Shown: in pieces, positions 1-64,000 of the stretch
How the letters are laid out: each line of letters begins with the position of its first letter
How positions within the stretch are numbered: the first letter of the stretch is position 1
Source of the DNA: a bacterium
GTDB taxonomy: Bacteria; Patescibacteriota; Saccharimonadia; Saccharimonadales; Saccharimonadaceae
Assembly (NCBI GenBank): GCA_030530485.1
Contig: JAUMUX010000001.1
Location: forward strand, 62,001 to 126,000
Length of the DNA: 64,000 nt
Reading direction: 5' to 3'
Made by a program: the position numbers and the translations under genes
Notes under the pieces: generated by a model
What the model was told of the DNA's origin: nothing
Databases searched by the model: none
What the model saw: only the letters and a program-made list of their open reading frames with translations

Positions 1-72
1 AAATGACCACGCCAAAAAGTGTTAGTTATGCAGAATAAAATTAAAAAAGTTTACGCTTTTTTGAAAGTATGA

Positions 73-78
73 TAAAAT
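73..78 (+). promoter_or_regulatory. -10 box of ftsI, leaderless geometry
   Basis: TAAAAT ends 6 nt before the ATG at 85 and no Shine-Dalgarno lies between. Transcription would start at or next to the start codon, the pattern seen at many genes in this window. Confidence 0.5.
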
Positions 79-84
79 TAAGTA

Positions 85-1818
85 ATGAAAAAAGTCCAAA
101 AAAGTAGTCGAGCATCTATTTTAGCAGGAACAATTTTGTTCACTTTTGCAATAATAGTTGCTCGGCTTTTTTGGTTGCAAGTAATCGATTCGAAAAAATA
201 CAAATTGATGGCGAACGAAGAGCAAATGAAGCAATATGAAATTGCGGCTTCGCGCGGCTTGATTTATGCGATGAACGGAAATAAGCCCACTAAACTGGTG
301 ATGAACGAGACGGTTTATACGCTTTTTGTCGACCCGCAAGAATATAATAAAGAGAAGAAAAGTGAAATTATCGCTAGCTTGAAAGAAGTTGCGGGTGGAA
401 ATTTGGTTTCGAATTTCGAAAAACTTTTCGAAGAGAATAATCGCTATCAGGTTTTGGCGCGCAAGCTCACACGCAAGCAAGCCGAGCTAATTAAAGAGAA
501 AAAATACAGCGGCATTGGCTTTACGGCAGAAACGCAGCGAGTTTACCCCGAGGGTAATCTGGCGGCGCAAGTGGTGGGGTTTGTTAATTCGAATGGCGGA
601 AATTATGGCATTGAAGCCGCTTTTAACGAAAGCTTGACGGGCAAAAATGGCTCGCTAAAAACTACCACCGACGTTTTTGGTAATTCGCTCACGATTGGCG
701 CCAACGACATTGATATTCCTGCCCAAAACGGCAAAGATGTGGTGCTTTCGATTGACCGCAACATTCAGGTAAAAACTGAGAGTGTTTTGCAGGAAAAAAT
801 GCAATCGCTCGGGATTCAAAACGGTGCGGTTTTGGTGATGGAGCCTTCTACGGGTAAAGTTTTAGCGATGGCAAATTACCCCACTTACGACCCAGCCGAT
901 TATGGTAGCGTAAAAGATGCGAGCGTGTTTAATAATAACACCACCACCAAGGCTTACGAAAATGGCTCAGTGATTAAGAGTTTGACGATGGCGATGGGTA
1001 TCAATGAAGGTGTAGCAACGGCGAACGGAACTTTTTACAACACCGACCGCGTTAAGATTGGCGATTCGGTAATTTCGAATGCTTCGCTTGGGCACACGGG
1101 AACAATCACTTTTCAAACCGCGATGAATTTTTCGCTCAACACTGGAATGGTGGAAATTTCGCAACGTTTGGGCGGCGGCACTATCAATAAATCAGCTCGT
1201 CAAAAAATGTATGATTATTATTACAATCGCTTTGGGCTTGGTCAAAATACGGGAATTGAAGTTTATGAAACTCCAGGCACGGTGATTTCTCCAGATGAAG
1301 CCGAAGGAAACGCGGTGCGTTATTCGAATATGAGCTTTGGCCAGGGAATGGACACAACGATGATTCAGACGGCAACGGCTTTTAGTTCGATTGTTAATGG
1401 CGGCACACTTTATCAGCCGAGTTTGATAAATGGCGAATTAGACGAAGAAGGAAATTTGGTCAAAAGCGGTTCGAAAATTCGAAAAGAAAATGTGATTTCG
1501 AAAGAGGCGAGCGAGCAAATTCGCGAAACTTTAATTCGCGCGCGCGCTTCAACTGGCACGGCGGGCGACATTCCTGGTTATCAAGTTGGCGGCAAAACTG
1601 GAACCAGCCAGACGATTGTGAATGGGGTTTATTCTGACGACCAAACCATTGGTAGTTATTTAGGTTTTGGTGGAAATAATTCGGCGAAATATGTTATAAT
1701 GGTGGCAACTTGGGGAAAAGGCCAAAATATGCAAGGAAATCGCCATGCACAGCCAATCTTCACGGAAATCTCAAATTGGTTGTTGAATTATTTAAACGTT
1801 AATCCGGAGGGAAATTGA
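85..1818 (+). CDS. ftsI: Septal peptidoglycan transpeptidase (class B PBP, FtsI/PBP2 family)
   Basis: A 577-residue penicillin-binding protein that cross-links peptide stems of new septal peptidoglycan outside the membrane. One N-terminal membrane anchor (about residues 12-32) is followed by the PBP dimerisation region and the transpeptidase domain. The active-site motifs are visible: SVIK with the acylated serine at about S295 and K298, SLN at S350-N352 (usually SxN), and KTG at K504 within GGKTGTSQ. The start at 85 follows a -10 box by 6 nt. The stop TGA overlaps the mraY start, so the two are translationally coupled. It is the first gene of a dcw-type cluster (ftsI-mraY-ftsW-murG-ftsQ). 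FtsI and PBP2 cannot be fully separated from sequence, but the neighbours favour FtsI. Confidence 0.93.
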   Translation: MKKVQKSSRASILAGTILFTFAIIVARLFWLQVIDSKKYKLMANEEQMKQYEIAASRGLIYAMNGNKPTKLVMNETVYTLFVDPQEYNKEKKSEIIASLKEVAGGNLVSNFEKLFEENNRYQVLARKLTRKQAELIKEKKYSGIGFTAETQRVYPEGNLAAQVVGFVNSNGGNYGIEAAFNESLTGKNGSLKTTTDVFGNSLTIGANDIDIPAQNGKDVVLSIDRNIQVKTESVLQEKMQSLGIQNGAVLVMEPSTGKVLAMANYPTYDPADYGSVKDASVFNNNTTTKAYENGSVIKSLTMAMGINEGVATANGTFYNTDRVKIGDSVISNASLGHTGTITFQTAMNFSLNTGMVEISQRLGGGTINKSARQKMYDYYYNRFGLGQNTGIEVYETPGTVISPDEAEGNAVRYSNMSFGQGMDTTMIQTATAFSSIVNGGTLYQPSLINGELDEEGNLVKSGSKIRKENVISKEASEQIRETLIRARASTGTAGDIPGYQVGGKTGTSQTIVNGVYSDDQTIGSYLGFGGNNSAKYVIMVATWGKGQNMQGNRHAQPIFTEISNWLLNYLNVNPEGN

Positions 1819-2840
1819 TGGAAATACTAACGCACAAATTGATTGATTCGGTAATTTTTGCTATCGCAGGATTTATTTTGGCGATGGTGCTCACGCCAGT
1901 TTATACTTTTTTTGCCTATAAATACAAATTCTGGAAAAAGCAAAAAACAGCCAGCGTGACGGGCGAAAAACTCAAAATTGTTTCTAAACTTCACGCTAAA
2001 AAAATCGCGCGTAATATTCCAACGATGGCAGGTATGATTGGCGTTGTGGCGGTTTTGATTATCACGTGGTTTTTTAATCTTAATCGGGCGGAAACTTGGC
2101 TGCCTCTGGCTGGTTTGCTTGGTGGCGCAGGAATTGGGCTTATCGACGATATTCTCAATGTTTGGGGTTCGAATCGAAAAGATGCAGGTTTGCGCGCGCC
2201 AGTAAAATTTGCGATGATTATCGCCGTGGGCTTGATTTTGGGCTGGTTTTTCACCGTTAAATTGGGCTTTACCTCGGTGATGATTCCGTTCGTAGGAAAT
2301 ATCGACATTAAATGGATGATAATTCCGCTATTTACTTTCGCGATTGTTTCAACCTCAAATGCGGTGAATATTTCAGACGGCTTAGACGGCTTGGCGGGCG
2401 GACTTTTGGCGGCGGCTTTTGGTTCTTTTGGCGTAATTTCGATTATTCAAGGGCAATTTTATCTCGCGGCGTTCTGTTTTACGGTGATTGGTGCTTTGAT
2501 GTCTTATATTTGGTTTAACGTTTTTCCTGCGCGATTTTTTATGGGTGATGTGGGCTCTTTCGCCTGGGGAACTTCGCTCGGCGTAGTGGCGATGCTCACC
2601 AATTCGTTACTACTTTTGCCAATAATTGGCTTGATTTTTGTTATCGAAGCTGGTTCGAGTGCTTTGCAAATTCTTTCGAAAAAGCTTTTCAAGAAAAAGA
2701 TTTTCGTGGCGGCGCCATATCACCATCATCTTGAGGCAAAAGGTTGGGAAGAAACTAAAATCACGATGCGTTTTTGGATTATCGCGGTGGCTTTGGCTTT
2801 TGTGGGAATTGTGTTGGCTTTAGCGGAGAGTAGATTTTAA
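1818..2840 (+). CDS. mraY: Phospho-N-acetylmuramoyl-pentapeptide transferase
   Basis: A 340-residue polytopic membrane enzyme that transfers phospho-MurNAc-pentapeptide from UDP to undecaprenyl phosphate, giving lipid I. It shows the family signatures: the DD pair at D110-D111 in GLIDDILN, the NxxNxxDGxDGLA block with D187 and D190, and the histidine triplet H302-H304 in PYHHHLEAKGW. Length and the many hydrophobic segments fit MraY. The ATG at 1818 overlaps the ftsI stop by one base (TGATG) and has a GGAGG ribosome site at 1806-1810. A TTG at 1815 would add one residue and is less likely. Confidence 0.95.
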   Translation: MEILTHKLIDSVIFAIAGFILAMVLTPVYTFFAYKYKFWKKQKTASVTGEKLKIVSKLHAKKIARNIPTMAGMIGVVAVLIITWFFNLNRAETWLPLAGLLGGAGIGLIDDILNVWGSNRKDAGLRAPVKFAMIIAVGLILGWFFTVKLGFTSVMIPFVGNIDIKWMIIPLFTFAIVSTSNAVNISDGLDGLAGGLLAAAFGSFGVISIIQGQFYLAAFCFTVIGALMSYIWFNVFPARFFMGDVGSFAWGTSLGVVAMLTNSLLLLPIIGLIFVIEAGSSALQILSKKLFKKKIFVAAPYHHHLEAKGWEETKITMRFWIIAVALAFVGIVLALAESRF

Positions 2841-2843
2841 CAG

Positions 2844-4346
2844 ATGAATCCACGTTCTCGAATGCGCCAAAATCGCAATTTTTCGAAAAGTCAATCTTCG
2901 AATTTTAATTTCGAAAAGGTTCGTTTGAATTTTCGAAACAACCTTGCGCGTGAAGGTTTGTTTTTTGCGTTTCAGATTTTTTTGGCGGATTGTTGGAAGA
3001 TGGTAAAAATTGCGGTGGTGGAGGCTTTTGGTAATTTGCGCCAAGAATTGCGCGCTGACGCCAAGGCACCGCTCAAAATCGATGGTTTAGAAAAGGTTCG
3101 CAAGCATCGCCCAGATTTGCAAATTCCGCTTTGGATGGGGCTAATTATGCTGATTGGCGTGATTACGATGTATTCTTTGAGTCCGCAGCGCGCCGCTTTT
3201 TTGAATGCCAGCTATGGCGGAAATTATTCGCAAATGTATTTTTTCTGGCGCCAATTGATGAGCTTAGGTTTGGGCTTGGCGGCTTTTGTGGTGGCGAGCC
3301 GATTGCCAATCAACTGGGTTTATCGGCATTCGGGCAAGTTTTTGGCTTTTGGCTTTGTGGCTTGTATTTTGCTGGCGATTTTGGGCTTTGCAGGTGGAAT
3401 CGGCCCAGCAAAATGCGAGCTTGGTGCGTGCCGCTGGTTTGAAGTGGGCAGTTTGAGCGTGCAACCGAGTGAAATTCTCAAAGTTGGCGTGCTTTTGGCG
3501 CTGGCGGTTTTCTTGGGCGCAAAAGCTAAAGCGGGCAAAATCAACGATTTTCGCGAGACGATTCTCCCTGCGGGCTTGCTGGTTTTGGCGATGTTGCTCT
3601 TTGTGGCTGGGGCGCAAAAAGACCTCGGCACGGCGATTTCGATTCTTTCGATTGTGGCTTTTCAATTTTTTGTGGCGGGCTTGAGCTGGCGAAATATTCG
3701 TATTGCGGGTATTTTGCTGATTGTAGCGGTGGTCGGCTTGATTGCCGTGGCGCCGCACCGAATGTCTCGCGTGATGACTTTTTTGGGCGAAGAAAACTGT
3801 TCAAATCTTTCCAGTCAAGATTCGAAAGACGAGTATCATATTTGCCACGCTAAAATTGCGATTGGCTCGGGCGGAATTTTTGGCGCAGGAATTGGTAACT
3901 CGGTGCAGGCAACGGGCTATTTGCCAGAAGCTATTAACGACTCAATTTTTGCGATTCTGGGCGAAACTTACGGCTTCATCGGCTTGGTGATTATTCTGGC
4001 GATTTTCTTGGCGTTGATTTTGCGTTTGGTGCGCGTTTCAGCATATATTCGCAACCCTGCCAGTCGTATTTTGGCTGCTGGCGTTTGCGGCTGGTTTGCT
4101 TTCCATACCGTGATGAACGTTTCCGCGATGATTGGGCTTTTACCACTTACAGGCATCACAATGCCACTCCTTTCTTACGGCGGCACCAGTATTTTGTTTA
4201 TTTCCAGCGTTTTGGGTTTGGTCTTTAATATTTCGGCCTACACCTCATTTTCGCCAGTTGATGATTTTAAGGAGGGGAAAGATGAAGATTCTCGCAGCGG
4301 GCGGTGGGTCGGGCGGTCACGTAGTGCCAGTCGTCGCCGTATTTAA
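2844..4346 (+). CDS. ftsW: Septal peptidoglycan glycosyltransferase (SEDS family)
   Basis: A 500-residue SEDS-family protein that polymerises lipid II glycan strands with its partner FtsI. After an unusual N-terminal extension of about 90 charged residues come about ten transmembrane segments. SEDS hallmarks are visible, including the QPSEILKVG block, the QKDLGTAI block and the C-terminal TGITMPLLSYGGTSIL block. The start at 2844 is 3 nt after mraY; an internal ATG near 3000 is an alternative. The C-terminal 21 codons run 65 nt into murG in another frame, so the last residues (a Ser/Arg-rich tail) may be fortuitous. Part of the dcw-like operon. Confidence 0.93.
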   Translation: MNPRSRMRQNRNFSKSQSSNFNFEKVRLNFRNNLAREGLFFAFQIFLADCWKMVKIAVVEAFGNLRQELRADAKAPLKIDGLEKVRKHRPDLQIPLWMGLIMLIGVITMYSLSPQRAAFLNASYGGNYSQMYFFWRQLMSLGLGLAAFVVASRLPINWVYRHSGKFLAFGFVACILLAILGFAGGIGPAKCELGACRWFEVGSLSVQPSEILKVGVLLALAVFLGAKAKAGKINDFRETILPAGLLVLAMLLFVAGAQKDLGTAISILSIVAFQFFVAGLSWRNIRIAGILLIVAVVGLIAVAPHRMSRVMTFLGEENCSNLSSQDSKDEYHICHAKIAIGSGGIFGAGIGNSVQATGYLPEAINDSIFAILGETYGFIGLVIILAIFLALILRLVRVSAYIRNPASRILAAGVCGWFAFHTVMNVSAMIGLLPLTGITMPLLSYGGTSILFISSVLGLVFNISAYTSFSPVDDFKEGKDEDSRSGRWVGRSRSASRRRI

Positions 4347-5436
4347 AGAAATTCTAAAACAAGAAAAAACAGCCGAATTGCGCTTTTGGTGTGATAAAAA
4401 ATTCTATCCGCAGGCTTCGAAAATGATGCAGGATAATTTCGAAAATTCAGTGCGTGTTTCGAAAATTTCGAGCGGTAAATTTCGAAGATATAATCACCTA
4501 ACTTTTTGGCAACATTTAACCATTCCGAGCGTGGTGTTTGGTAATTTCGCCGATGTTTTTCGAAATATCTTTGGCGTTTTGCAGGCTTTTTCGAAAATGC
4601 TTTTCTGGCGACCAGATGTGATTTTTTGCAAAGGTGGTTTTGTTTGCGTGCCGATTGGCTTGGCGGCGTGGATTTTGCGCATTCCGATTGTTATCCACGA
4701 TTCTGACGCTCATCCAGGTTTGGCAAATCGGATTCTTTCGAAATTTGCTCGTCAAATCGCTACGGGGGCGCCGCTCGAATTTTACACTTATCCGCGAGAG
4801 ATTTCGAAATATGTGGGCATTCCCGTGATGGAGGATTTCAAAAAATATTCACCAGAAGAGCAGAGGAACTTTAAGCGCGAATTGGGATTTTCGGAAGAGA
4901 AGCCTTTGGTGGTGGTAACTGGCGGCGGGCTTGGTGCGGCGCGGCTGAATAATGCGATAATTAGTGAAGCTGAAGCGTTAGCTCAAAATGCGCAGATTTT
5001 GCTGATTTCTGGGGTGGCTCAATTTGAGGAATTGAAAGAGCGAAGCAGAGAATTTTCGGCGGATTTTCACCTTCTGGGCTTCGTTTCGAAGGATATGTGG
5101 AAATATCTTGCGGCGGCTGATTTGGTGGTGGCGCGCGCGGGGGCGACTTCGAATTTAGAGCTGGCAGCGCTGGCTAAGCCGACGATTTTGGTGCCAAATG
5201 CGCGCTTGACGGGCGGCCATCAGCTTAAAAATGCACAAGTTTATCAAAAAACTGGCGCGGTTGAAATCGTTTCTGACGATGAAATTGAAAAGCACCCCGA
5301 GATTCTTTCGAAAAAGATTGTCGAGATTCTTTCGAATTCGAAAAAAATGGCTAAATTGAGTGCTGAGTTTTTGAAATTCGCCAAACCTCAAGCGGCTTTT
5401 GAAGTTTCGAAAATGATTTTGCTCTTCAAAAAATAG
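4282..5436 (+). CDS. murG: UDP-GlcNAc : lipid I N-acetylglucosaminyltransferase
   Basis: A 384-residue GT28-family enzyme that adds GlcNAc to lipid I to make lipid II at the inner face of the membrane. It opens with the MurG glycine loop GGGSGGH (G7-H13). A C-terminal nucleotide-sugar domain contains the GGGLGAARLN and ARAGATSNLELAAL blocks (acceptor loop and UDP-GlcNAc binding). The start at 4282 is fixed by a very strong ribosome site (AAGGAGGGG, 4269-4277) lying inside ftsW. An upstream start at 4132 in the same frame would overlap ftsW much further and has no support. The long overlap implies tight coupling to ftsW. Confidence 0.94.
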   Translation: MKILAAGGGSGGHVVPVVAVFKEILKQEKTAELRFWCDKKFYPQASKMMQDNFENSVRVSKISSGKFRRYNHLTFWQHLTIPSVVFGNFADVFRNIFGVLQAFSKMLFWRPDVIFCKGGFVCVPIGLAAWILRIPIVIHDSDAHPGLANRILSKFARQIATGAPLEFYTYPREISKYVGIPVMEDFKKYSPEEQRNFKRELGFSEEKPLVVVTGGGLGAARLNNAIISEAEALAQNAQILLISGVAQFEELKERSREFSADFHLLGFVSKDMWKYLAAADLVVARAGATSNLELAALAKPTILVPNARLTGGHQLKNAQVYQKTGAVEIVSDDEIEKHPEILSKKIVEILSNSKKMAKLSAEFLKFAKPQAAFEVSKMILLFKK

Positions 5437-5456
5437 CGTTTCAAAAACGCTTGTGG

Positions 5457-5462
5457 TATAAT
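5457..5462 (+). promoter_or_regulatory. -10 box of ftsQ
   Basis: TATAAT lies 9 nt before the ATG at 5472, with no ribosome site between, so ftsQ has its own promoter with a nearly absent leader. Confidence 0.5.
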
Positions 5463-5471
5463 ATAAATTAG

Positions 5472-6356
5472 ATGAAAAAAGAACCAAAAACTTTAACGCG
5501 ACGGGAATTGCGCGAACTTCGTGAACGCGAAAAAAATGCTTCGGACGGCAAAAATTTTAATCGCAATCAGACGATTTCGAGCTACAAAAAAGAGCAGAGC
5601 GAGCGGCTAGAGAACCGCAAATTAGTGGTGCGAAGGCGCAAGATTACTGGTTTTTTGTTTGCCCTTTTCGCTGTTTCTGGGCTGGTTTTGATTATCCTTT
5701 CGCAATTTGTTTCAACCGTTGGCGTCAAAGATGTGGCGGGGAAGGCGATTTCGAAAGCCGGCGATTATTCGGCAAAAATCGAAGAATATTATGCTCGCCA
5801 GCCGATTGAGCGAATCCGTTCATATTTGAATGTTAATAATTTGCTCACTAATTTGCAGGCGGATTTTCCAGAAATCAAAAATATCGAAAAAATTTCGATG
5901 GTTGGCTTTGGCAAATACACTTTCGAATTGGAATTTCGAAAACCTGTTGCCTCGTGGAGCGCCAACGACAAGACTTTGTATGTGGACGATTCAGGCACTT
6001 CTTTCGAAACCAATTATTTCGAAGCGCCAGAGCTCACCGTTTCTGACGAAAGTAATTTCGAAACTAATTCGGGGGCGGTCATCGCCAGCAACAGTTTTAT
6101 CAGTTTTATCGGAAAAGCGGTCTCGGCGGCTAATTTAAGAGGCATAAAAATTACGAAAATCACCATTCCTGCGCTATCTGTTCGGCAGGTTAATATTATG
6201 GTCGAAGGAGTGAATTACTCGATAAAAATGCTGACGACCGAATCACCAGAAGGGCAGGTTGCGAATTTGGCAACGGCAATAAACTACTTCAATAATAAAC
6301 GTATCTCGCCAGAATATTTAGACCTGCGTGTTGAGGGAAAAGGGTATTACAAGTAG
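5472..6356 (+). CDS. ftsQ: Cell division protein FtsQ/DivIB-like
   Basis: A 294-residue bitopic protein. It has a long, highly charged cytoplasmic N-terminus (residues 1-57, rich in Arg, Glu and Lys), one transmembrane helix (about 58-79) and an extracytoplasmic part of about 210 residues. The part starting near residue 82 has the beta-alpha pattern of a POTRA/FtsQ domain, including LELEFRKPVASW-like text typical of FtsQ. In other bacteria FtsQ links the divisome to septal peptidoglycan synthesis. It is the last recognisable gene of the division cluster. The usual next genes, ftsA and ftsZ, are absent because the phage region begins directly after the stop codon. Confidence 0.8.
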   Translation: MKKEPKTLTRRELRELREREKNASDGKNFNRNQTISSYKKEQSERLENRKLVVRRRKITGFLFALFAVSGLVLIILSQFVSTVGVKDVAGKAISKAGDYSAKIEEYYARQPIERIRSYLNVNNLLTNLQADFPEIKNIEKISMVGFGKYTFELEFRKPVASWSANDKTLYVDDSGTSFETNYFEAPELTVSDESNFETNSGAVIASNSFISFIGKAVSAANLRGIKITKITIPALSVRQVNIMVEGVNYSIKMLTTESPEGQVANLATAINYFNNKRISPEYLDLRVEGKGYYK

Positions 6357-6379
6357 GAATATTTTGTTCGCTTTTTGTT
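6357..6379. repeat. Left copy of a 23-bp inverted repeat flanking the phage region
   Basis: The base right after the ftsQ stop begins a 23-bp sequence whose reverse complement matches 12567-12589 at 22 of 23 positions. The shared core contains CGAACAAAATATTC. No target-site duplication was seen outside either copy. Confidence 0.6.
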
Positions 6380-6758
6380 CTTTAAGTAAGAGGTGAATAA
6401 AGGGAGGAAGAGCAAGAAAAATATATTTACAATATAAAAACATAAAATGTCAAATTGTCAAAAAAGCGAGAAAAGAGGAGAAACTTAAAAAACTGTGGAA
6501 AAATGAGAGATTTTGTGTTTTGGGTTTGAACGCAGAATTTAAATTTATTTGGAGGCTGCCTTAAAAAAGCCCGTTCGAAATTACCGAGCGAGCGTGAGTG
6601 ATAATTAAAGCGAATTAAAAATAATAGAAATTGTAAAATATATCTCGCTAAAAATATAATTCAGCGCCCTATTTTATTTTTAATCAAAAAAGAGGAAAAA
6701 GACTAATATTTGTAAGATATTTAAATGAACATTGAATCACGGAATTATTTTATCCACT
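6380..6758. other. AT-rich non-coding stretch between ftsQ and the prophage
   Basis: About 380 bases with no convincing gene. A possible forward promoter (TTGTAA at 6631-6636, 18-nt gap, TATAAT at 6655-6660) is present. Composition is more AT-rich than ftsQ, suggesting decayed phage DNA or a former intergenic region. Nothing else was recognised. Confidence 0.4.
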
Positions 6759-6786
6759 ATGACGTAAAAGATATATTGTGCGACGT
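6759..6786 (+). other. Left attachment site, dif-like (candidate attL)
   Basis: It contains the 15-bp direct repeat GATATATTGTGCGAC at 6770-6784, repeated at 12262-12276. Read as an 11+6+11 XerCD site, the left arm ATGACGTAAAA keeps the CG-A-AA spacing of dif XerC arms, the centre is GATATA, and the right arm TTGTGCGACGT keeps the TT-TG--A pattern of dif XerD arms. The dif interpretation is inference by pattern. Confidence 0.55.
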
Positions 6787-6839
6787 TAGGAAAAGGATGA
6801 TTGTTAGAATAGTAAATCATAATAATTTAAAGGAAAATT

Positions 6840-7091
6840 ATGCAAAATAATTCAAACTACCCTAAAAACGTACTAAATAAAATTTACACTGCTGAAATCA
6901 AACATAACAGCTTCAAAAATGATGATACTGGACAAGAAATTAAATTTGCGGTTCTCGAACTTGGACTTAAAGTTAACGGCGAAATTATTAAACTCGCTCT
7001 TAACCTTTCGAAAAAATCTAATGCTGAAATTCTTATTTTAGCTTCTGAAGAACAAAAAGAAAACTGGCTTGATGAGGAAAATGCTATGTAG
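6840..7091 (+). CDS. Small ssDNA-binding protein candidate (gene V-like)
   Basis: An 83-residue soluble, mostly beta-strand protein at the position where filamentous phages encode the pV ssDNA-binding protein that coats the genome before export. No clear family motif is visible, so the function rests on size, predicted beta content, acidic C-terminal end (DEENAM) and gene order. It starts at an ATG with AAAGGA at 6829-6834. The 81-residue product at 12359 has comparable size, position relative to the att repeat, and a shared 3'-end repeat. Confidence 0.5.
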   Translation: MQNNSNYPKNVLNKIYTAEIKHNSFKNDDTGQEIKFAVLELGLKVNGEIIKLALNLSKKSNAEILILASEEQKENWLDEENAM

Positions 7092-7108
7092 GTCGACTTT
7101 TCCTCATC

Positions 7109-7127
7109 AAACAAAAAACGAACAAAA
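7109..7127 (+). repeat. 19-bp repeat after the first ssDNA-binding gene
   Basis: AAACAAAAAACGAACAAAA occurs here and identically at 12566-12584, each at the 3' end of an ssDNA-binding-protein-like gene. It also forms part of the inverted repeat at 6357-6379. Confidence 0.65.
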
Positions 7128-7161
7128 AATATAAACTAATAAAAAAAGGAAATTAAATAAA

Positions 7162-7320
7162 ATGTCGATTTTTCCCGCTGATACAGCTACAAAACTCATC
7201 GAAGGATTGACTGGCGTGCTAACAGCTAATATGCCTATTATTATCGCCCTTCTCGGCTTTACTCTTGGCGTTGGTTTGGCTTTCCGCCTACTTCGAAAAT
7301 TCACGAAAGTTCGTGTTTAA
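7162..7320 (+). CDS. Major coat protein candidate (gene VIII-like), 52 residues
   Basis: A very short gene with an AAAGGA-type ribosome site at 7145-7150. The product has an N-terminal amphipathic part with acidic residues (D7, E14), one hydrophobic helix (about residues 22-41) and a basic end (RLLRKFTKVR). This is the classic charge layout of a filamentous phage coat subunit: acidic outside, hydrophobic middle, basic tail contacting DNA. It has no signal peptide, as in the Pf3 coat protein. The hairpin after it could raise its relative expression. Assignment as the major coat protein rather than a minor tip protein is inference. Confidence 0.6.
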   Translation: MSIFPADTATKLIEGLTGVLTANMPIIIALLGFTLGVGLAFRLLRKFTKVRV

Positions 7321-7331
7321 TCCATCGACCT

Positions 7332-7353
7332 GGGCAATGTCGTTAAACTGCCC
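7332..7353 (+). terminator. Weak hairpin after the coat gene
   Basis: GGGCA at 7332-7336 can pair with TGCCC at 7349-7353. There is no strong T-run, so this may be an attenuator or processing site separating the coat gene from the downstream genes, as in other filamentous phages. Confidence 0.3.
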
Positions 7354-7384
7354 CTGAAATTATTTAAGAAAGGATATTCAAAAA

Positions 7385-7546
7385 ATGCATTTCACAACTG
7401 TTGATTCAATGTTTGTATTAACTACGCTTCTCGATTTGATTCGTGAATTTTTCGTTTTCATGATTCCTATTATCGGGCTTTTGGCTGGAGTTTATCTTGT
7501 TTGGCGCATGTTTATTTCAGTTCTATTTAAAACAGGGAGATTTTAA
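7385..7546 (+). CDS. Small membrane protein of the phage, 53 residues
   Basis: A short intact gene preceded by GAAAGGA at 7368-7374. The product has a short N-terminal polar segment, a hydrophobic helix (about residues 22-41) and a second hydrophobic stretch before a basic end (KTGRF). Size, single-spanning character and place between the coat candidate and the pIII-like gene fit a minor tip protein (pVII or pIX) or a second coat protein. No homologue was recognised. Confidence 0.55.
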   Translation: MHFTTVDSMFVLTTLLDLIREFFVFMIPIIGLLAGVYLVWRMFISVLFKTGRF

Positions 7547-7548
7547 CA

Positions 7549-7677
7549 ATGAATCCTGTTCGAATTTGGTCGCCATTACATGAACCTGTTTATTTTGATC
7601 ATATAACTTGGTTGGCTATCGCTATTGTTTTCGTTATATCTCTAATAATTATTATTAAAATTGGTGAAAGGCGCTAA
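7549..7677 (+). CDS. Small membrane protein of the phage, 42 residues
   Basis: Starts 2 nt after the previous stop and ends 1 nt before the next start, so it is embedded in an operon. The product has a polar N-terminus of about 20 residues, one strongly hydrophobic helix (about residues 21-37) and a charged end (KIGERR). Its size is close to the 32-33-residue pVII and pIX tip proteins of Ff phages. The function is inferred from location only. Confidence 0.5.
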   Translation: MNPVRIWSPLHEPVYFDHITWLAIAIVFVISLIIIIKIGERR

Positions 7678-7678
7678 A

Positions 7679-9178
7679 ATGAAGAAATTTGTTACTGTTT
7701 TGTTGGTTTTTGTGTTAGGTATTGGCATTTTAGCGCCTCTTTCCGCTTTTGCTGATGAACAAGAAAATAAATATAACATCGTTCGCTATAGTAAACAAAT
7801 GTTTATTCGTGATCGCGATCAATATGAAAACGATTATTCACATCCTAAAAGAATCGAAGAAGTTCAGAAGACGTATAATAATCCATATTATACAGGTAAA
7901 TATGATGCTCGCTTGCATTTAGGAAATGCAATGTGTGATCATGCGCAATACTTCGATACTAATCTGACTGAACGAAATCGTGATGACGCTGCTAAACTTC
8001 AAATCGCTTGTTCAGCTTGGCGTGATAAAAAATATCCGCATGCTTTGGTTTATTCTGGCGATAAATCACAAGGTTATTATTCAAATGCTTCTTTTATAAC
8101 CTATATTGGTTCAAAAGATTATCATTTTTCGCATGATGAGCAAGAAAATATTTTTACTTTTAAAAATATTGAACAATCTGAATATAAAAATTTCATCATT
8201 GTAGATGTAAGTATTTATCCAAATCGTTGTTATAATAACAGCCAAACTAATGAAAATATGTGTCATCCTTCAACTTCAAGCGTTCAAATCTCTGTCAGTA
8301 CCTATTATAATTATTATTTGATGGGTTTGAGAAATGGTTATCAATATGTTGCTGTATTCAATACGTTCACTATTGATTATCCTGAACATTTCAATGATAT
8401 TGACAAACCTCGAACTGAGCCTGAAATCGACCCGAATCAAAATCAAACATTTCACCCTTATTTTACCTATACCGTAAAAAATAAAAATCTAAACGGTATT
8501 ATCATCGGCGCCTATGATTCTGGCGATTCAATTGGCGAATGGGCGGTTGACGGTCGAATTAAACCTGTTTTCGAACTTTATGATGAACAACGCGAAAATC
8601 AATTTTTTAAATACGAAGGTTCAACCTTAGTCGACGCCTTTAATTACGATTTTGAAAATTATGGTGTTTATTATGTGAAAACCTATGTTTTAACATCTTT
8701 TCCTGGTATGCTTCATCCTGATTATATGCCGAAAATTATTCAACCTATTTGGACAAAAATCGTAATTAATGGTTCAACATATGTAGCTATCACTGATCCT
8801 GCAAATCCAAAAGATTGTAAAGATAATATATGTGAACAAACTGCGCAAGCTGAATCCTGCTCTTTGATTGACGATTTCAACTTGCGTTTTAATTGTGAAT
8901 CTACAAGATTTACGCGCTCTGTGCGCAAGCAATTCGGTATTCTATTTATACCTGTTGATATGACTGGTCGCTTTATTAACAATTTTCAGACTAAAACAGC
9001 AATTAGCTGTTCTGTTCATATAAATCAGCTAAATATAGACGCTTGCGTTTTTCAACGTAAGTTTCCACCTCTCTACACTTTTCTGAATATGGTAGCAAAC
9101 GGCACACTTTTGTTCGCATTTATTCTATTTTTGCGCTCTTCTCTTGTCGGTTTTCTAAATGCTAAAGGAGATGAATAA
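7679..9178 (+). CDS. pIII-like secreted, C-terminally anchored attachment protein
   Basis: A 499-residue protein with a Sec signal peptide (residues 1-26, cleavage after LSAFA). A large Asn/Tyr-rich extracellular part follows, with scattered cysteines (for example near CHPSTSS and CKDNICEQ), and then one C-terminal transmembrane helix (about 470-490, NMVANGTLLFAFILFLRSS). This architecture, just before the pVI-like and pI genes, is that of the filamentous phage adsorption protein. It should bind the host receptor and cap the virion. The start at 7679 is chosen because it gives the signal peptide. An in-frame TTG at 7661 overlaps the previous gene. I recognise no binding domain, which is usual because this protein diverges fast. 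Confidence 0.65.
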   Translation: MKKFVTVLLVFVLGIGILAPLSAFADEQENKYNIVRYSKQMFIRDRDQYENDYSHPKRIEEVQKTYNNPYYTGKYDARLHLGNAMCDHAQYFDTNLTERNRDDAAKLQIACSAWRDKKYPHALVYSGDKSQGYYSNASFITYIGSKDYHFSHDEQENIFTFKNIEQSEYKNFIIVDVSIYPNRCYNNSQTNENMCHPSTSSVQISVSTYYNYYLMGLRNGYQYVAVFNTFTIDYPEHFNDIDKPRTEPEIDPNQNQTFHPYFTYTVKNKNLNGIIIGAYDSGDSIGEWAVDGRIKPVFELYDEQRENQFFKYEGSTLVDAFNYDFENYGVYYVKTYVLTSFPGMLHPDYMPKIIQPIWTKIVINGSTYVAITDPANPKDCKDNICEQTAQAESCSLIDDFNLRFNCESTRFTRSVRKQFGILFIPVDMTGRFINNFQTKTAISCSVHINQLNIDACVFQRKFPPLYTFLNMVANGTLLFAFILFLRSSLVGFLNAKGDE

Positions 9179-9179
9179 A

Positions 9180-9530
9180 ATGGATGATATTTTAAAGCCA
9201 CTATCTGAATTTTTTACATTTATTTTTTCGGGCAAGTTTTTTGTAAGTTTTGGTATATTTTTGCTTTCGTCATCTGTTAGTATGTTCGTATTTGTTCTTG
9301 ATTTAATACCTGATTTACCGAACTTACCTGATAATGTATATCAAAATGTTTTGTCATTTTTTGATTTTCCATTCACTTCAGGAGCAATAGGTTTTATTGG
9401 TTGGATTTTTGGTAATTGGACTATGTTTTCGTTAGTAGTTTTTATAGCATTATCTATTTTCTCTACTCGAATTATTTATGATTTGTGGATATTTATTATT
9501 ACTAAATTACCTTTGGGAGTTAAACGATGA
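9180..9530 (+). CDS. pVI-like minor virion membrane protein
   Basis: A 116-residue protein with about three hydrophobic segments (around residues 14-45, 62-80 and 84-108), nearly the size of M13 pVI (112 residues), located between the pIII-like and pI genes as in M13. The ATG at 9180 is preferred over those at 9159 and 9171 because AAAGGAG at 9164-9170 gives it a normal 9-nt spacing. Its last bases overlap the next gene (ATGA), so the two are translationally coupled. Confidence 0.6.
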   Translation: MDDILKPLSEFFTFIFSGKFFVSFGIFLLSSSVSMFVFVLDLIPDLPNLPDNVYQNVLSFFDFPFTSGAIGFIGWIFGNWTMFSLVVFIALSIFSTRIIYDLWIFIITKLPLGVKR

Positions 9531-10270
9531 GTTATCTAAGTTTTATCAAAAAAGAATTTAAACCAAATTTTAAAGTCGTTATTGATGATTTACGCCGCTC
9601 TCGCGATAAAGACTTTTTTCAGCCTACTGGCACAACTGTTTATGTAGGCTGGCAAGGCTCAGGCAAAACTCTATCTGCCGTGAAGCATGTAGACGATATT
9701 ATGCGTCGCTACCCAAAAGCAAAATTAGTAACTAATTTGCGTTTTAATCACGATTTAATCGATTATGCAAATCGTATTCATGTTTTTCAAACCGCTGATG
9801 AACTTGCCGAATTGTTAGTTGGCGTGAACAACGGCACGTATGGCGTAGTTTACTTAATCGATGAAATACACACGTATTTCAACGCGCTTGATTCGAAAAA
9901 TATACCGCCCTACATTTTCACTGAAATCTCGCAACAGCGCAAACAGCGCAAATGCATTGTCGGCACGTCGCAATTATGGGATCGAATGGCGAAGCCATTC
10001 CGCGAACAGGCGATGTTCGAAATTCAATGCTCTACGATTATGAACGTTTTTACGATTCAGCGCGTCGTAGACGCGCATTCGCTTAAAATGGATCGCGAAA
10101 CGGGTCGTTCTGTTGGCAAATTGATTCGTCGCGGTTGGTTTTTTCACAATCGACGTATACGTGATTTGTATGATACTTACCAAAAAGTTATATCAAGTCA
10201 AGCACAATTAGACTTCGAAACTTCGAACCCTGTTATTATTGGTAATGTTAAGAAGATTAAGCGCCGTTAG
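9527..10270 (+). CDS. Filamentous phage assembly ATPase (Zot/pI family)
   Basis: A 247-residue P-loop ATPase that energises virion extrusion through the membrane. The Walker A motif GWQGSGKT spans G41-T48, and the Walker B motif is VYLIDEIHTYF with D112-E113. The spacing and the IDEIH text are typical of the Zot domain. Most Zot/pI proteins have a C-terminal transmembrane helix and periplasmic domain. Here the protein ends in a basic soluble tail (KKIKRR) with no obvious TM helix, so it may dock on another membrane protein. It overlaps the pVI-like gene by 4 nt. The name Zot does not imply a toxin. Confidence 0.85.
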   Translation: MSYLSFIKKEFKPNFKVVIDDLRRSRDKDFFQPTGTTVYVGWQGSGKTLSAVKHVDDIMRRYPKAKLVTNLRFNHDLIDYANRIHVFQTADELAELLVGVNNGTYGVVYLIDEIHTYFNALDSKNIPPYIFTEISQQRKQRKCIVGTSQLWDRMAKPFREQAMFEIQCSTIMNVFTIQRVVDAHSLKMDRETGRSVGKLIRRGWFFHNRRIRDLYDTYQKVISSQAQLDFETSNPVIIGNVKKIKRR

Positions 10271-10299
10271 CGGGGTCGCTTACAGCCCCCGCAAGGCGC
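10261..10299. other. GC-rich hairpin after the Zot gene
   Basis: GCGGGG (10270-10275) pairs with CCCCGC (10287-10292) and the outer GCGCC (10261-10265) with GGCGC (10295-10299). The structure overlaps the Zot stop codon. In an AT-rich phage this is conspicuous and could be a packaging signal, origin element or terminator. No T-run follows. Confidence 0.45.
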
Positions 10300-10318
10300 C
10301 AAGTTAGGAGATGATAAA

Positions 10319-10615
10319 ATGTTCATAATCGAAATTAAGCGAAGATATAAATATAATTACATAATTAAACGAAATAATTCTGAAATCTATCGAACAAATA
10401 CTAAAAAACAAGCTAAAGACGAACTATTCAAATTATATAAATCATTCATTCAATCAGATAAAGAACAAACCGTATTCAGACACTTAGTGAATTTATTGCA
10501 AAATGGTGAAACCTTAATAATTTATACAGAAAAACGTAAAACATTTGATGATATTTCAGCGCTCGAATTTAAAGACGTTTACAGAGTTCAGCGCGTAGTT
10601 AATACAAATTATTAA
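10319..10615 (+). CDS. Hypothetical phage protein, 98 residues
   Basis: A small, basic, soluble protein with no recognised motif. It has an AGGAG ribosome site at 10306-10310 and sits between two GC-rich hairpins, just upstream of the Rep gene. It could be a regulator, by analogy with small proteins near rep in other filamentous phages, but nothing in the sequence proves this. Confidence 0.45.
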   Translation: MFIIEIKRRYKYNYIIKRNNSEIYRTNTKKQAKDELFKLYKSFIQSDKEQTVFRHLVNLLQNGETLIIYTEKRKTFDDISALEFKDVYRVQRVVNTNY

Positions 10616-10619
10616 AAAT

Positions 10620-10676
10620 TGTGGTCGGCGGTTCCCGCTTGCGGGAACCCCTTGTCATAGACCACACTTAACCAAC
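10620..10676. other. Nested hairpins upstream of rep, candidate replication origin
   Basis: An inner perfect stem GGTTCCCG/CGGGAACC (10630-10649, CTTG loop) is enclosed by TGTGGTC (10620-10626) pairing with GACCACA (10670-10676). Rolling-circle origins often sit in such stem-loops beside the rep gene. The role is inferred. Confidence 0.45.
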
Positions 10677-10687
10677 AAAGGAGCCAT

Positions 10688-11605
10688 ATGACCAACAAAA
10701 ATTATAATTCGATTAGTGAACGAATTGTCGAAAAAGACCCATCAAAAAAATATAAACAAATTTCTTCATATGCAAAAATTTACCCTGATTTTATTAGAAT
10801 CGTTAAATATAAAAAACCTATTATCACAGATGGTTTTGCTACTATTTCAGATGGTTTTGCTAATGAAGAAAAAGAGCCTGAACGTGATTCATTAGAAAAA
10901 TCAATTAACCGAACTAAAACCAAAATATCAGATCTTATTTTGTGTAATAAATTCACGCATTTTGCTACATTTACATTTGATCCAAATAATTCACTCGTTA
11001 ACGGTGAAGAAAACCGCCATAATTTTCAAAAAATGTCACGGCTACTTATTAACTGGTTGAATACTGAACAAATTAATCATAAACGAAACCATGGTGAAAA
11101 ATTTGCATATCTAATCGTTCCTGAACGTCATAAAAATGGTGCATGGCATTTTCATGCTCTACTTAAAAACTACAAAAATGAAACTGCGGATTTCTATAGT
11201 TCAAAAAACCCATTCATTACTGTTAGTGAATTAAAAAATCCAAAACGCCCTGCTTATCGAAAATTTTTACTTCGATACGATCTAGGACGTTCAGAAGTTG
11301 AACCTATTCGCGACCAAACTAAAATGTCAAGCTATATCAAAAAATATATTACTAAAGACCTTATTGTTGAAAAAAACGTTAAACGTTTTTGGTGTTCTAA
11401 AGGACTTGAACGCCCTGAAATAATTGAAAATTTCATTGATGAACGAACTGAAATTCCTGAATTATTCAAGGTTTGTTCACATGATTATCATGATATCTAT
11501 GAAATCCCCTCTTTCACACAATATTTTGAATTTTTAGGTGTTGCTCAAGAAGTTCATCTTCATGCAAGAAAAGAAAAAAATAAATGGTTCTGGGCTAACT
11601 CTTAA
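10688..11605 (+). CDS. Rolling-circle replication initiator (HUH endonuclease)
   Basis: A 305-residue Rep protein that should nick the phage double-strand origin and start rolling-circle replication. The three HUH motifs are visible: motif 1 ATFTFDPNN, the metal-binding H154-F155-H156 in GAWHFHALLK, and the catalytic motif 3 with Y216 and Y220 in SSYIKKYITK. It starts at an ATG preceded by AAGGAG at 10678-10683 and just after a nested hairpin. It ends inside a terminator-like hairpin. It differs from the classical M13 gpII in sequence and looks more like plasmid-type Reps. Confidence 0.85.
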   Translation: MTNKNYNSISERIVEKDPSKKYKQISSYAKIYPDFIRIVKYKKPIITDGFATISDGFANEEKEPERDSLEKSINRTKTKISDLILCNKFTHFATFTFDPNNSLVNGEENRHNFQKMSRLLINWLNTEQINHKRNHGEKFAYLIVPERHKNGAWHFHALLKNYKNETADFYSSKNPFITVSELKNPKRPAYRKFLLRYDLGRSEVEPIRDQTKMSSYIKKYITKDLIVEKNVKRFWCSKGLERPEIIENFIDERTEIPELFKVCSHDYHDIYEIPSFTQYFEFLGVAQEVHLHARKEKNKWFWANS

Positions 11606-11632
11606 AAGCCCAGAAATTACCTTTTATTTTTT
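11589..11632 (+). terminator. Rho-independent terminator after rep
   Basis: TCTGGGCT (11589-11596) pairs with AGCCCAGA (11607-11614) and is followed by a T-rich run. The rep stop codon lies in the loop. Confidence 0.7.
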
Positions 11633-11644
11633 CAGTCATTTTGT

Positions 11645-11650
11645 TATAAT
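11645..11650 (+). promoter_or_regulatory. -10 box of the DUF2726 gene
   Basis: TATAAT ends 6 nt before the ATG at 11657, the same leaderless geometry as in host genes, showing the phage uses host transcription signals. Confidence 0.5.
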
Positions 11651-11656
11651 GTGCTT

Positions 11657-12184
11657 ATGGATATAATTGTTTATATTTTAGCTTCTTTAATTGTATTTTT
11701 TATCTTCTTTTCACCTATTTTATTGATTATTTTTTTATTTTCAGGTATTCTTTCGAATTCTAAGAGTAATCGCATAAAATCACCTTATTTTTATACCCGA
11801 AAAAATAAAGTGATGACTGAACGTGAAATAATATTTTACAGAAAACTTCAAAAAGTTTGCGGTAATTCGATTTATATTTTCCCCCAAATTCATTTATCTA
11901 ATTTGTTTTGGCATAAAATAAAAGGTCAAAATTTTGCGCATGCTTTTAGGTATATAAATCGACTATCTGTTGATTACGTTCTTGTTGATTCAAGAGATTT
12001 TAAAACACTTTTTGCTATTGAACTTGATGATTCAACGCATAATCAGCCTGAGCGTCAAAAGCGCGATAAAATCGTGAATTATATTTTTGAAAAAGCGGGC
12101 ATTCCTCTTCTTCGAATAAATTATATAACTATTAGCGAAGACGAATTAAAACAACACGTAATTAAAATGTTGAGAAAAATATAA
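11657..12184 (+). CDS. Membrane-anchored DUF2726 protein
   Basis: A 175-residue protein. The N-terminal hydrophobic segment (about residues 4-32) anchors it in the membrane, and residues of about 55-170 form a DUF2726-type domain. The text VLVDSRDFKTLFAIELDDS followed by R-Q-K-R-D-K resembles the restriction-endonuclease-like fold assigned to that family. The biochemical role is unknown; nucleic-acid processing or exclusion of other phages are possibilities. It is the last gene of the prophage with its own leaderless promoter. A GTG at 11651 would add two residues. Confidence 0.6.
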   Translation: MDIIVYILASLIVFFIFFSPILLIIFLFSGILSNSKSNRIKSPYFYTRKNKVMTEREIIFYRKLQKVCGNSIYIFPQIHLSNLFWHKIKGQNFAHAFRYINRLSVDYVLVDSRDFKTLFAIELDDSTHNQPERQKRDKIVNYIFEKAGIPLLRINYITISEDELKQHVIKMLRKI

Positions 12185-12192
12185 AAATTTTA

Positions 12193-12220
12193 TTGACACG
12201 AATTATTTTTTTGATATAAT
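12193..12220 (+). promoter_or_regulatory. Strong phage promoter reading across the attachment site
   Basis: TTGACA (12193-12198), a 16-nt gap, and TATAAT (12215-12220). It points to the right attachment site. In a circularised genome it would lie upstream of the ssDNA-binding and coat genes starting at 6840. Confidence 0.65.
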
Positions 12221-12250
12221 TAAGTTAATAATCATAATTTTCCTTTAAAT

Positions 12251-12278
12251 ATGTCGCTGTCGATATATTGTGCGACAC
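12251..12278 (+). other. Right attachment site (candidate attR)
   Basis: It carries the second copy of GATATATTGTGCGAC (12262-12276). The left arm ATGTCGCTGTC keeps only the CG of a XerC arm, while the centre and the XerD-like arm are shared with 6759-6786, as expected if a phage-derived arm replaced the host one. Confidence 0.5.
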
Positions 12279-12358
12279 ATCTTGTTTTTCTTTTTTGAAT
12301 GTGCTAATATGCAATTGTAAATCAAATTTAATAAAATTATATAAGGAAAAACAAGTAT

Positions 12359-12604
12359 ATGAACACTTCACCACTAAATCAAGACAATATTATTTCAGCT
12401 GTAGCTCGTGTAGCTCTCAAAACTCGAAAATCTGAACGAACTGGTAATAACTACACTATGCTTACTATCCGCTTCAAAAACGGTCTTGAAATCGACTACC
12501 TTGTAGATAAAAAAGACCTGTTTGGTCTAACTGATGCCGTAAATAAAATTTCACAATCGGAAAATAAACAAAAAACGAACAAAATATTCTTCGCTCTGCC
12601 TTAA
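12359..12604 (+). CDS. Second small ssDNA-binding-protein-like gene, probable phage remnant
   Basis: An 81-residue product with a predicted small beta barrel, located just beyond the right attachment site as the first prophage gene lies just beyond the left one (83 versus 56 nt after the 15-bp core). A GTGNNYTMLTIRFKNGLEIDYL stretch resembles a single OB-fold-like strand series. Its end coincides with the 19-bp repeat that follows the first gene. The last residues (NKIFFALP) may be readthrough into the inverted repeat. It could be the leftover of a tandem or earlier inovirus. No further phage genes follow. Confidence 0.45.
   Translation: MNTSPLNQDNIISAVARVALKTRKSERTGNNYTMLTIRFKNGLEIDYLVDKKDLFGLTDAVNKISQSENKQKTNKIFFALP
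12567..12589. repeat. Right copy of the 23-bp inverted repeat
   Basis: Matches the reverse complement of 6357-6379 at 22 of 23 bases. It overlaps the 3' end of the gene at 12359 and the 19-bp direct repeat. Confidence 0.6.
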
Positions 12605-12631
12605 ACCAAATCGCAAAAGACGAACAAACTA

Positions 12632-12660
12632 TTGACTTTTTTTGCCGAAAATGGTTTAAT
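12632..12660 (+). promoter_or_regulatory. Promoter of the acetyltransferase gene
   Basis: TTGACT (12632-12637), a 17-nt gap, and TTTAAT (12655-12660), followed by a leader with a strong AAGGAGG ribosome site at 12683-12689. Confidence 0.55.
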
Positions 12661-12697
12661 ATATAGTAATTTTCCATCACATAAGGAGGTGGTTTGT

Positions 12698-13465
12698 ATG
12701 GAAAATGTTATTCAAAGTAAAATTGACAGCGGCGAATTGTCGCTTTTGCACTTTTCTTCTCTTGAAAGAGATAAGCAAAAAGAAATTGCCGAATACATCT
12801 CTTCGACCTCGGAGGGCGACGGCAATCTTCTCGAAGTTCATTATAAGGAATTAAGTAGCCGAGCGTGTTTCTTGGTTCTCTTGGACGAAAAAAACAAATT
12901 CATCAGTTGCGCAGGATTAATGCAGCCCGAAGCGAACGCTTTTGGGATGATGATGTCTGAGGTTGGCACGATGATTACTGTGCCCGAATGGCGTGGCAAA
13001 GGTTGTGCGACTTATTTGCTTCATCAGATTGATGAATGGGCGGCGAATTCCAACGCGGTAGATGGAATTTACGCCTTCATCAGTGAGAAATCGCGTGATT
13101 TGGTGATTTCCTCGGGCTATCGTGCTGAAGTCAATTATCTTGGCAAGCGGCTAAATGTGGCGGATATACTGCCAAAAACCGCAACTGACCTATGCAGAAC
13201 CGTTTGCGGGCACAGAGATAAAATTCGCTTGATGGATTTGAGCGAAAAAGATTCCCTGAGTGAGGCTGAAAATGCTGAACTTTTGGCGGGAAAATTCGCT
13301 CGTGAAAAGAAATTTGAGAAAGAAATTGTTGCGCTTGAGCAAAAAATCGCTGTCGAAAAAGACAGCGAGAAAATAAGAACGTACGAAGAGGTTATCTGGG
13401 CGTATGTTCAAAACTTGCGAAACAATCTCTATTGTTGCGACTTCGCGGTCGCAAAGCTCCTTTAA
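12698..13465 (+). CDS. GNAT-family N-acetyltransferase
   Basis: A 255-residue protein with a GNAT fold in residues of about 40-160. The acetyl-CoA pyrophosphate loop is visible as WRGKGCATYLL, followed by the typical YAFISEKSRDLVISSGY segment. The C-terminal part (about 190-255) is a charged, probably coiled-coil helix pair not typical of the family. The substrate cannot be predicted. The ATG at 12698 is chosen because of the ribosome site AAGGAGG 8 nt before it. It is the first host gene after the phage region. Confidence 0.7.
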   Translation: MENVIQSKIDSGELSLLHFSSLERDKQKEIAEYISSTSEGDGNLLEVHYKELSSRACFLVLLDEKNKFISCAGLMQPEANAFGMMMSEVGTMITVPEWRGKGCATYLLHQIDEWAANSNAVDGIYAFISEKSRDLVISSGYRAEVNYLGKRLNVADILPKTATDLCRTVCGHRDKIRLMDLSEKDSLSEAENAELLAGKFAREKKFEKEIVALEQKIAVEKDSEKIRTYEEVIWAYVQNLRNNLYCCDFAVAKLL

Positions 13466-13469
13466 TAAA

Positions 13470-13495
13470 GAAAAGCCCCGTTGAGGGCTTTTAAA
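13470..13495. terminator. Bidirectional terminator
   Basis: AAAAGCCC, short loop, GGGCTTTT between the converging acetyltransferase and M20 peptidase genes. Confidence 0.75.
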
Positions 13496-14603
13496 TTTGG
13501 CTAAGAAAACTCTGGATGATTTTTTCGAATTCTCGAATTTTAGCTTTCGAAATATATTCATTTTGGCGATGGGCTTGCGAAAAATCTCCTGGTCCGAAAA
13601 CTACAACGTCGGCGCCGAGCCTTTTAACAAATTCGCCTTGGTCGGTGGCGCCAGGGCTGACGGTTATCGCTTTTTCGACTAAATTCGAAGCGGCTAAAAG
13701 CGCGCGAACCGTTTTCGAATCGCTAGCGACCAAGCTTGCAGGCACGGCAGGCACGGCATATTGCCATTCGAAATTAAATTTTTCGGCCATTTCGTTCCAA
13801 AAATTGGCAAAATTTTCGTCCATTTCGGGCGTGGTGCGCACGTCTAAAATGATTTTTGCGCTGGCGGCGGTTTTATTTGGGCTGGTTTGTTCGCCCGCAA
13901 TTATTGAAGTCGGCACAATGCTTGGTTCGCCAAGAATTTGGTTCGAAAAACGTTCTTTCGAAAATTCCAAGATTTTTTCGAAAATATTCAGAAAATCATT
14001 CGCTTTCGAAAGTGCGGATTTTCGAAAATTTTCTTGCCTTGAAGCGTGGCCAGAAATTCCCTCGAAGTTGATTTCGATAAAATGGTTTCCGCGATGCCCA
14101 ACTTCAATTTGAGCCAAATCGGTCGGTTCGCCAATAATTCCCGAAATTTCAACATATTCAAACTCTTCTTTCAGCCATTCGCAAAATGCCGCGCTTCCCG
14201 TTCCGTCGGTTTCTTCGTTCGCCACAGCCACCAGCCAGAGGTCAAAATCAGGCTGGTTCTTTCGCCAAAAATCCACACCCGCGATAAACTCAGTTGCAAC
14301 CGCCGCTTTCATATCGCACACGCCCAGCCCAGATATTTGCTCTTCACTCTCTTGAAAATCCCACGGCGAATGCGCCCAGCCAGCCAAATCACCAGCCGCA
14401 ACCGTATCGATATGCCCAGTTAAAATCACGGCGCGTTTTGCGCTCTTCCCTCGAAAAAGCCCAGCCGCAAAATCTTGGTTTTGCCAAACTTCTCCGCCCT
14501 GCGCGCGCAAAAAATCACCCAAAAAAGCGAGCAGTTCAGCCTCATTGCCCGAAACGCTCGGGATTTCAACGATTTTTTTAGTTAGCGTGATAATTTCATC
14601 CAT
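13491..14603 (-). CDS. M20-family metallopeptidase (DapE/ArgE-like)
   Basis: A 370-residue di-zinc amidohydrolase. Metal and catalytic motifs are in order: GHIDTV with H64 and D66, the bridging D97 in GVCDMKAA, and E130-E131 in ANEETDG, followed by the H of GHRGNH and the dimerisation lid (about 175-285). These enzymes remove acyl groups from amino acids (succinyl-diaminopimelate, acetyl-ornithine) or act as di/tripeptidases. With no DAP or arginine pathway in the window, a peptide-scavenging role is plausible. The ATG at 14603 follows a TATAAT by 6 nt (leaderless). An upstream in-frame ATG would place that promoter inside the gene and is rejected. Confidence 0.85.
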   Translation of the reverse strand: MDEIITLTKKIVEIPSVSGNEAELLAFLGDFLRAQGGEVWQNQDFAAGLFRGKSAKRAVILTGHIDTVAAGDLAGWAHSPWDFQESEEQISGLGVCDMKAAVATEFIAGVDFWRKNQPDFDLWLVAVANEETDGTGSAAFCEWLKEEFEYVEISGIIGEPTDLAQIEVGHRGNHFIEINFEGISGHASRQENFRKSALSKANDFLNIFEKILEFSKERFSNQILGEPSIVPTSIIAGEQTSPNKTAASAKIILDVRTTPEMDENFANFWNEMAEKFNFEWQYAVPAVPASLVASDSKTVRALLAASNLVEKAITVSPGATDQGEFVKRLGADVVVFGPGDFSQAHRQNEYISKAKIREFEKIIQSFLSQI

Positions 14604-14609
14604 AGCAAA

Positions 14610-14615
14610 ATTATA
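14610..14615 (-). promoter_or_regulatory. -10 box of the M20 peptidase
   Basis: TATAAT on the minus strand, 6 nt from the ATG at 14603; leaderless geometry. Confidence 0.55.
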
Positions 14616-14686
14616 CCACACCTCGCTCAGCAGTCCAATAACCGCCCAGATGCTTGCAATTTTCTCAAAAACCGTATAATACAAAA

Positions 14687-14846
14687 TGTTATCTCAGAAG
14701 ATAAATGTTTTCTGAGATAAAGTAAAAACTCAATGATAGGTGGTCCTCATTGAGTTTGAAGATTTCTTTTTTATAAGTTCAGCCTTAACGGTTACAATAT
14801 TAGAGGCTAACATGTACTATGTCACCGCTTTTTGCGGTGATTTTTT
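14687..14846 (+). ncRNA. Candidate structured non-coding RNA, about 160 nt
   Basis: A promoter-like TTGCAA (14654-14659) and TATAAT (14675-14680) precede a series of hairpins. These are: a perfect 11-bp stem 14689-14699/14710-14720, another perfect 11-bp stem 14726-14736/14747-14757, a possible AGCCT/AGGCT stem near 14784-14808, and a textbook terminator (7-bp stem 14822-14828/14834-14840 plus T-run). No open reading frame of note lies within. Both neighbours are on the opposite strand. I recognise no known family. Confidence 0.55.
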
Positions 14847-14877
14847 CTTTTGAGGGTTATCCCGATGTTTTAAATGA

Positions 14878-15333
14878 TTAACGTTTAGCGAGTTGCCTCG
14901 AGGAGCTAGCTTCATTTCTACGGAATACTATAAATGTATAAATGGCAACGATAGGGATTGTTATCATTGATGAACCATCTGATAAGATTGTATTTATAAT
15001 ATTGCCGTGGTGTAGAATAGACCAATTTCGAATAATAAAGTCTGGAATTCGCAAGAATGTAAATAATATTAAAATCTTACTAAGAGTCTTAGCGACACTT
15101 AAATAGTCATTTTTTCTAATGATACTCGGTAGGATTGATAAGAAATATATTATAATCGCCATCTGTAGCGTACTATATAAAAAATGACTCCAGCCTGCAA
15201 AAGTTAACCCCGTGCTACTATCCATAAAACTAGTTGTTTTATCACCAGTCCATAAGACGAAATGGGTACAGACATTTATAAAAATTGAGGCTGTTGAGGA
15301 AAAGCCAATACGCCAAAACTGAGTTTTATCCAA
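14878..15333 (-). CDS. Multi-pass membrane protein of unknown function
   Basis: A 151-residue product with about four hydrophobic helices (around residues 14-30, 50-70, 85-102 and 122-140) and a basic C-terminus. No family was recognised. The start is uncertain. This TTG is the first conventional start, but the frame stays open upstream to about 15443 and encodes further hydrophobic sequence. An ATG with a good ribosome site near 15450 is followed immediately by a stop. The gene may therefore be 5'-truncated or frameshifted from a longer membrane protein. Confidence 0.5.
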   Translation of the reverse strand: MDKTQFWRIGFSSTASIFINVCTHFVLWTGDKTTSFMDSSTGLTFAGWSHFLYSTLQMAIIIYFLSILPSIIRKNDYLSVAKTLSKILILFTFLRIPDFIIRNWSILHHGNIINTILSDGSSMITIPIVAIYTFIVFRRNEASSSRQLAKR

Positions 15334-15505
15334 TTTCGTAAGAGCACTCGGAATTGCACTCCAGAATAGCAGATTGAAAAAAGTTAGTAGAATCGTATCC
15401 CCGATTAAGATGCTAGTATAATTAATAAGTAGATAGCTTTGTTACTTACATTATCCTCCACGCTTTCATTTAGTGTTGTATCGTATTCGAGGCGAGGAAA
15501 TTCAA

Positions 15506-15871
15506 TCAGAGCCGTTCAATCATTTCAAGTAATCGGCGCGGCATAACTTCGGATTTAATAAAGTATCCGTCGGCGATTTTGAGCAAATTTTCTTTTTCTT
15601 CGCTATTGTGCTGGAAATTAGTCATAAAAATCACTTTGGTGTTTTTCGAATTGGGCGATTTTTTTCGAAACTCCTCAATAATCTCGTTCCCACGCTTTTC
15701 GGGCAGCATAATATCAACCAAAATCAAATCGTAAGGCTTATTGAGCGCCATCACCAGCCCGTCGTTGCCGTCAACCACCCAATCAACGTTATAATTCGCC
15801 GTTTTGAGACTGCGAACATACATTTCGCCAATAAATCGGTCGTCTTCGATAACCAAAATTTCTTTTATCAT
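15506..15871 (-). CDS. Single-domain response regulator (CheY-like)
   Basis: A 121-residue receiver domain with the acidic pair E9-D10 (IEDD), the phosphoacceptor D53 in LILVDIMLP, the T/S switch in VIFMTN and the conserved lysine in YFIKS. No output domain is attached, so it should act by protein-protein contact. Its start overlaps the stop of the upstream histidine kinase by 1 nt, making the two an operon and likely cognate partners. Confidence 0.88.
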   Translation of the reverse strand: MIKEILVIEDDRFIGEMYVRSLKTANYNVDWVVDGNDGLVMALNKPYDLILVDIMLPEKRGNEIIEEFRKKSPNSKNTKVIFMTNFQHNSEEKENLLKIADGYFIKSEVMPRRLLEMIERL

Positions 15872-17331
15872 TAGAAAACCCTACCGTGATTTTTAATTTG
15901 CGCGCTGGGCAACTGCGAAATCTCTGAAAGTTTGGCGTAAATTGGTATCGAGAGCGTAAAGTTCGAGCCTTTCCCTTCCACGCTTTTCGCCGAAATTTTA
16001 CCCTTCATTTTTTCGATAATCGCTTTCGAAATATAAAGCCCAATGCCGCTTCCCGCCACGGTTTCGCGGCTGCGATGGCTGCGGAAAAACTTAGTGAAAA
16101 TGTTATTTACCACATTTTCGGGCATCCCAATTCCGTAATCTTCAACATGAACATCCACGAAAGCGCCGTTTTCTTCCGCCCAAATTTTCACCATTCCGCC
16201 GTCGCTACTATATTTTATGGCGTTATCCACCAGATTGATAATCACCTCGCTGGCGCCGTAAATATCTGTGCCAACAGTGGGCAAATTATGCGGAAGGTTG
16301 ATTTGCAGGTTGCGATTTTGCGAACTGGCGCGCACGGTGATGTCTTCAGAAATTGAGTCGAAAATCTCCGAAATTTCGTGTTCTTCAAGCGAAAATTCCA
16401 AGCGGTCTTGGTCGAATTTCGCCACGTTGAGAATGTTGTTGATATAGCCGTTGAGCTTATTTGAAGAAACAATCAGCCGCGTAAAAAGCTCGCGCTGCTC
16501 ATCGCTAAGCAGTCCGCTGAGCTCCATACTCAAAATATCCAAATAGCCGCGAATAATGGTAATCGGCCCGCGAATTTCGTGCGCCGCAAAGGCAAAGAAA
16601 TTCAAGTCGCTTTCTTCGCGCTCATAATTGGCGGTTTTATCGATGAAATAAATCAAAATATCGTTTTCGAATTGCTTTTCGAAAAACACCACGATGTCGT
16701 AAAGCCTTTGATTCTCGGGTGTGTCGGCAATATTCGAGACGCGCTCCCAAACTTTCGAATCGCGAATTTTACGCTGGCGGGCTTCTTCAATCCACGTGGC
16801 GATTTCATCAACTTTATTTTTGCGCAACTTCGAAAAATTCACCGCATTATGCTTGAACACGATTTTATTTTCAGTATTCAAAACCGCAAAACCGAGCTTG
16901 GAATTGCGCATAATTTCGGGAATGGATTTGATTTGCGAGAACTTTAGCGCGGGCGATTTTTCGTTTTTATTTTCAGGCTCATAATCCAGCGCGTAGATGA
17001 ATTTCAAAACTTCGCTAAAACCGCTATTGCCGTATTTTTCGGCGTGCGGGTTGGGGATTTTTTCGGGAGTAATTTTATTCGAAATGCCAAAAATCACTTT
17101 CGAAAGGTCGAGCTGCGGTTTCGAAATTCGGCGAAAAACTAGCATTTGCAAAATCGTCAGCCCGATGATGGTGGCGCTAAAAATCCAGAAAATTCGATTT
17201 TCAATTCCGATAAAATAACCCGCCACAATTAGCGAAAAAATACTCGAAAAAAGCAAAATAAAATAAAACGAACTGATTGATTTTCGAAAAAAATAATAGT
17301 ATTTTCGAATCTTGGAAGGGTCGTAATTCAT
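15871..17331 (-). CDS. Membrane sensor histidine kinase
   Basis: A 486-residue kinase. Two transmembrane helices (about residues 20-40 and 46-66) with almost no external loop suggest sensing within the membrane or cytoplasm. A PAS-like region (about 140-235) follows, then the HisKA domain with phosphorylated H251 in FAAHEIRGP, and a HATPase domain with the N box (LVDNAIKY), G1 (DYGIGMP) and G2 (GSGIGLYI). It pairs with the overlapping single-domain response regulator downstream. The signal is unknown. Confidence 0.88.
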   Translation of the reverse strand: MNYDPSKIRKYYYFFRKSISSFYFILLFSSIFSLIVAGYFIGIENRIFWIFSATIIGLTILQMLVFRRISKPQLDLSKVIFGISNKITPEKIPNPHAEKYGNSGFSEVLKFIYALDYEPENKNEKSPALKFSQIKSIPEIMRNSKLGFAVLNTENKIVFKHNAVNFSKLRKNKVDEIATWIEEARQRKIRDSKVWERVSNIADTPENQRLYDIVVFFEKQFENDILIYFIDKTANYEREESDLNFFAFAAHEIRGPITIIRGYLDILSMELSGLLSDEQRELFTRLIVSSNKLNGYINNILNVAKFDQDRLEFSLEEHEISEIFDSISEDITVRASSQNRNLQINLPHNLPTVGTDIYGASEVIINLVDNAIKYSSDGGMVKIWAEENGAFVDVHVEDYGIGMPENVVNNIFTKFFRSHRSRETVAGSGIGLYISKAIIEKMKGKISAKSVEGKGSNFTLSIPIYAKLSEISQLPSAQIKNHGRVF

Positions 17332-17368
17332 AAAGATATTTTAACCGATTTTAAGGAAAAGCGCAAGC

Positions 17369-18442
17369 TTATTGGTAAGAGATTATTCCGCGGTCGTTTG
17401 GCACGGCAACCAGCCAAGTTTGACCCCTGTTGAGCTTGACGTCTTCGCCATTTGCGTTCTTTAATTTTAGCGGCGCACTTTCGCTCTCTTTTTGCCAAGT
17501 TGCAACTTCGGCGTTGCCATCGCGAAAAATTACCGCCGCGCCCGAGCCGATAGTTGAATAATAATTATGCAAACCGTCTGCGCCAAGCGTCATATCCATC
17601 TTTAGCGCGACCACATTTTTTGGCAAAATATACCCCTTTTCGCGGTCTAAATGCGCCGCTCCAGCTTGCCCGCGAGAATAGCAATTACACTCGCCGTTGT
17701 AATTATAAAAAGTGTTATATTGCGCACCACTCAGCACAATCTGGATTTGGCTGGCGTTGGGACTTTCACTTTTCGAATCTTCTTTAAAAGCGAAACCTTC
17801 GAAATTCGAATTATTCCAACCTTGCGAGCGACCGTGATTGGCCAAATTTTCGAAAGTGGTATAAACATTGTGCGGCGCGCGGCGGTCGGAGGCTCGCCAA
17901 TATAAACCCGCCAAACGGAATTGGTCGAGGTCGCGGTGGCTGCCATCACGCACTCGAGCCAAAGCGTCGCCAGAGCCGCCAACGTGGGCGATTCCAGCGT
18001 CAAAGCCACTCACCCAATCTAAATAATAAGTGCGAAGACTGCGCACTGGGCCGATTAAATCTGGGTGATTTTGCTGATAAAGCGCCAAAAAGCGAGTAAT
18101 TCCGCCTTCAGCGATTGCTTCAAAAACCACCTCCGCCTCGGCTAAACCCGATTGCGGACGGGCATTTGGCGAATTTTCAATCATCACGCCAATCACGGGC
18201 GCGTTCACTTTTTCTGCCGAATCCACTTCCAAGCCAGAAAGTGCCGCGTAATATTTGGTCGGCTGAGAATCTTGCTCAGGCTTTTTCTCTTCGGCTTTCG
18301 AAATTTCAGGCTCAGGCTTTTTCGATTTCGAAAAATAGAAAAAAGCGCCCAATGCGCCCGCAAAAACGACAATCAGCCCGCCGCTCAAGATTAAAATTTG
18401 CTTTTTTGTGAGTTTTTTGAATCTTAGCGCCAACTTTTTCAT
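17369..18442 (-). CDS. DUF3048 (YerB-like) membrane-anchored protein
   Basis: A 357-residue protein. One N-terminal transmembrane helix (about residues 17-37) is followed by a charged linker and a two-part DUF3048 domain, recognised by GVMIENSPNARPQSGL, EGGITRFLALYQ, GPVRSLRTYYLDW and APHNVYT. It should lie outside the membrane. The family has no proven function, but Bacillus YerB-type proteins are lipoproteins and a peptidoglycan-related role is suspected. The start follows TATAAT by 6 nt. Confidence 0.8.
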   Translation of the reverse strand: MKKLALRFKKLTKKQILILSGGLIVVFAGALGAFFYFSKSKKPEPEISKAEEKKPEQDSQPTKYYAALSGLEVDSAEKVNAPVIGVMIENSPNARPQSGLAEAEVVFEAIAEGGITRFLALYQQNHPDLIGPVRSLRTYYLDWVSGFDAGIAHVGGSGDALARVRDGSHRDLDQFRLAGLYWRASDRRAPHNVYTTFENLANHGRSQGWNNSNFEGFAFKEDSKSESPNASQIQIVLSGAQYNTFYNYNGECNCYSRGQAGAAHLDREKGYILPKNVVALKMDMTLGADGLHNYYSTIGSGAAVIFRDGNAEVATWQKESESAPLKLKNANGEDVKLNRGQTWLVAVPNDRGIISYQ

Positions 18443-18448
18443 ACTTCG

Positions 18449-18454
18449 ATTATA
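18449..18454 (-). promoter_or_regulatory. -10 box of the DUF3048 gene
   Basis: TATAAT, 6 nt from the ATG at 18442; leaderless geometry. Confidence 0.55.
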
Positions 18455-18473
18455 ACGCTAATGCTCAAAAATA

Positions 18474-19292
18474 TCAATCCGAAACGGCGCCAGTAATGGC
18501 GGCTTGGGCGGGTTGGCTGGGGTTCCAGATTTGCCAAACGGCGAGGCGCGCGGCAGTTTCACCGCTCCAAAGGCGAATTGGCGAAATTTTACCTCTGGAA
18601 ATCGGCGCGTTGGCAGGGTTTGAAAACACTTCGCCATTTTTTGCAATCACCAGATTTTCGGCGTGAAAAGTGATAATTTCGGAAGGATAAGTGAGTGTGA
18701 ATTTGTGAATCGTTTCGGCGAGATTGGCAAGATTCATTGAAAAAGTGAGGATTTTGGGGTAAAAAACGGTTGAGAAGATTTTTTGAAGTTGGGCAAAACT
18801 CGCCAAAAGCGTGATGTTTTCTTTTTCTAAAATTTGTGCTGAAGAATTGAGCAGAATATCCGCCGCGTCGCGCGCGATAAAAATCGGCTTTTCGCTTTGC
18901 AAAATAAACCGCTCGAAAAGAATTGCGGTTTCGGAATTTTGATTAGTGTCGCCGATGAATAAAATTGAATCCGCCCATTCTTCGCCCGCCGTCAAAAACG
19001 AAAACGCAAGGCTGCTGAAGCCGCCCGATTTATTGCTGGGCGCGTAAGTTATGTCGGTGGATTTTTCGATTTTGAGCACTTTCCGCAAGCTATCGGGCGC
19101 CAAAATTCGCACTTCGCCCGCCCCTGTTTTGAGCGCGGTTTCATAAGCCAGCGCCAGCGCGCGAAATTGCGTGGCTTGCCCGCCGACAATCAGGATTTTC
19201 CCGGCGTGATTTTTTTGCTCGGGTCGATTCCACTCGATTTCTGGAAAGAGTAATTTTTCAGATTGAACCCGCCAAAAATCAAACATTTTCAC
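18474..19292 (-). CDS. NAD(P)HX dehydratase-like protein (ribokinase fold)
   Basis: A 272-residue protein resembling the C-terminal half of the YjeF/NnrD family, which repairs hydrated NADH or NADPH using ADP or ATP. The N-terminal region has GKILIVGG and an A-x-x-T-G-A-G-E segment as in the family, and the C-terminal half has the order expected of a ribokinase-like fold. The usual GTGDxL catalytic loop is not clear (GETAARLAVWQIWNPS in its place), so activity is uncertain. The start overlaps the xthA end by 14 nt, suggesting co-transcription. Confidence 0.55.
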   Translation of the reverse strand: MKMFDFWRVQSEKLLFPEIEWNRPEQKNHAGKILIVGGQATQFRALALAYETALKTGAGEVRILAPDSLRKVLKIEKSTDITYAPSNKSGGFSSLAFSFLTAGEEWADSILFIGDTNQNSETAILFERFILQSEKPIFIARDAADILLNSSAQILEKENITLLASFAQLQKIFSTVFYPKILTFSMNLANLAETIHKFTLTYPSEIITFHAENLVIAKNGEVFSNPANAPISRGKISPIRLWSGETAARLAVWQIWNPSQPAQAAITGAVSD

Positions 19293-20172
19293 TCCATTCT
19301 ATCGAGACTGGGCAGTGGTCGCTGCCCATAATTTCGGGGTGAATTTTGGCTTCAATTTTAGCATTTTGCGCATTTTTCGAAAGCAAAAAATAATCAATCC
19401 GCCAGCCAACATTGCGCTCGCGCGACTTGGCAAAATGGCTCCACCAAGTGTAAAGTTCGGGCTGATTTGGGTGTTGATTTCGAAAAATATCTTCGAATTC
19501 GAAAGCTAAAAATTTCGAAAATCCCGCGCGTTCTTCGTCGGTAAAGCCGTGTTTTCCGCGGTTTGCTTTGGGGTTTGCGAGGTCGATTTCTTGGTGCGCA
19601 ACGTTTAAATCGCCGCAAAAGAAAACGGGCGCCTGAGCAAAATTTGCCTTTTCGAAAGCTGGCTGATTTTCGAAAATCTCACTTTCTTCGAAATCATTTT
19701 TCGAAAATTCGCCCTTCTCTAAACCTTTGGCAAAATCCAAAAAAGCGGCGTCCCATTTTTCGCGCAAAGCCAAGCGGCTCAAATCGTTTTTGGTGTTGGG
19801 CGTATAAACGGTGAGCAGCCAAAAATCGCCAAAAAACGCCGCGCAAATGCGCCCTTCGGTGCTGGCGTCGCCGAATTGGTCGGTGAGTTGGTATTTTTCA
19901 CGCAGGTTTTTGGTGAAGTTTTTCAAAACAATCTGCGGCTTGATTTTGCTCCAGATGGCTGTGCCCGCGTAGCCTTTGCGCTCGGCGTGAGAATAAAATT
20001 TGAAATATTCGGGGTATTTTTCTTCGAATCGCTCTTTCGAAATCTGACTGGCGTCGATTTTTATCTCTTGAAAACAGACAATATCGGGATTTTTTTGCGC
20101 GAAAAATTCAGCCAAAAGACCTTTCTTTTCGACTGCTCGAATACCGTTGACGTTCCAAGAAAAGATTTTCAT
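19279..20172 (-). CDS. xthA: Exodeoxyribonuclease III (AP endonuclease)
   Basis: A 297-residue enzyme of the exonuclease-endonuclease-phosphatase superfamily, acting on abasic sites and 3' ends in base-excision repair. Motifs in order: FSWNVNGIRA with N7, catalytic E36 in CFQEIKID, the VYTPN strand, GDLNVAH, the W-R-I-D-Y-F block and the terminal GSDHCPV with the catalytic Asp-His pair. The start at 20172 puts the SWNVNG motif at the N-terminus as in the family. An upstream extension is out of character and overlaps smpB. It begins 1 nt after the smpB stop, so the two are an operon. Confidence 0.93.
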   Translation of the reverse strand: MKIFSWNVNGIRAVEKKGLLAEFFAQKNPDIVCFQEIKIDASQISKERFEEKYPEYFKFYSHAERKGYAGTAIWSKIKPQIVLKNFTKNLREKYQLTDQFGDASTEGRICAAFFGDFWLLTVYTPNTKNDLSRLALREKWDAAFLDFAKGLEKGEFSKNDFEESEIFENQPAFEKANFAQAPVFFCGDLNVAHQEIDLANPKANRGKHGFTDEERAGFSKFLAFEFEDIFRNQHPNQPELYTWWSHFAKSRERNVGWRIDYFLLSKNAQNAKIEAKIHPEIMGSDHCPVSIEWSENV

Positions 20173-20173
20173 T

Positions 20174-20653
20174 TTACCACCTTTTGAGTAATTTTGCGTT
20201 TTCACGCTCGGCTTGGCGGCGCTTGATAGTTTCGCGTTTGTCGTGGAGTTTTTTACCTTTACCCAGCGCGATGACGATTTTAATAAAGCGACCTTCGGCG
20301 AGAATTTTGAGCGGCACAATCGTAAAACCAGCCTGCTTTTGAGCGGCAAAATCGTTGATTTGCTTGCGTGTCGCGAGAAGCTTTTTGGGGCTGGTGTCGA
20401 TTTCGTCGCTTTTTTGCGCGCCCTGCCCTTGATTTTTGAGCGAAAAGCTGGCGTTATTGAGCCAAAGCTCGGCGCCTTTTTTGCCGTTGCGTAAAGTGAC
20501 GAACGCGCCTTTCAGGCTCACGCGCCCATCGCGCACCGCTCGCACTTCCACGCCGCGCAAACTCATTCCCGCCACGATTTCTTCGCCCAATTCATAATCA
20601 AACCGCGCACGGCGATTGACGATATTTTGAGCAGAAGTTTTGGCCTTTTTCAT
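20174..20653 (-). CDS. smpB: SsrA-binding protein SmpB
   Basis: A 159-residue tmRNA partner that rescues stalled ribosomes. The beta-barrel core shows NRRARFDYEL, the G-x-E-V-x-x-x-R block and the C-terminal helix KKLHDKRETIKRR, whose tail enters the mRNA channel. Length matches the family. TATAAT lies 6 nt before the ATG. The tmRNA gene itself was not found in the window. Confidence 0.95.
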   Translation of the reverse strand: MKKAKTSAQNIVNRRARFDYELGEEIVAGMSLRGVEVRAVRDGRVSLKGAFVTLRNGKKGAELWLNNASFSLKNQGQGAQKSDEIDTSPKKLLATRKQINDFAAQKQAGFTIVPLKILAEGRFIKIVIALGKGKKLHDKRETIKRRQAERENAKLLKRW

Positions 20654-20659
20654 TCTTCG

Positions 20660-20665
20660 ATTATA
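20660..20665 (-). promoter_or_regulatory. -10 box of smpB
   Basis: TATAAT, 6 nt from the ATG at 20653; leaderless geometry. Confidence 0.55.
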
Positions 20666-20708
20666 TCATTTTTGGCGAGCGTTTTCAAACTGGGCGTTTC
20701 GAAAAAGC

Positions 20709-21569
20709 TTAATTTATTCGCCATTCGTTGGCGCCGTTCGAAGAAATTATTCCTTTGATTTCGAGCATAGTTACGGCTTGGCTAAAATCGCTGGGTGATA
20801 TTTTCGAATTTTTGAGGATTTCTTCACCCTTTCGAACGCCTTTCGAAATTTGCTCAAGTATGGCGGTTTCGGCTGGTGTGTCGCCCTGAAGGAGCGAGGT
20901 TTGTTTTTCTTGCTTGGTTTTTGGAAAAAGAAAATCGATTAAATCTTGAATTTCGGCAAGCGGCTGGGCGCCTTGGCGGATTAGTTTGTTGCAGCCCGCC
21001 GAAAGCGGCGAAGTGATATTGCCAGGCACCGCGAAAATATCTTTTCCCTGCTCGAGCGCGTGGTTGGCGGTCGAAAGCGTCCCGCTGCGCGCGGCGGCTT
21101 CGACAATCACCACCACGTCAGCCAAGCCAGAAACGATACGGTTGCGCTCCAAAAACTGAAAGGGTAGCGGCGGCGTGCCTTCGGGATATTCGCTGATAAT
21201 CGCCCCGCCTGTTTCGAGGATTCGCTTTGCCATTGCGGCGTGCGAGCTCGGATAAGCCTTATCCACACCATTCGCCAAAACTGCCAGCGTAATTCCGCCC
21301 GCTTCCATCGCGGCGTTATGGGCAATTCCGTCAATCCCAAGCGCCATACCGCTCACCACAATTCCGCCATTACGAGCCACTTCGCTGGCGATTTTTTGAG
21401 CGATTTCTCGACCATAACTCGTAGGCTTGCGTGTTCCAATAATCGCCACCGTAGGAATTCGATTTTCTGGCAATTTACCTCGGTAGAAAAGTTTTTTCAC
21501 GGGTTGCGGAAAATGCTGCAAATCGGCAGTGTAAGGATGTTCCGCTGGAATAATTTCATTGATTTTCAT
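20709..21569 (-). CDS. dprA: DNA-processing protein DprA (natural competence)
   Basis: A 286-residue protein that loads RecA on incoming single-stranded DNA during transformation. The Rossmann-type DprA domain is clear: AIIGTRKPTSYG, VSGMALGIDGIAH, VLANGVDKAYPSSH, SEYPEGTPP, ERNRIVSGL and SGTLSTANHALEQGKDIFAVPGN. A small winged-helix (DML1-like) domain follows at about 225-286. Its presence supports natural DNA uptake, relevant to the over-abundant TTCGAA sites. Confidence 0.94.
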   Translation of the reverse strand: MKINEIIPAEHPYTADLQHFPQPVKKLFYRGKLPENRIPTVAIIGTRKPTSYGREIAQKIASEVARNGGIVVSGMALGIDGIAHNAAMEAGGITLAVLANGVDKAYPSSHAAMAKRILETGGAIISEYPEGTPPLPFQFLERNRIVSGLADVVVIVEAAARSGTLSTANHALEQGKDIFAVPGNITSPLSAGCNKLIRQGAQPLAEIQDLIDFLFPKTKQEKQTSLLQGDTPAETAILEQISKGVRKGEEILKNSKISPSDFSQAVTMLEIKGIISSNGANEWRIN

Positions 21570-21588
21570 AAAAAGTATGTTAAAAGTA

Positions 21589-21617
21589 TTGACTTATTTA
21601 ATAATTCGTGCTATTAT
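21589..21617 (+). promoter_or_regulatory. Forward promoter upstream of the 21.7-kb ncRNA
   Basis: TTGACT (21589-21594), a 17-nt gap, and TATTAT (21612-21617). A second -10-like TATAAT lies at 21682-21687. Either could start the RNA that ends at the terminator at 21885. Confidence 0.5.
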
Positions 21618-21692
21618 ATTGACAATTGATAAAATATAAAACGATTTTGTCAAAAGAACATATTACCTATTTGTTATAGTGTATAATATCCT

Positions 21693-21885
21693 ACTTTTGC
21701 ATCCTTTTCTTATCTCCCCCTCCTTTTCATTAGTAAGATATTATGCATAATAACCCCTTTGACCGGCGGACCCTTTGTTTGATTTGAGGTGGGTCTTAAG
21801 CTTCGAGAAATCGAGCCAGCAGATGGTGCGTCGAAGGGATAAAAGACCGCCTGAGCGATGCCCACCCGTGCTTAGGCGGTCTTTT
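21693..21885 (+). ncRNA. Candidate structured non-coding RNA near dprA, about 190 nt
   Basis: A TATAAT at 21682-21687 precedes an RNA without open frames. It can form GACCC/GGGTC (21769-21773/21791-21795), CTTCGA/TCGAAG (21801-21806/21831-21836) and a strong terminator AAAAGACCGCCT/AGGCGGTCTTTT (21841-21852/21874-21885). The terminator loop holds CCCACC (21861-21866), which can instead pair with GGTGGG (21788-21793), so a pseudoknot or a switch between two folds is possible. The 5' boundary is uncertain. The family was not recognised; it is neither tmRNA nor RNase P by eye. Confidence 0.55.
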
Positions 21886-21985
21886 ATTGTGATATAATAA
21901 CAAAATATTATCTTCAATTGTCAATGAGCTTATGTTAATAATTTCAATTCAAATTTTAGCATAAGCAGGTTATTTTTGCAAATGC

Positions 21986-22014
21986 TTGATTTTTTATAAA
22001 AGCTTTGATATAAT
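21986..22014 (+). promoter_or_regulatory. Promoter of tRNA-Gln
   Basis: TTGATT (21986-21991), a 17-nt gap, and TATAAT (22009-22014), about 12 nt upstream of the tRNA 5' end. Confidence 0.6.
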
Positions 22015-22026
22015 AGTTTTTGCCGT

Positions 22027-22101
22027 TGGGATGTCGCCAAGTGGTAAGGCACCAGGTTTTGGTCCTGGCATTCGGGGGTTCGAATCCCTCCATCCCAGCC
22101 A
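22027..22101 (+). tRNA. tRNA-Gln (anticodon TTG), CCA encoded
   Basis: A cloverleaf is readable: acceptor TGGGATG/CATCCCA (22027-22033/22091-22097), anticodon stem CCAGG/CCTGG with loop TTTTGGT giving anticodon TTG, T arm GGGGGTTCGAATCCCTC, discriminator G, and a genomic CCA at 22099-22101. The anticodon predicts Gln. Confidence 0.93.
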
Positions 22102-22117
22102 AATGAAATGATTACGT

Positions 22118-22150
22118 AAAAGACCGGTTCGCAAGACGGTCTTTTATTTT
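22118..22150 (+). terminator. Terminator after tRNA-Gln
   Basis: AAAAGACCG (22118-22126), loop, CGGTCTTTT (22137-22145), then T-rich. Confidence 0.75.
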
Positions 22151-22226
22151 GGCTTTACTCTTTGCGGATTTTATGATACAATTGATTGGAATCTTTATAT
22201 CAGTTTGTAATTTTGAAAGGAATAAA

Positions 22227-22364
22227 ATGGCTAAACATAAAAGTTGGCATGGCGCTGACCGCAAGCGTGCGCTAAAAGCGAAATTAAAGGTTGCAAAACG
22301 ACGCGAAGCAAAACGACGCGAACGAATTGCGGCAGCTTTGGCGGCAAAACTTGCGCAAAAATAA
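22227..22364 (+). CDS. Very small, highly basic protein (45 residues)
   Basis: A 45-residue protein almost entirely Lys, Arg and Ala (starting MAKHKSWHGADRKRALKAKL), predicted as one charged helix. It has a ribosome site GAAAGGA at 22215-22221 and a terminator after it. Composition resembles tiny ribosomal or nucleoid-associated proteins such as bTHX, but no family can be named. Longer upstream starts in the same frame lack a ribosome site and run into the tRNA terminator. Confidence 0.65.
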   Translation: MAKHKSWHGADRKRALKAKLKVAKRREAKRRERIAAALAAKLAQK

Positions 22365-22370
22365 TCTAAA

Positions 22371-22406
22371 AAACTCTCGAATTTAAATTTCGAGAGTTTT
22401 GTTTTT
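22371..22406 (+). terminator. Terminator after the small basic gene
   Basis: AAACTCTCGAA (22371-22381) pairs with TTCGAGAGTTT (22389-22399), followed by T-rich sequence. Confidence 0.7.
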
Positions 22407-23340
22407 ATAGCTTGATTTTGCTGTTGCGAATTTTCTTGTAAGCTGCGGTTATCGCTGCCACCCCGCCAGCCGCCAATAGATCCATCAATCCAAAGTTTGA
22501 ATTTTGGTTAAAACCAGTGTTTGGTGCCGATATTTTTTGCTGAGGTTCATTGCCATTAGTTTGACTTGGGCTCGAACTCGAATTTGGCGTTCTGTTTTGG
22601 TTATTCGCAGAAGTCGCTGCGCCAGTGCCGCTGTTTTGCGGAGTAGTTTGCGCCGCGCCATTAGCTTCGCCATTTGCTTGATTTTCGCCCGCACCGTTCA
22701 ATGCAGTATCTAAAGTTACCCGAGTAAGGAACGAAACAACATAAAGCCTTTCGTCTTCTTCAAGGCACGGACCGAGGCTCATTTCACACTTGCTCATTTC
22801 ATAGTTTTGTTCGCCGACCTGCGGAACAATCGATTCATAAGGGTAAAAAGCACTCAATCCGATTTCGTTATATTCCCAAGAATACATCGAGAGATTATTT
22901 CGAAGCTCGTCGTCGGTGTCGAAAGTTAAGGTTGTGCGAATGTAGAATATTCGCTCGGGGTCTTTCTTTTCGACGATAAACCGCTCGATTTTGTGGTCTG
23001 GATAAATAGGGCTGTATTTCTCGGGCTCAGCTTCGTATTCCTCTTCGGTTTCGACATCGACAATCTCATATTCTCGGCTAACCAGCGGATTATTATAGCT
23101 GAGCTCAGGCTTGAAATATTTCTCCACCGCAGTGGTGTTGTTTTCGCGCAAAGAAGCTTTGATTTCTTCAAATTCGCTAGACGACACGCGAATATCTTCG
23201 TTGAAATTTTTGAGATATTGAATATTGGTGGTTTCGAATTTTTTATCAACCTGCATCGCGTGCGTTGGAGCGCTGTTAAATATCAGCGCGCCGCTCAAAA
23301 TCGCCAGCGCAATTAAACTTTTTAAACTAATTTTTTTCAC
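22405..23340 (-). CDS. Secreted surface protein with APNTG sorting-like tail
   Basis: A 311-residue protein. Signal peptide at residues 1-28 (cleavage after THA), then an acidic folded region of about 190 residues with two cysteines (CEMSLGPC), then a low-complexity Asn/Gln/Ser/Thr linker (about 220-270). The C-terminal signal is SAPNTGF, a hydrophobic helix and the basic tail KKIRNSKIKL. The tail has the layout of a sortase signal, but with Ala in place of Leu in LPxTG. A 15-bp stretch encoding this motif is identical in the gene ending at 43902. Likely displayed on the cell surface, possibly for contact with the host bacterium. No enzymatic domain was recognised. Confidence 0.65.
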   Translation of the reverse strand: MKKISLKSLIALAILSGALIFNSAPTHAMQVDKKFETTNIQYLKNFNEDIRVSSSEFEEIKASLRENNTTAVEKYFKPELSYNNPLVSREYEIVDVETEEEYEAEPEKYSPIYPDHKIERFIVEKKDPERIFYIRTTLTFDTDDELRNNLSMYSWEYNEIGLSAFYPYESIVPQVGEQNYEMSKCEMSLGPCLEEDERLYVVSFLTRVTLDTALNGAGENQANGEANGAAQTTPQNSGTGAATSANNQNRTPNSSSSPSQTNGNEPQQKISAPNTGFNQNSNFGLMDLLAAGGVAAITAAYKKIRNSKIKL

Positions 23341-23403
23341 TTCATCTCCTGTAGTTTTATTTTGCTAAAGCTTATTTTTTCTATTCTATCAATTCAGTCT
23401 TCT

Positions 23404-25911
23404 TTAATCAAGGCTTTTGAAGAATTTTTTGTGAATTTCTACAGTGATAATCGGCAAAATGAAAGCCACCACCGAAACCAGCATTAAATCTTGCAGTGAG
23501 ACTGGCGAAATATGGAGCATTTGTGAAAGCGGCGTGACAAAAGCTAAGAATTGCAAAACGATAGCCACGATTAGCCCCAACGTGAATTTGCTGTTGCGCT
23601 TGAGGGATTTTTTAGCAAAAATCGATTCGTCTATATTGCGCGAATTGAGCGCATTCGCCCATTGTGCAACCACCAAAATCACAAAGGTGAGCGTGCGCGC
23701 CGTTTCAGCGCCAAGTTTCGCCGAATAAAAAGTATAACCCGTGAGCGCCATTACCGCCATCACTGCCGCCACCAAAATCATTCGCTGAATTTGGATTTTA
23801 TTCAAGATAGGCGCGTTCGGCGCTTTAGGTTTTTGCTTGAGGATTTTAGCATTGGCAGGCTCAAGCCCTAGCGGAATGATAAGCGCTGAATCAGTCACGA
23901 GGTTAATCCAAAGAATTTGCACTGGCGCCAGCGGCAGCGGAATTCCCAAAAGCAGCGCACCAATCATCGTCATCGCCTCACCAGCGTTGGTTGCCAGCGC
24001 GTAAAAAATCATTTTGCTAATATTCGAAACCACCGTGCGCCCTTCTCGCATCGCGGTGATGATTGATTTGAAATTGTCGTCGAGCAAAATAATATCGCCC
24101 GCCTCTTTAGCGATTTCGCTACCCGAGCCCATCGCAAAGCCCACATTCGCGGCGGCTAAAGCGGGCACGTCATTGACACCGTCGCCCGTCATTGCGGTAA
24201 TTTCGGTTTTTTCTAGCGCCTTAAGAATTTTGAATTTTGATTCTGGCGTGATGCGAGCAAAAACGCGGGCTTTTCGAATCGCTTTTTCGAAATCTTTTTC
24301 GCTGAGGTTTTTAATTTTCGAAGCGTCGAAAATCTGCTCGCGAGTTTTGGCGAGCCCCAACTTTTCACCAATATGAAAGGCGGTCTCGGGGTGGTCGCCA
24401 GTAATCATGCGCACTGAAACGCCCGCCGCCAAGGCTTGTTTGATGGCGCGCGCACTGGTTTTGCGCAAAATATCCGCCACCGCCACTAAGCCGACAAATT
24501 CGAATTTCGCCTTCGAAATTTCATCGAGCGATTGAATCTGATTTTTCAGCTCAACTTTTGCCAGCGCCAACACGCGAAAACCCTCACGCGTAAATTCGTC
24601 GAGGTGGCTTTCGATTTTGGCTTTTTCACTTTTCGAAAGCTTCGAACGCGCAATAATTTGCTCGGGTGCGCCCTTCACCACCAGCGAAAAATTCTCACCA
24701 AAGTGAAACAAATTGCCGCTCATCGCCAAATCTTGGTGGAAGCCGAAGGTGGCAATCGGCGGATTGACGGTGAAACTTTTACCGCTTTTAGCTAGAAATT
24801 CGTGCAGAGCCAAATCGAGCGGGTCGCGAGTTTTTTCGCCATCATTTTTGGCTTTCGAAATCGTTTCGAAAAACTCTTCTTCATTTCGAAGCGTGAAAAA
24901 TTTCTGCAAAGTGAGGCGATTTTCGGTGAGCGTGCCAGTTTTATCGGTGGCGATAGCGGTCAGCACGCCAACCGTTTCGATAGCTCGCATATTGCGCACC
25001 AGCGATTTTTCGCGCGCCATTTTGCGCATTCCCAGCGCCAGAATAATCGAAATCGCAATCGGCAAACCTTCGGGCACTACCGAAACGCTGAGGCTCATCA
25101 CGAATTTAAGACTTTCGAGCAAATCCATCCCGCGCCAAAGGCTGAGCACCAAGCAAAAAACCGCCATAATCGCCGTAGCGATGATGATTTTTTGCACCAG
25201 CTTATTGATTTTGATTTGAACTGGGCTTTGGGTGGAAATTTCGGTGGAAAGCTTGGCTAATTTGCCAAATTCAGTGCGCATACCAGTGGCGGTGATGGCG
25301 ATTTCGGCATTACCAGAAATCACAAAACTGCCTTGAAAAACCATATTTTCTTGTTGGTAAGCTTCGAGATTTTCTTGTTTGAGCGCTTTTTTGGTTTTCG
25401 AAATCGGCTCGCTTTCGCCAGTGAGCATCGATTCATCTACGCGCAAAGAATCGCTGGCTAAAATTCGCCCGTCGGCAGGGATTTTGTCGCCCTCGGAGAT
25501 TCGCACCACGTCGCCCTGCACCAGCTGGCTTTTGCTGATTTTGCGCACTTTGCCACTGCGCACAACCTCCACGATTTGCTCGCTGGTTTTTTGCAGATTG
25601 CGCAAAATTCGCTCAGTCGAAAATTCCTGCACGTAAGCAATCGCCACATTCGCCAGCACGATGAAAAAGATAATCATCGCGTCGAGATAATCGCCGTGAA
25701 AAATCGAAACCACGCCCGCAAAAACCAACACCAGCATAAAAATATCCAAAATCGGCTCTAAAAGTTTGCGCCAAAGCGGCGTGGTTTGTAGTTTAATTTC
25801 GTTTTCGCCGTCGCGCTCCAGCCGTTTTTGCGCTTCCGCCTGCGTGAGCCCGCTCGGCCGGCTTTTTAACTTTTGCAGTGTTTCTTTTGCTGAAAAATTG
25901 TAAAAATCCAT
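23404..25911 (-). CDS. P-type calcium-transporting ATPase (type II)
   Basis: An 835-residue cation pump. The phosphorylation motif DKTGTLT has D323. The actuator TGES, the nucleotide-binding KGAPE, the hinge TGDGVNDVPAL and about ten transmembrane segments are present. M4 carries PEGLPIA with the ion-binding glutamate and M6 carries NLVTDSALI, as in PMR1/SERCA-like calcium pumps, so calcium (perhaps manganese) export is likely. An N-terminal cation-ATPase domain begins at residue 4. The start has a GGGAG ribosome site, with a -10-like TATACT about 27 nt further up. Confidence 0.9.
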   Translation of the reverse strand: MDFYNFSAKETLQKLKSRPSGLTQAEAQKRLERDGENEIKLQTTPLWRKLLEPILDIFMLVLVFAGVVSIFHGDYLDAMIIFFIVLANVAIAYVQEFSTERILRNLQKTSEQIVEVVRSGKVRKISKSQLVQGDVVRISEGDKIPADGRILASDSLRVDESMLTGESEPISKTKKALKQENLEAYQQENMVFQGSFVISGNAEIAITATGMRTEFGKLAKLSTEISTQSPVQIKINKLVQKIIIATAIMAVFCLVLSLWRGMDLLESLKFVMSLSVSVVPEGLPIAISIILALGMRKMAREKSLVRNMRAIETVGVLTAIATDKTGTLTENRLTLQKFFTLRNEEEFFETISKAKNDGEKTRDPLDLALHEFLAKSGKSFTVNPPIATFGFHQDLAMSGNLFHFGENFSLVVKGAPEQIIARSKLSKSEKAKIESHLDEFTREGFRVLALAKVELKNQIQSLDEISKAKFEFVGLVAVADILRKTSARAIKQALAAGVSVRMITGDHPETAFHIGEKLGLAKTREQIFDASKIKNLSEKDFEKAIRKARVFARITPESKFKILKALEKTEITAMTGDGVNDVPALAAANVGFAMGSGSEIAKEAGDIILLDDNFKSIITAMREGRTVVSNISKMIFYALATNAGEAMTMIGALLLGIPLPLAPVQILWINLVTDSALIIPLGLEPANAKILKQKPKAPNAPILNKIQIQRMILVAAVMAVMALTGYTFYSAKLGAETARTLTFVILVVAQWANALNSRNIDESIFAKKSLKRNSKFTLGLIVAIVLQFLAFVTPLSQMLHISPVSLQDLMLVSVVAFILPIITVEIHKKFFKSLD

Positions 25912-25970
25912 TGCTCCCTTTCGTCTTTGTTCATCTTAAAGTATAACATAAGCGTGATGTTTTTCGAAAT

Positions 25971-25993
25971 AAAAAGGCTCGAAATTTCGAACC
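25971..25993 (-). terminator. Terminator of the 110-residue protein gene, TTCGAA in stem
   Basis: On the minus strand GGTTCGAA pairs with TTCGAGCC, followed by T5. Confidence 0.75.
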
Positions 25994-26000
25994 TTCAGGA

Positions 26001-26333
26001 TTAAGCGTATTCGAATTTGAAGTGATTATTCTTCTCCTCGAAAACAGGCTTAACGTTAAAATGTTTTAGCAGGAAATCCTCGACATTAAATTCGTCGCCA
26101 TTTTCATCATTTTCTTCAGAGCAAGCATAGTAAGCTTCTTCAAACTCTGCAGAGAAAAAGTCGAAACTTACTACCCCACAATCTTCTTCTGGGTAATAGC
26201 TTTGAGCTACCTCTGCCACCAAACTGCCCGACTCAGCATCGTAAATAAGTAGGCGATTTCTCTCGGTGAAATCGCCCCACTTGAAAACAACGGGGGCAAT
26301 CACTGCTCTATATGCTGTAAAGTTCTGTGCCAT
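26001..26333 (-). CDS. Hypothetical acidic protein, 110 residues
   Basis: A soluble protein with an N-terminal beta-rich part (residues 6-50) and an acidic segment (about 60-85, rich in Glu, Asp and Asn). It has a strong AGGAGGTG ribosome site and its own terminator, so it is a separate transcription unit. No family was recognised. Confidence 0.6.
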   Translation of the reverse strand: MAQNFTAYRAVIAPVVFKWGDFTERNRLLIYDAESGSLVAEVAQSYYPEEDCGVVSFDFFSAEFEEAYYACSEENDENGDEFNVEDFLLKHFNVKPVFEEKNNHFKFEYA

Positions 26334-26392
26334 CTCAGCACCTCCTTAAAATTGATAATATAATTTTAACATATTTAACGAATATTGTCAAT

Positions 26393-27418
26393 CTATTTTT
26401 CGAAATTTAAGCCAACGCGAAAAGTGATTCGAAATTCGCCCTCTGGATTTTGCTCGGTGATGAATTTTTCGTTGCGAACCGAAAGCGAGCCTTCGAGGTT
26501 TTCGACGAGCTTTTGAGCAATCGCCAGCCCCAATCCGTGCCCGTCGGCTTTCGAATTACAGCTGCGCGCACAATCCACGCGATAAAATCTTTCGAACATT
26601 CTGTCGAGTTGCTCTTTGCTCATTTCTTCTCTGGCGTTCGAAACTTCGAAAACCGCTTGCCCATAACTTCGAAAAATTTTAACCGCAATTTTCTCTTTCG
26701 AATTATTGTAGCGTAAAGCATTATCAAGCAAAATGGTGATTAGCTCGTCGACCGCCGTCTCGTTTGCGTGCACCGTGAAGGTCTTGCTTTCTTCCAAAGA
26801 TATTTTATCGCTACCAAGCCGCTCGATGCGATTGCGAATCACTTCATTCAGATTGACCCGCTCCAATTTGAGCTTTTCGATTTTCGAAAGGCGCAACAGC
26901 ATTTGGGTTAGCGCAGTCAGCGATTTGGCTTCTTCAAGATTGCTGGAAAGCACCTCGCGCAAATCTTCTTTCGAAGCGTTTTTATCCTTCAAAATTAGCT
27001 CAGTTTCAAGCTGGATAGTCGAAAGTGGCGTGCGAATTTCATGGCTGGCGTTCGAAACGAATTCGCTTTGCAACTGGTGGGCTTTTTCGAGCGGCGCAAG
27101 GGTTTTTCGCGCCAAAACCAAACTGCCCAAGCCGCCAATCACGATGATAAACGCATCGAGCACCGCCAGCGATTCGGTCATTTTTTGGTCGGCTTGCGAA
27201 TTGCGCGCTTCGATAATCGTTTTTTGGAAATTTTCAGTAATCAAACTTTCCGCAAAATCGTTTGAAATCGCCAAGCGGTCGGTGCTCATCACGGCAAAAA
27301 TCACGATATTAAAAACCAGCAAAATACCCAGAATAATCAAAAAATAAAGCATCGTCAGCTTAAATTCTGCCGAGCGAAAAATATTCTCAAATTTGGCGCG
27401 TTCGAATTTAATCTTCAT
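26393..27418 (-). CDS. Membrane sensor histidine kinase (OmpR-type partner)
   Basis: A kinase of about 341 residues with two transmembrane helices (about residues 20-44 and 86-103) flanking a short external loop of about 40 residues. The HisKA domain has H126 in SNASHEIRTP, and the HATPase domain has LLDNALRYNN and GHGLGLAI. The ATG at 27418 overlaps the response-regulator end by 11 nt. A TTG at 27421 would add one residue. It forms a two-component system with the gene just upstream; the loop is too short for a known sensor domain. Confidence 0.88.
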   Translation of the reverse strand: MKIKFERAKFENIFRSAEFKLTMLYFLIILGILLVFNIVIFAVMSTDRLAISNDFAESLITENFQKTIIEARNSQADQKMTESLAVLDAFIIVIGGLGSLVLARKTLAPLEKAHQLQSEFVSNASHEIRTPLSTIQLETELILKDKNASKEDLREVLSSNLEEAKSLTALTQMLLRLSKIEKLKLERVNLNEVIRNRIERLGSDKISLEESKTFTVHANETAVDELITILLDNALRYNNSKEKIAVKIFRSYGQAVFEVSNAREEMSKEQLDRMFERFYRVDCARSCNSKADGHGLGLAIAQKLVENLEGSLSVRNEKFITEQNPEGEFRITFRVGLNFEK

Positions 27419-28082
27419 CAATTTTGTATCCTATTCCGCGCACGGTTTTAATCAATTTTTGTTTAAATGGTTTGTCGATTTTTTCGCGCAAAAAACTAAT
27501 GTAAACTTCGATATTATTCGGTAAAATATCGGCGTCGAAATCCCAAACGTGCGCAATGATTTGGTCTTTCGAAACGGGCATTCCAGTATTTCGAAGCAGA
27601 TATTCGAGCAGCGCAAATTCTTTGTTGGTCAGTTCGATTTTTTGCCCCGCGCGCAGAACTTCGTGCGAATTTAAATCCAGCGAAAGGTCGGCGATTTTGA
27701 GCACGCTTTCAGCTTTGGTTTGCGGACGGCGCAACAGCGCTCGCACTCGCGCGAGGAGCTCGTCCAGCGCAAAAGGTTTGGTGAGATAATCATCGGCGCC
27801 AGCGTCAAGCCCAGTGGTTTTGTCGGAAATTTCGCTCAGCGCAGTCAGCAATAAAATCGGCACAGTTTTGCCCTCTTCACGCAGTTTTTTGGTCAGCGCC
27901 ACGCCGTCGTAATCGCCAGGAATCATACGGTCTAAAATTAGCAAATCATAATCAATCGCGCTCGCCATCGCATAAGCGTCAGTGCCGTCGTGTGAAATAT
28001 CCACGGCGTGTTTTTCGTTTTTTAGCGCCAGTGCCAGCGCCCGAGCAATTTTCCGCTCATCTTCAACAACCAAGATTCTCAT
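27408..28082 (-). CDS. OmpR/PhoB-family response regulator
   Basis: A 224-residue regulator with a receiver domain (VVEDER, phosphoacceptor D51 in LLILDRMIP, K in DDYLTKPF) and a C-terminal winged-helix DNA-binding domain ending KLIKTVRGIGYKID. It is the first gene of the two-component operon, with a leaderless promoter. The ABC exporter genes upstream are candidate targets, as in many antimicrobial-response loci, but that is inference. Confidence 0.92.
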   Translation of the reverse strand: MRILVVEDERKIARALALALKNEKHAVDISHDGTDAYAMASAIDYDLLILDRMIPGDYDGVALTKKLREEGKTVPILLLTALSEISDKTTGLDAGADDYLTKPFALDELLARVRALLRRPQTKAESVLKIADLSLDLNSHEVLRAGQKIELTNKEFALLEYLLRNTGMPVSKDQIIAHVWDFDADILPNNIEVYISFLREKIDKPFKQKLIKTVRGIGYKIDED

Positions 28083-28088
28083 GATTCC

Positions 28089-28094
28089 ATTTTA
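28089..28094 (-). promoter_or_regulatory. -10 box of the OmpR-family regulator
   Basis: TAAAAT, 6 nt from the ATG at 28082; leaderless geometry. Confidence 0.5.
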
Positions 28095-28126
28095 CCACGC
28101 TTTGCTTAAAAAAGCTTGAAAATATC

Positions 28127-28155
28127 AAAATCGCCCTTTTTCGAAAGAGCGATTT
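28127..28155 (-). terminator. Terminator of the ABC permease gene
   Basis: On the minus strand AATCGC pairs with GCGATT, enclosing a TTCGAA-containing loop, followed by a T-run. Confidence 0.6.
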
Positions 28156-28184
28156 CGGGTTTTTCGAATTTCGAAAACGGAATT

Positions 28185-29399
28185 TTATTTTTTCGAAAAG
28201 ATAGATTTGAGTTTAACTTTTGAGCCGTAAGAAATTGCGCCTGATTGGAAGATTCGAACCGCAAACCAAATTGAAACGACCGAGAAAATCGCCAAAATGC
28301 TGATGCCGATAATCGCGTCGGTGGAGGAAAGCGTGCCGAGCGTGTTGCGCAAAAGTAGCGCGATTGGCGAAGTGAGCGGGAAGAAGCTTATGATTTGCAC
28401 GGCAAGGCTGACTTCGTTCGACAAAAACGCGGTAAAAATGAAGAATGGTGCCATCATAAACATCAGGATAATTCCCACGAATTGCGCGGCTTCTTGGGCG
28501 GTAGGCATTGATGAGCCGAGCGCCACGATAAAGCCCGTCATCGACAAAAATCCAGTGATGAAAATCAAGAATCCGATAAAGATTGGCCAAAATTCAAATT
28601 TTATATCGGTGAGAAATTCGCTGACGTCGCCAAGATGGAGCGAATCTTTCAGTAAGAAATAGCCGATAATCACTGGTAGCGCCACCGTAAGCATTTGCAA
28701 AAAGCCAAGCACAATCAGCGCCAGAATTTTGCCCACAATTAGCGTGCGCGCCGAAATACTGGTGAGAATCATTTCGGTGACGCGATTCTCTTTTTCTTCG
28801 GTGGTGCTGGTGAGCATTCGGCTCGAAAAAGCCGCCACGATGAAATAGAAAACAACCAAAAATATTCCCGGCGCAATCATTTCTTTGACTTGATTATATT
28901 CCTTGCTATTTTTATATAGCTTTGATTGAATTTTGATTGTGTCATTGATGATGGCGATTTTATTCGGCTCGATGGATTCATTCGAGGAATTTTTGAGCAA
29001 GCCCTTCAAAATAGCAGAATATTTAGCTGAATCAAACAGCCCGGCGTCTTTCGCGTAGACTTCAATATTTTGCTCGGTTAAATTGGCTGGGATGAAATAA
29101 TAAGCGTCGATTTCACCCTTTTTTACCTTTTCGATTGAAGCATTTTTATCTTGCGAAAAGCTACCGCCCAGCGTTTTGAGCATTTCGGCGTTTAGAATTT
29201 TCGATTCGTCGGTCACCTGAAAAACGATTTCTTCTTTCGAGAGTTTCTCTTGTTGTCGCCTCGCTTCGCTGCCCTGCATTTGCCCCAAGCCGAAAAATAC
29301 CGCATAAATTAAAGGCAAAGATAACGCCGCAATCCAGAATGTGGGCTTTTTGATTGCGCGCACAATTTCAAACTTAAAAACTGCGCCAAGATTATGCAT
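28185..29399 (-). CDS. ABC-2 type transporter permease (NatB-like)
   Basis: A 404-residue membrane protein with one N-terminal helix (about 20-40), a large external domain of about 140 residues, and five to six C-terminal helices from about residue 175. This is the ABC-2 permease pattern of NatB-like sodium or drug efflux systems. It overlaps the end of the ATPase gene by 8 nt. The substrate is unknown. Confidence 0.82.
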   Translation of the reverse strand: MHNLGAVFKFEIVRAIKKPTFWIAALSLPLIYAVFFGLGQMQGSEARRQQEKLSKEEIVFQVTDESKILNAEMLKTLGGSFSQDKNASIEKVKKGEIDAYYFIPANLTEQNIEVYAKDAGLFDSAKYSAILKGLLKNSSNESIEPNKIAIINDTIKIQSKLYKNSKEYNQVKEMIAPGIFLVVFYFIVAAFSSRMLTSTTEEKENRVTEMILTSISARTLIVGKILALIVLGFLQMLTVALPVIIGYFLLKDSLHLGDVSEFLTDIKFEFWPIFIGFLIFITGFLSMTGFIVALGSSMPTAQEAAQFVGIILMFMMAPFFIFTAFLSNEVSLAVQIISFFPLTSPIALLLRNTLGTLSSTDAIIGISILAIFSVVSIWFAVRIFQSGAISYGSKVKLKSIFSKK

Positions 29400-30303
29400 T
29401 TTCTACCTCCATCTCTTCTTCTTTGCCGTAAATTTGCAAGAAGATTTCGTTCAAAGTTGATTTTTCGATACTGAATTTCGAAATTTTGATTTTTTCAGCT
29501 AATTCGCGCAGAATTTCTTGCGAATCGGCGAGTGGTTCGAGCTCGGCATAATTGGCTTCTTTGGTGATAATTTTGAATTTTTCGCTGGCTGGCAATTCGC
29601 CTGAAAATTCCACCAAAATGCGATTTTTACCGTATTTATCGCGGATTTCATCGATTGTGCCGTAAGCTTCTTTCGTGCCATTTTTGAGCAACAACGCGCG
29701 GTGGCAAACCTTTTCCACTTCTTCCATCTGGTGAGTGACCATAATAATCGTCGCGCCGCGAGCGTTTTCTTCTTCGATAATTTCCATCAAAAGTTTGCGG
29801 TTCACGGGGTCGAAGCCTTTTGTTGGCTCGTCGAGAATTAGCAAATCTGGCTTGCCGATAATGGTCAAACCGAGCTGAATTTTTTGCTGCTGACCGCCCG
29901 AGAGTTTTTCAACTTTAGTGTTCGCCTTGTCTTCGAGCTCCACGCGCCGCAAAAAATCTTTCGAAAAATCGCGAGCCTCTTTTTTCGAAAGCCCTTTGAG
30001 CTGACCAAAATAAGTCATCACGTCGAGCACGCTTTCCTTTTTGTAAAGTCCGCGCTCCTCTGGCAAATAGCCAATCAAGCTCGATTTTTCGGGTGAAAAT
30101 TTCTCGCCATTGATTAAAAGCGCGCCAGAATCTGGCTGATAAATTCCCAAAAGCGCGCGAATTGTAGTTGTTTTTCCGCTTCCGTTTGAGCCGAGAAAAC
30201 CAAAAATCTCGCCCTTCTTCACTTCAAAAGAAAGACCGTCGATGATTTTCTTTTTGCCAAACGAAATTTCGAAATCCTTAATTGTGATTGCGTTATCTTC
30301 CAT
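29392..30303 (-). CDS. ABC transporter ATP-binding protein (NatA-like)
   Basis: A 303-residue ATPase: Walker A GSNGSGKTTT, Q-loop region, signature LSGGQQQK, Walker B LLILDEP and the H-loop VTHQ. A C-terminal extension of about 80 residues is as in NatA/DUF4162-type exporters. The ATG at 30303 is chosen because TATAAT lies 6 nt before it; an earlier in-frame ATG would overlap that promoter. It forms an exporter with the overlapping permease. Confidence 0.9.
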   Translation of the reverse strand: MEDNAITIKDFEISFGKKKIIDGLSFEVKKGEIFGFLGSNGSGKTTTIRALLGIYQPDSGALLINGEKFSPEKSSLIGYLPEERGLYKKESVLDVMTYFGQLKGLSKKEARDFSKDFLRRVELEDKANTKVEKLSGGQQQKIQLGLTIIGKPDLLILDEPTKGFDPVNRKLLMEIIEEENARGATIIMVTHQMEEVEKVCHRALLLKNGTKEAYGTIDEIRDKYGKNRILVEFSGELPASEKFKIITKEANYAELEPLADSQEILRELAEKIKISKFSIEKSTLNEIFLQIYGKEEEMEVENA

Positions 30304-30309
30304 GCTTTT

Positions 30310-30315
30310 ATTATA
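30310..30315 (-). promoter_or_regulatory. -10 box of the ABC exporter operon
   Basis: TATAAT, 6 nt from the ATG at 30303; leaderless geometry. Confidence 0.55.
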
Positions 30316-30350
30316 CACCCAAAAAGCAAAAAACGGTTATTTTTGGCGAA

Positions 30351-30602
30351 CTATTTTAGCTGAGCTTCGTTCCATTTTTCGAATTCGGCTTCGGATTTTT
30401 CGATTTCTTCTTCGCAAGTTGAAGATGGATTTTTGGCGCATTCGATTTTTTGAGTTAAGATTGCTTCGCGGCGAGTGCCTTTTTCAACCGCATAATTTAA
30501 GCCGTTATTGAGGCGAAAAATCAAGAAAAATAAAATCAAGAAAGCGGCAATATTCAGTATTATTCCTAAAATGATGATTGCGTTATTGCGATTGTTTTTC
30601 AT
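30351..30602 (-). CDS. Hypothetical single-TM protein, 83 residues
   Basis: An N-terminal transmembrane helix (about residues 8-29) followed by a charged helical tail with two cysteines (CAKNPSSTC). ATTATA on the plus strand (TATAAT on the minus strand) lies 9 nt before the start. No family was recognised; it could be a small envelope protein. Confidence 0.5.
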   Translation of the reverse strand: MKNNRNNAIIILGIILNIAAFLILFFLIFRLNNGLNYAVEKGTRREAILTQKIECAKNPSSTCEEEIEKSEAEFEKWNEAQLK

Positions 30603-30715
30603 GCTACGGTCATTATAGCAAGCCAGAATGCTTATGTCAATAATTTCGAAGATATTGCCCTAACGCTTTGATGATGGTAAAATTAAAAGTGTAGAATAAT
30701 TTCGAAAGGAGAAAA

Positions 30716-31408
30716 ATGCCAAAATTAGTTTTTGCGCGTCATGGAGAAAGTGAATGGAATAAAGCCAATCTTTTTACGGGTTGGGCGGATGTGGATTTGA
30801 GCGAAAAAGGCGTTCAGCAGGCGATTGACGCGGGTAAATTGATAAAAAATGCGGGAATCGAATTTGACATTGCCTTTACTTCGGTTTTGAAGCGAGCGAT
30901 TAAAACCACCAATTTAGCGCTGGAATTTTCTGACCAGCTTTGGGTTCCGGTGGAAAAATCTTGGCGACTAAATGAACGCCACTACGGTGGTTTGACGGGC
31001 AAAAATAAAGCCGAAGCTGCCGAAAAATACGGCGACGAGCAAGTGCATATTTGGCGCCGCTCTTACGATACGCTTCCGCCAGAAATGCCGCGTGATGATG
31101 AAAATTCGGCGCACAACGACCGTCGTTATGCTCTGCTCGACGATTCGGTGGTGCCAGATGCCGAGAATTTGAAAGTTACTTTGGAGCGCGCTTTGCCATT
31201 TTGGGAAGATAAAATTGCGCCAGCTCTCAAAAGCGGACAAAATGTCTTCGTGGGCGCTCACGGCAATTCAATTCGCGCTTTAGTCAAGCACATTAAAGGC
31301 TTGTCGGACGACGAAATTATGGGCGTCGAAATTCCAAACTTCCCGCCGTTGGTTTTCGAATTCGACGACGATTTGAATGTTTTGAACGAATATTATTTGG
31401 GCGAATAA
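30716..31408 (+). CDS. gpmA: 2,3-bisphosphoglycerate-dependent phosphoglycerate mutase
   Basis: A 230-residue glycolytic enzyme interconverting 3- and 2-phosphoglycerate. The phosphohistidine motif is RHGESEWN with H9. The [10 protein letters not shown] block and the second histidine in [10 protein letters not shown] complete the active site. Length fits dPGM rather than short phosphatases. It has a leader with an AAAGGAG ribosome site, in contrast to the leaderless genes nearby, and a bidirectional terminator after it. Confidence 0.94.
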
Positions 31409-31452
31409 AACAAAAACGCGACTTGCTGAAACGGCAGTCGCGTTTTTGTTTT
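31407..31452. terminator. Bidirectional terminator between gpmA and queA
   Basis: A perfect 17-bp stem (31407-31423/31436-31452) with A-rich and T-rich flanks, serving both converging genes. Confidence 0.85.
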
Positions 31453-31455
31453 GGT

Positions 31456-32556
31456 TTAATCAAAGATAATCATCGAGTCGCCGTAAGAAAGAAAATGATA
31501 TTTCTGCGCGGCGGCGTGTGCGTAAGCTTGCGCGAGGTTTTCCCAGCCCGCAAAAGCGCTCGCCAGCATTAGCACGGTTGATTTTGGTGCGTGAAAATTG
31601 GTAATCAAGCCGTCAATAGTTTCGAAAATATAGCCAGGATAAATGAAAATATCGGCTTCGCCAGTTAAATCGCCGTTGGGCTTTTTCGAAATCTGGCTTG
31701 GGTTTTCGAAATTCGAATTTTTGCCTGAATTGCCCACTAAACTTTTTTCGAAAATCGCATTGTGGGCGTATTCCAGCGTGCGGGCAACAGTAGTGCCGAG
31801 CGCAAAAATGCGCCCGCCTGCAGCTTTAGTTTCGCGAATTTGCTTGGCGGTTTCGGCGGGAATTTCGAAATATTCTTGGTGCATTTGGTGCTCTTCGATT
31901 TTTTCCGCCCGAATCGGCAAGAAAGTTCCCAGTCCGACGTGAAGCGTGAGATAGCAAATATTCACGCCCTTTTCGCGCAACGTTTGCAGAATTTCCTCCG
32001 TCATATTCAGGCTGGCAGTCGGTGCCGCCACCGAGCCCTTCTCTTCGGCAAAAACAGTTTGATAACGCTCGATGTCCAGCGCGGTAGCATCGCGGCGCAT
32101 ATACGGCGGAAGCGGAACGGTGCCGAATTTTTCGCAAATTTCACGCAAATCTTTTTGCGAGCGAACAATCGCCAAACCATCGCCCAAAATTTCTTCAACT
32201 TTGATTTTTTCGTGCGAATTTTTAATGGTTAAAATATCACCCGCCTTAATTTTACCGCGATACATCACCTTGTGCTTGTGCCAGTCGTCGTCGCTGCCGT
32301 GGCGTTCCAAAATCACCAATTCACGCTCAACGCCGCTTTCTTTTTGCACAAAGATTCGCGCTTTTATTACCTTGGTGTCGTTTAAAATTAGCGTGTCGCC
32401 AGGCTGAAAAAAATCAGAAATTTGGCGATAAAAAGTATCTTTAATCTTGCCAGTTTCGCGGTTTAAAGCCAAAAGTCGTGAGCCGCCGCGCGTTTTTGGC
32501 GGGTGGCTGGCAATCAATTCCTCGGGTAAATGATAAGTGTAATCCTCAAGTTTCAT
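31456..32556 (-). CDS. queA: SAM:tRNA ribosyltransferase-isomerase QueA
   Basis: A 366-residue enzyme of queuosine biosynthesis that adds the ribosyl part of S-adenosylmethionine to preQ1 in tRNA, giving epoxyqueuosine. Family blocks: DYTYHLPEELIASHPP, GDTLILNDTKVIKAR, the TVPLPPYMRRD block, EKGSVAAPTASLNMTEEIL, TLHVGLGTFLPI and NFHAPKSTVLMLASAF. No other queuosine gene is in the window, so the base may be salvaged. TAAAAT lies 6 nt before the start. Confidence 0.95.
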   Translation of the reverse strand: MKLEDYTYHLPEELIASHPPKTRGGSRLLALNRETGKIKDTFYRQISDFFQPGDTLILNDTKVIKARIFVQKESGVERELVILERHGSDDDWHKHKVMYRGKIKAGDILTIKNSHEKIKVEEILGDGLAIVRSQKDLREICEKFGTVPLPPYMRRDATALDIERYQTVFAEEKGSVAAPTASLNMTEEILQTLREKGVNICYLTLHVGLGTFLPIRAEKIEEHQMHQEYFEIPAETAKQIRETKAAGGRIFALGTTVARTLEYAHNAIFEKSLVGNSGKNSNFENPSQISKKPNGDLTGEADIFIYPGYIFETIDGLITNFHAPKSTVLMLASAFAGWENLAQAYAHAAAQKYHFLSYGDSMIIFD

Positions 32557-32562
32557 TTCTAT

Positions 32563-32568
32563 ATTTTA
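32563..32568 (-). promoter_or_regulatory. -10 box of queA
   Basis: TAAAAT, 6 nt from the ATG at 32556; leaderless geometry. Confidence 0.5.
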
Positions 32569-32593
32569 CCACTTTTTCGAGGTTTATTCAAAT

Positions 32594-32615
32594 AAAAACC
32601 GCGCGTTTAGCGCGG
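32594..32615 (-). terminator. Terminator of the coiled-coil gene
   Basis: On the minus strand CCGCGC, short loop, GCGCGG, then T5. Confidence 0.75.
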
Positions 32616-32625
32616 GAAGGAGGTG

Positions 32626-33165
32626 TTACTTAAAACGAGTGTTCTGAAGATGAATTTTCGCCTTTCGGAGGTTTTTAATTTCTTTCGAAATCGCCCCAAT
32701 TTTTTTCGAAAATTCGCTCAGTTTTTCGAAAAGCTCAACCAATCGTTTATCTTGAGCTTCTCGAATGGCGTTTTTGAGCAAGATGGTATAAATTTCTTGA
32801 GCAAATTCCATCTCGATTCGATGAGTATTCTGCTCTTTTTCGATTTCCAGCTTCTTCTGAATATCTCTTGGTCGCCCGAGAAATTCGGCCTTATGCCGTT
32901 CATTCCAATGCTCACGCGCAAGGCGTTTAATTTTCACAATCTCTTCGGCGATAATTGTTTCGAGCAAAACGAAGCGACTCAAAAACTCCTTACAATTTGG
33001 CGAATCGTTCGGAAAAGCCGCCACTGCATCTTTTAGCCCGTCGATTAATTCCAGGCGTGTTTTTGCGGCTTCGATTCTGAGCGAAACACGCTCTTCTTTT
33101 ATTTCATTTATCCGTTTATTCGCCCTTCTAAGGCGATTTTTTAATACATTTTTTTCTGATGCCAT
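32626..33165 (-). CDS. Hypothetical coiled-coil protein, 179 residues
   Basis: An almost entirely helical, charged protein with heptad-like patterns at about residues 1-45 and 120-175. It has a good ribosome site (GGGAGGTG) and its own terminator. No domain was recognised and no membrane segment is present. The function is unknown. Confidence 0.6.
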   Translation of the reverse strand: MASEKNVLKNRLRRANKRINEIKEERVSLRIEAAKTRLELIDGLKDAVAAFPNDSPNCKEFLSRFVLLETIIAEEIVKIKRLAREHWNERHKAEFLGRPRDIQKKLEIEKEQNTHRIEMEFAQEIYTILLKNAIREAQDKRLVELFEKLSEFSKKIGAISKEIKNLRKAKIHLQNTRFK

Positions 33166-33317
33166 ACTTCGGCACCTCCCTTAAAAAACTCCAAGCTTAA
33201 AAGCTCAGGCTAACAAATTATAATATAAAAACGTAAATAAGTCAAGTAAGAATTTAAATCAAAAATTGCGCGATAATAATTTTCGCACGATTCTTGACTA
33301 ATATAAACCTCTCAAAT

Positions 33318-33836
33318 TTAGAATGAAGCTTCTACGGCTGCCCAAGTTGCGTCTTCGCTATCTTCTGGGATAATAATAGTTACTTGGTCACCAATTTTAA
33401 GCTTGAAATAAGTAACGCTGGCAAGCAGAATTTTGTATTCATTACCACCCGCTTCTACAAAATACGAACCATCGTGATTGATGAGCGTGCCGATAACTTG
33501 TCGGCGTGGCACTGGACCGATTTGCTTATAGATAAATCCGCCATCGTCGTTGATTGTAAGCTTCAAGATATCGCCCTCCACAAGCTTAGATTTTGAAGCA
33601 TAGTTTGCTGGCACTGGGTAATTTTTGCCATCTGGTCCAATCATTGTTTGACCGTCGAAAACTCCTTCGATAACTTTTCCCTGTGAGCTTTCGATAATCG
33701 AAGTGTTTGGCGCTACTACTGTATTATCTTCTCCGCTAATCGAGATGAGCAATTCTTTTGCAGCTGCTAGATTCGTTTCCGCTTCTTGAATCAAGCTTTT
33801 AAGCCGCTTAATTTGTTTTTCTGGTAATTCAGACAT
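33318..33836 (-). CDS. Hypothetical protein, helix plus beta domain, 172 residues
   Basis: An N-terminal helical segment (about 1-32) followed by a beta-rich region with two similar-looking halves (around VPANYASKSKLVEGDILKL and EYKILLASVTYFKLKIGDQV). This suggests a duplicated small barrel. Proteins of this look are common in CPR genomes. A nucleic-acid-binding role is possible but unproven. Confidence 0.55.
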   Translation of the reverse strand: MSELPEKQIKRLKSLIQEAETNLAAAKELLISISGEDNTVVAPNTSIIESSQGKVIEGVFDGQTMIGPDGKNYPVPANYASKSKLVEGDILKLTINDDGGFIYKQIGPVPRRQVIGTLINHDGSYFVEAGGNEYKILLASVTYFKLKIGDQVTIIIPEDSEDATWAAVEASF

Positions 33837-34088
33837 ATTCCTCGCATTTTCCTTTGTCTGTTTGATATTTATAATTTAATCCATATCATAATACCAAAAA
33901 ATTCTAAAGTTGTCAAGCAGAAATGATTTTTTAAGCAAAATTAAAGGTTTTTCCACAATTTTTAATCTGTTCGAATAAAAACGTTGTATTTTTTACAAAA
34001 ATGTTTATGCTTAAAAACAAAGCTTTATTTGCAATATCTTCTGCAATGGTATAATTTGAAAATACCAAATTTGGAGGTGGCTCTTTCG

Positions 34089-34292
34089 ATGAACACGATG
34101 GCGAGAACTGCATTCAGAATGCTTGCATTGTTCAATTGTGCGCTTTTTGTTTTGCAGGGATTTAATGTTTTGCCTATTTTGCTTGCCTGTTTTTGCAGAA
34201 TATGCACCGTGATAACACCCGAGACAATTGACGGTTTCAGGCGAGAAGAAGAAAATCTCACATTGAGGTTGGTGCTGATTATATTTGGATAG
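34089..34292 (+). CDS. Small cysteine-containing membrane protein, 67 residues
   Basis: Preceded by a TATAAT near 34050 and a strong GGAGGTGG ribosome site at 34073-34080. The product has a hydrophobic segment (about residues 8-40) with four cysteines and a charged middle part. The frame closes at 34292, but a second frame right after it encodes another strongly hydrophobic stretch up to 34396. A frameshifted longer membrane protein is therefore possible. Function unknown. Confidence 0.4.
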   Translation: MNTMARTAFRMLALFNCALFVLQGFNVLPILLACFCRICTVITPETIDGFRREEENLTLRLVLIIFG

Positions 34293-34396
34293 CTAAACTC
34301 GTGGCTATTGTTGCGGTAGGTATCGTTCCGCTTTTCGAGACGATAATCGATGTGGCTATAGCATTCATTTTGGCTTCCCTGCTCAATTTTATTTAA
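34293..34396 (+). other. Possible second half of the small membrane protein in a shifted frame
   Basis: The shifted frame from about 34286 reads IAKLVAIVAVGIVPLFETII and continues hydrophobic to a TAA just before the terminator. No ribosome site precedes it, so it is either frameshifted coding sequence or chance. Confidence 0.3.
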
Positions 34397-34425
34397 AGTC
34401 GTTTTTCGAAACGGCTTTTTCTTTT
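34395..34425 (+). terminator. Terminator with TTCGAA in the loop
   Basis: AAGTCGTTT...AAACGGCTT stem with a G-T pair, followed by a T-run. Confidence 0.7.
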
Positions 34426-34507
34426 TTCGAAAAATCAAAAAATCGCCCGCGGCAAGCAAGCGATTTTCGAAAAATCTTAAATTAGGTCGATTTGTTTTGT
34501 ATTAAAA

Positions 34508-34873
34508 TTAAGCAAGCTCAACAGTTGCGCCAGCTTCTTCAAGTTTCTTTTTAGCTTCTTCAGCTTCATCTTTCGAAACTTTTTCTTTAACTGGTGCTGG
34601 AGCACCGTCAACGATAGCTTTAGCTTCACCAAGTCCAAGACCTGTGATTTCTTTAACTGCTTTAATCACAGCAACTTTTTGCGCACCAGCGTCTTTCAAA
34701 GTAACTGTAAATTCTGTTTGTTCGTCACCAGTATCAGCGGCGCCAGCAGTAGCGGCAACAGCAACGGCAGCTGGTTCAATTCCGTATTCCTTTTTGAGGT
34801 GTTCTTTCAATTCGTTAGCTTCAAGAATAGTCAATTTTACCAATTCTTCAGCCAATTTTTTAATGTCAGCCAT
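34508..34873 (-). CDS. rplL: Ribosomal protein bL12 (L7/L12)
   Basis: A 121-residue stalk protein that recruits translation factors. N-terminal dimerisation helices, a flexible Ala-rich hinge (about 38-50) and the C-terminal domain with [20 protein letters not shown] are clear. It follows rplJ as in other bacteria. Confidence 0.97.
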
Positions 34874-34917
34874 TTTTGACTCCTTTAAAAATTAAGTGGT
34901 TAGTATTCTAAAATAAA

Positions 34918-35430
34918 TTAATTGGTTGCTTCTTTTCGAAAATCCAAATCTTCGTTGGTAAGACCACCAGCAATCGCGTTGATTGGTGAAAGAAGTGTGT
35001 CCACGATTTGACCAATGAGTTGGTCTTTGCCTGGAAGTTCTGAAAGTGTTGTAACAGTTGCAGTGTCCATTACGTCGCCGTTGTCAGCAAATGCACCAAC
35101 GAGCTTCATTTCTGGGTGGTTTTTAGCAAATTTACCCAAAACTTGCGCAGCGGCAATCTCGTCTTCGCTTGAAATTGCGTAAACAAGTTGACCTTTTAGC
35201 GCAGAAGTGTCAGATGCTTTCAAAGCTTCAACTTCTTGCATTGCAACGCGCACAAGGCGGTTTTTAACAACTTTGATTTGAACGCCAGCTTCGCGAGCTT
35301 CTTTTCGAAGTTCTTGAAGGTCGGCAACTGTCAAACCTTTGTATTCAGCAAAAGCTGTCATTTTTGCGTCTTTTAGAGCGGCGCTTAATTCAGCAACCAA
35401 TTGGTTCTTTTTATCGCGTGATAATGCCAT
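34918..35430 (-). CDS. rplJ: Ribosomal protein uL10
   Basis: A 170-residue protein that anchors L7/L12 dimers to 23S rRNA. The N-terminal RNA-binding domain has FAEYKGLTVADLQELRKEAR and IKVVKNRLVRVAM, and the C-terminal helix binds L12. It is preceded by an L10-type leader. It lacks the usual rplA directly upstream, since about 4.5 kb of other DNA lies between. Confidence 0.96.
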   Translation of the reverse strand: MALSRDKKNQLVAELSAALKDAKMTAFAEYKGLTVADLQELRKEAREAGVQIKVVKNRLVRVAMQEVEALKASDTSALKGQLVYAISSEDEIAAAQVLGKFAKNHPEMKLVGAFADNGDVMDTATVTTLSELPGKDQLIGQIVDTLLSPINAIAGGLTNEDLDFRKEATN

Positions 35431-35586
35431 AAAAACTCCTTTTTTGGTTAGTATTTTTTCGACCTAATTGTTAAGATTCTAGCGTTTTGAAAGCCTCCCT
35501 TCAAAACTCGTTGGCAGAAAGAAAAAGTATTCCTCGGTAGCGGATTAAGCCTGGCTAACGCGAGGCGGCTACTGTCTCTGGCAACT
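35431..35586 (-). ncRNA. L10 leader (autoregulatory 5' UTR of rplJ-rplL)
   Basis: A 156-nt leader from a TAAAAT box at 35593-35598 to the rplJ start. It holds long stems, a GCCGCCTCGCG segment and an AATCCGCTACCGAGG segment like the kink-turn part of known L10 leaders, plus a CTCCCTTCAAAAC/GTTTTGAAGG hairpin. In other bacteria the L10-L12 complex binds here and represses translation. Confidence 0.6.
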
Positions 35587-35657
35587 TGTTTTATTTTAGC
35601 ACAAAAATAGTTTTTTGGCAAGGACTTTCCTCTCTTGCCATCCTCAAGGGGAGGTGA

Positions 35658-35663
35658 TATAAT
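35658..35663 (+). promoter_or_regulatory. -10 box of the first pilin gene
   Basis: TATAAT, 7 nt before the ATG at 35671. A GGAGGTGA just before it lies too far upstream to serve as a normal ribosome site. Confidence 0.45.
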
Positions 35664-35670
35664 AACTAAT

Positions 35671-36218
35671 ATGAATAATAACCATAACCAAAATAATAAT
35701 ACAAAACTCGGTTTCACTATCATTGAAGTCGTCCTAGTCCTAGCCGTTGCTGGCTTAATCTTCCTCATGGTCTTTATTGCCTTACCGGCTTTACAACGAT
35801 CGCAGCGTAATCAGGCTTATAAGAATAATGTTTCAATGGCGATTTCATTAATCCAGAGATATAAAGCTAACAATAAAACGCGTTGATTCCGACGGTTCAT
35901 AATGATGTTGGATTTATTACGGGTCAAGCGAATCCAGATTACGCAACTCATCCGCTGAAGAGTTATATTGATAATGCTGGGTTTGCGGACGGAACTAATT
36001 TTAAAATATGGCGTCTAGATTCGAACTCTAATCTAACAATTAATTCGCGTAATTTTGGTTCAACTATCTATGGGCGAATTTTAATTGTTGAACGGTCAAA
36101 ATGTCCAGTAAATGGCGATTTTGAGAGCGGTTATCATTTTCCGTATTCAAAAGGATCAACGACTGTTTCAACGGTTCTTGAAGAAGGCGAAGGGTTGCTT
36201 TATTGCCAGGAAATTTGA
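35671..36218 (+). pseudogene. Type IV pilin-like protein, frameshifted
   Basis: The N-terminus is a class III signal with a short Asn-rich leader and KLG/FTIIEVVLVLAVAGLIF (prepilin-peptidase site after Gly, Glu at +5), then the long hydrophobic helix to about residue 48. The first frame stops at a TGA at 35884-35886, while the rest of a pilin-like globular domain continues in another frame to 36218 (ending GEGLLYCQEI). One missing base near 35880 explains this. A homologue with its own frameshift lies at 56033-56532. It may be a real pseudogene, phase variation or an assembly error. Confidence 0.7.
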
Positions 36219-36265
36219 TTTAATTTTTGTGCTTTAATTAAAAGAAAAAGCCTCGTACGTGAAGC

Positions 36266-36496
36266 CTAATAGATTTTGTTTACCACGACATAACGTTCAG
36301 TTATATCAACAGTAAACTTATGATTCAAAAAAATCAGCGTAAAATATTTCATAGCTACTTGATTTTCCGAATCTTTTTTCCAGAGACGACAAGAGTTTTT
36401 TATTTTCTTATCGTCTCTGGAGTATGTGCCTGAACCGTTTTTGTCAGTTAGTTGTTTTAAAATTTTATAACAACTAACTGAGATCCAATTACTCAT
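36266..36496 (-). CDS. Hypothetical protein, 76 residues
   Basis: A small basic protein with no recognised motif. The ATG is preceded by GGGGGTG, a possible ribosome site. It sits at the edge of the decay island, so it may itself be a fragment. Confidence 0.35.
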   Translation of the reverse strand: MSNWISVSCYKILKQLTDKNGSGTYSRDDKKIKNSCRLWKKDSENQVAMKYFTLIFLNHKFTVDITERYVVVNKIY

Positions 36497-36810
36497 TTTT
36501 CACCCCCCTTTTTTTTCTAGCCCTACTGGGCTTTTATATATTATATAATATTTTTTATTTAAAAGCAAAATTAGTCGCAAATCTAATGCGCCGTTCGTCA
36601 TTTTCGGCTTCGGCGGATTTTTGAATTTCAGTTTTCAGCTTCAATGTCGTCTTCTTAACTTTTTCTGCTCTATTTAAATTTCAATGCTGGCAAGAATATT
36701 AGGAAAATATATTACAATCTAAATTCCTAAAAATAAAACCAGATTTAGATTTGGAAAATAGATTTTTTTGTGCTATAATTTAGACATAAACATAATCAAA
36801 TAGTCTAAAG
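36497..36810. other. Non-coding, nothing recognised
   Basis: An AT-rich stretch of about 310 bases between the 76-residue gene and the degraded gene at 36818. A TATAAT at 36774-36779 could be a promoter for the latter. No other structure was seen. Confidence 0.4.
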
Positions 36811-36817
36811 GCGGGAA

Positions 36818-37725
36818 ATGGTTCCGTCAATTTTATCAATTGGAAACGTAACAAAAGATATATTTTTAGAAATAAATGAACGTGACAAGATTTTTATTGA
36901 TGAAAAAATCTGTTTCATTATGATTTAGTTTTTGATGATTAGGCTCTTGAATATGAGCGTCAGGCGGGGATTTTTGGTGGCGTTATTTTGAGCGAGAATA
37001 TTTTTTAAGCTGCTCATCTAAAAAGTTTTTCTAATGTAAATCCACGGGGGGGGGGGGTCCAATTTTAATTTTAAAACAGAAAAATATCCATTTTTAGAAC
37101 GATATACGATTTCGTATAAAAATTTTGTCGAATAAACCTCGTAATCTTCAGTGGGTTGCGCCGATTTTTGTGCCAGAGACGGATCTATATTGCTGATTCT
37201 AATTTTTCCAAAAGCTATTTAGGGTCTTTTCGTAAATATCTTTTAGATCATCAGAATATTGATTTAGTTTTTTGTTTGAACGATCTTGATAATGATTTAG
37301 CTAGAGAATTTTTTGTCGCGGGCTAGTTTGGTGTTTGTTGATTTTAAAAAACCTGTTTTAACTGATTTAATTGATTATTCAACGGTCGAAAATGCGATTG
37401 ATTCATTAAAGAATCCTTGGCGTTAAAAGTATAGTTTTGATGGATGGTGAATACATAATCACTGGAAATAATCAAAAAAATATCAAGGATTAAAACGACT
37501 TTCAAACTTAATTCTTTTTACCAAAAGCAAATTTTTCAGTCTTCTTATATTGCTGAACATTTTAATAGTGATGATTTTGATAAAAATCTTAAAACGGCGT
37601 TAATAGTTGCTGAAGAATCTGATTTTAATAATATTTTGAAGTCGATTTTTGCGGAGCAAATTTCAAGAATCCATAGCGAAAGGTATATTGTGGAATCTAT
37701 ACGAGATGAACCGAATTTGACCTAA
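36818..37725 (+). pseudogene. Heavily degraded gene, possibly PfkB-like
   Basis: Starts ATG with the text ILSIGNVTKDIFLEI, which resembles the first strand of PfkB-family sugar kinases. The frame then breaks many times within 900 bases (stops and shifts around 36929, 37008, 37320-37380 and 37435-37530). Coding-like stretches remain in several frames, for example IDLVFCLNDLDNDLARE and KTALIVAEESDFNNIL. A run of 12 G lies inside. The family call is weak; decay is certain. Confidence 0.5.
37046..37057 (+). repeat. Homopolymer of 12 G
   Basis: The only long G-run noticed in this AT-rich window, inside the degraded gene; prone to slippage. Confidence 0.8.
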
Positions 37726-37728
37726 AAA

Positions 37729-38724
37729 ATGCGCAAAATTGCCAAAATGATGGTTGAACGCCCTAAAGGAATTTTTGCGGCTGATGAATCGGGCGGAAAT
37801 ATTCATAAAAAATTTGAAAGCATCGGCTTGGACGATACTTGAGAGAATCATCGTCGATATCGTGAAATGTTATTTTTAACTCCGGATATTGAAAATTATT
37901 TAAGTGGTGTGATTTTGTTTGAAGAAACTACAGAACAGACTGATTCGCAAGGGGTTAATTTTGTTCAATATCTGAAAAATAGAAATTTGTTAGTTGGGGT
38001 AAAGTTAGATGAAGGTTTGAGGCCACTATTTGGGTTCGAAAATGAAACAATTACGGCTGGATTGGATTCTCTTGAAGAAAAGCTTGAAAAATATTCAAAG
38101 TGCGGGATTAATTTTGCTAAATGGAGAGTAGCTTTTAAGGTAGATGAAGAAAAAGATCTTCCTAGTGAGGCTGCTATTGCCGCTAATGTTCAGGTTTTAG
38201 CGCGTTACGCTAAAGCTTGCCAGTAATTTGGGATCGTGCCTATCGTTGAGCCAGAAGTTATTTTTGATGGAAATCACTCTGTCAAAGCTTGTCGATTAGC
38301 TACAGGACGAGTCTTGTTTGCGCTTTTTGAAGAATTGAAGCTTTTCGGTGTTGACTTAAGAGCTATAATTTTAAAAACCAACATGGTTTCTACCGGTAAA
38401 AATTCCGCGATACAATCTTCGCCAAAAGAAGTTGCAGCTGAAACACAGTTAATGTTTTAAGAAAAACCATTCCTCAAGACTTGGCTGGAATAGTATTTTT
38501 GTCGGGTGGTCAGGATGTAATTCAAGCGACAGATAATCTCCAGGTGATCACTAATCTTGGGCCTTTTGATTGGGGGCGTGACTTACAGCTATGCGCGGAC
38601 CCTTCAGATTTCAGCCCTTCAAGCTTGGCGTGGAAAAGATGAAAATATTCGGCAAGCTCAACTGATCTTTTTGGAAAGAGTTGCAACAAATTCGCACGCT
38701 TTGCATGAAAAATTGATTAGTTAA
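37729..38724 (+). pseudogene. Class I fructose-bisphosphate aldolase, degraded
   Basis: The family is clear from GIFAADESGGNIHKKFESIG, NFVQYLKNRNLLVGVKLDEG-like text, IVPIVEPEVIFDGNHS, GIVFLSGGQ and the C-terminal ALQAWRGKDENI. The frame is destroyed by a TGA at about 37841, a TAA at about 38226 and at least two shifts between 38445 and 38580. The stop at 38226 falls where related proteins have Glu (CQEAGIVPIVEPE), so single-base decay is visible. This would remove the glycolytic aldolase unless another copy exists elsewhere. Confidence 0.85.
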
Positions 38725-38751
38725 ATAAAAAAGGCCGGATTCAATCCGACC
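38725..38751 (-). terminator. Terminator of the MYG1-family locus
   Basis: On the minus strand GGTCGGATT pairs with AATCCGGCC, followed by T6. Confidence 0.65.
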
Positions 38752-38780
38752 ATCAAACTTAGGAGGTTACACGGTTACGG

Positions 38781-39670
38781 TTACTGCGCCGCGGGTATAT
38801 CCACCGCTTTGCTTGCTATGGCAATAGCATCTTCGCGGGTTTCTGCGACCGCAAAGAAGCCAGCTGCATGACAGAAGACGGCGGTTTTGATACCACCGTA
38901 AGCTTTTGCGAGGTTTTCCCCGCTCAAGCCGCGCCAATCGTTCGGGAACGGCTTCCGCTGTCCCATTCGATTGTCCGCACTTGGCGGAATGGCTTGGATG
39001 GCCCAGTGGCCATCTCTGTCGGGGAAGATTGCGTAAAGCAATCTTTTGGCTTTTTGGCTATCTGAATTCAGGATAGTCTCTAGCCATCCCCCAATGAACT
39101 GCTCCATTACCAGCAGCTCATCAGTAGCCGATTCTATCAGCTCGGCTACTATCTTTTCGCTGCGGATATTTGATGCCGCGGCGATGACCGTGCAAGCTAG
39201 CACTACTCTGGCCAGCTTGCAAGCCTCGATGAAGCCTACATCGTCATCTTCATCTTTATCCCAGAGGGGATTGAAGAGTCCGATGGCGCTTGAAATCGAC
39301 ATCTCTTTGCCGATTTCAATTTGGCCGGTGGTCAGATCGTCAATATCTTGGTTTTAAGACACCTTTGATGATCTGACCGCCATACTCCCGCCATTATCAA
39401 TCCAGCGGAGGTATATTTTATCCCGTTTGGGCGCGCCTCCGTGAATTTCTTTTGGTGGTGATCAAAGCGTTTCTTTTCAGCGCTAAACTCCCCACCGACA
39501 TCATATACGATAGCATTTGTGCTATCGATGATGTCTCTATTTCTAGTTCTTAGCAACCTAACTGGAAATAAAAATTCCAGCATTACAATTGCAAAGACCT
39601 CATCAGCGTGATAAGGGGCGGTGTGGGTAATTGCATTCATCCACTTGCTATAAGATTCGAATAAAATCAT
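38781..39670 (-). pseudogene. MYG1/UPF0160-family hydrolase, frameshifted
   Basis: The N-terminal frame has the metal-binding motif PYHADEVFAIVML and the RFDHHQKKF block of the MYG1 family (DHH-like phosphoesterases). It runs to about 39375, then the coding moves through a second frame (YGGQIIKG) to a third frame carrying the C-terminal half with DWRGLSGENLAKAYG and FCHAAGFFAVA. Two shifts near 39345-39375 break it. The ATG at 39670 has an AGGAGG ribosome site. Confidence 0.65.
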
Positions 39671-39777
39671 TTTAGTCCTCCTTTTTAAAGTGATATCTAT
39701 AATTAAAACATCTAACACCTGTTTTGTAAGTACCCTGCCCCCTTTACCCAAACCAACCGCTCACTTTCCCAAAACCA

Positions 39778-39880
39778 CTATAGTGCTTTTAAAAAGGAGA
39801 CTAGTGCTTTTTAAGATCTGTTATAGCACTTTTCGGAGTTTGCTATAGCAAACGAAAATGACTGCTATAGCACTTTTTGA
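39778..39880. repeat. Five-copy iteron-like array with 22-bp period
   Basis: The trinucleotide TAG of a TATAG(C/T) core recurs at 39781, 39802, 39824, 39846 and 39868, i.e. 21, 22, 22 and 22 bp apart. Copies read CTATAGTGCTTTT, CTAGTGCTTTTT, TATAGCACTTTT, CTATAGCAAAC and CTATAGCACTTTTT. The fourth lies in a perfect 16-bp palindrome (39838-39853). Function unknown; operator array or relic origin. Confidence 0.55.
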
Positions 39881-39944
39881 AATCGGCGCGTAATTACGGT
39901 CGAAAGCGCTTGATGTCATTCTGTCGTTTGGACTTTATAAAATC

Positions 39945-39966
39945 AAAAAACCACCCGTATGGAGTG
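39945..39966 (-). terminator. Terminator of rplA
   Basis: On the minus strand CCACTCCATACGGGTGG forms a hairpin followed by T6. Confidence 0.65.
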
Positions 39967-39988
39967 GAATTTTGAGTTGGTTTGAAAA

Positions 39989-41029
39989 CTAAGCGATTGG
40001 GTTTTCAACTTTTATGCTTGGACCTTGTGAGGTAGAAATTGAGATAGATTTCACATAAGCACCTTTGATTGAAGCTGGTTTTTGCGCAGCGAGGCTGTCG
40101 AAGAATGCTTTGGCGTTTTCGGCAAGTTTTTCGCCACCGAATGAAACTTTACCGATTGAAAGATGAACAATCGCTTGTTTATCAACGCGATACTCCACTT
40201 TTCCGGCTTTAGCTTCGGTCACAGCTTTTGCGACATCTGCCGCAACAGTTCCGGCTTTTGGATTTGGCATCAAACCGCGTGGTCCAAGAAGGCGCGCGTA
40301 TTTTCCAAGTTTAGCCATATAAGCAGGCGTTGCGATAAGCACGTCGAAGTTGAGTTCTTGCTTGTCGAGTTGTTTCAAGAATTCTTCATCGCCGATAATA
40401 TCAGCGCCAGCTTCTTTAGCAGCTTTGTGCTCGTTTTCTGGAGCGAAAACAGCAACTTTCACATCTTTACCAGTTCCGTTTGGAAGCACAACTGTGGTGC
40501 GGATGTTTTGGTCGGCTTGTCGTGGGTCAACGCCAAGCTTGACGTGCACTTCTACTGAAGCGTCGAATTTAGCTGGGTTGGTTTCGGTTGCTAAATTAAG
40601 CGCATCGTTTAAACTGTAAACTTTGCCTTTTTCGATTTTTGCGAAGGCTGCTTGGTATTTTTTACCACGGCGTTCAAGTCGAGGTCGGGTAATTGGTTTT
40701 GGACCTTTCTTTACTACTGCTTCAGAACCATCAAGTGGAGTTGTGCCGCCAGCTGCTTTGCGAGCTTCTTTTGCTTCTTTTTTGGCTACTTCTTCGGCGT
40801 GCTTCTTGCTGCGTTTTCCGCTTTTAGCGAATTTTTCTTCTTTAGCGATTTCTTCAACAGCTTCTTCTAAAACTTCTGCGACCTCAACCACTTCAACAAT
40901 TTCTTCAGCGATTTCCTCAGCTTTAGCTGCTTTAATTGCGTCATTAATCTGCGCAATTGTCATTTTTTCAGAAACTTCCAGTCCAAGAGCTTTAGCTTCT
41001 TCGATAAGATCGGCTTTTTTCTTTGCCAT
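39989..41029 (-). CDS. rplA: Ribosomal protein uL1 with N-terminal SAP/Rho-N-like extension
   Basis: A 346-residue protein. The C-terminal 230 residues are typical L1 ([48 protein letters not shown]), which binds the 23S rRNA stalk and represses its own mRNA in other bacteria. The first 110 residues are extra: a helix-extended-loop-helix segment ([15 protein letters not shown]...[12 protein letters not shown]) of the SAP/HeH or Rho-N type, then an acidic Glu/Val stretch and a basic Lys-rich stretch. The extension could add an RNA- or DNA-binding contact. Confidence 0.93.
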
Positions 41030-41149
41030 TTTTTTCCTTTCTGTGGTAATATCGGCTTTCGCCTCCCAACATTGATTTATTAACCTTTTAATTTTACCAA
41101 ATATTAGTTAAAAAGTCAAAATAAAATCAGCCTTCGAGCCGATTTTAGC

Positions 41150-42094
41150 CTACAAAATTTCGATGATTTTGTCGGTAATGCAAATTTCAAGCGTTTTCAC
41201 TTCGCGCAAAAAAGTCGCTTCGCCTTCGATTTGAAGTGCGATTTTGGCGGGTTTTTCGAATTCGATTTTCGATTTTCGAATGCGCTGCAGCGGAATTTTA
41301 CCCAAAAATCCACGCACCAAAAACGGGATATTCGCGCGAAAATCTCCTGCGTTCATTGCGGTAAAACCAAAATGTTCGGCATCAGTTTTGTTGATTTTCG
41401 AACGCATAATTCGCGCCATTCGCGGCCCGTTCATAAAAACCAAATCGGTAATTTTGGCGGTCTTTTTCGAAATTTCTTTGCCGTCTATTTCGATTTTCGA
41501 AATTGCTAAATTGTAATTTTGGCGATGGCGAAAATAAAAACGAGTTGCCGCTATCAGGCTTAAAATCAATCGCGAATTGCGCCCGTGGAATTTTTTCAAG
41601 ACTTTGCGCAGTTTTTTGCTCTCAAAAATCTCGGCCATTTCGGCGGTCAAACCGACCGTGGCATACAGTGGCGCATAGCGAAAAAACTCACCATTGATAC
41701 GAATTTCCAGAGGTCGAATACGGCTTTTCACTTCACCGTTTTCGAAAGCCCAAATCGCCGCCTTGCCCGAATTTTTCGAAAAACTATTGGCATAATCGTT
41801 GAAATTGCCGAAGCCAGTGTATTTCATTTGGATATTTTTTTTACCCGAAAGCATCGCCGCATTGGTCGCGATGTGCGCCGTGCCGTCGCCGCCCGCCACC
41901 AAAATCACATCGTCGTCGTGCAGCATTTTCGCCATTTCGTGCGCGTTTTCGATTGGCGTAGTTGGCTGAATTTCGAAAGTTGCCAACTGATTTTCGTTGA
42001 GCTGAAGTTCGTTTAAATGAGGTAGAATTTTGGTTTGAATAGTTTTAAATCCGCTCGAACGCGAATTTATCACAAGCACCAGGCGTTTTTTCAT
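41150..42094 (-). CDS. Diacylglycerol kinase-family lipid kinase
   Basis: A 314-residue protein with the DAGK catalytic domain: VINSRSSG, the nucleotide loop VAGGDGTAH and the YTGFGNFNDYAN block. A C-terminal YegS-like domain follows. It should phosphorylate a lipid or long-chain base at the membrane. The ATG at 42094 follows TATGAT by 7 nt and gives the normal N-terminus; an in-frame extension upstream overlaps the rplK terminator. It interrupts the usual rplK-rplA pair. Confidence 0.82.
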   Translation of the reverse strand: MKKRLVLVINSRSSGFKTIQTKILPHLNELQLNENQLATFEIQPTTPIENAHEMAKMLHDDDVILVAGGDGTAHIATNAAMLSGKKNIQMKYTGFGNFNDYANSFSKNSGKAAIWAFENGEVKSRIRPLEIRINGEFFRYAPLYATVGLTAEMAEIFESKKLRKVLKKFHGRNSRLILSLIAATRFYFRHRQNYNLAISKIEIDGKEISKKTAKITDLVFMNGPRMARIMRSKINKTDAEHFGFTAMNAGDFRANIPFLVRGFLGKIPLQRIRKSKIEFEKPAKIALQIEGEATFLREVKTLEICITDKIIEIL

Positions 42095-42101
42095 AACAAT
42101 A

Positions 42102-42107
42102 ATCATA
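42102..42107 (-). promoter_or_regulatory. -10 box of the lipid kinase gene
   Basis: TATGAT, 7 nt from the ATG at 42094; leaderless geometry. Confidence 0.45.
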
Positions 42108-42143
42108 TCATATTCGGGTTTTTTTGACAAGATTCGACCAAAC

Positions 42144-42172
42144 AAAAACCGCCTTTCGAATTTCGAAAAGCG
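42144..42172 (-). terminator. Terminator of rplK with paired TTCGAA
   Basis: On the minus strand CGCTTTTCGAA pairs with TTCGAAAGGCG, followed by T5. Confidence 0.75.
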
Positions 42173-42192
42173 ATTTCCTTATATTTCGAAAA

Positions 42193-42618
42193 CTATTCTA
42201 CGATTTCGACGCCCATTGAGCGTGCTGAACCCGCGATTGTTTTCATTGCGCCTTCAATTGAAACGGCGTTGAGGTGTTCCATTTTAGCCTCAGCGATTTC
42301 TTGAAGTTGCGCTTTGGTGATTTTGCCAACTTTGTCGGTTTTTGAGTTGCCAGCGCCTTTTTTGATGCCAGCTTTTTCGCGAATCATATCGTCAACTGGT
42401 CGTCCAAGTGATTTCCACGCGAAGGTTCGGTCTTCGAACACTTGAAGGTGAACAATAACGTCTTTACCCATCATATCTTTAGTTGCTTCGTTGAATGGGT
42501 TGATGAAATCCATCATATTCAAGCCCCACTGACCAAGCGTTGAACCAACTGGAGGACCTGCTGTTGCGCGGCCAGCTGGAATTCGAAGTTTCAAATTTCC
42601 AATAACTTTTTTTGCCAT
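42193..42618 (-). CDS. rplK: Ribosomal protein uL11
   Basis: A 141-residue protein of the GTPase-associated centre. LRIPAGRATAGPPVGSTLGQWGLNMMDF is the classic N-terminal block and the C-terminal domain ends GSARSMGVEIVE. It follows nusG and secE as in the conserved cluster and ends in its own terminator. Confidence 0.97.
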   Translation of the reverse strand: MAKKVIGNLKLRIPAGRATAGPPVGSTLGQWGLNMMDFINPFNEATKDMMGKDVIVHLQVFEDRTFAWKSLGRPVDDMIREKAGIKKGAGNSKTDKVGKITKAQLQEIAEAKMEHLNAVSIEGAMKTIAGSARSMGVEIVE

Positions 42619-42754
42619 ATTTTCCCTTTATAAAATTTACTTGATAAAACAAGTGCGTAACGTATCAATTCTAACAGATTTTAGCCAGAAAATCAAGCGG
42701 TTTGAAGCTAATCGATGATTTTCTAATATTCTGAATAGTTAGATTTTTTATAAT

Positions 42755-43303
42755 CTAATTACTTTTCTTCACCTGCAAAACGTCGAGTTCAACTGGCGTT
42801 TCGCGGCCAAACATCGAAACCATCACCTTGAGCTTACCTTTGGTTGCATCAACTTCGCTCACAGCGCCTTCAAAGCCTTTGAATGGCCCGTCGGTGATAT
42901 TGATAACTTCGCCTTCCGCAAAATCGATATCGTATTTTGGCTCTTCCACGCCCATTCGGCGGCGAATTTCGCGCATTTCTTTTTCGGTAACTGGTGTTGG
43001 TGAATCTGAGCCAATGAATCCAGTCACACCTGGTGTATTACGCACGATAAACCAAGTTTCTTCGGTCAATTTGAGCTCAACCAAAACGTAGCTTTGCAAA
43101 ATTTTGCGCTCAACCACTTTGCGCTTGCCGTTTTTAACTTCAATTTGCTTTTCTTTTGGCACGAGTGTGTCGAAAATTTTGTCAGCCATATCCACACCTT
43201 CGGCACGCTGGCGCAAGCTTTCGGCTACTTTGTCTTCATAGCCCGCATAAGTGGTAACCGCATACCACTGTCGAGTATCGTCATATCGTTGTTGTTTTGC
43301 CAT
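42755..43303 (-). CDS. nusG: Transcription termination/antitermination factor NusG
   Basis: A 182-residue protein: an NGN domain (WYAVTTYAGYEDKVAESL, FVRNTPGVTGFIG-like block) that binds RNA polymerase, and a KOW domain (VINITDGPFKGFEGAVSEVD) that contacts Rho or ribosomal S10. Located between secE and rplK as usual. Confidence 0.96.
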   Translation of the reverse strand: MAKQQRYDDTRQWYAVTTYAGYEDKVAESLRQRAEGVDMADKIFDTLVPKEKQIEVKNGKRKVVERKILQSYVLVELKLTEETWFIVRNTPGVTGFIGSDSPTPVTEKEMREIRRRMGVEEPKYDIDFAEGEVINITDGPFKGFEGAVSEVDATKGKLKVMVSMFGRETPVELDVLQVKKSN

Positions 43304-43323
43304 TTTTATCCTTTCGAAATTGA

Positions 43324-43782
43324 TTATTTACCTAAAATTGTTGTGAAAATCCAGTTGAACAAACCGTCGAGTAAGACGATAAGCGTGGCGAATCCTACCG
43401 AGAAAATGATTACCGCGAGGGTCATTTTCCAGGTTTCTTTGCGGGTTGGCCAGCGCACCAGCTTGAGCTCTTGCCAAGATTCGGCGAAGTAGCGATTGAT
43501 TGGCGCGAAGATTTTGCGAATTGGTGTCAAAATCCACCAGATAATCGACCAAATAAATTTAAACGGCGCCAAAATCACACGAATCCAAGCTGGCGTTTTT
43601 TTGCTTTTTTCTAACTCAACGCCCGCCACTTTCGCGGCATATTTGCTCATTTTGGGCTTTTTCGAAACTTCTTTCGAAACGGTTTCTGCTTTCGAAATTT
43701 GCGTTTTTGCCTTTTTCGAAGCCTTTGCGCTTTGCGAATCTTTCGCCTTTACGCGCCTGATTTTCGTGTCGTTCTTTGCCAT
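43324..43782 (-). CDS. secE: Preprotein translocase subunit SecE with long basic N-terminus
   Basis: A 152-residue protein. The conserved SecE core is at the C-terminus (about 95-150: ESWQELKLVRWPTRKETWKM then a transmembrane helix). The first 85 residues are an unusual Lys/Ser-rich extension, with a further hydrophobic segment (about 66-85). SecE clamps SecY in the membrane. The ATG at 43782 is chosen; an earlier in-frame start overlaps the preceding terminator. Confidence 0.9.
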   Translation of the reverse strand: MAKNDTKIRRVKAKDSQSAKASKKAKTQISKAETVSKEVSKKPKMSKYAAKVAGVELEKSKKTPAWIRVILAPFKFIWSIIWWILTPIRKIFAPINRYFAESWQELKLVRWPTRKETWKMTLAVIIFSVGFATLIVLLDGLFNWIFTTILGK

Positions 43783-43861
43783 TTTTCTCCTTAAATTTCC
43801 AAAATTAAAAAGCCTAATTTGGCTTAATATGTCAAGTATAGCATAAAATTTTCGAAAAAGC

Positions 43862-43890
43862 AAAAAATCCTCGCCCATTTTCGAACGAGG
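43862..43890 (-). terminator. Terminator after the sorting-signal protein gene, contains TTCGAA
   Basis: On the minus strand CCTCG, a loop with TTCGAA, CGAGG, then T6. Confidence 0.65.
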
Positions 43891-43901
43891 AATTTGCGCG
43901 A

Positions 43902-44722
43902 TTATTTGCGCGTTTTAAAGGCGAAGAAAGATAAAATGCCCAGCGCGGTGAATCCTGCCAAGATTGAGACAAAATCGAGCGAATTACGCTTGACACCAGT
44001 GTTTGGTGCGCTGATTTGCGCGGGTTTTTCGGCGGCGGAATTTTGATTTTCGTTCAGTTGAGTGGTTGGTTTATTCTCGCTTGGTGCGGCTTAGCTATTG
44101 GCATTTTATCAATAATAACGCCGATGTGGAAGCTGGCGCTATATGTAGCCTCGCCACAGCCAGGGGAATGAGGACCTAAGTTTTCATTAATTCCATATGG
44201 TTCAGAAGGAGTATTAGTTGGAAAAAGATATGCCCCAACTACGTCCGATGGATATTCCGCGGTATATTCATCGCCACAATACTGCTGACTGTGGGCTTGA
44301 ACGGATACCGAAAGGATATGCTCACCTTCTTTAAAGCCGCCGTTGGTCACAAAGAAATAAGGTGGGTTAACGGTGAACTCTTTGTCGTTGTGCGGGATTT
44401 CGCGCATATCAAGGCCATTTATTTCGAAATCAGAACTGAGATTATGCTTGTAGTCTGCGTATTTTTGCAAAAGTTGAAATTTTTCGCGCGCTTCTTCGTT
44501 GGTATAGCTTGAGCTTGAAAAACCTCCATTGTCATTCAGTAAAAATTCTTTCGAAAACTCCGCCCACTCGGCGCTAGTCATTCGCACTTCTTCGGCAAAG
44601 TCGAAATATTTCAAGCCCTTTTCGCTGGCCATTTTCGAAAATGTCACCGCGCTGGCGTTATTTGGCAAAATAAAAATCACCATCGCCAAAATCAACACCC
44701 CAACTTCAAAAATTCTTTTCAT
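43902..44722 (-). pseudogene. Secreted surface protein with APNTG tail, frameshifted
   Basis: The first frame (44722 to 44054) encodes a signal peptide (MKRIFEVGVLILAMVIF..NASA), an acidic folded region similar in character to the protein at 22405 (same KYFDFAEEVRMTSAEWAEFS-type start), and two or three cysteines. Near 44090 the frame shifts by one. The new frame gives a Pro/Asn/Gln linker, SAPNTGV, a hydrophobic helix and KTRK, i.e. a sorting-type tail ending at 43902. Without repair the product would lose its anchor. Confidence 0.65.
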
Positions 44723-44792
44723 TTCTCTATTTTTCTCCAATCTGTAGGAAAATTATAGCATAAGCGTTTTTTGAAAGCAAGACTTTTTTACG

Positions 44793-46091
44793 CTATTCGG
44801 CCTCTGGCAATTTGGGCAATTCAAAAAAGAAGGTTGAGCCGTGGTTAAGCCGCGATTTGAGCTGGATTTCGGTGCCGAGTTTGTTGGCGAGCTTCACCGA
44901 AACATAAAGCCCCAGCCCCGTGCCGCCAGTTTCGCGGGTGCGCCAATCTTCGCTACGATAGAATTTTTCGAAAACTTTGGCTTGCTCGGTTTTCGAAATG
45001 CCAATACCCGAATCTTTCACTGCGAAAATCACATTTTTGCCGTCTTTCGAATTTCGAAAATCGATTTCCACCTTGCCTTCGCGCGTGTATTTGATGGCGT
45101 TGGTGATGAGATTTTGGAGCAATTCCTCGATGTAAAGGCGGCTGGTTTTGACGCTGCCCAAATCGGCGCCAAGATTTAAATTCATCTTGAGCCCTTTTTC
45201 TTCGGCGGAGCTGAGATATTTGGCGAATAAATCTTCGGCAAGTTTTTTGGCGGAAATTTCTTCGCGCTGCTCGCCAATGCCCCGTTCGGCGCGCGAAAGC
45301 GTCGAGAGGTCGTTAATCATCGTCGCCAAAAATGTAATCTGTTTATAGGTCATATCGACGGTTTTTTTAAGCGTCTCGTGCGGCGTGTTTTTTTCAACCA
45401 TCAGTTGCAAATTCGAAATCGCGCCCTCGGTAATCGCCACGGGCGTGCGCAATTCGTGGCTAACCACGCTAATAAATTCGTCGCGCTCTTCGTCGAGCGT
45501 TTTTTGCTTGGTGATGTCGCGCAAAATCACCGCGAAGCTTTTTTGCGATTTTTTTTGCGAGTAAAATCCGCGCACCAAAAGTACCTCCAGCTCGATGCGA
45601 ATTTTCGCGCCGTCGCTTTCGAAAATCAAATTGTTAGTCGAAAAAAACGCCGCCCCGTTTCGAAAAACTTCACGCAGGTTGAATTTTTCGCCTGTAATTT
45701 TGGTGAATTTAAAAACTTTGTGAATATTTTTTTCAATCAGGCTGGAATTAGTGTTGGCGAGATTGAGCGCCGCCGAATTGAAAAGTTCGATGTCGCCGCG
45801 CGGATTCACCGTCAGAATGGCGTCGGGAATACTGTTGATAATCGTGAGCAAGCGTTCGTGTTCGTGCGCCTCTTTTTTGCGACTTTCCACCAGCGCGCGA
45901 TGGGTGCGATTTTGGCGCAAACCAAAAAGAATAAACGCGATGTTCAGCGCAAAAATTGCCGCCACGATGAGAATTTGCCGCCAAGTGGGCGAATCGTGGT
46001 TGAGCAAGATGATGGCGATTTCGGATAGCGTGATAATTAAGCCAAGCGAAAGTTTAATTCGAAAGCTATTCGAATCCTGATAATCATTCAT
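44793..46091 (-). CDS. Orphan PAS-domain sensor histidine kinase
   Basis: A 432-residue kinase with two adjacent transmembrane helices (about 13-31 and 38-58) without a real external loop. A PAS domain (about 78-200, starting LLTIINSIPDAILTV) follows, then a HisKA domain with H212 in SVVSHELRTP and a HATPase domain (LITNAIKYT, DSGIGIS, GTGLGLYV). No response regulator is adjacent, so its partner lies elsewhere. A weak TAAACT lies 6 nt before the start. Confidence 0.86.
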   Translation of the reverse strand: MNDYQDSNSFRIKLSLGLIITLSEIAIILLNHDSPTWRQILIVAAIFALNIAFILFGLRQNRTHRALVESRKKEAHEHERLLTIINSIPDAILTVNPRGDIELFNSAALNLANTNSSLIEKNIHKVFKFTKITGEKFNLREVFRNGAAFFSTNNLIFESDGAKIRIELEVLLVRGFYSQKKSQKSFAVILRDITKQKTLDEERDEFISVVSHELRTPVAITEGAISNLQLMVEKNTPHETLKKTVDMTYKQITFLATMINDLSTLSRAERGIGEQREEISAKKLAEDLFAKYLSSAEEKGLKMNLNLGADLGSVKTSRLYIEELLQNLITNAIKYTREGKVEIDFRNSKDGKNVIFAVKDSGIGISKTEQAKVFEKFYRSEDWRTRETGGTGLGLYVSVKLANKLGTEIQLKSRLNHGSTFFFELPKLPEAE

Positions 46092-46097
46092 AAAAAT

Positions 46098-46103
46098 AGT
46101 TTA
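46098..46103 (-). promoter_or_regulatory. Weak -10 box of the orphan kinase
   Basis: TAAACT, 6 nt from the ATG at 46091; leaderless geometry. Confidence 0.35.
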
Positions 46104-46137
46104 GCATAAGCTTTTTAAAAAAGCAAAGCTGATTCGG

Positions 46138-46404
46138 CTATTCCGCCTGCGATTTTTGCGCCTCTGCCCAAGCCTTAAATTCGCTCATTTGCTCCAGCGA
46201 ATATGGTTTGTATTCGTTTGCGCCAAGCAATTCTTTGTCGATAATTCCGCGATTTCGAAGGTCGTTTTCGAGTTTCGAAATTTTTGTTTCAAGATAAACC
46301 GCCCGCTGATTGAGCGAATCCACCACCGAATAAATCACTGCATAAGAACAGCAAATCATCAAAAACATAGCGGTTAATATTGTTGGCAAAGCGAATTTTT
46401 TCAT
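46138..46404 (-). CDS. Small membrane-anchored coiled-coil protein, 88 residues
   Basis: An N-terminal transmembrane or signal segment (about residues 5-25) followed by a helix with heptads (about 30-50). The ATG at 46404 has a GGAAA-type ribosome site; a longer in-frame start upstream overlaps the dnaB terminator. Function unknown. Confidence 0.5.
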   Translation of the reverse strand: MKKFALPTILTAMFLMICCSYAVIYSVVDSLNQRAVYLETKISKLENDLRNRGIIDKELLGANEYKPYSLEQMSEFKAWAEAQKSQAE

Positions 46405-46460
46405 TGTAATTTTCCTTTCCCTACGATTGTAGCATAAGCTTTTTCGAAAAGCAAAAGGCG

Positions 46461-46493
46461 AAATAAAAGCTTCGAACGGCAAATTCGAAGCTT
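46461..46493 (-). terminator. Terminator of dnaB with paired TTCGAA
   Basis: On the minus strand AAGCTTCGAA pairs with TTCGAAGCTT, followed by T-rich sequence. Confidence 0.75.
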
Positions 46494-46499
46494 CGAAAA

Positions 46500-47840
46500 T
46501 TAGTGTTTGCGGTCGAGCGACATAAAGCGCAGTCGCTCTGGGTGGAAGTATAGTTCCACCGTGCCAGTGGCGCCGTGGCGGTGCTTAGCTAAAATCAAAT
46601 CGGTGATATTTTCGCGCTCAGTTTCGGGGTTGTAGTAAGCCTCGCGGTAAATAAACATCACGATGTCGGCATCCTGCTCAATCGAACCAGATTCACGCAA
46701 GTCGGCAAGTTGTGGGCGTTTGTCGTCGCGGCTTTCCACCTGACGGCTAAGCTGCGAAAGCGCAATCACAGGCACGTTGAGCTCGCGAGCAATCAACTTT
46801 AGCGCGCGCGAAATTTCAGAGACTTCTTGCACGCGGTTGCCAGTTTTGGTGGTTGGCTCGAGCAGCTGGAGGTAGTCGATAACAATCAAACCGAGTTCGC
46901 CTTCGTGCGCCAAACGGCGGGCTTTGGTGCGAAGTTCCAGCGCGGTAATTCCTGGCGTGTCGTCGATGTAAATCGGCGCTTCCGCCATTTCACCCATCGC
47001 GTCAGAAAGCTTAGCAAAATCTTCTTCGCTCAGATTTCCAGTTTGAATATTCCACGAATCTACCCCAGCAGCATCCGCCAGCATACGGTCGACGAGCTGC
47101 TCTTTACTCATCTCAAGGCTGAAAAACAACACGGGCTTTTTCTCGATGGTCGCGATATTGTAAGCGAGGTTGGTCACCAGCGTGGTTTTTCCCATCGCAG
47201 GGCGTGCCGCGAGAATGATTAAATTGGAGCGCTGCAAACCAGCGGTGATGTTGTCGAGGTCGCGATAGCCAGTGCGAATTCCGCGCAACTGACCTTTGTT
47301 TTTGAAGAGGTCGTCGAGCCTTTCGAAAGATTCATCGAGAATGTCTTCAATCGAAATCAAATCATTGCTGAGGCTCGAATCCGAAACGTTAAAAATCTCA
47401 CTTTCGCTTTGCCCAAGCAGTTGCGGCACGGTGAGTTCTTCATTAAAAGCTAATTCCGAAATATCCGAGCTGGCTTTAATTAAGCGCCGACGCACCGCCG
47501 CCTGCGAAACGATTTCGGCGTAAGATTTGGCGTGCGCAGCGGTTGGCACGTAGTTGGTGAGCTCCGAAAGATAGCTCGCACCACCAATCGAATCGAGCTC
47601 GTTTTTCTTTTTGAGCTCATCAGTCAGCGTGAGCAAATCAACGGGGCTGTGCTTTTCGAAAAGGCGAATAATTCCGCCGTAAATCATCGAGTGGCGCTTG
47701 TCGTAAAAATCCATCGGCTTGACGATTTCTGCCACATCAACCAAAACTTCTTCATCAATCAAAATCGCCCCGAGCAAACTTTTCTCGGCATCAATATTTT
47801 GTGGTGGGACCTTTCCCGCGTTTTTTTCTGAATTATTCAT
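46500..47840 (-). CDS. dnaB: Replicative DNA helicase DnaB
   Basis: A 446-residue hexameric helicase that unwinds DNA at the fork. The N-terminal domain (about 14-120, NIDAEKSLLGAILID) is followed by the RecA-like motor with Walker A ARPAMGKTT, Walker B GLIVIDYLQLL and the C-terminal QLSRQVESRDDKRPQLADLRESG block. The start overlaps the dnaX end by 8 nt, so the two replication genes are co-transcribed. No intein was seen. Confidence 0.95.
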   Translation of the reverse strand: MNNSEKNAGKVPPQNIDAEKSLLGAILIDEEVLVDVAEIVKPMDFYDKRHSMIYGGIIRLFEKHSPVDLLTLTDELKKKNELDSIGGASYLSELTNYVPTAAHAKSYAEIVSQAAVRRRLIKASSDISELAFNEELTVPQLLGQSESEIFNVSDSSLSNDLISIEDILDESFERLDDLFKNKGQLRGIRTGYRDLDNITAGLQRSNLIILAARPAMGKTTLVTNLAYNIATIEKKPVLFFSLEMSKEQLVDRMLADAAGVDSWNIQTGNLSEEDFAKLSDAMGEMAEAPIYIDDTPGITALELRTKARRLAHEGELGLIVIDYLQLLEPTTKTGNRVQEVSEISRALKLIARELNVPVIALSQLSRQVESRDDKRPQLADLRESGSIEQDADIVMFIYREAYYNPETERENITDLILAKHRHGATGTVELYFHPERLRFMSLDRKH

Positions 47841-49317
47841 CGATTTCTACCTCTTTTCCTCCACCCAATACTTCCAGCGCCGCCGCCATACTTGCGTCTT
47901 CGGGCGGTTTTTCGTGCGCGAAAGTTTCGATTAGCCAGCCGCCTGCACCAATTTCAGCCATTGCTTCGCCTAAAATGGTGCGGTTTTTAGCTTTATCAAG
48001 CTGAGTTTTTTTAATTTTAGCGCCCGTGTAAATTTCGAGCGTATCCTCGGTGAGCGCGTGTTGAGCCCGCGCCAAAATGCTGCCCACCGCCTGACTGCGC
48101 TGTTTGACCGCGTGCAAAAAATCACTCCATTCGAAAGGTTTTCGCTCGCCTGCTTCGGTGGGAATCGTTTTCGAATTTTCGGTTTTGCTTTTCGAAAGTT
48201 CAGGCTCATTTTTCGAAAGATTCTCTGCGCTTTTCGAAAGATTCTCTGTGCTCTTCGAAGCGCTTTTTGGCGCAGGTTTCACGCTTGGCTTTTCGCTGGC
48301 GCTGGGTTGCGGCTGAATTGGCGCGAGTTTTTTGGCGGGAATCGGCGCTGAGTTCGCCGCTGGCGCCCGAACGATAAATTCGCTCGGCTTCACCAAAATC
48401 GAAAGCAATTCAATTTCTAAAAAGTTCGAATTTTTGGCAGTTTGGAGCGGCGCGAGCAGTTCTACCAGATGAGGTTTTTCGCCCAAAAGATTTTTTATTT
48501 CGCTCACAAATTGCTCAACAAAAAGCTTCAAATCAACGCCAGAATCGCGGATTTCTTCAATTTGCGCCAGAATCGCGCCCGCATTTTGGCTTTCGAAATT
48601 TTCAATCAGCGCGTGAATTTGCGTTTTTGGCGCTAAACCGAGGATTTCTTCAATTTGCCCAGCGGTGATTTCGTCTTGCGAAATATTTGAAAGTTGGTCG
48701 AGTAGCGAAATCGAATCGCGAAAACTTCCCCCACCCCTTTCGGCGATGATTTCGAGCGCTTCATTGGTGATTTTGATTTTCTCTGAATCGGCGATAAATC
48801 GCAAGTGTGCGCAAATATCTTTTTTCGAAATATAGCGAAAAACAAAGCGTTGCGTGCGGCTGATAATCGTAGCGGGCAATTTGTGTGCGTCGGTAGTGGC
48901 AAGAATAAAAACAGCGTGCGCAGGCGGCTCTTCAAGCGTTTTGAGTAGCGCATTGAAGGCGGCTTTTGAAAGCATATGGACTTCGTCGATAATATACACG
49001 CGATATTTAGCCGAAAACGGCGTGGCTTGAATCCGCTCGCGCAATTCGCGAATGTCGTCGACGCCATTGTTGCTGGCTGCGTCAATTTCGATAATATCTG
49101 GGTGATTATCCTCTTCAGAATACGGCAAATGGTTGATTTCGTGCGCCAAAATTCGTGCGATTGAGGTTTTTCCCACGCCGCGCGGTCCAGTAAAAAGATA
49201 TGCGTGGGCGATTTTTTCCTGCTTCAAAGCATTTTCAAGCACGGTTGTGATGTGCTTTTGCCCCACAACCTCGCTCAAATTTTTACTTCGATATTTCCGA
49301 TAAAACGCCTTGCTCAT
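47833..49317 (-). CDS. dnaX: DNA polymerase III tau/gamma subunit, zinc module lost
   Basis: A 494-residue clamp-loader ATPase: Walker A GPRGVGKTS, Walker B VYIIDEVHML, sensor 1 TTDAHKLP, SRC-equivalent TIISRTQRF, then a collar domain and a Pro/Ser/Lys-rich tail region. The four-cysteine zinc module normally between ARILA and DIIEIDAAS is absent. Only about 20 residues without cysteines remain (HEINHLPYSEEDNHP). No gamma frameshift site was looked for in detail. A TACAAT box lies 7 nt before the start. Confidence 0.93.
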   Translation of the reverse strand: MSKAFYRKYRSKNLSEVVGQKHITTVLENALKQEKIAHAYLFTGPRGVGKTSIARILAHEINHLPYSEEDNHPDIIEIDAASNNGVDDIRELRERIQATPFSAKYRVYIIDEVHMLSKAAFNALLKTLEEPPAHAVFILATTDAHKLPATIISRTQRFVFRYISKKDICAHLRFIADSEKIKITNEALEIIAERGGGSFRDSISLLDQLSNISQDEITAGQIEEILGLAPKTQIHALIENFESQNAGAILAQIEEIRDSGVDLKLFVEQFVSEIKNLLGEKPHLVELLAPLQTAKNSNFLEIELLSILVKPSEFIVRAPAANSAPIPAKKLAPIQPQPSASEKPSVKPAPKSASKSTENLSKSAENLSKNEPELSKSKTENSKTIPTEAGERKPFEWSDFLHAVKQRSQAVGSILARAQHALTEDTLEIYTGAKIKKTQLDKAKNRTILGEAMAEIGAGGWLIETFAHEKPPEDASMAAALEVLGGGKEVEIDE

Positions 49318-49324
49318 TGGTTAT

Positions 49325-49330
49325 ATTGTA
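49325..49330 (-). promoter_or_regulatory. -10 box of dnaX-dnaB
   Basis: TACAAT, 7 nt from the ATG at 49317; leaderless geometry. Confidence 0.5.
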
Positions 49331-49342
49331 TAGCAAAATGCG

Positions 49343-50257
49343 CTAAAAATCAAACAAACTGGCTTGCCGTTCGGGGAGAATTATTTCAGTCGGCTGATTT
49401 GAGATTTCGATTTTGTAGCCCACGAATTTTTTGAGTGGCAAAACGATGTTTTCGCCCTGCTGCTTGGCGATTAAAATTCCGCCAACTTGTGCCTCTAAAA
49501 CGCCCGAAAAAATCAGCTCTTCGCCAGATTGTGCGCAATTTTCGACATTAATCATTTCGCCGTTTGGAATTTCGCCATTTTTTGCGTAAAATTCGCTTAA
49601 ATCGAGCACTTCACCGCTTTCGAATTTTACGTTCAAAGCCTTTTCGATTATCTCGCGCGCTTCGAAAAGTTGACTTTGCGCTTTCGAAAAACTAAATTTG
49701 CGCTCCAATGTTTTAAGCTTGACGCTCATCTTGACATTTTCGCAAAAATCTGGTATATTGGCGATTTTTTCTTCATAATTTCGGGCGATATTTGCCGTGT
49801 TAAATTCGCCCAAAATCAGCGCTGCGCGAGCGCCTTGTTCAAGCAAGCGTGCAATTCCGCGCCCCACAAAACTAATCCCCACTTTCACGATTTCATCTGG
49901 AAAATAAGCCAAATAGACAAAGTGTGGCTGGGAATTTCGCACGATTTGTTGCTCGGAAATTTCATTTTCTGCCATATTGTAAAACGCAGGATTAAAGCCA
50001 GTGCGCTTCTGGCATTTTGGGCATTGATTGTAGGTTTTGTCAATAATAGCATTATCTGGGCAGATGAAATTTTCGCCCGTTTCTAGACTGTGCCAGCCCG
50101 TGCAGAATTTTTGACGAAGATTGATTTTTAGCGTAATTGGCTCGCCGAAAATGGGCGAGAAATCGGTAGTCTCGCCCAAATCGAGGTCGGCAATTTGCCA
50201 GTTTGCGCGGGTTTTTCGAAAGCCCACATTTGCTAAAATTAGATTTTTGCCGTGCAT
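49343..50257 (-). CDS. DUF2797 protein (GIY-YIG-like middle part)
   Basis: A 304-residue protein. An N-terminal region with zinc-ligand pairs (FCTGWH, CPDNA, CPKCQKRTGF) precedes a segment VYLAYFPDEIVKVGISFVGR, whose VYL...VKVGI layout resembles a GIY-YIG nuclease core, as in DUF2797 proteins. Catalytic residues are not certain. Its start overlaps the stop of the large surface-protein gene by 1 nt. Confidence 0.65.
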   Translation of the reverse strand: MHGKNLILANVGFRKTRANWQIADLDLGETTDFSPIFGEPITLKINLRQKFCTGWHSLETGENFICPDNAIIDKTYNQCPKCQKRTGFNPAFYNMAENEISEQQIVRNSQPHFVYLAYFPDEIVKVGISFVGRGIARLLEQGARAALILGEFNTANIARNYEEKIANIPDFCENVKMSVKLKTLERKFSFSKAQSQLFEAREIIEKALNVKFESGEVLDLSEFYAKNGEIPNGEMINVENCAQSGEELIFSGVLEAQVGGILIAKQQGENIVLPLKKFVGYKIEISNQPTEIILPERQASLFDF

Positions 50258-52488
50258 TATTTTTTGAGTTTAAAGATAGTGAATGCAGTGATTGAACTAA
50301 GCGCCGCGAATATTGCGATTAAGCCAGCTGGGCTTGAATCTTGCTTTTCGAAGCCAGTTGATGGCACTGCAACTTGGTTGGCTTGCGCAGTCGCTCCAGT
50401 GTTGGTGTTTGCTTGAGTTGTAGCGGCTTGCGTTGTGGCTCCACCAGATTGAGCGGTTCCGCTTTGGCTGCCATTATTCGCACCAGATTGATTGCCCGGC
50501 TGAGTAGGTTGTACAGGTTGAATTGGCTGGGCTGGCTGATTTGGTGTAGTCGCTCCTGCTCCTTGAATAAAAGCAATATTATCGATATTCGCCGCAGAAT
50601 TATAGGTGTAAAGCCCGATGCGACCACCGGTGAGATGGTTGCCATCAACATCGCCAATCATTCCGAGTAGTTTGCCGTTCACTCTTAAAATAAAGCTTCG
50701 GGTATTTTCGCGAGTAATTTCGAAATTTTTAGGTTGGTTTTTCGAGAAGGTCTCAGTGCCAGTAGCCAAAATTTGCGGATTATTTACGTCGCCGTTGCGC
50801 TTAGCAAAAGTCCAGCCGTCTTCGCGCAACGAAAGATAATAGAAATGCGCTTGGTCGGTGTAATTAAGCACAGTCCACTCAGTTTCCCAGCTTTGAGGTG
50901 TCGCCGAAAGTTGCGTGAGCGAATTGATAGTCCCACTATAGGTGAAATCATTGCTCTGAATAGTTTTACCGAGCATCAAACTGGCTGAATCTTGCCCCTG
51001 AATTGAAGACAAAGTGAGCGTTTTGTTGCCAGCGCTTTCTTCAATATTCGCCTTACCGTAAAGTAATTCCCAGTCGGCAAAAGTTTCGCCCGCGCTAAAT
51101 TCGAGATTCGAATCATATTTTTCGAAATTATCGATTTGATTATTGCCTACTGTTGGCGCTGGAATAGACGAAGGAGTTGTTGGATTTGGCGATAATCTTT
51201 CGGCAATCGGCCCAAATAAATCACTGGTGACGTTTTCTTCGTGCGCTGCGCCGTCGTTATAATAAGCCATCACGCGGATAGTTTTACCGAGGTAAGAATC
51301 TAAAATTTCTAACGTGCTTGAAGTGTTGCCGACCACAACTTGATTATCAACCAACCAAGTATATTGAACTCGGCCAGGAACGCCATCTTGGTCGCGCACT
51401 TGCGCTATAACTGTTTCGCCAACATTTGGCTGCCCGCTAATTGCTACCGAGCCAACACTATTTGAGCTAGCATTGTCGTCGCGTATTTGAACAGGCGCGC
51501 TGATTTGGCTTTCGTAATTCCCTTTTCCATCGATATAAGTAATCCGCACGGTAAGCGCCTTGCTGCCGTCGTTATCTGTGGCGTGCGAATCGTAGCCAGA
51601 AGAAACCTCAACACCATTGGCATACCACTGATAATTAACGATAGATTGAATACCGTCGGCATCTTCGATTTTGGCGTTAAGAATTTCGAAAACCTCAGGC
51701 GTGCCTTCGATTTTGGCAATACCGCCGTGGTTCGCATTCGAAGCGTCGAAATTCGCCGTGTCTTCAACGTTAATTTCGCTCATCACAATCCGTGAATCTT
51801 CAGCATACATCCCGATATTTCCGCTGTTGTATGGGTTTTCGTCATCAACAATCGTAGTGATAATTTCGCCGTTAATTTTTATTTGCACGGTGTTATTGGT
51901 TTTGAGAATTTCAAATTCTTTTTCTGAATTAAGCGGCCAGCTTTTTTCGCCAGTCGCCATAAAGCGCTGCCCACCAGTGTATTTAGGGTCGCGCTTGCCG
52001 AGCTCCCAGCCGTTTTCGCGCGCTACGAAATAATAATAGTGTTCGTTGTCGGTGTGATTCCAAACCACCCAAGCGGTTTCCCAGGCGTTTGGCGTGGCGC
52101 CCGTGCGGAGTTGCTCTTTGGTGGAAACTTTTCCGCGATAAGTGAAAGTGTCGCCGACTGCCGCCCCTGTGAGCATAATCGAAGAAGTGTCGGTTGGCCC
52201 AGAATGCGCCATCGGAGCGAGCTCAAGTGCGTTGCCACCAGATGCGCCTTCAACCACGCGCGCCTTGCCGTAGCCCGTGAAAACCACATTCCAATCGCCA
52301 AATTTATCGCCGTCGGTATATTCTGTGCCTCTGTTGTATCCCGAAAAATCATCGCTTTGAACGGTTTTCGCCACGCCACGATTTTCGTTCGCAAAATCCA
52401 AATTCAACGCCAAAATCCCCGCCAACCCCAAGATAGCAATCGGCACAGCAATGATAATTTTGTTCTTCAAACCCTTTTTCATTTTCAT
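50257..52488 (-). CDS. Large surface protein with two carbohydrate-binding-like domains and VPSTG tail
   Basis: A 743-residue protein. An N-terminal signal/TM segment (about 10-30) is followed by a first jelly-roll-like domain (about 40-245), two Ig/PKD-like repeats (about 250-425), a second jelly-roll-like domain (about 465-655), a Gln/Pro/Asn/Thr-rich linker and a C-terminal AVPSTGF, hydrophobic helix and KLKK. The two jelly-roll domains are internal repeats (WETAWVVWNHTDNEHYYYF versus WETEWTVLNYTDQAHFYYL) resembling DUF1080/LamG glycan-binding folds. Likely a sortase-anchored adhesin recognising glycans of the host cell. Enzyme activity is not excluded. Confidence 0.7.
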   Translation of the reverse strand: MKMKKGLKNKIIIAVPIAILGLAGILALNLDFANENRGVAKTVQSDDFSGYNRGTEYTDGDKFGDWNVVFTGYGKARVVEGASGGNALELAPMAHSGPTDTSSIMLTGAAVGDTFTYRGKVSTKEQLRTGATPNAWETAWVVWNHTDNEHYYYFVARENGWELGKRDPKYTGGQRFMATGEKSWPLNSEKEFEILKTNNTVQIKINGEIITTIVDDENPYNSGNIGMYAEDSRIVMSEINVEDTANFDASNANHGGIAKIEGTPEVFEILNAKIEDADGIQSIVNYQWYANGVEVSSGYDSHATDNDGSKALTVRITYIDGKGNYESQISAPVQIRDDNASSNSVGSVAISGQPNVGETVIAQVRDQDGVPGRVQYTWLVDNQVVVGNTSSTLEILDSYLGKTIRVMAYYNDGAAHEENVTSDLFGPIAERLSPNPTTPSSIPAPTVGNNQIDNFEKYDSNLEFSAGETFADWELLYGKANIEESAGNKTLTLSSIQGQDSASLMLGKTIQSNDFTYSGTINSLTQLSATPQSWETEWTVLNYTDQAHFYYLSLREDGWTFAKRNGDVNNPQILATGTETFSKNQPKNFEITRENTRSFILRVNGKLLGMIGDVDGNHLTGGRIGLYTYNSAANIDNIAFIQGAGATTPNQPAQPIQPVQPTQPGNQSGANNGSQSGTAQSGGATTQAATTQANTNTGATAQANQVAVPSTGFEKQDSSPAGLIAIFAALSSITAFTIFKLKK

Positions 52489-52554
52489 CTCCCTTTAAAA
52501 TTAAACATAACCAGTTTAACATATAAAGAGATACTATGCAAATTTCTTGCGCTT

Positions 52555-55500
52555 TTAATTGAACTTGATGTGCTCGATTCGCGTTTCGCCTTTTTTGAGC
52601 GCGCCCAATCTGTTGATGTAGATTTCAGAAAGCTGATTTTGACGCGCAAAATCCTCGATAATTTGATTTTCGAATTGACGAATCCCAGAATAGCTCGGTG
52701 GAATTTTCTCGTCGATTTCGAAATTGAAATTCTTAATTCTTTCGAAAATCGCTTGAATCAATAATTTGACATAAGATTCTTTTTCTGGTGAAAATTCGAT
52801 TTCGTAAGACATCATTTTTTCATCATCTTTTGGTTCGATAAATTCCAAAACTCCGCGCTTCACTTTGTATCCTGCAAATTCTGGCGAGCTTTCAATCAGA
52901 ATTTTGTAAAAATAAAGTTGCTGTTCGTAGCGGTGAATTTTGCTGGAGCTGGTGTCGATTTCTGAGAGCTTATTTTTCTTGAAAGGAATCGAGCCGGTTT
53001 TATAATCTACCACTGTTATTTCTTTCGAATTTTGGTCGATTTTGATTAAGTCGATTTTTCCTGTGAGGTGCGCATTACCCAAAATCACGCCCGCATTTCG
53101 AAAGTTCTTTTCGGCGATATTTCCGCTTTCGAAAAACTTTTCTTCATTTTCGAAAACATTATTTATGATTTTTTCGGCACGCGCAGAAATCTCGGCTTTT
53201 TCGATTTTCGAAAAACCTAAATCGTGAATTTTCGAAGATATTTTCGAAATAACTTGCTCTTTTGTCAATGGCTGATTTTGATTTTTTGCGTCTTGCAAAT
53301 CTTTAAGCGCTTCGTGAATTAAATTTCCCAGCGCGGGGCTCACGCTATATCTTTGCGGAAATTGCAAAATGTTGTTTTCGTAAAAATCTTTTGGTCCGTT
53401 CGAATATTCCACATTCACAAAACTATTCACGTGGGTCGGGCTAATCTGATATTTCGCCAAGCGCGCACGGAGCAAATCGCGCAGTTTTTCGTTTTTTGGC
53501 GCATAAAATTCGTGCCAGTTGGTGGCCAAATCTTGCTCTTCAAGCTTTTCGTTTTCGTCGATGATAATTTGGGCGAATTTTTCGGGCAGCGATTTAGCTT
53601 CGCCGTCGGATTCGCTCAAAAATTCTAGCGCAGTTTGATTTTTACCGTTGAAACTTTTGGCAAAATTGGTGAGATAAAGATTGGTTTTGGCGCGCGTAAT
53701 CGCCACGAAAAACAAGCGTTTGCGAGTATTTTCGCTTTCGTCCTTGATGCGCGAAAATTCCAGATTCTTCGGCAAGGCAAGCTTTTGCTGCCCGCCCGCG
53801 GTAGAATTCCAGATGTTGTTGTTGGTTGAAAGCAAGAAAACGTGCGAAAACTCCAAGCCCTTAGCCGAATATGGTGTCATCAGTTGAGCAGCTTTGTCGC
53901 TGGTGCTGTGCGGATTGGTATTGACGATTTGCAGCTCCGCCTCGCGATAGGTTTTTTCGAATTCGATGAGGTCGCGCAAAGTGTTGGTGGCGGTTTTTGA
54001 AAAATCGCGCAGATGGTCGCGCAGAACGGTCAAATTCGAAAGCGTGTCGTAGAAAATTTCATCATTGCGCTGAATAAATTTACGAATTGGGCTTTTTAGC
54101 TGGTGATTTTCGTTCCCGTTTTGCGCCGAAATTACATCGGTGCCAAGCAAAATATCCAGCGCTTCTTCGAGCGATTTATCTTTTTGAATTGCACTAAATT
54201 CGGTTAAAAATTCCCCCGCCGCGTGCAATTCTGGGTTTTTGCTCGCCAGCATATTTTCTATCCAAAAATCGGCGCGCTCGTCGTGCGATTTCCAGCTTAA
54301 TTTCCAGATTTCAGAAGCTGGAATTTGCCAAAAATCAAAGCTCAAAACTTCAGGCAAAAGCTCGTTGATTTCGTCGGATTTTTCGGCAATCGCCAGCGTT
54401 AGCTTAGCGATTTGAATCAGCTTGCGAACGGTTGGCTCGTCTAAAATATTCTCTCTTTTTTCGTAGGAAATGGGGACTTCGCGGTGCTTCAAATAAGGCG
54501 AAAAACGCTCCAAAAATTTATGTTTTGGTGCCAAAACTGCAATTTCTTGCGGCGAAATTCCCGCGGCAATCAATCTCTGAATTTCATCGGCAACCCAAGC
54601 GTATTCGGCTGGTTCAGATTTGAAATTCTGGCGAATAATTGAGGTCGGCTTCGAAAATTTGCCTTCAGCCGAAATGTTTTTTTCGATATTGATGGGTAAA
54701 TTTTGGGTCAGGCGGTCAGAAATTTGCTCGGCGATATTTTTTGCCGTTTCCAGAATTTCAGGCTGCGAGCGATAATTTTTAGTCAAATTAACCACTTTCG
54801 TTTCGCGATAACGGCGGAAAAAATCAATCATATTCGAAGAGCTCGCGCCCTGAAAAGCGTAAATCGCTTGGTCGTCGTCGCCCACCGCCAACACATTTGG
54901 CCTGCCTTCATTGAGCGGATTTTCGGTGAGTAATTCGATAATTCGGCTCTGCGATTGGTTGGTATCTTGGTATTCGTCCAGCAAAATATATTGATATTTT
55001 TCTTGAAGCTCAAAGCGTAAATCGGGGTTGTTTTCCAGCGCGCTAATCACTTCCAGAATCATATCGTCGTAATCGTAAAAGCCTTCCGCTTGCACGCGCG
55101 CCGAATAATCGGCATAAAAATTGGCAAAATCGAGCATTTGCTTGTTGGCAACAACGTCTTTCGATTGCGGGATTTTATCTTTATCGAATTTCGAAAAGAA
55201 GTTGTTTTTCCAACTGGTCAAAGGGCTGGCTTTGCCGATTTCGCGAGCTTCTTCGAGTGCATTTTGCAGATTTTCGAAAGCGAAAAACAGATTTGGTTTA
55301 ACATTGGCAATTTGCTCGGCGCTTTGAAGCGTTTCAGCCAAAGCACCCAAAATTTCAAGATAAATCGGCTCTTTTTTCGCCAAGCCAGCGTTGCCGCCAA
55401 AGTTTTCGAAATGCATATTTTTCATTTTCGAAAGCAAAAGTTGGTCGAGCTCGACGTTTTGCTGGGCGATTTTTTGTAGATTTTCGGGCGAAACTAGCGA

Positions 55501-55971
55501 GCGCTTAAAATCCGCAATCGCACTGCTTAGATTGCCGAGCGTGGTTTTTTTGAGCAGCGAATCGTGTGGCAACTTTTCGTGCAGTTCGCTCAAAATTTGG
55601 TGTTTTCGAATCGGGTCGATAGGATTTTCGAGATTGCGGCCAATAAAAAATTCGCGATAATTCTGAATAATCTCATTGGCAAAAGCGTGATAAGTGAAAA
55701 TATTCACCTTGTAAGCTTCAGGGCCAATGAACCGCGTGAGGCGTTCGCGCATATTTTCTGCGCCCGCGTCGGTAAAAGTCATCGCCAAAATGTTGCTCGG
55801 TTGCGTGTCGGTTTGGCGCAAAATATTCGCAATTCGCACCGAGAGCAACTGTGTTTTGCCCGTGCCAGGCCCAGCAATCACCAAAACTGGCCCGTCGATT
55901 GAATCGACTGCCTCTTTTTGCTCGGCATTCAACATTTTGTAATTTTGCTCGAAAATCTTATCGTAATCCAT
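52555..55971 (-). CDS. UvrD/AddA-type helicase-nuclease
   Basis: A 1138-residue SF1A helicase: Walker A AGPGTGKTQ (G34-T40), FTYHAFANEI, QYILLDEYQDTNQ (Walker B), VGDDDQAIYAFQG, LTKNYRSQPEI, and the C-terminal motifs AKGLEFSHVFL and FFVAITRAK. A RecB-family PD-(D/E)xK nuclease domain ends the protein, with GKIDLI and VVDYKTG (D989, K991). This single-chain helicase plus nuclease resembles AddA or a UvrD-RecB fusion for processing double-strand breaks. No AddB is adjacent. TAAAAT lies 6 nt before the start. Confidence 0.88.
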   Translation of the reverse strand: MDYDKIFEQNYKMLNAEQKEAVDSIDGPVLVIAGPGTGKTQLLSVRIANILRQTDTQPSNILAMTFTDAGAENMRERLTRFIGPEAYKVNIFTYHAFANEIIQNYREFFIGRNLENPIDPIRKHQILSELHEKLPHDSLLKKTTLGNLSSAIADFKRSLVSPENLQKIAQQNVELDQLLLSKMKNMHFENFGGNAGLAKKEPIYLEILGALAETLQSAEQIANVKPNLFFAFENLQNALEEAREIGKASPLTSWKNNFFSKFDKDKIPQSKDVVANKQMLDFANFYADYSARVQAEGFYDYDDMILEVISALENNPDLRFELQEKYQYILLDEYQDTNQSQSRIIELLTENPLNEGRPNVLAVGDDDQAIYAFQGASSSNMIDFFRRYRETKVVNLTKNYRSQPEILETAKNIAEQISDRLTQNLPINIEKNISAEGKFSKPTSIIRQNFKSEPAEYAWVADEIQRLIAAGISPQEIAVLAPKHKFLERFSPYLKHREVPISYEKRENILDEPTVRKLIQIAKLTLAIAEKSDEINELLPEVLSFDFWQIPASEIWKLSWKSHDERADFWIENMLASKNPELHAAGEFLTEFSAIQKDKSLEEALDILLGTDVISAQNGNENHQLKSPIRKFIQRNDEIFYDTLSNLTVLRDHLRDFSKTATNTLRDLIEFEKTYREAELQIVNTNPHSTSDKAAQLMTPYSAKGLEFSHVFLLSTNNNIWNSTAGGQQKLALPKNLEFSRIKDESENTRKRLFFVAITRAKTNLYLTNFAKSFNGKNQTALEFLSESDGEAKSLPEKFAQIIIDENEKLEEQDLATNWHEFYAPKNEKLRDLLRARLAKYQISPTHVNSFVNVEYSNGPKDFYENNILQFPQRYSVSPALGNLIHEALKDLQDAKNQNQPLTKEQVISKISSKIHDLGFSKIEKAEISARAEKIINNVFENEEKFFESGNIAEKNFRNAGVILGNAHLTGKIDLIKIDQNSKEITVVDYKTGSIPFKKNKLSEIDTSSSKIHRYEQQLYFYKILIESSPEFAGYKVKRGVLEFIEPKDDEKMMSYEIEFSPEKESYVKLLIQAIFERIKNFNFEIDEKIPPSYSGIRQFENQIIEDFARQNQLSEIYINRLGALKKGETRIEHIKFN

Positions 55972-55977
55972 AACTCT

Positions 55978-55983
55978 ATTTTA
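55978..55983 (-). promoter_or_regulatory. -10 box of the helicase-nuclease gene
   Basis: TAAAAT, 6 nt from the ATG at 55971; leaderless geometry. Confidence 0.5.
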
Positions 55984-56032
55984 TCATTTTTAAGATAAAA
56001 AATCGAACAAAAATAGCCCAGAAAATTCTGAA

Positions 56033-56532
56033 CTATTGTAAATCTACGCAATAAACGCCGCCGTTTTCGAGGTGGATTCGCGCCGCCCAAAAGCCCTGCT
56101 CTGAATCGGTGATAATGCGGTTGTTAGCGTCTGGTTTTTCGAGGCAAGCCTTGCCGATATTCACAGTGATGATTTTAACCGTATCGCTTTCTGCTCGGTC
56201 GAAGCCGAAAACGCCAAATTGCGCCACGTATCGCCGACCATCTGGGTCTTCGAATTTACTTCCGTCATTGCGCAAATAATTATCGAAAAAGGTTTTCCAA
56301 TTTTCGAGCTCAGATTTGGACTCGGCGTTCCATTCGCCCTGAATGCCTCGCCCGCCATTGTTGGCTTTATAACTGATGTAAGCCGCTTTCATTCGCGACA
56401 TATCGCTGCGCCGCTGGCTGTCGCGCTGTGAACGTTGCAAAGCTGGAAGCCCGATGAATACCATCAAGAAAATTAGCCCCGCGATTGCCAACACAAGCAC
56501 CACTTCAATAATTGTAAATCCTTTTTAACCAT
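56033..56532 (-). pseudogene. Type IV pilin-like protein, frameshifted in an A-tract
   Basis: From the hydrophobic helix onward the gene is intact (LVLAIAGLIFLMVFIGLPAL... ending GGVYCVDLQ). The prepilin signal KGFTIIEVV is encoded just upstream, but the natural ATG at 56532 is one base out of frame because the tract at 56522-56526 has five A on the coding strand where six would restore M-V-K-K-G-F-T-I-I-E. TATAAT lies 10 nt before the ATG. The N-terminal helix is nearly identical to that of the pilin at 35671. Slippage-based phase variation, decay or sequencing error are all possible. Confidence 0.7.
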
Positions 56533-56610
56533 AAGTATTTTAATTATACACGAAGCCAATTAAAAACACCAGCTTTTTTGCTGATGTTTTTGCGGAATGT
56601 TTGGCGGTTT

Positions 56611-57720
56611 TTAAATCACGATTCCGCCGCCCAGGCAGATTTCGCCAGAGTAGAAAACCACGCTTTGCCCACTGGTGATGGCGCGCTGCTCGCTTTCGAG
56701 CTTGAGGCGCGCTTTGCCGCCTTCTTCGAAAGTGATTCTTGCGGGGATCAACGGCGCACGATGGCGGATTCGCACTTGAATTTCTTCGCCATTTTCGGCC
56801 GCACGGTTAATCCAGTGGAGCGCCGAAACGCGAATTTCATTCGACCAAAGCTGCGAATCATTGATATTGGTCGTGACGAAAACTTCATTAGTTTGCATAT
56901 TTTTGCCGCAAACATAAAATGGCAAACCGCCGCCGATATTCAAGCCGTGGCGTTGCCCAAGCGTATAAAAAATCGCGCCGTCGTGCCAGCCAAGCACTTC
57001 GCCAGTTTCTTCGTGAATGATTTTGCCAGGTTTTTGCTCGGGGATAAACTGTTTGAGAAAATCGCGAATTCCGATTTGCCCAACAAAACAAATTCCCTGC
57101 GAATCTTTTTTGCGCGCCGTAAAAAGCCCGCGCTCTTCAGCCATTTTGCGCACTTCTGGTTTGGTGAATTCGCCCAGTGGCAACAAAGTTCGCGCCAAAG
57201 CTTCGCCCCGCACGCGATACAAAAAGTAAGTTTGGTCTTTATTGTCATCTTTTGCGCGGAGCAATTCGCCGTTTTCGATTTTCGAAAATTCGAAATCAGC
57301 GGGTAGATTTTTCGAAAAGCTATTTCGAACGCCAGCATAATGCCCCGTCGCGATTAAATCGGCGCCATCTTCTAAAGCTGCTTCCAAGAAAAGCTTAAAT
57401 TTCACCTCTTGATTACACATAATATCAGGATTCGGCGTGCGACCAGCCGAGTATTCGTCAATCATATATTGCACCACTTTTTCGCGATAATCTTTTTCAA
57501 AATCGAAAACCTTAAAATCGATTCCCAGCTGCACTGCCACGCGTTTGGCGTCCGCTAAATCTTCCGCCCACGGACATTTCATCCCTGGCAAATCTTGCGT
57601 CCAGTTTTTCATATAAACGCCCACCACTTTGTAGCCCTGCTCCTTCAAAAGCGCCGCCGTCAAAGAAGAATCCACGCCGCCGCTCATTCCAACATACACT
57701 TTAATTTTCGAATTATCCAT
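56611..57720 (-). CDS. mnmA: tRNA-specific 2-thiouridylase MnmA
   Basis: A 369-residue enzyme that thiolates U34 of tRNA-Lys, -Glu and -Gln. The PP-loop GMSGGVDSSL, catalytic cysteines in PDIMCNQEVKF and GICFVGQIGIRDF, and the TLGQRHGL and HWIN blocks are all present. It is the last gene of an operon with a cysteine desulfurase, the expected sulfur donor. Confidence 0.95.
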   Translation of the reverse strand: MDNSKIKVYVGMSGGVDSSLTAALLKEQGYKVVGVYMKNWTQDLPGMKCPWAEDLADAKRVAVQLGIDFKVFDFEKDYREKVVQYMIDEYSAGRTPNPDIMCNQEVKFKLFLEAALEDGADLIATGHYAGVRNSFSKNLPADFEFSKIENGELLRAKDDNKDQTYFLYRVRGEALARTLLPLGEFTKPEVRKMAEERGLFTARKKDSQGICFVGQIGIRDFLKQFIPEQKPGKIIHEETGEVLGWHDGAIFYTLGQRHGLNIGGGLPFYVCGKNMQTNEVFVTTNINDSQLWSNEIRVSALHWINRAAENGEEIQVRIRHRAPLIPARITFEEGGKARLKLESEQRAITSGQSVVFYSGEICLGGGIVI

Positions 57721-58326
57721 TTATTCTCCTACGTAAAATCTAAAAATTCCAAAAAGTTCGCTCATCGAAAGATACCAGCCGCGCGTGCTCAACCACCAAA
57801 ATTCGTTCCAGTCTGGGTCGTGTGAAACAGGGGCGGAAATTACTTCAACGCCCGCCTCGCGCAAAGCCTTTTCGAACTCTAATTTTGCCCGCGCTTGGTG
57901 ATATTGCGAAGTAGTTAAAATCACCCGCTTGAAGCCATGTTGCTTGATAATCTCGGCGCTAAATTGAGCGTTTTGGCGAGTATTTTGTGCATTTTCTTCG
58001 AGCAAAATATCACTTTTCGCCACGCCTTCGGTTTGCGCCAAATTTGCCATTTGTTGAGCGTCGCTCGGCACACGCGGGTCAGCATTTGCGCCCGAAAAAA
58101 TCAGTTTTTTAGCTTTTACCGCTTTAAAAATTCGAATCGCTTCTTCGGTGCGAGAATTGGTGTTGCCGCCCGAAATCGCTACCACCGCGTCGAAATTCTC
58201 GGCGCAATTGCCGTTTTCGAAATTCGGGCAAAGCGCGCGAAGTTGATTTTTTTCACTAATAATTAGCGTGGTGCTGAGGATGAAAATCGCAAAAATCGCT
58301 ACCGTCCAGCCGATAAATTTAAACAT
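57721..58326 (-). CDS. DUF218 (YdcF/SanA-like) membrane protein
   Basis: A 201-residue protein with an N-terminal membrane helix (about 4-24) and a DUF218 domain: AVVAISGGNTNSRTEEA, KLIFSGANADPRVPSDAQQM, LLEENAQNTRQNA and VILTTSQYHQARA. The family is linked to envelope polysaccharide or vancomycin-related functions in other bacteria. It sits exactly between iscS and mnmA with no spacer on either side, which is odd for a sulfur-transfer operon. Confidence 0.82.
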   Translation of the reverse strand: MFKFIGWTVAIFAIFILSTTLIISEKNQLRALCPNFENGNCAENFDAVVAISGGNTNSRTEEAIRIFKAVKAKKLIFSGANADPRVPSDAQQMANLAQTEGVAKSDILLEENAQNTRQNAQFSAEIIKQHGFKRVILTTSQYHQARAKLEFEKALREAGVEVISAPVSHDPDWNEFWWLSTRGWYLSMSELFGIFRFYVGE

Positions 58327-59505
58327 CTAAACCTTTATCCTTTCGAATTCGGCGCGAATGGTTTTCGAAATAATTTCAGCCGCGCGCTGTGAATTTTCTT
58401 CATTCGAAAGCGCCCCGAGCGAGATGCGCAAACTACCGTCAGCCTCTTCGTCGCTCAAATTCATCGCCACCAAGGTGTGCGAACGCGTGCCTTTATTCGC
58501 TGCACAAGCTGAGCCTGTCGCCACCAAAACGCCTTGATTTTCCAGCGCAAAAACGATTCGCTCTGCGTCAATTCCAGGGAACGAAACCGAAATATGGCTG
58601 GCGAGTTGCTTTTTTGAATTGCCCAAAAAGAAGAAATCCTTGCCTTCTTCGAAATGTTCGCGGAAGCTTTTTTCGAAAATTTCTTTCAAACCTTGAAGCC
58701 GTTTAACCTCTGATTTTCGGTGTTTTTCTGCCAATTGCAAAGCCTTAGCAAAACCAATCACGCTGGGCACATTTTCGGTGCCGCTGCGCAGATTTCGCTC
58801 TTGCCCGCCGCCCACAATTTGTGCGTCGAAAACTACCTCGCGATTCGCCCACAACAGCCCAGTTTGCTTTGGCCCGTAGATTTTGCCCGCGTTCAAAGTG
58901 AGCATATCCACCCCGAGGCGCGCCACCGAGATATCAATCTGCCCCACGCCTTGGCTGGCGTCGGTGTGTAGCCAAATCGGGTTGGTATCGCCATTTTTCA
59001 AACGTCGCAAGCGCTCTTCGCGCACCATTTCAGCGATTTTCGAAATCGGCTGAATCACCCCCGTTTCGTTATTTGCCAACATCACGCTCACGATTTTGGT
59101 TTGCGGATTGATTTTCTCGCGCAAATCTGCCAAATCAACCACGCTGTTTTTTGAAATTTTGATTTTTTTCGAAATACCAAACTTCTCGCTCGCCGCCAAA
59201 ACCGCGTGGTGCTCGAATTCCGCCACCAAGATTTCGTCGCCCGCACTTTTCGAAGCCGCCGAAAAAGCCAAATTAATACTTTCCGTCGCGCCCGCCGTCA
59301 TCACCAGCTCGTCGCTTTTGCCGCCAATATTCTGGGCGATTTGGTGTTTGGCGTCTTCATAATCGCGCCGAACTTCAATCGCAGGAAAATAAGGCGCGCT
59401 TGGGTTGAAGAATTTCGTGCTAAAATAAGGCATCATTGCTGCCAAAACTTTTTCGCTCACGGGCGTAGTGGCCGCGTGGTCAAGATAAATAAAATCGTCG
59501 TTCAT
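58327..59505 (-). CDS. iscS: Cysteine desulfurase (IscS/NifS family)
   Basis: A 392-residue PLP enzyme that takes sulfur from cysteine. YLDHAATTPVS at the N-terminus, the LHTDASQGVGQ block, the PLP lysine in NAGKIYGPKQTG (the usual His before Lys is replaced), and the active cysteine in TGSACAANKGTRSH. It probably feeds MnmA and perhaps iron-sulfur assembly. TATAAT lies 7 nt before the start. Confidence 0.92.
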   Translation of the reverse strand: MNDDFIYLDHAATTPVSEKVLAAMMPYFSTKFFNPSAPYFPAIEVRRDYEDAKHQIAQNIGGKSDELVMTAGATESINLAFSAASKSAGDEILVAEFEHHAVLAASEKFGISKKIKISKNSVVDLADLREKINPQTKIVSVMLANNETGVIQPISKIAEMVREERLRRLKNGDTNPIWLHTDASQGVGQIDISVARLGVDMLTLNAGKIYGPKQTGLLWANREVVFDAQIVGGGQERNLRSGTENVPSVIGFAKALQLAEKHRKSEVKRLQGLKEIFEKSFREHFEEGKDFFFLGNSKKQLASHISVSFPGIDAERIVFALENQGVLVATGSACAANKGTRSHTLVAMNLSDEEADGSLRISLGALSNEENSQRAAEIISKTIRAEFERIKV

Positions 59506-59512
59506 TACTCTA

Positions 59513-59518
59513 ATTATA
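59513..59518 (-). promoter_or_regulatory. -10 box of the iscS operon
   Basis: TATAAT, 7 nt from the ATG at 59505; leaderless geometry. Confidence 0.55.
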
Positions 59519-59596
59519 ACATATTTAAGGCTTTTCGAAAAATCTCTGCGCCGTTTTCGAAAGTAAAAAATCTTCGAAATTCACTTTTCGAAAGGG

Positions 59597-59971
59597 TTAC
59601 GCGCGCGGATTTTTGTGATAAATTTCGGTCAGCACCATTTTGTGATACGAATTGACCGCCGCGTAAAAATTCTCCAGCTCTTTACCTTTCACTTCAAAAT
59701 AGCGCGGGCCGGGCTGGATTTTAACCACTTTGTCGGGCTGAATTTCGTAGCGCGTGGTGAATTTGCGCAACTGCCCGTTGCCGTCGGTGTATTCTTCGTG
59801 CCAAATCCAGCTGGTGGCGTTGAGGTTGAAAAATTCCCGCCGAATGCCGTTTGGCGCTGGGCCAAAAACCTGCGAGCCGAGTTCGCTCTCGAGGTCGAAA
59901 AGTTCGTTTTCGCGCATTTTTTTGAAGAAACGCCGCTTGGCGCGATTTTGATAAAAATAATCTTGCTTCAT
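59597..59971 (-). CDS. Hypothetical protein, 124 residues
   Basis: A soluble basic-start protein with aromatic-rich middle (NATSWIWHEEYTDGNGQLRKF) and YEIQPDKVVKIQPGPRYFEV. It overlaps the stop of the upstream 72-residue gene by 1 nt, so the two form a small operon. Similar short proteins occur in CPR genomes, but no function can be given. Confidence 0.6.
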   Translation of the reverse strand: MKQDYFYQNRAKRRFFKKMRENELFDLESELGSQVFGPAPNGIRREFFNLNATSWIWHEEYTDGNGQLRKFTTRYEIQPDKVVKIQPGPRYFEVKGKELENFYAAVNSYHKMVLTEIYHKNPRA

Positions 59972-60189
59972 CAGCGCGTGCCTCGCAAGAATTTTGCCGC
60001 TTCGGCGCGAGCTTCGGTTAGCTCTTGACTTTTTTCGAGTAAATCGGTAAAGATATTTTTATTTTCGAAATTTTCTGGCGTTTTCGAAATTAGCTTTTTA
60101 GCCTTTTTTGGCTTTTCGAAAGGCGCCCGAACTTCTTTCGCTCGGTGGTAATCAGGAATTTGAAAAGTATTTTGGGGATTTTTTTCCAT
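59971..60189 (-). CDS. Hypothetical charged protein, 72 residues
   Basis: A short Lys/Glu-rich protein, probably largely disordered or helical, with a GGAGGT ribosome site. It is translationally coupled to the 124-residue gene, which suggests the products act together. Confidence 0.5.
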   Translation of the reverse strand: MEKNPQNTFQIPDYHRAKEVRAPFEKPKKAKKLISKTPENFENKNIFTDLLEKSQELTEARAEAAKFLRGTR

Positions 60190-60257
60190 CTTTACCTCCT
60201 TTTAGTCAATGATTTTATTTTAACATAAAAAGCGTAAAAAGTCAATAGAAGATAAAG

Positions 60258-61040
60258 CTAAATTTCGAAAAGATTTTCGGTATTTTGGCTGGTGATTTCG
60301 GCAATTTCTGCGAGCGATTTCTCTCTTTTTTTAGCTAAATCTTCCGCCACCAAGCGCACAAAGGCGGGCTGATTTGGTTTGCCACGCTTGCTTTTTGGCG
60401 CAAGAAACGGCGCGTCGGTTTCGAGCAAAGTTTTTTCAAGCGGGATTTCGGCGAACATCGCCAACTCTTCGGGTTTTTTGGCGAAAGTTGAGATTCCATT
60501 TATGCCAATCGAAAGCCCGCGCTCCAAACCTTTTTGGAGATTTTTGCGCGAATCGGTGAAGGAATGCAGCACGCCGCGGATTTTGCCATTTTGCGCCACT
60601 TCGTCAAAAATCGGCCAAAAATCATCAAAAGCCTCGCGAACGTGAAAACTGACCGGCAAATCAAGTTTTTGCGCAAGCTTTAACTGCGCCCGCAAAAAAT
60701 CTTGCTGCACCGCTGCGGGTGAATTTTGATAAAAATAATCCAAACCAATTTCGCCAATCGCCACAACTTTTGGACTTTGCGCGAGTTTTTCAAGCTCGGC
60801 AATCGTTTGCGCCAAATCGTGTTTGGCGGCTTCATGCGGATGAACGCCAACAGCGGCAAAAAGTTCAATTTCGCCCGAATATCGCTCAGCAAATTTTACT
60901 GCTTGGCGCGAATTTTCTAAATCAACGCCAATACAAATCGCTTTCGAAATCTCGGCATTTTGCATATTTTCGAAAACCTCCACCATTTCGAGCGGAAAAT
61001 CTGGGTCGTGAATGTGGCAATGTGAATCAATAATTTGCAT
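60258..61040 (-). CDS. tatD: TatD-family metal-dependent DNase
   Basis: A 260-residue TIM-barrel hydrolase. Metal ligands: the IDSHCHIHD start, EIGLDYFY, the PVSFHVREA histidine, GVLHSFTD and LLETDAPF. TatD proteins are 3'-5' exonucleases or deoxyribonucleases. The ATG at 61040 gives the canonical N-terminus; the frame is open far upstream into metG but that part is not coding-like. It begins shortly after metG. Confidence 0.9.
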   Translation of the reverse strand: MQIIDSHCHIHDPDFPLEMVEVFENMQNAEISKAICIGVDLENSRQAVKFAERYSGEIELFAAVGVHPHEAAKHDLAQTIAELEKLAQSPKVVAIGEIGLDYFYQNSPAAVQQDFLRAQLKLAQKLDLPVSFHVREAFDDFWPIFDEVAQNGKIRGVLHSFTDSRKNLQKGLERGLSIGINGISTFAKKPEELAMFAEIPLEKTLLETDAPFLAPKSKRGKPNQPAFVRLVAEDLAKKREKSLAEIAEITSQNTENLFEI

Positions 61041-61089
61041 AATTTCTCCAAGAGTTTGAAACCTCGGCGTTGAGCCAAGGCTTCGGTGG

Positions 61090-62613
61090 TTATTTTTTAC
61101 CCTTCGATTGTTTTTGCTCGGCTTTGGCGATTTTTGCCGCGCGTGGGTCTTCGGTTTTGATGTAGATTTTAGGGAATAAAATTCCGTCTTCGTCGTTGAT
61201 AACACCACTGCCGAAGATTTTGTGAATTTTGGCGCTTGAATCTGGCATAAATGGCTCCAGCATACGGCCGATTTGCAAAATTCCGCCCACCGAATGCGAC
61301 AAAACTTCCGCCAAGTGATTTTCTTCGTCTTTGCTCTCTTTGGCGAGTTTGGCAATTTCCCACGGTTTGACATTTTCGATGTATTGATTGTGTGCGCGCA
61401 CCAAAACCCAAATTTCATCCATCGCTTTGTCGAATTCGAGCGCTCGCATATGCTTGTGATAATTGTGCATATCAAATTCGTCGCCAGGCACTTCGCCAAT
61501 CACGCCAGCCTGATAGCGCTTGACCATATTTGCCACGCGCGAAATCAGATTGCCGAGGTCGTTGCCGAGTTCGTTATTATAAGAATTTTCGAATTTTTCC
61601 CAAGTAAAATCGCCGTCGTCTTGAGTTGGGATATGGCGCGAGAAATAATAGCGAAACGCGTCGAGGCTGTAATTTTCGATAATCTCAATCGGGTCAACCA
61701 CGTTGCCAATCGACTTACTCATCTTCACACCGCCGCTTGAAATATGCCCGTGCACGAGGAGCGTTTTAGGCAACGGCAATTCCAGCCCCATCAACATCGC
61801 AGGCCAAATTCCTGCGTGAAAACGCAAAATATCTTTGCCAATCACCTGAATATCCGCTGGCCAATAATCCGCCCAGCCCTCAACATCTGGATAACCGATA
61901 ACCGTCAAATAATTTGCGAGCGCGTCAATCCAGACATACATCACTTGCTCGGGGTCGCCAGGCACTGGCACGCCCCAACTCAAATTTTTGCGTGGGCGCG
62001 AAATCGAAACGTCTTCCAAGCCGTTATTCAAGAAATTCAAAAACTCTTTTTTGCGATATTCTGGCACGATTTTCATACGGTCGGATTCAATCGCCTCAAT
62101 AATTCGCGGTGTAAATTCTGAAATGCGCAAATAATAATTCTCTTCCGAAATTCTTTCAAAAGGCTTTTGGTGATTTGGGCAAATTCCGTGAAATTCGGTT
62201 ACTTCTTTTTCGGTATAAAAACTTTCGCAACCCGAACAATACCAGCCTTCGTAATTATTTTTATAAATATACGGCTGAAGTTTCATCCAGATGTATTGCG
62301 AAGCGCCCACGTGGTGCGAATCTGTAGTGCGCACAAAATCGGTATAAGTTGCCTTCATTTTGTCCATTAAATTTTTGAAATTTAGCACCGTGCCGTCAAC
62401 ATATTCTTGCGGATTCAAACCGTTTTCGGCGGCTTTTTCGGCGATTTTATTGCCGTGCTCATCTGTGCCAACTTGAAAACGAACCTCATTGCCGAGTTGT
62501 TTTTGCCAGCGCGCCCAAATATCCGCCAAGAGATAATCCAGCGCATTTCCGATGTGCGGCGAAGCGTTTGCATAAGGAATCGCCGTTGTGATATAAAGTT
62601 TTTTCTTCGTCAT
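61090..62613 (-). CDS. metG: Methionyl-tRNA synthetase
   Basis: A 507-residue class I synthetase. HIGH motif in YANASPHIGNAL, KMSKS motif KMSKSIGNV, and a zinc knuckle in the connective peptide CSGCESFY...CPNH, in which the fourth ligand is His rather than Cys. It lacks the C-terminal tRNA-binding domain found in some bacteria. The C-terminus is Lys-rich. TATAAT lies 10 nt before the start. Confidence 0.95.
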   Translation of the reverse strand: MTKKKLYITTAIPYANASPHIGNALDYLLADIWARWQKQLGNEVRFQVGTDEHGNKIAEKAAENGLNPQEYVDGTVLNFKNLMDKMKATYTDFVRTTDSHHVGASQYIWMKLQPYIYKNNYEGWYCSGCESFYTEKEVTEFHGICPNHQKPFERISEENYYLRISEFTPRIIEAIESDRMKIVPEYRKKEFLNFLNNGLEDVSISRPRKNLSWGVPVPGDPEQVMYVWIDALANYLTVIGYPDVEGWADYWPADIQVIGKDILRFHAGIWPAMLMGLELPLPKTLLVHGHISSGGVKMSKSIGNVVDPIEIIENYSLDAFRYYFSRHIPTQDDGDFTWEKFENSYNNELGNDLGNLISRVANMVKRYQAGVIGEVPGDEFDMHNYHKHMRALEFDKAMDEIWVLVRAHNQYIENVKPWEIAKLAKESKDEENHLAEVLSHSVGGILQIGRMLEPFMPDSSAKIHKIFGSGVINDEDGILFPKIYIKTEDPRAAKIAKAEQKQSKGKK

Positions 62614-62623
62614 ATTGCTTATA

Positions 62624-62629
62624 ATTATA
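62624..62629 (-). promoter_or_regulatory. -10 box of metG
   Basis: TATAAT, 10 nt from the ATG at 62613; a very short leader without ribosome site. Confidence 0.45.
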
Positions 62630-62694
62630 ACATATTCTCTTGAAAATAAAAACCAAAATTCGCCGTGGATTTTGGCGAAAATTCGAAAGGTTGG

Positions 62695-63567
62695 CTATTT
62701 TTCGAAAAAGGCTTTTGCCAGATTCAGCCAGTTCGAAATCGATAAATCTTGGGCACGTAAATCGGGCGAGATTTCGCAACTTGCCAGAAGCTCGGCGGTT
62801 TGCTCTTTCGAAATCGCCAAATTCGCGCTGAGGCTTTTCGAAATTTTCTTGCGTTTGGCGCCGAAGCCTGCTTTGATAATTCGAAAGAGTTGATTTTCAG
62901 AAATTTCAGTATTTTGAGCGCGGTTAAATTCTTCGAGCAGATTAAGCTCGCGCGTGCGCAAAATCACCACTTGCGAATCAACTTTTGGCGGCGGCGTGAA
63001 AAATTCGCGCGGCACGATTTGCCCGAGTTCAGCGTGCGCGTAAATCTGAGCGGCAATCGCCAAAATGCTCATTTCGCCCTGCTCGGCGCAAATTCGCTCG
63101 GCAACTTCTTTTTGCACCAAAAGCGCCGCCACGCTCGGTTTATCTTGGCTGGTCAATAATTTTTCAACGATTTTTGAGGTGATGTAATACGGCACATTCG
63201 CGGCAACTTTATAATTTTTGGGCAATTTCGAAAGGTCGAATTCGAGAAAATCAACATTTCGAACGGTTAAATTTTTGCCCGGAAATTGGGCGGGTAGCTT
63301 GCTGGCTAAATTTTCGTCAAATTCAACCGAAAGCACCTCGCCATTTTTGCCCGCAAATTTCAAAAGCGAAGAAGTCAGTGTGCCCAGCCCAGGTCCGATT
63401 TCGAGCACAAAATCGCCGTTTTCGATTTCGGCTTCACGGGCGATTTGGTCTAAAATATCGCGGTCGCGCAACCAGTGCTGACCGAGCGATTTATTCGGGC
63501 CTTTCGAATTTGATTTCGCCTTTTTCGAAAACTTTTTTTGTGATTTTTGTCCAAAATTCGAAGCCAT
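62695..63567 (-). CDS. rsmA: 16S rRNA dimethyladenosine transferase RsmA/KsgA
   Basis: A 290-residue SAM-dependent methylase of the two adenosines near the 16S rRNA 3' end. SLGQHWLRD, LEIGPGLGTLT (motif I), VAANVPYYITSKI (motif IV) and the C-terminal helical domain are clear. A Lys/Ser-rich N-terminal stretch of about 25 residues precedes the core. The ATG at 63567 overlaps the stop of the upstream gene (TAATG). Confidence 0.94.
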   Translation of the reverse strand: MASNFGQKSQKKFSKKAKSNSKGPNKSLGQHWLRDRDILDQIAREAEIENGDFVLEIGPGLGTLTSSLLKFAGKNGEVLSVEFDENLASKLPAQFPGKNLTVRNVDFLEFDLSKLPKNYKVAANVPYYITSKIVEKLLTSQDKPSVAALLVQKEVAERICAEQGEMSILAIAAQIYAHAELGQIVPREFFTPPPKVDSQVVILRTRELNLLEEFNRAQNTEISENQLFRIIKAGFGAKRKKISKSLSANLAISKEQTAELLASCEISPDLRAQDLSISNWLNLAKAFFEK

Positions 63568-64000
63568 TACCACCAGCCTTGCCTTTGCCACGCGTTGTAG
63601 GCTTGCTCCCAGGTGCCGTAGCGGGTGCGATAAATATTTGCCGAGCGTAACTGACAGATTGGGTCGTTGAGTGATTCGCCCGAGCAGCCGTGGCTCGCCA
63701 AGGTTGAAATTGAAGTTTGATAAAGTCCGTAATATCGGCCGTTTGTGGCGGTTGGGCGCCAAGTTGATTCTTTGGTGATGATGAAATTCACGTATCCGAA
63801 GTCGCTTTCGGAAATTCCCGCCGCGCGCATCCAATCTTCGTGCGAACCCGCAGGTAGGTTTACTTTCGTGCCGACCACCCGTACTTCTTTAACGGGCGCT
63901 TTGGTTTGCACTTCTGAAATTACCGAGCGCGAAACTTCCACGCCGTTTTGCATTTCGATTTCATAAACAACCGTTTTTGCGCCGTTTTCACCCTTTTGGC
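63567..64000 (-). CDS. G5-domain, lysozyme-like (Rpf/transglycosylase) protein, 3' part only
   Basis: The gene runs off the right edge. The visible 144 residues contain the end of a G5 domain (GAKTVVYEIEMQNGVEVSR...VVGTK), then a short lysozyme-like domain with FIITKESTWRPTATNGRYYGLYQTS, LASHG and a terminal YGTWEQAYNAWQRQGWW. This is the arrangement of resuscitation-promoting-factor-like or transglycosylase enzymes that cut peptidoglycan. The catalytic glutamate would be E in ITKEST. It is secreted in related systems, but the N-terminus is not visible. Coupled to rsmA by a 1-nt overlap. Confidence 0.82.
   Translation of the reverse strand, partial: QKGENGAKTVVYEIEMQNGVEVSRSVISEVQTKAPVKEVRVVGTKVNLPAGSHEDWMRAAGISESDFGYVNFIITKESTWRPTATNGRYYGLYQTSISTLASHGCSGESLNDPICQLRSANIYRTRYGTWEQAYNAWQRQGWW

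Follow-up and report, generated by a model that had tools for sequence, protein, structure and literature searches.

Small RNAs of staphylococci and Bacillus with C-rich loops that bind the Shine-Dalgarno sequence are described in two reports (PMC9410917, PMC5419742). Such an exposed C-rich motif is found in RsaE/RoxS and IsrR of the Firmicutes. For the orphan ornate RNAs OLE, ROOL and GOLLD, PMC12286853 describes the formation of homo-oligomers. The window analysed here, a stretch of 64,000 nucleotides that is part of contig C7 of a 656-kb genome, holds next to the DNA-uptake gene dprA an RNA gene whose predicted fold exposes a C-rich loop complementary to the Shine-Dalgarno sequence, with CUCC in nearly all homologues.

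The RNA gene, its neighbours and its distribution

The gene beside dprA is real and, with ca. 21621-21889, longer than first described. The interval given by the sequence-only reading, 21693-21885, cuts off the 5' third, the RNA beginning ca. 70 nt earlier, with two further hairpins and a second conserved C-rich loop. Position 21693 is ruled out as the RNA start, as it falls within HP3, the long hairpin; the TATAAT at 21685-21690 was discarded as paired stem sequence (21673-21695 with 21732-21754) and is probably not the RNA promoter. The features of the locus are:

20709-21569, - strand: dprA, the divergent neighbour, outside the RNA (adjacent and divergent in relatives)
21589-21617, + strand: RNA promoter TTGACT-17-TATTAT, extended by a TG before the -10 (same element in the same place in the relatives read)
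21621-21889, + strand: whole RNA gene with predicted ends (promoter, terminator, fold z = -7.5, homologues)
21626-21653, + strand: 5' hairpin HP1, 21626-21635 with 21644-21653 (fold; 5' hairpin seen in other members)
21654-21670, + strand: single-stranded stretch, AAGAACAUAUUACC here, where other genera have the motif CGCACCUUAUACCCCC (diverged in this genus)
21673-21754, + strand: long hairpin HP3, 21673-21695 with 21732-21754 (fold; arm exchange test)
21712-21723, + strand: C-rich HP3 loop AUCUCCCCCUCC, consensus [U]ACCCUCC, anti-Shine-Dalgarno-like (CUCC in nearly all homologues)
21755-21838, + strand: helix P1, 21755-21763 with 21830-21838 (compensatory changes in 8 of 9 pairs, 99.7% of cells paired)
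21766-21801, + strand: helix P2, 21766-21767 with 21800-21801 and GACCC 21769-21773 with GGGUC 21791-21795 (compensatory changes)
21788-21793, + strand: GGUGGG, putative pseudoknot partner at site A, overlapping P2 (motif and position counts)
21825-21830, + strand: site B beside P1, GGUGCG here; GGUGGG, the putative partner, in many relatives (position counts)
21841-21885, + strand: terminator arm, a 16-bp stem (21841-21856 with 21870-21885), then AUU (fold; 8 of 8 modelled pairs covary)
21857-21869, + strand: terminator loop GAUGCCCACCCGU, with CCCACC at 21861-21866 as the invariant putative pseudoknot half (97 of 97)

Transcription would start near 21621-21624. When relatives are read side by side, a conserved TTGAC-N17-TATAAT-like promoter lies just beyond the dprA start codon, and the RNA between promoter and terminator measures ca. 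270 nt, or 350-450 nt in distant members. The 269-nt transcript folds with -87.8 kcal/mol (z = -7.5), a value equalled by 0 of 200 shuffles. Its strand is fixed as +, because the exceptions to Watson-Crick pairing in the helices are, on this strand, G-U (139 cells) and not A-C (6 cells), and because a T-run directly follows the terminator arm. A protein-coding reading of the region is ruled out by stops throughout all three sense frames. With its own promoter (21589-21617) and its own terminator, the gene is free-standing, as had been proposed.

Of 107 relatives in which dprA was detected or the upstream sequence extends for 1.5 kb or more, 92 have dprA next to the RNA in divergent orientation. 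On the downstream side the usual neighbours are pth and der, both oriented toward the RNA, with pth convergent in 59 of 87 relatives. As pth is convergent and dprA divergent, the RNA cannot serve as leader to a gene downstream in most relatives and would therefore act in trans. A co-directional downstream gene controlled by the RNA, as a cis-acting leader or riboswitch would need, is likewise missing in the window, where the tRNA-Gln at 22027-22101 has its own promoter-like TTGATT-17-TATAAT at 21986-22014. Both the position of this tRNA-Gln 3' of the RNA and its own promoter had been pointed out before; they hold for the window, but the order of genes is not general, any tRNA within 600 nt downstream being present in only 1 of 87 relatives.

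On the opposite strand, a promoter-like match at 21640-21613, a possible promoter of dprA, overlaps the -10 of the RNA (21612-21617). In distant members this site carries the near-palindrome TTGCTAAAATAGCAA, which suggests a shared bidirectional promoter of the RNA and dprA. Just 3' of the terminator, a block TTGTCAATGAGCTTATG at 21915-21935 is kept in genomes of the genus and has TTGACA on the opposite strand.

R1, a covariance model of the RNA core, was built from 15 relatives. It matched 140 of 151 genomes of the family and 103 of the 105 near-complete ones, with one copy in nearly all, as well as 20 of 27 near-complete genomes in a mixed set of mostly other families of the order, together with earlier misses and class outgroups. 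Across the class, 207 of 245 near-complete genomes matched, every match lying within the same order (Saccharibacteria); among the genomes shown for the other orders and classes sampled there was none. Three matches elsewhere in the phylum, with E of ~0.001-0.006, are taken as chance, and the viral contigs searched gave no match to the RNA. The matches listed in a motif-pair scan of public species genomes are labelled Saccharibacteria, Saccharimonadia, TM7, or generically as 'bacterium' or Patescibacteria MAGs, with two oddities among those listed. L218 is a chance match in a coding repeat, and L202 (SEAL01000024.1), labelled Chloroflexi, has a complete copy of the RNA next to a dprA-like start and is probably a mislabelled MAG bin. 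The RNA is a single-copy gene of nearly all members of the order Saccharibacteria/TM7, tiny parasitic bacteria; being kept so widely in genomes below ~1.5 Mb, it is likely to be important in the order.

Helices and the probable terminator-loop pseudoknot

When 15 relatives are aligned by sequence only, 98.3% of the helix cells pair and both sides have changed in 13 of 24 pairs, compared with 33-50% of cells and 2-3 pairs for slid-partner controls in the same alignment. With 97 sequences aligned to the model, an alignment that leans toward the model's structure, compensatory changes are seen in 22 of the 24 core pairs and 98% of the cells are paired. Covariation in a model built from relatives, which the sequence-only reading had proposed as a check, is thus strong. 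The long hairpin HP3 was tested without the model, its two arms being located by flanking sequence only. The arms pair at 86.5% of positions within species vs 65.6% (maximum 68.6%) when exchanged between species, and by this measure they co-evolve. CUCC is found in the HP3 loop almost throughout the order, usually as UACCCUCC.

Some members depart from this layout. The region inside P1 is expanded to ~150-200 nt in L059-L065, L140-L153, L172-L191 and order-level loci, with conserved stretches of its own, e.g. GACUAUYCAGUAGU and GGAGUUUUGGACAUCGACGCUU. Outlier L111 has a shifted loop, UGACCCACCC, L137 has the loop CUAUGCCCACCCUU, and L155, an incomplete MAG, has a terminator loop without CCCACC. 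The HP3 stem of L068, L080, L090 and other distant members reads GUUUUAGAGC...GCUCUAAAAC, like the start of the Streptococcus pyogenes Cas9 repeat; this likeness is chance, the stem being simply self-complementary. A pairing of CGCACC in the 5' motif with GGUGCG at the P1 flank, perfect in some genera, is missing from this genus and from distant members and was rejected.

The sequence-only reading had located GACCC at 21769-21773, GGTGGG at 21788-21793, GGGTC at 21791-21795 and CCCACC at 21861-21866, all of them correctly, and had paired GGGTC with GACCC (P2) and GGTGGG with CCCACC. Both pairings hold up, P2 by compensatory changes and the second by a different kind of evidence. All of the 97 aligned sequences have the same CCCACC in the terminator loop; with no variation the loop cannot covary, and its partner was tested by presence and position instead. 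Between the P1 strands, GGUGGG is present in 148 of 158 distinct homologues, and the isomers of the same composition TGGGGG, GTGGGG, GGGGTG and GGGGGT in 0, 1, 16 and 1, respectively. The fifth isomer, GGGTGG, found in 92 of the 158, is itself complementary to the terminator loop.

Anchored on P1, two classes of partner were distinguished: site A, the P2 strand (GAGGUGGGUC), to which the window belongs, and site B, immediately 5' of the P1 3' strand. After 7 sequences with a mis-assigned P1 had been left out, GGUGGG was seen at site A only in 52, at site B only in 72, at both in 24 and at neither in 6 of 154 sequences, i.e. at one or more of the two sites in 148; 4 of the 6 sequences lacking an exact partner have GGUGUGG. 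Counted by genus, the corresponding numbers are 26, 33, 12 and 3, and these 3 compare with ~14 expected under independence (Fisher 7e-8, a P that is indicative as genera are not fully independent). As the loop columns are invariant, the support for the CCCACC-GGUGGG pseudoknot consists of partner swapping and not of classical covariation; on these counts the pseudoknot is well supported and quite probably formed. The P1-to-loop spacing of ~19 nt in most members is compatible with a terminator arm that folds back along P1.

Where site A lacks GGUGGG, the P2 strand may change together with its partner, e.g. GGAUC...GAUCAC, and P2 is therefore a real helix. The GGG at site A seems to be held fixed because of the two partners it serves. 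In the window, these three bases (21791-21793) are claimed by both P2 (GACCC) and the terminator loop, with duplex estimates, made without loop penalties, of -7.1 kcal/mol for GACCC in P2 and -12.1 kcal/mol for the GGUGGGU-GCCCACC duplex. P2 might still be compatible with a shorter pseudoknot formed by GGUG and CACC. The mutual exclusion of the two pairings that had been claimed stands where GGUGGG sits in P2, window included, and there P2 and the pseudoknot compete; it does not apply to the 72 of 154 homologues whose only intact partner lies beside P1 without overlapping P2, so that in many relatives there is no competition. Since this overlap is missing from the site-B lineages, switching is not regarded as a conserved function, and the conserved feature is the pseudoknot, not a switch. 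This shows how a pseudoknot may evolve: one half stays in place and its partner moves, a course that ordinary covariation tests would miss.

Possible modes of action

Beyond the conservation of the gene, its helices and its strand, all established here, a mode of action can be proposed. The gene would encode a lineage-specific, single-copy, trans-acting structured RNA of ~270 nt (up to ~450 nt in relatives), made from its own sigma-70-type promoter and ending at its own terminator. Its predicted fold comprises the 5' hairpin, the long HP3 displaying the C-rich loop, and the P1/P2 domain, onto which the terminator arm would fold back so that the invariant CCCACC loop pairs with GGUGGG. In this lineage the partner would double as a P2 strand, leading to competition; elsewhere it would lie beside P1, without any. 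Our best guess is that the RNA may act through the conserved C-rich, anti-Shine-Dalgarno-like loop. It is conceivable, if somewhat unlikely, that the 3' end is protected and the fold locked by the pseudoknot, and that mRNAs or ribosomes are the targets of the RNA, reached by pairing of the CUCC loop with GGAG of the Shine-Dalgarno type. The whole chain, from gene through fold and pseudoknot to action by CUCC, is put forward tentatively, as an explanation in which we place limited trust. The C-rich loop need not bind mRNA: its full complement GGAGGGU has 0 occurrences within the window, and the usage of Shine-Dalgarno-like GGAG, GAGG or AGGA is modest (just 14 of the 45 window ORFs scored).

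The 3' tail of 16S rRNA reads AUCACCUCCUUU, and its likeness to the HP3 loop leads to another explanation, namely a housekeeping ribonucleoprotein RNA. Its loops would bind proteins, and the HP3 loop would attract a factor that reads the tail (Era, S1), aiding ribosome maturation or storage and not acting on chosen mRNAs. The single-copy, order-universal occurrence and the conserved CUCC are in agreement with this, as is the loop of the window's genus (AUCUCaCCCUCCUUUU in L002), which resembles the textbook 16S tail. The likeness, however, is short and has inserted bases, and the protein partner is a candidate; we consider this explanation unlikely. Also unlikely is the proposal that the order has a core RNA, so far undescribed and no less constant there than RNase P RNA or tmRNA, which would act on the ribosome as a mimic of the 16S 3' tail and whose terminator hairpin would be half of a pseudoknot with a repeatedly moved partner site.

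An RNA expressed divergently with dprA might also act in DNA uptake or its control. The conserved adjacency to dprA and the promoter-like match opposite the -10 region, suggesting overlapping promoters, would fit such a competence-linked role, but the adjacency may persist merely through promoter overlap, the other flank is pth, a translation gene, and a search that was not systematic found no pairing to the dprA mRNA; we regard the role as improbable. Lastly, GGUGGG-CCCACC might be a contact between molecules, through which the RNA would form homo-oligomers as OLE, ROOL and GOLLD do. The invariant loop is complementary to an exposed G-run, and the report on orphan ornate RNAs (PMC12286853) provides a precedent; the near-constant P1-loop spacing suggests instead an intramolecular geometry, and oligomer formation appears quite improbable.

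Comparison with known RNAs

That the RNA is one of the known housekeeping RNAs (6S, SRP RNA, tmRNA or RNase P RNA) in diverged form is mostly refuted and would be very surprising: Rfam models find neither 6S nor small SRP RNA in these genomes, which leaves those places vacant, but the same genome has its tmRNA and RNase P RNA at other loci (contig C9), the absence of the Ffh M-domain and, across the phylum sample, of SRP RNA leaves no SRP to serve, there is no 6S-type open-promoter fold, and Rfam searches give no match even when E is relaxed to 1. In Rfam 15, the search that the sequence-only reading had suggested for recognising a known housekeeping RNA, the window has no family above the curated threshold except tRNA, its matches at E up to 10 being chance; 15 relatives have none above threshold, and in 18 further relatives a search with E up to 1 yielded nothing but chance matches to miRNAs. 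The 6S model (RF00013) found nothing in 8 genomes of the order including this one, though the same model detects just 6 of 14 controls, so that a diverged 6S elsewhere could be missed. Neither small SRP RNA (RF00169) nor the Ffh M-domain was found in 8 genomes of the order, and small SRP RNA was found in 0 of 143 near-complete genomes of the phylum; a lack of SRP has been reported for Parcubacteria (PMC4508563). The SRP54 GTPase domain is above cut-off in just 1 of 8 genomes of the order, as a weak partial match. A replacement of SRP by the RNA is ruled out, as SRP loss is phylum-wide and the RNA, bound to the order, does not follow it.

The RNA is thus not 6S, SRP RNA, tmRNA or RNase P RNA. 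No description of it was found in a literature search, and the family is new and absent from Rfam; the mechanism could still turn out to be a familiar one. The RNA is a concrete, testable target in those Saccharibacteria that can be cultivated (TM7x and relatives).

With 6S RNA it has in common that it is a single-copy, stable RNA of that size range, but it lacks the long hairpin with a central bubble. Like bacterial SRP (4.5S) RNA it is single-copy, small and housekeeping-like, the difference being that no SRP RNA or Ffh M-domain is found in the genomes tested. The likeness to raiA, OLE, ROOL and GOLLD goes further, as these are also conserved, strongly structured, lineage-bound, pseudoknotted and orphan in function; this RNA differs in its helices, its 270-450 nt, its lineage and the missing Rfam match. 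Compared with RsaE/RoxS and IsrR, it is longer, universal in the order and not condition-specific, and known here from sequence alone, with no Rfam match in sequence or structure. With these it shares the exposed C-rich motif complementary to the Shine-Dalgarno sequence and a free-standing gene with its own promoter and terminator.
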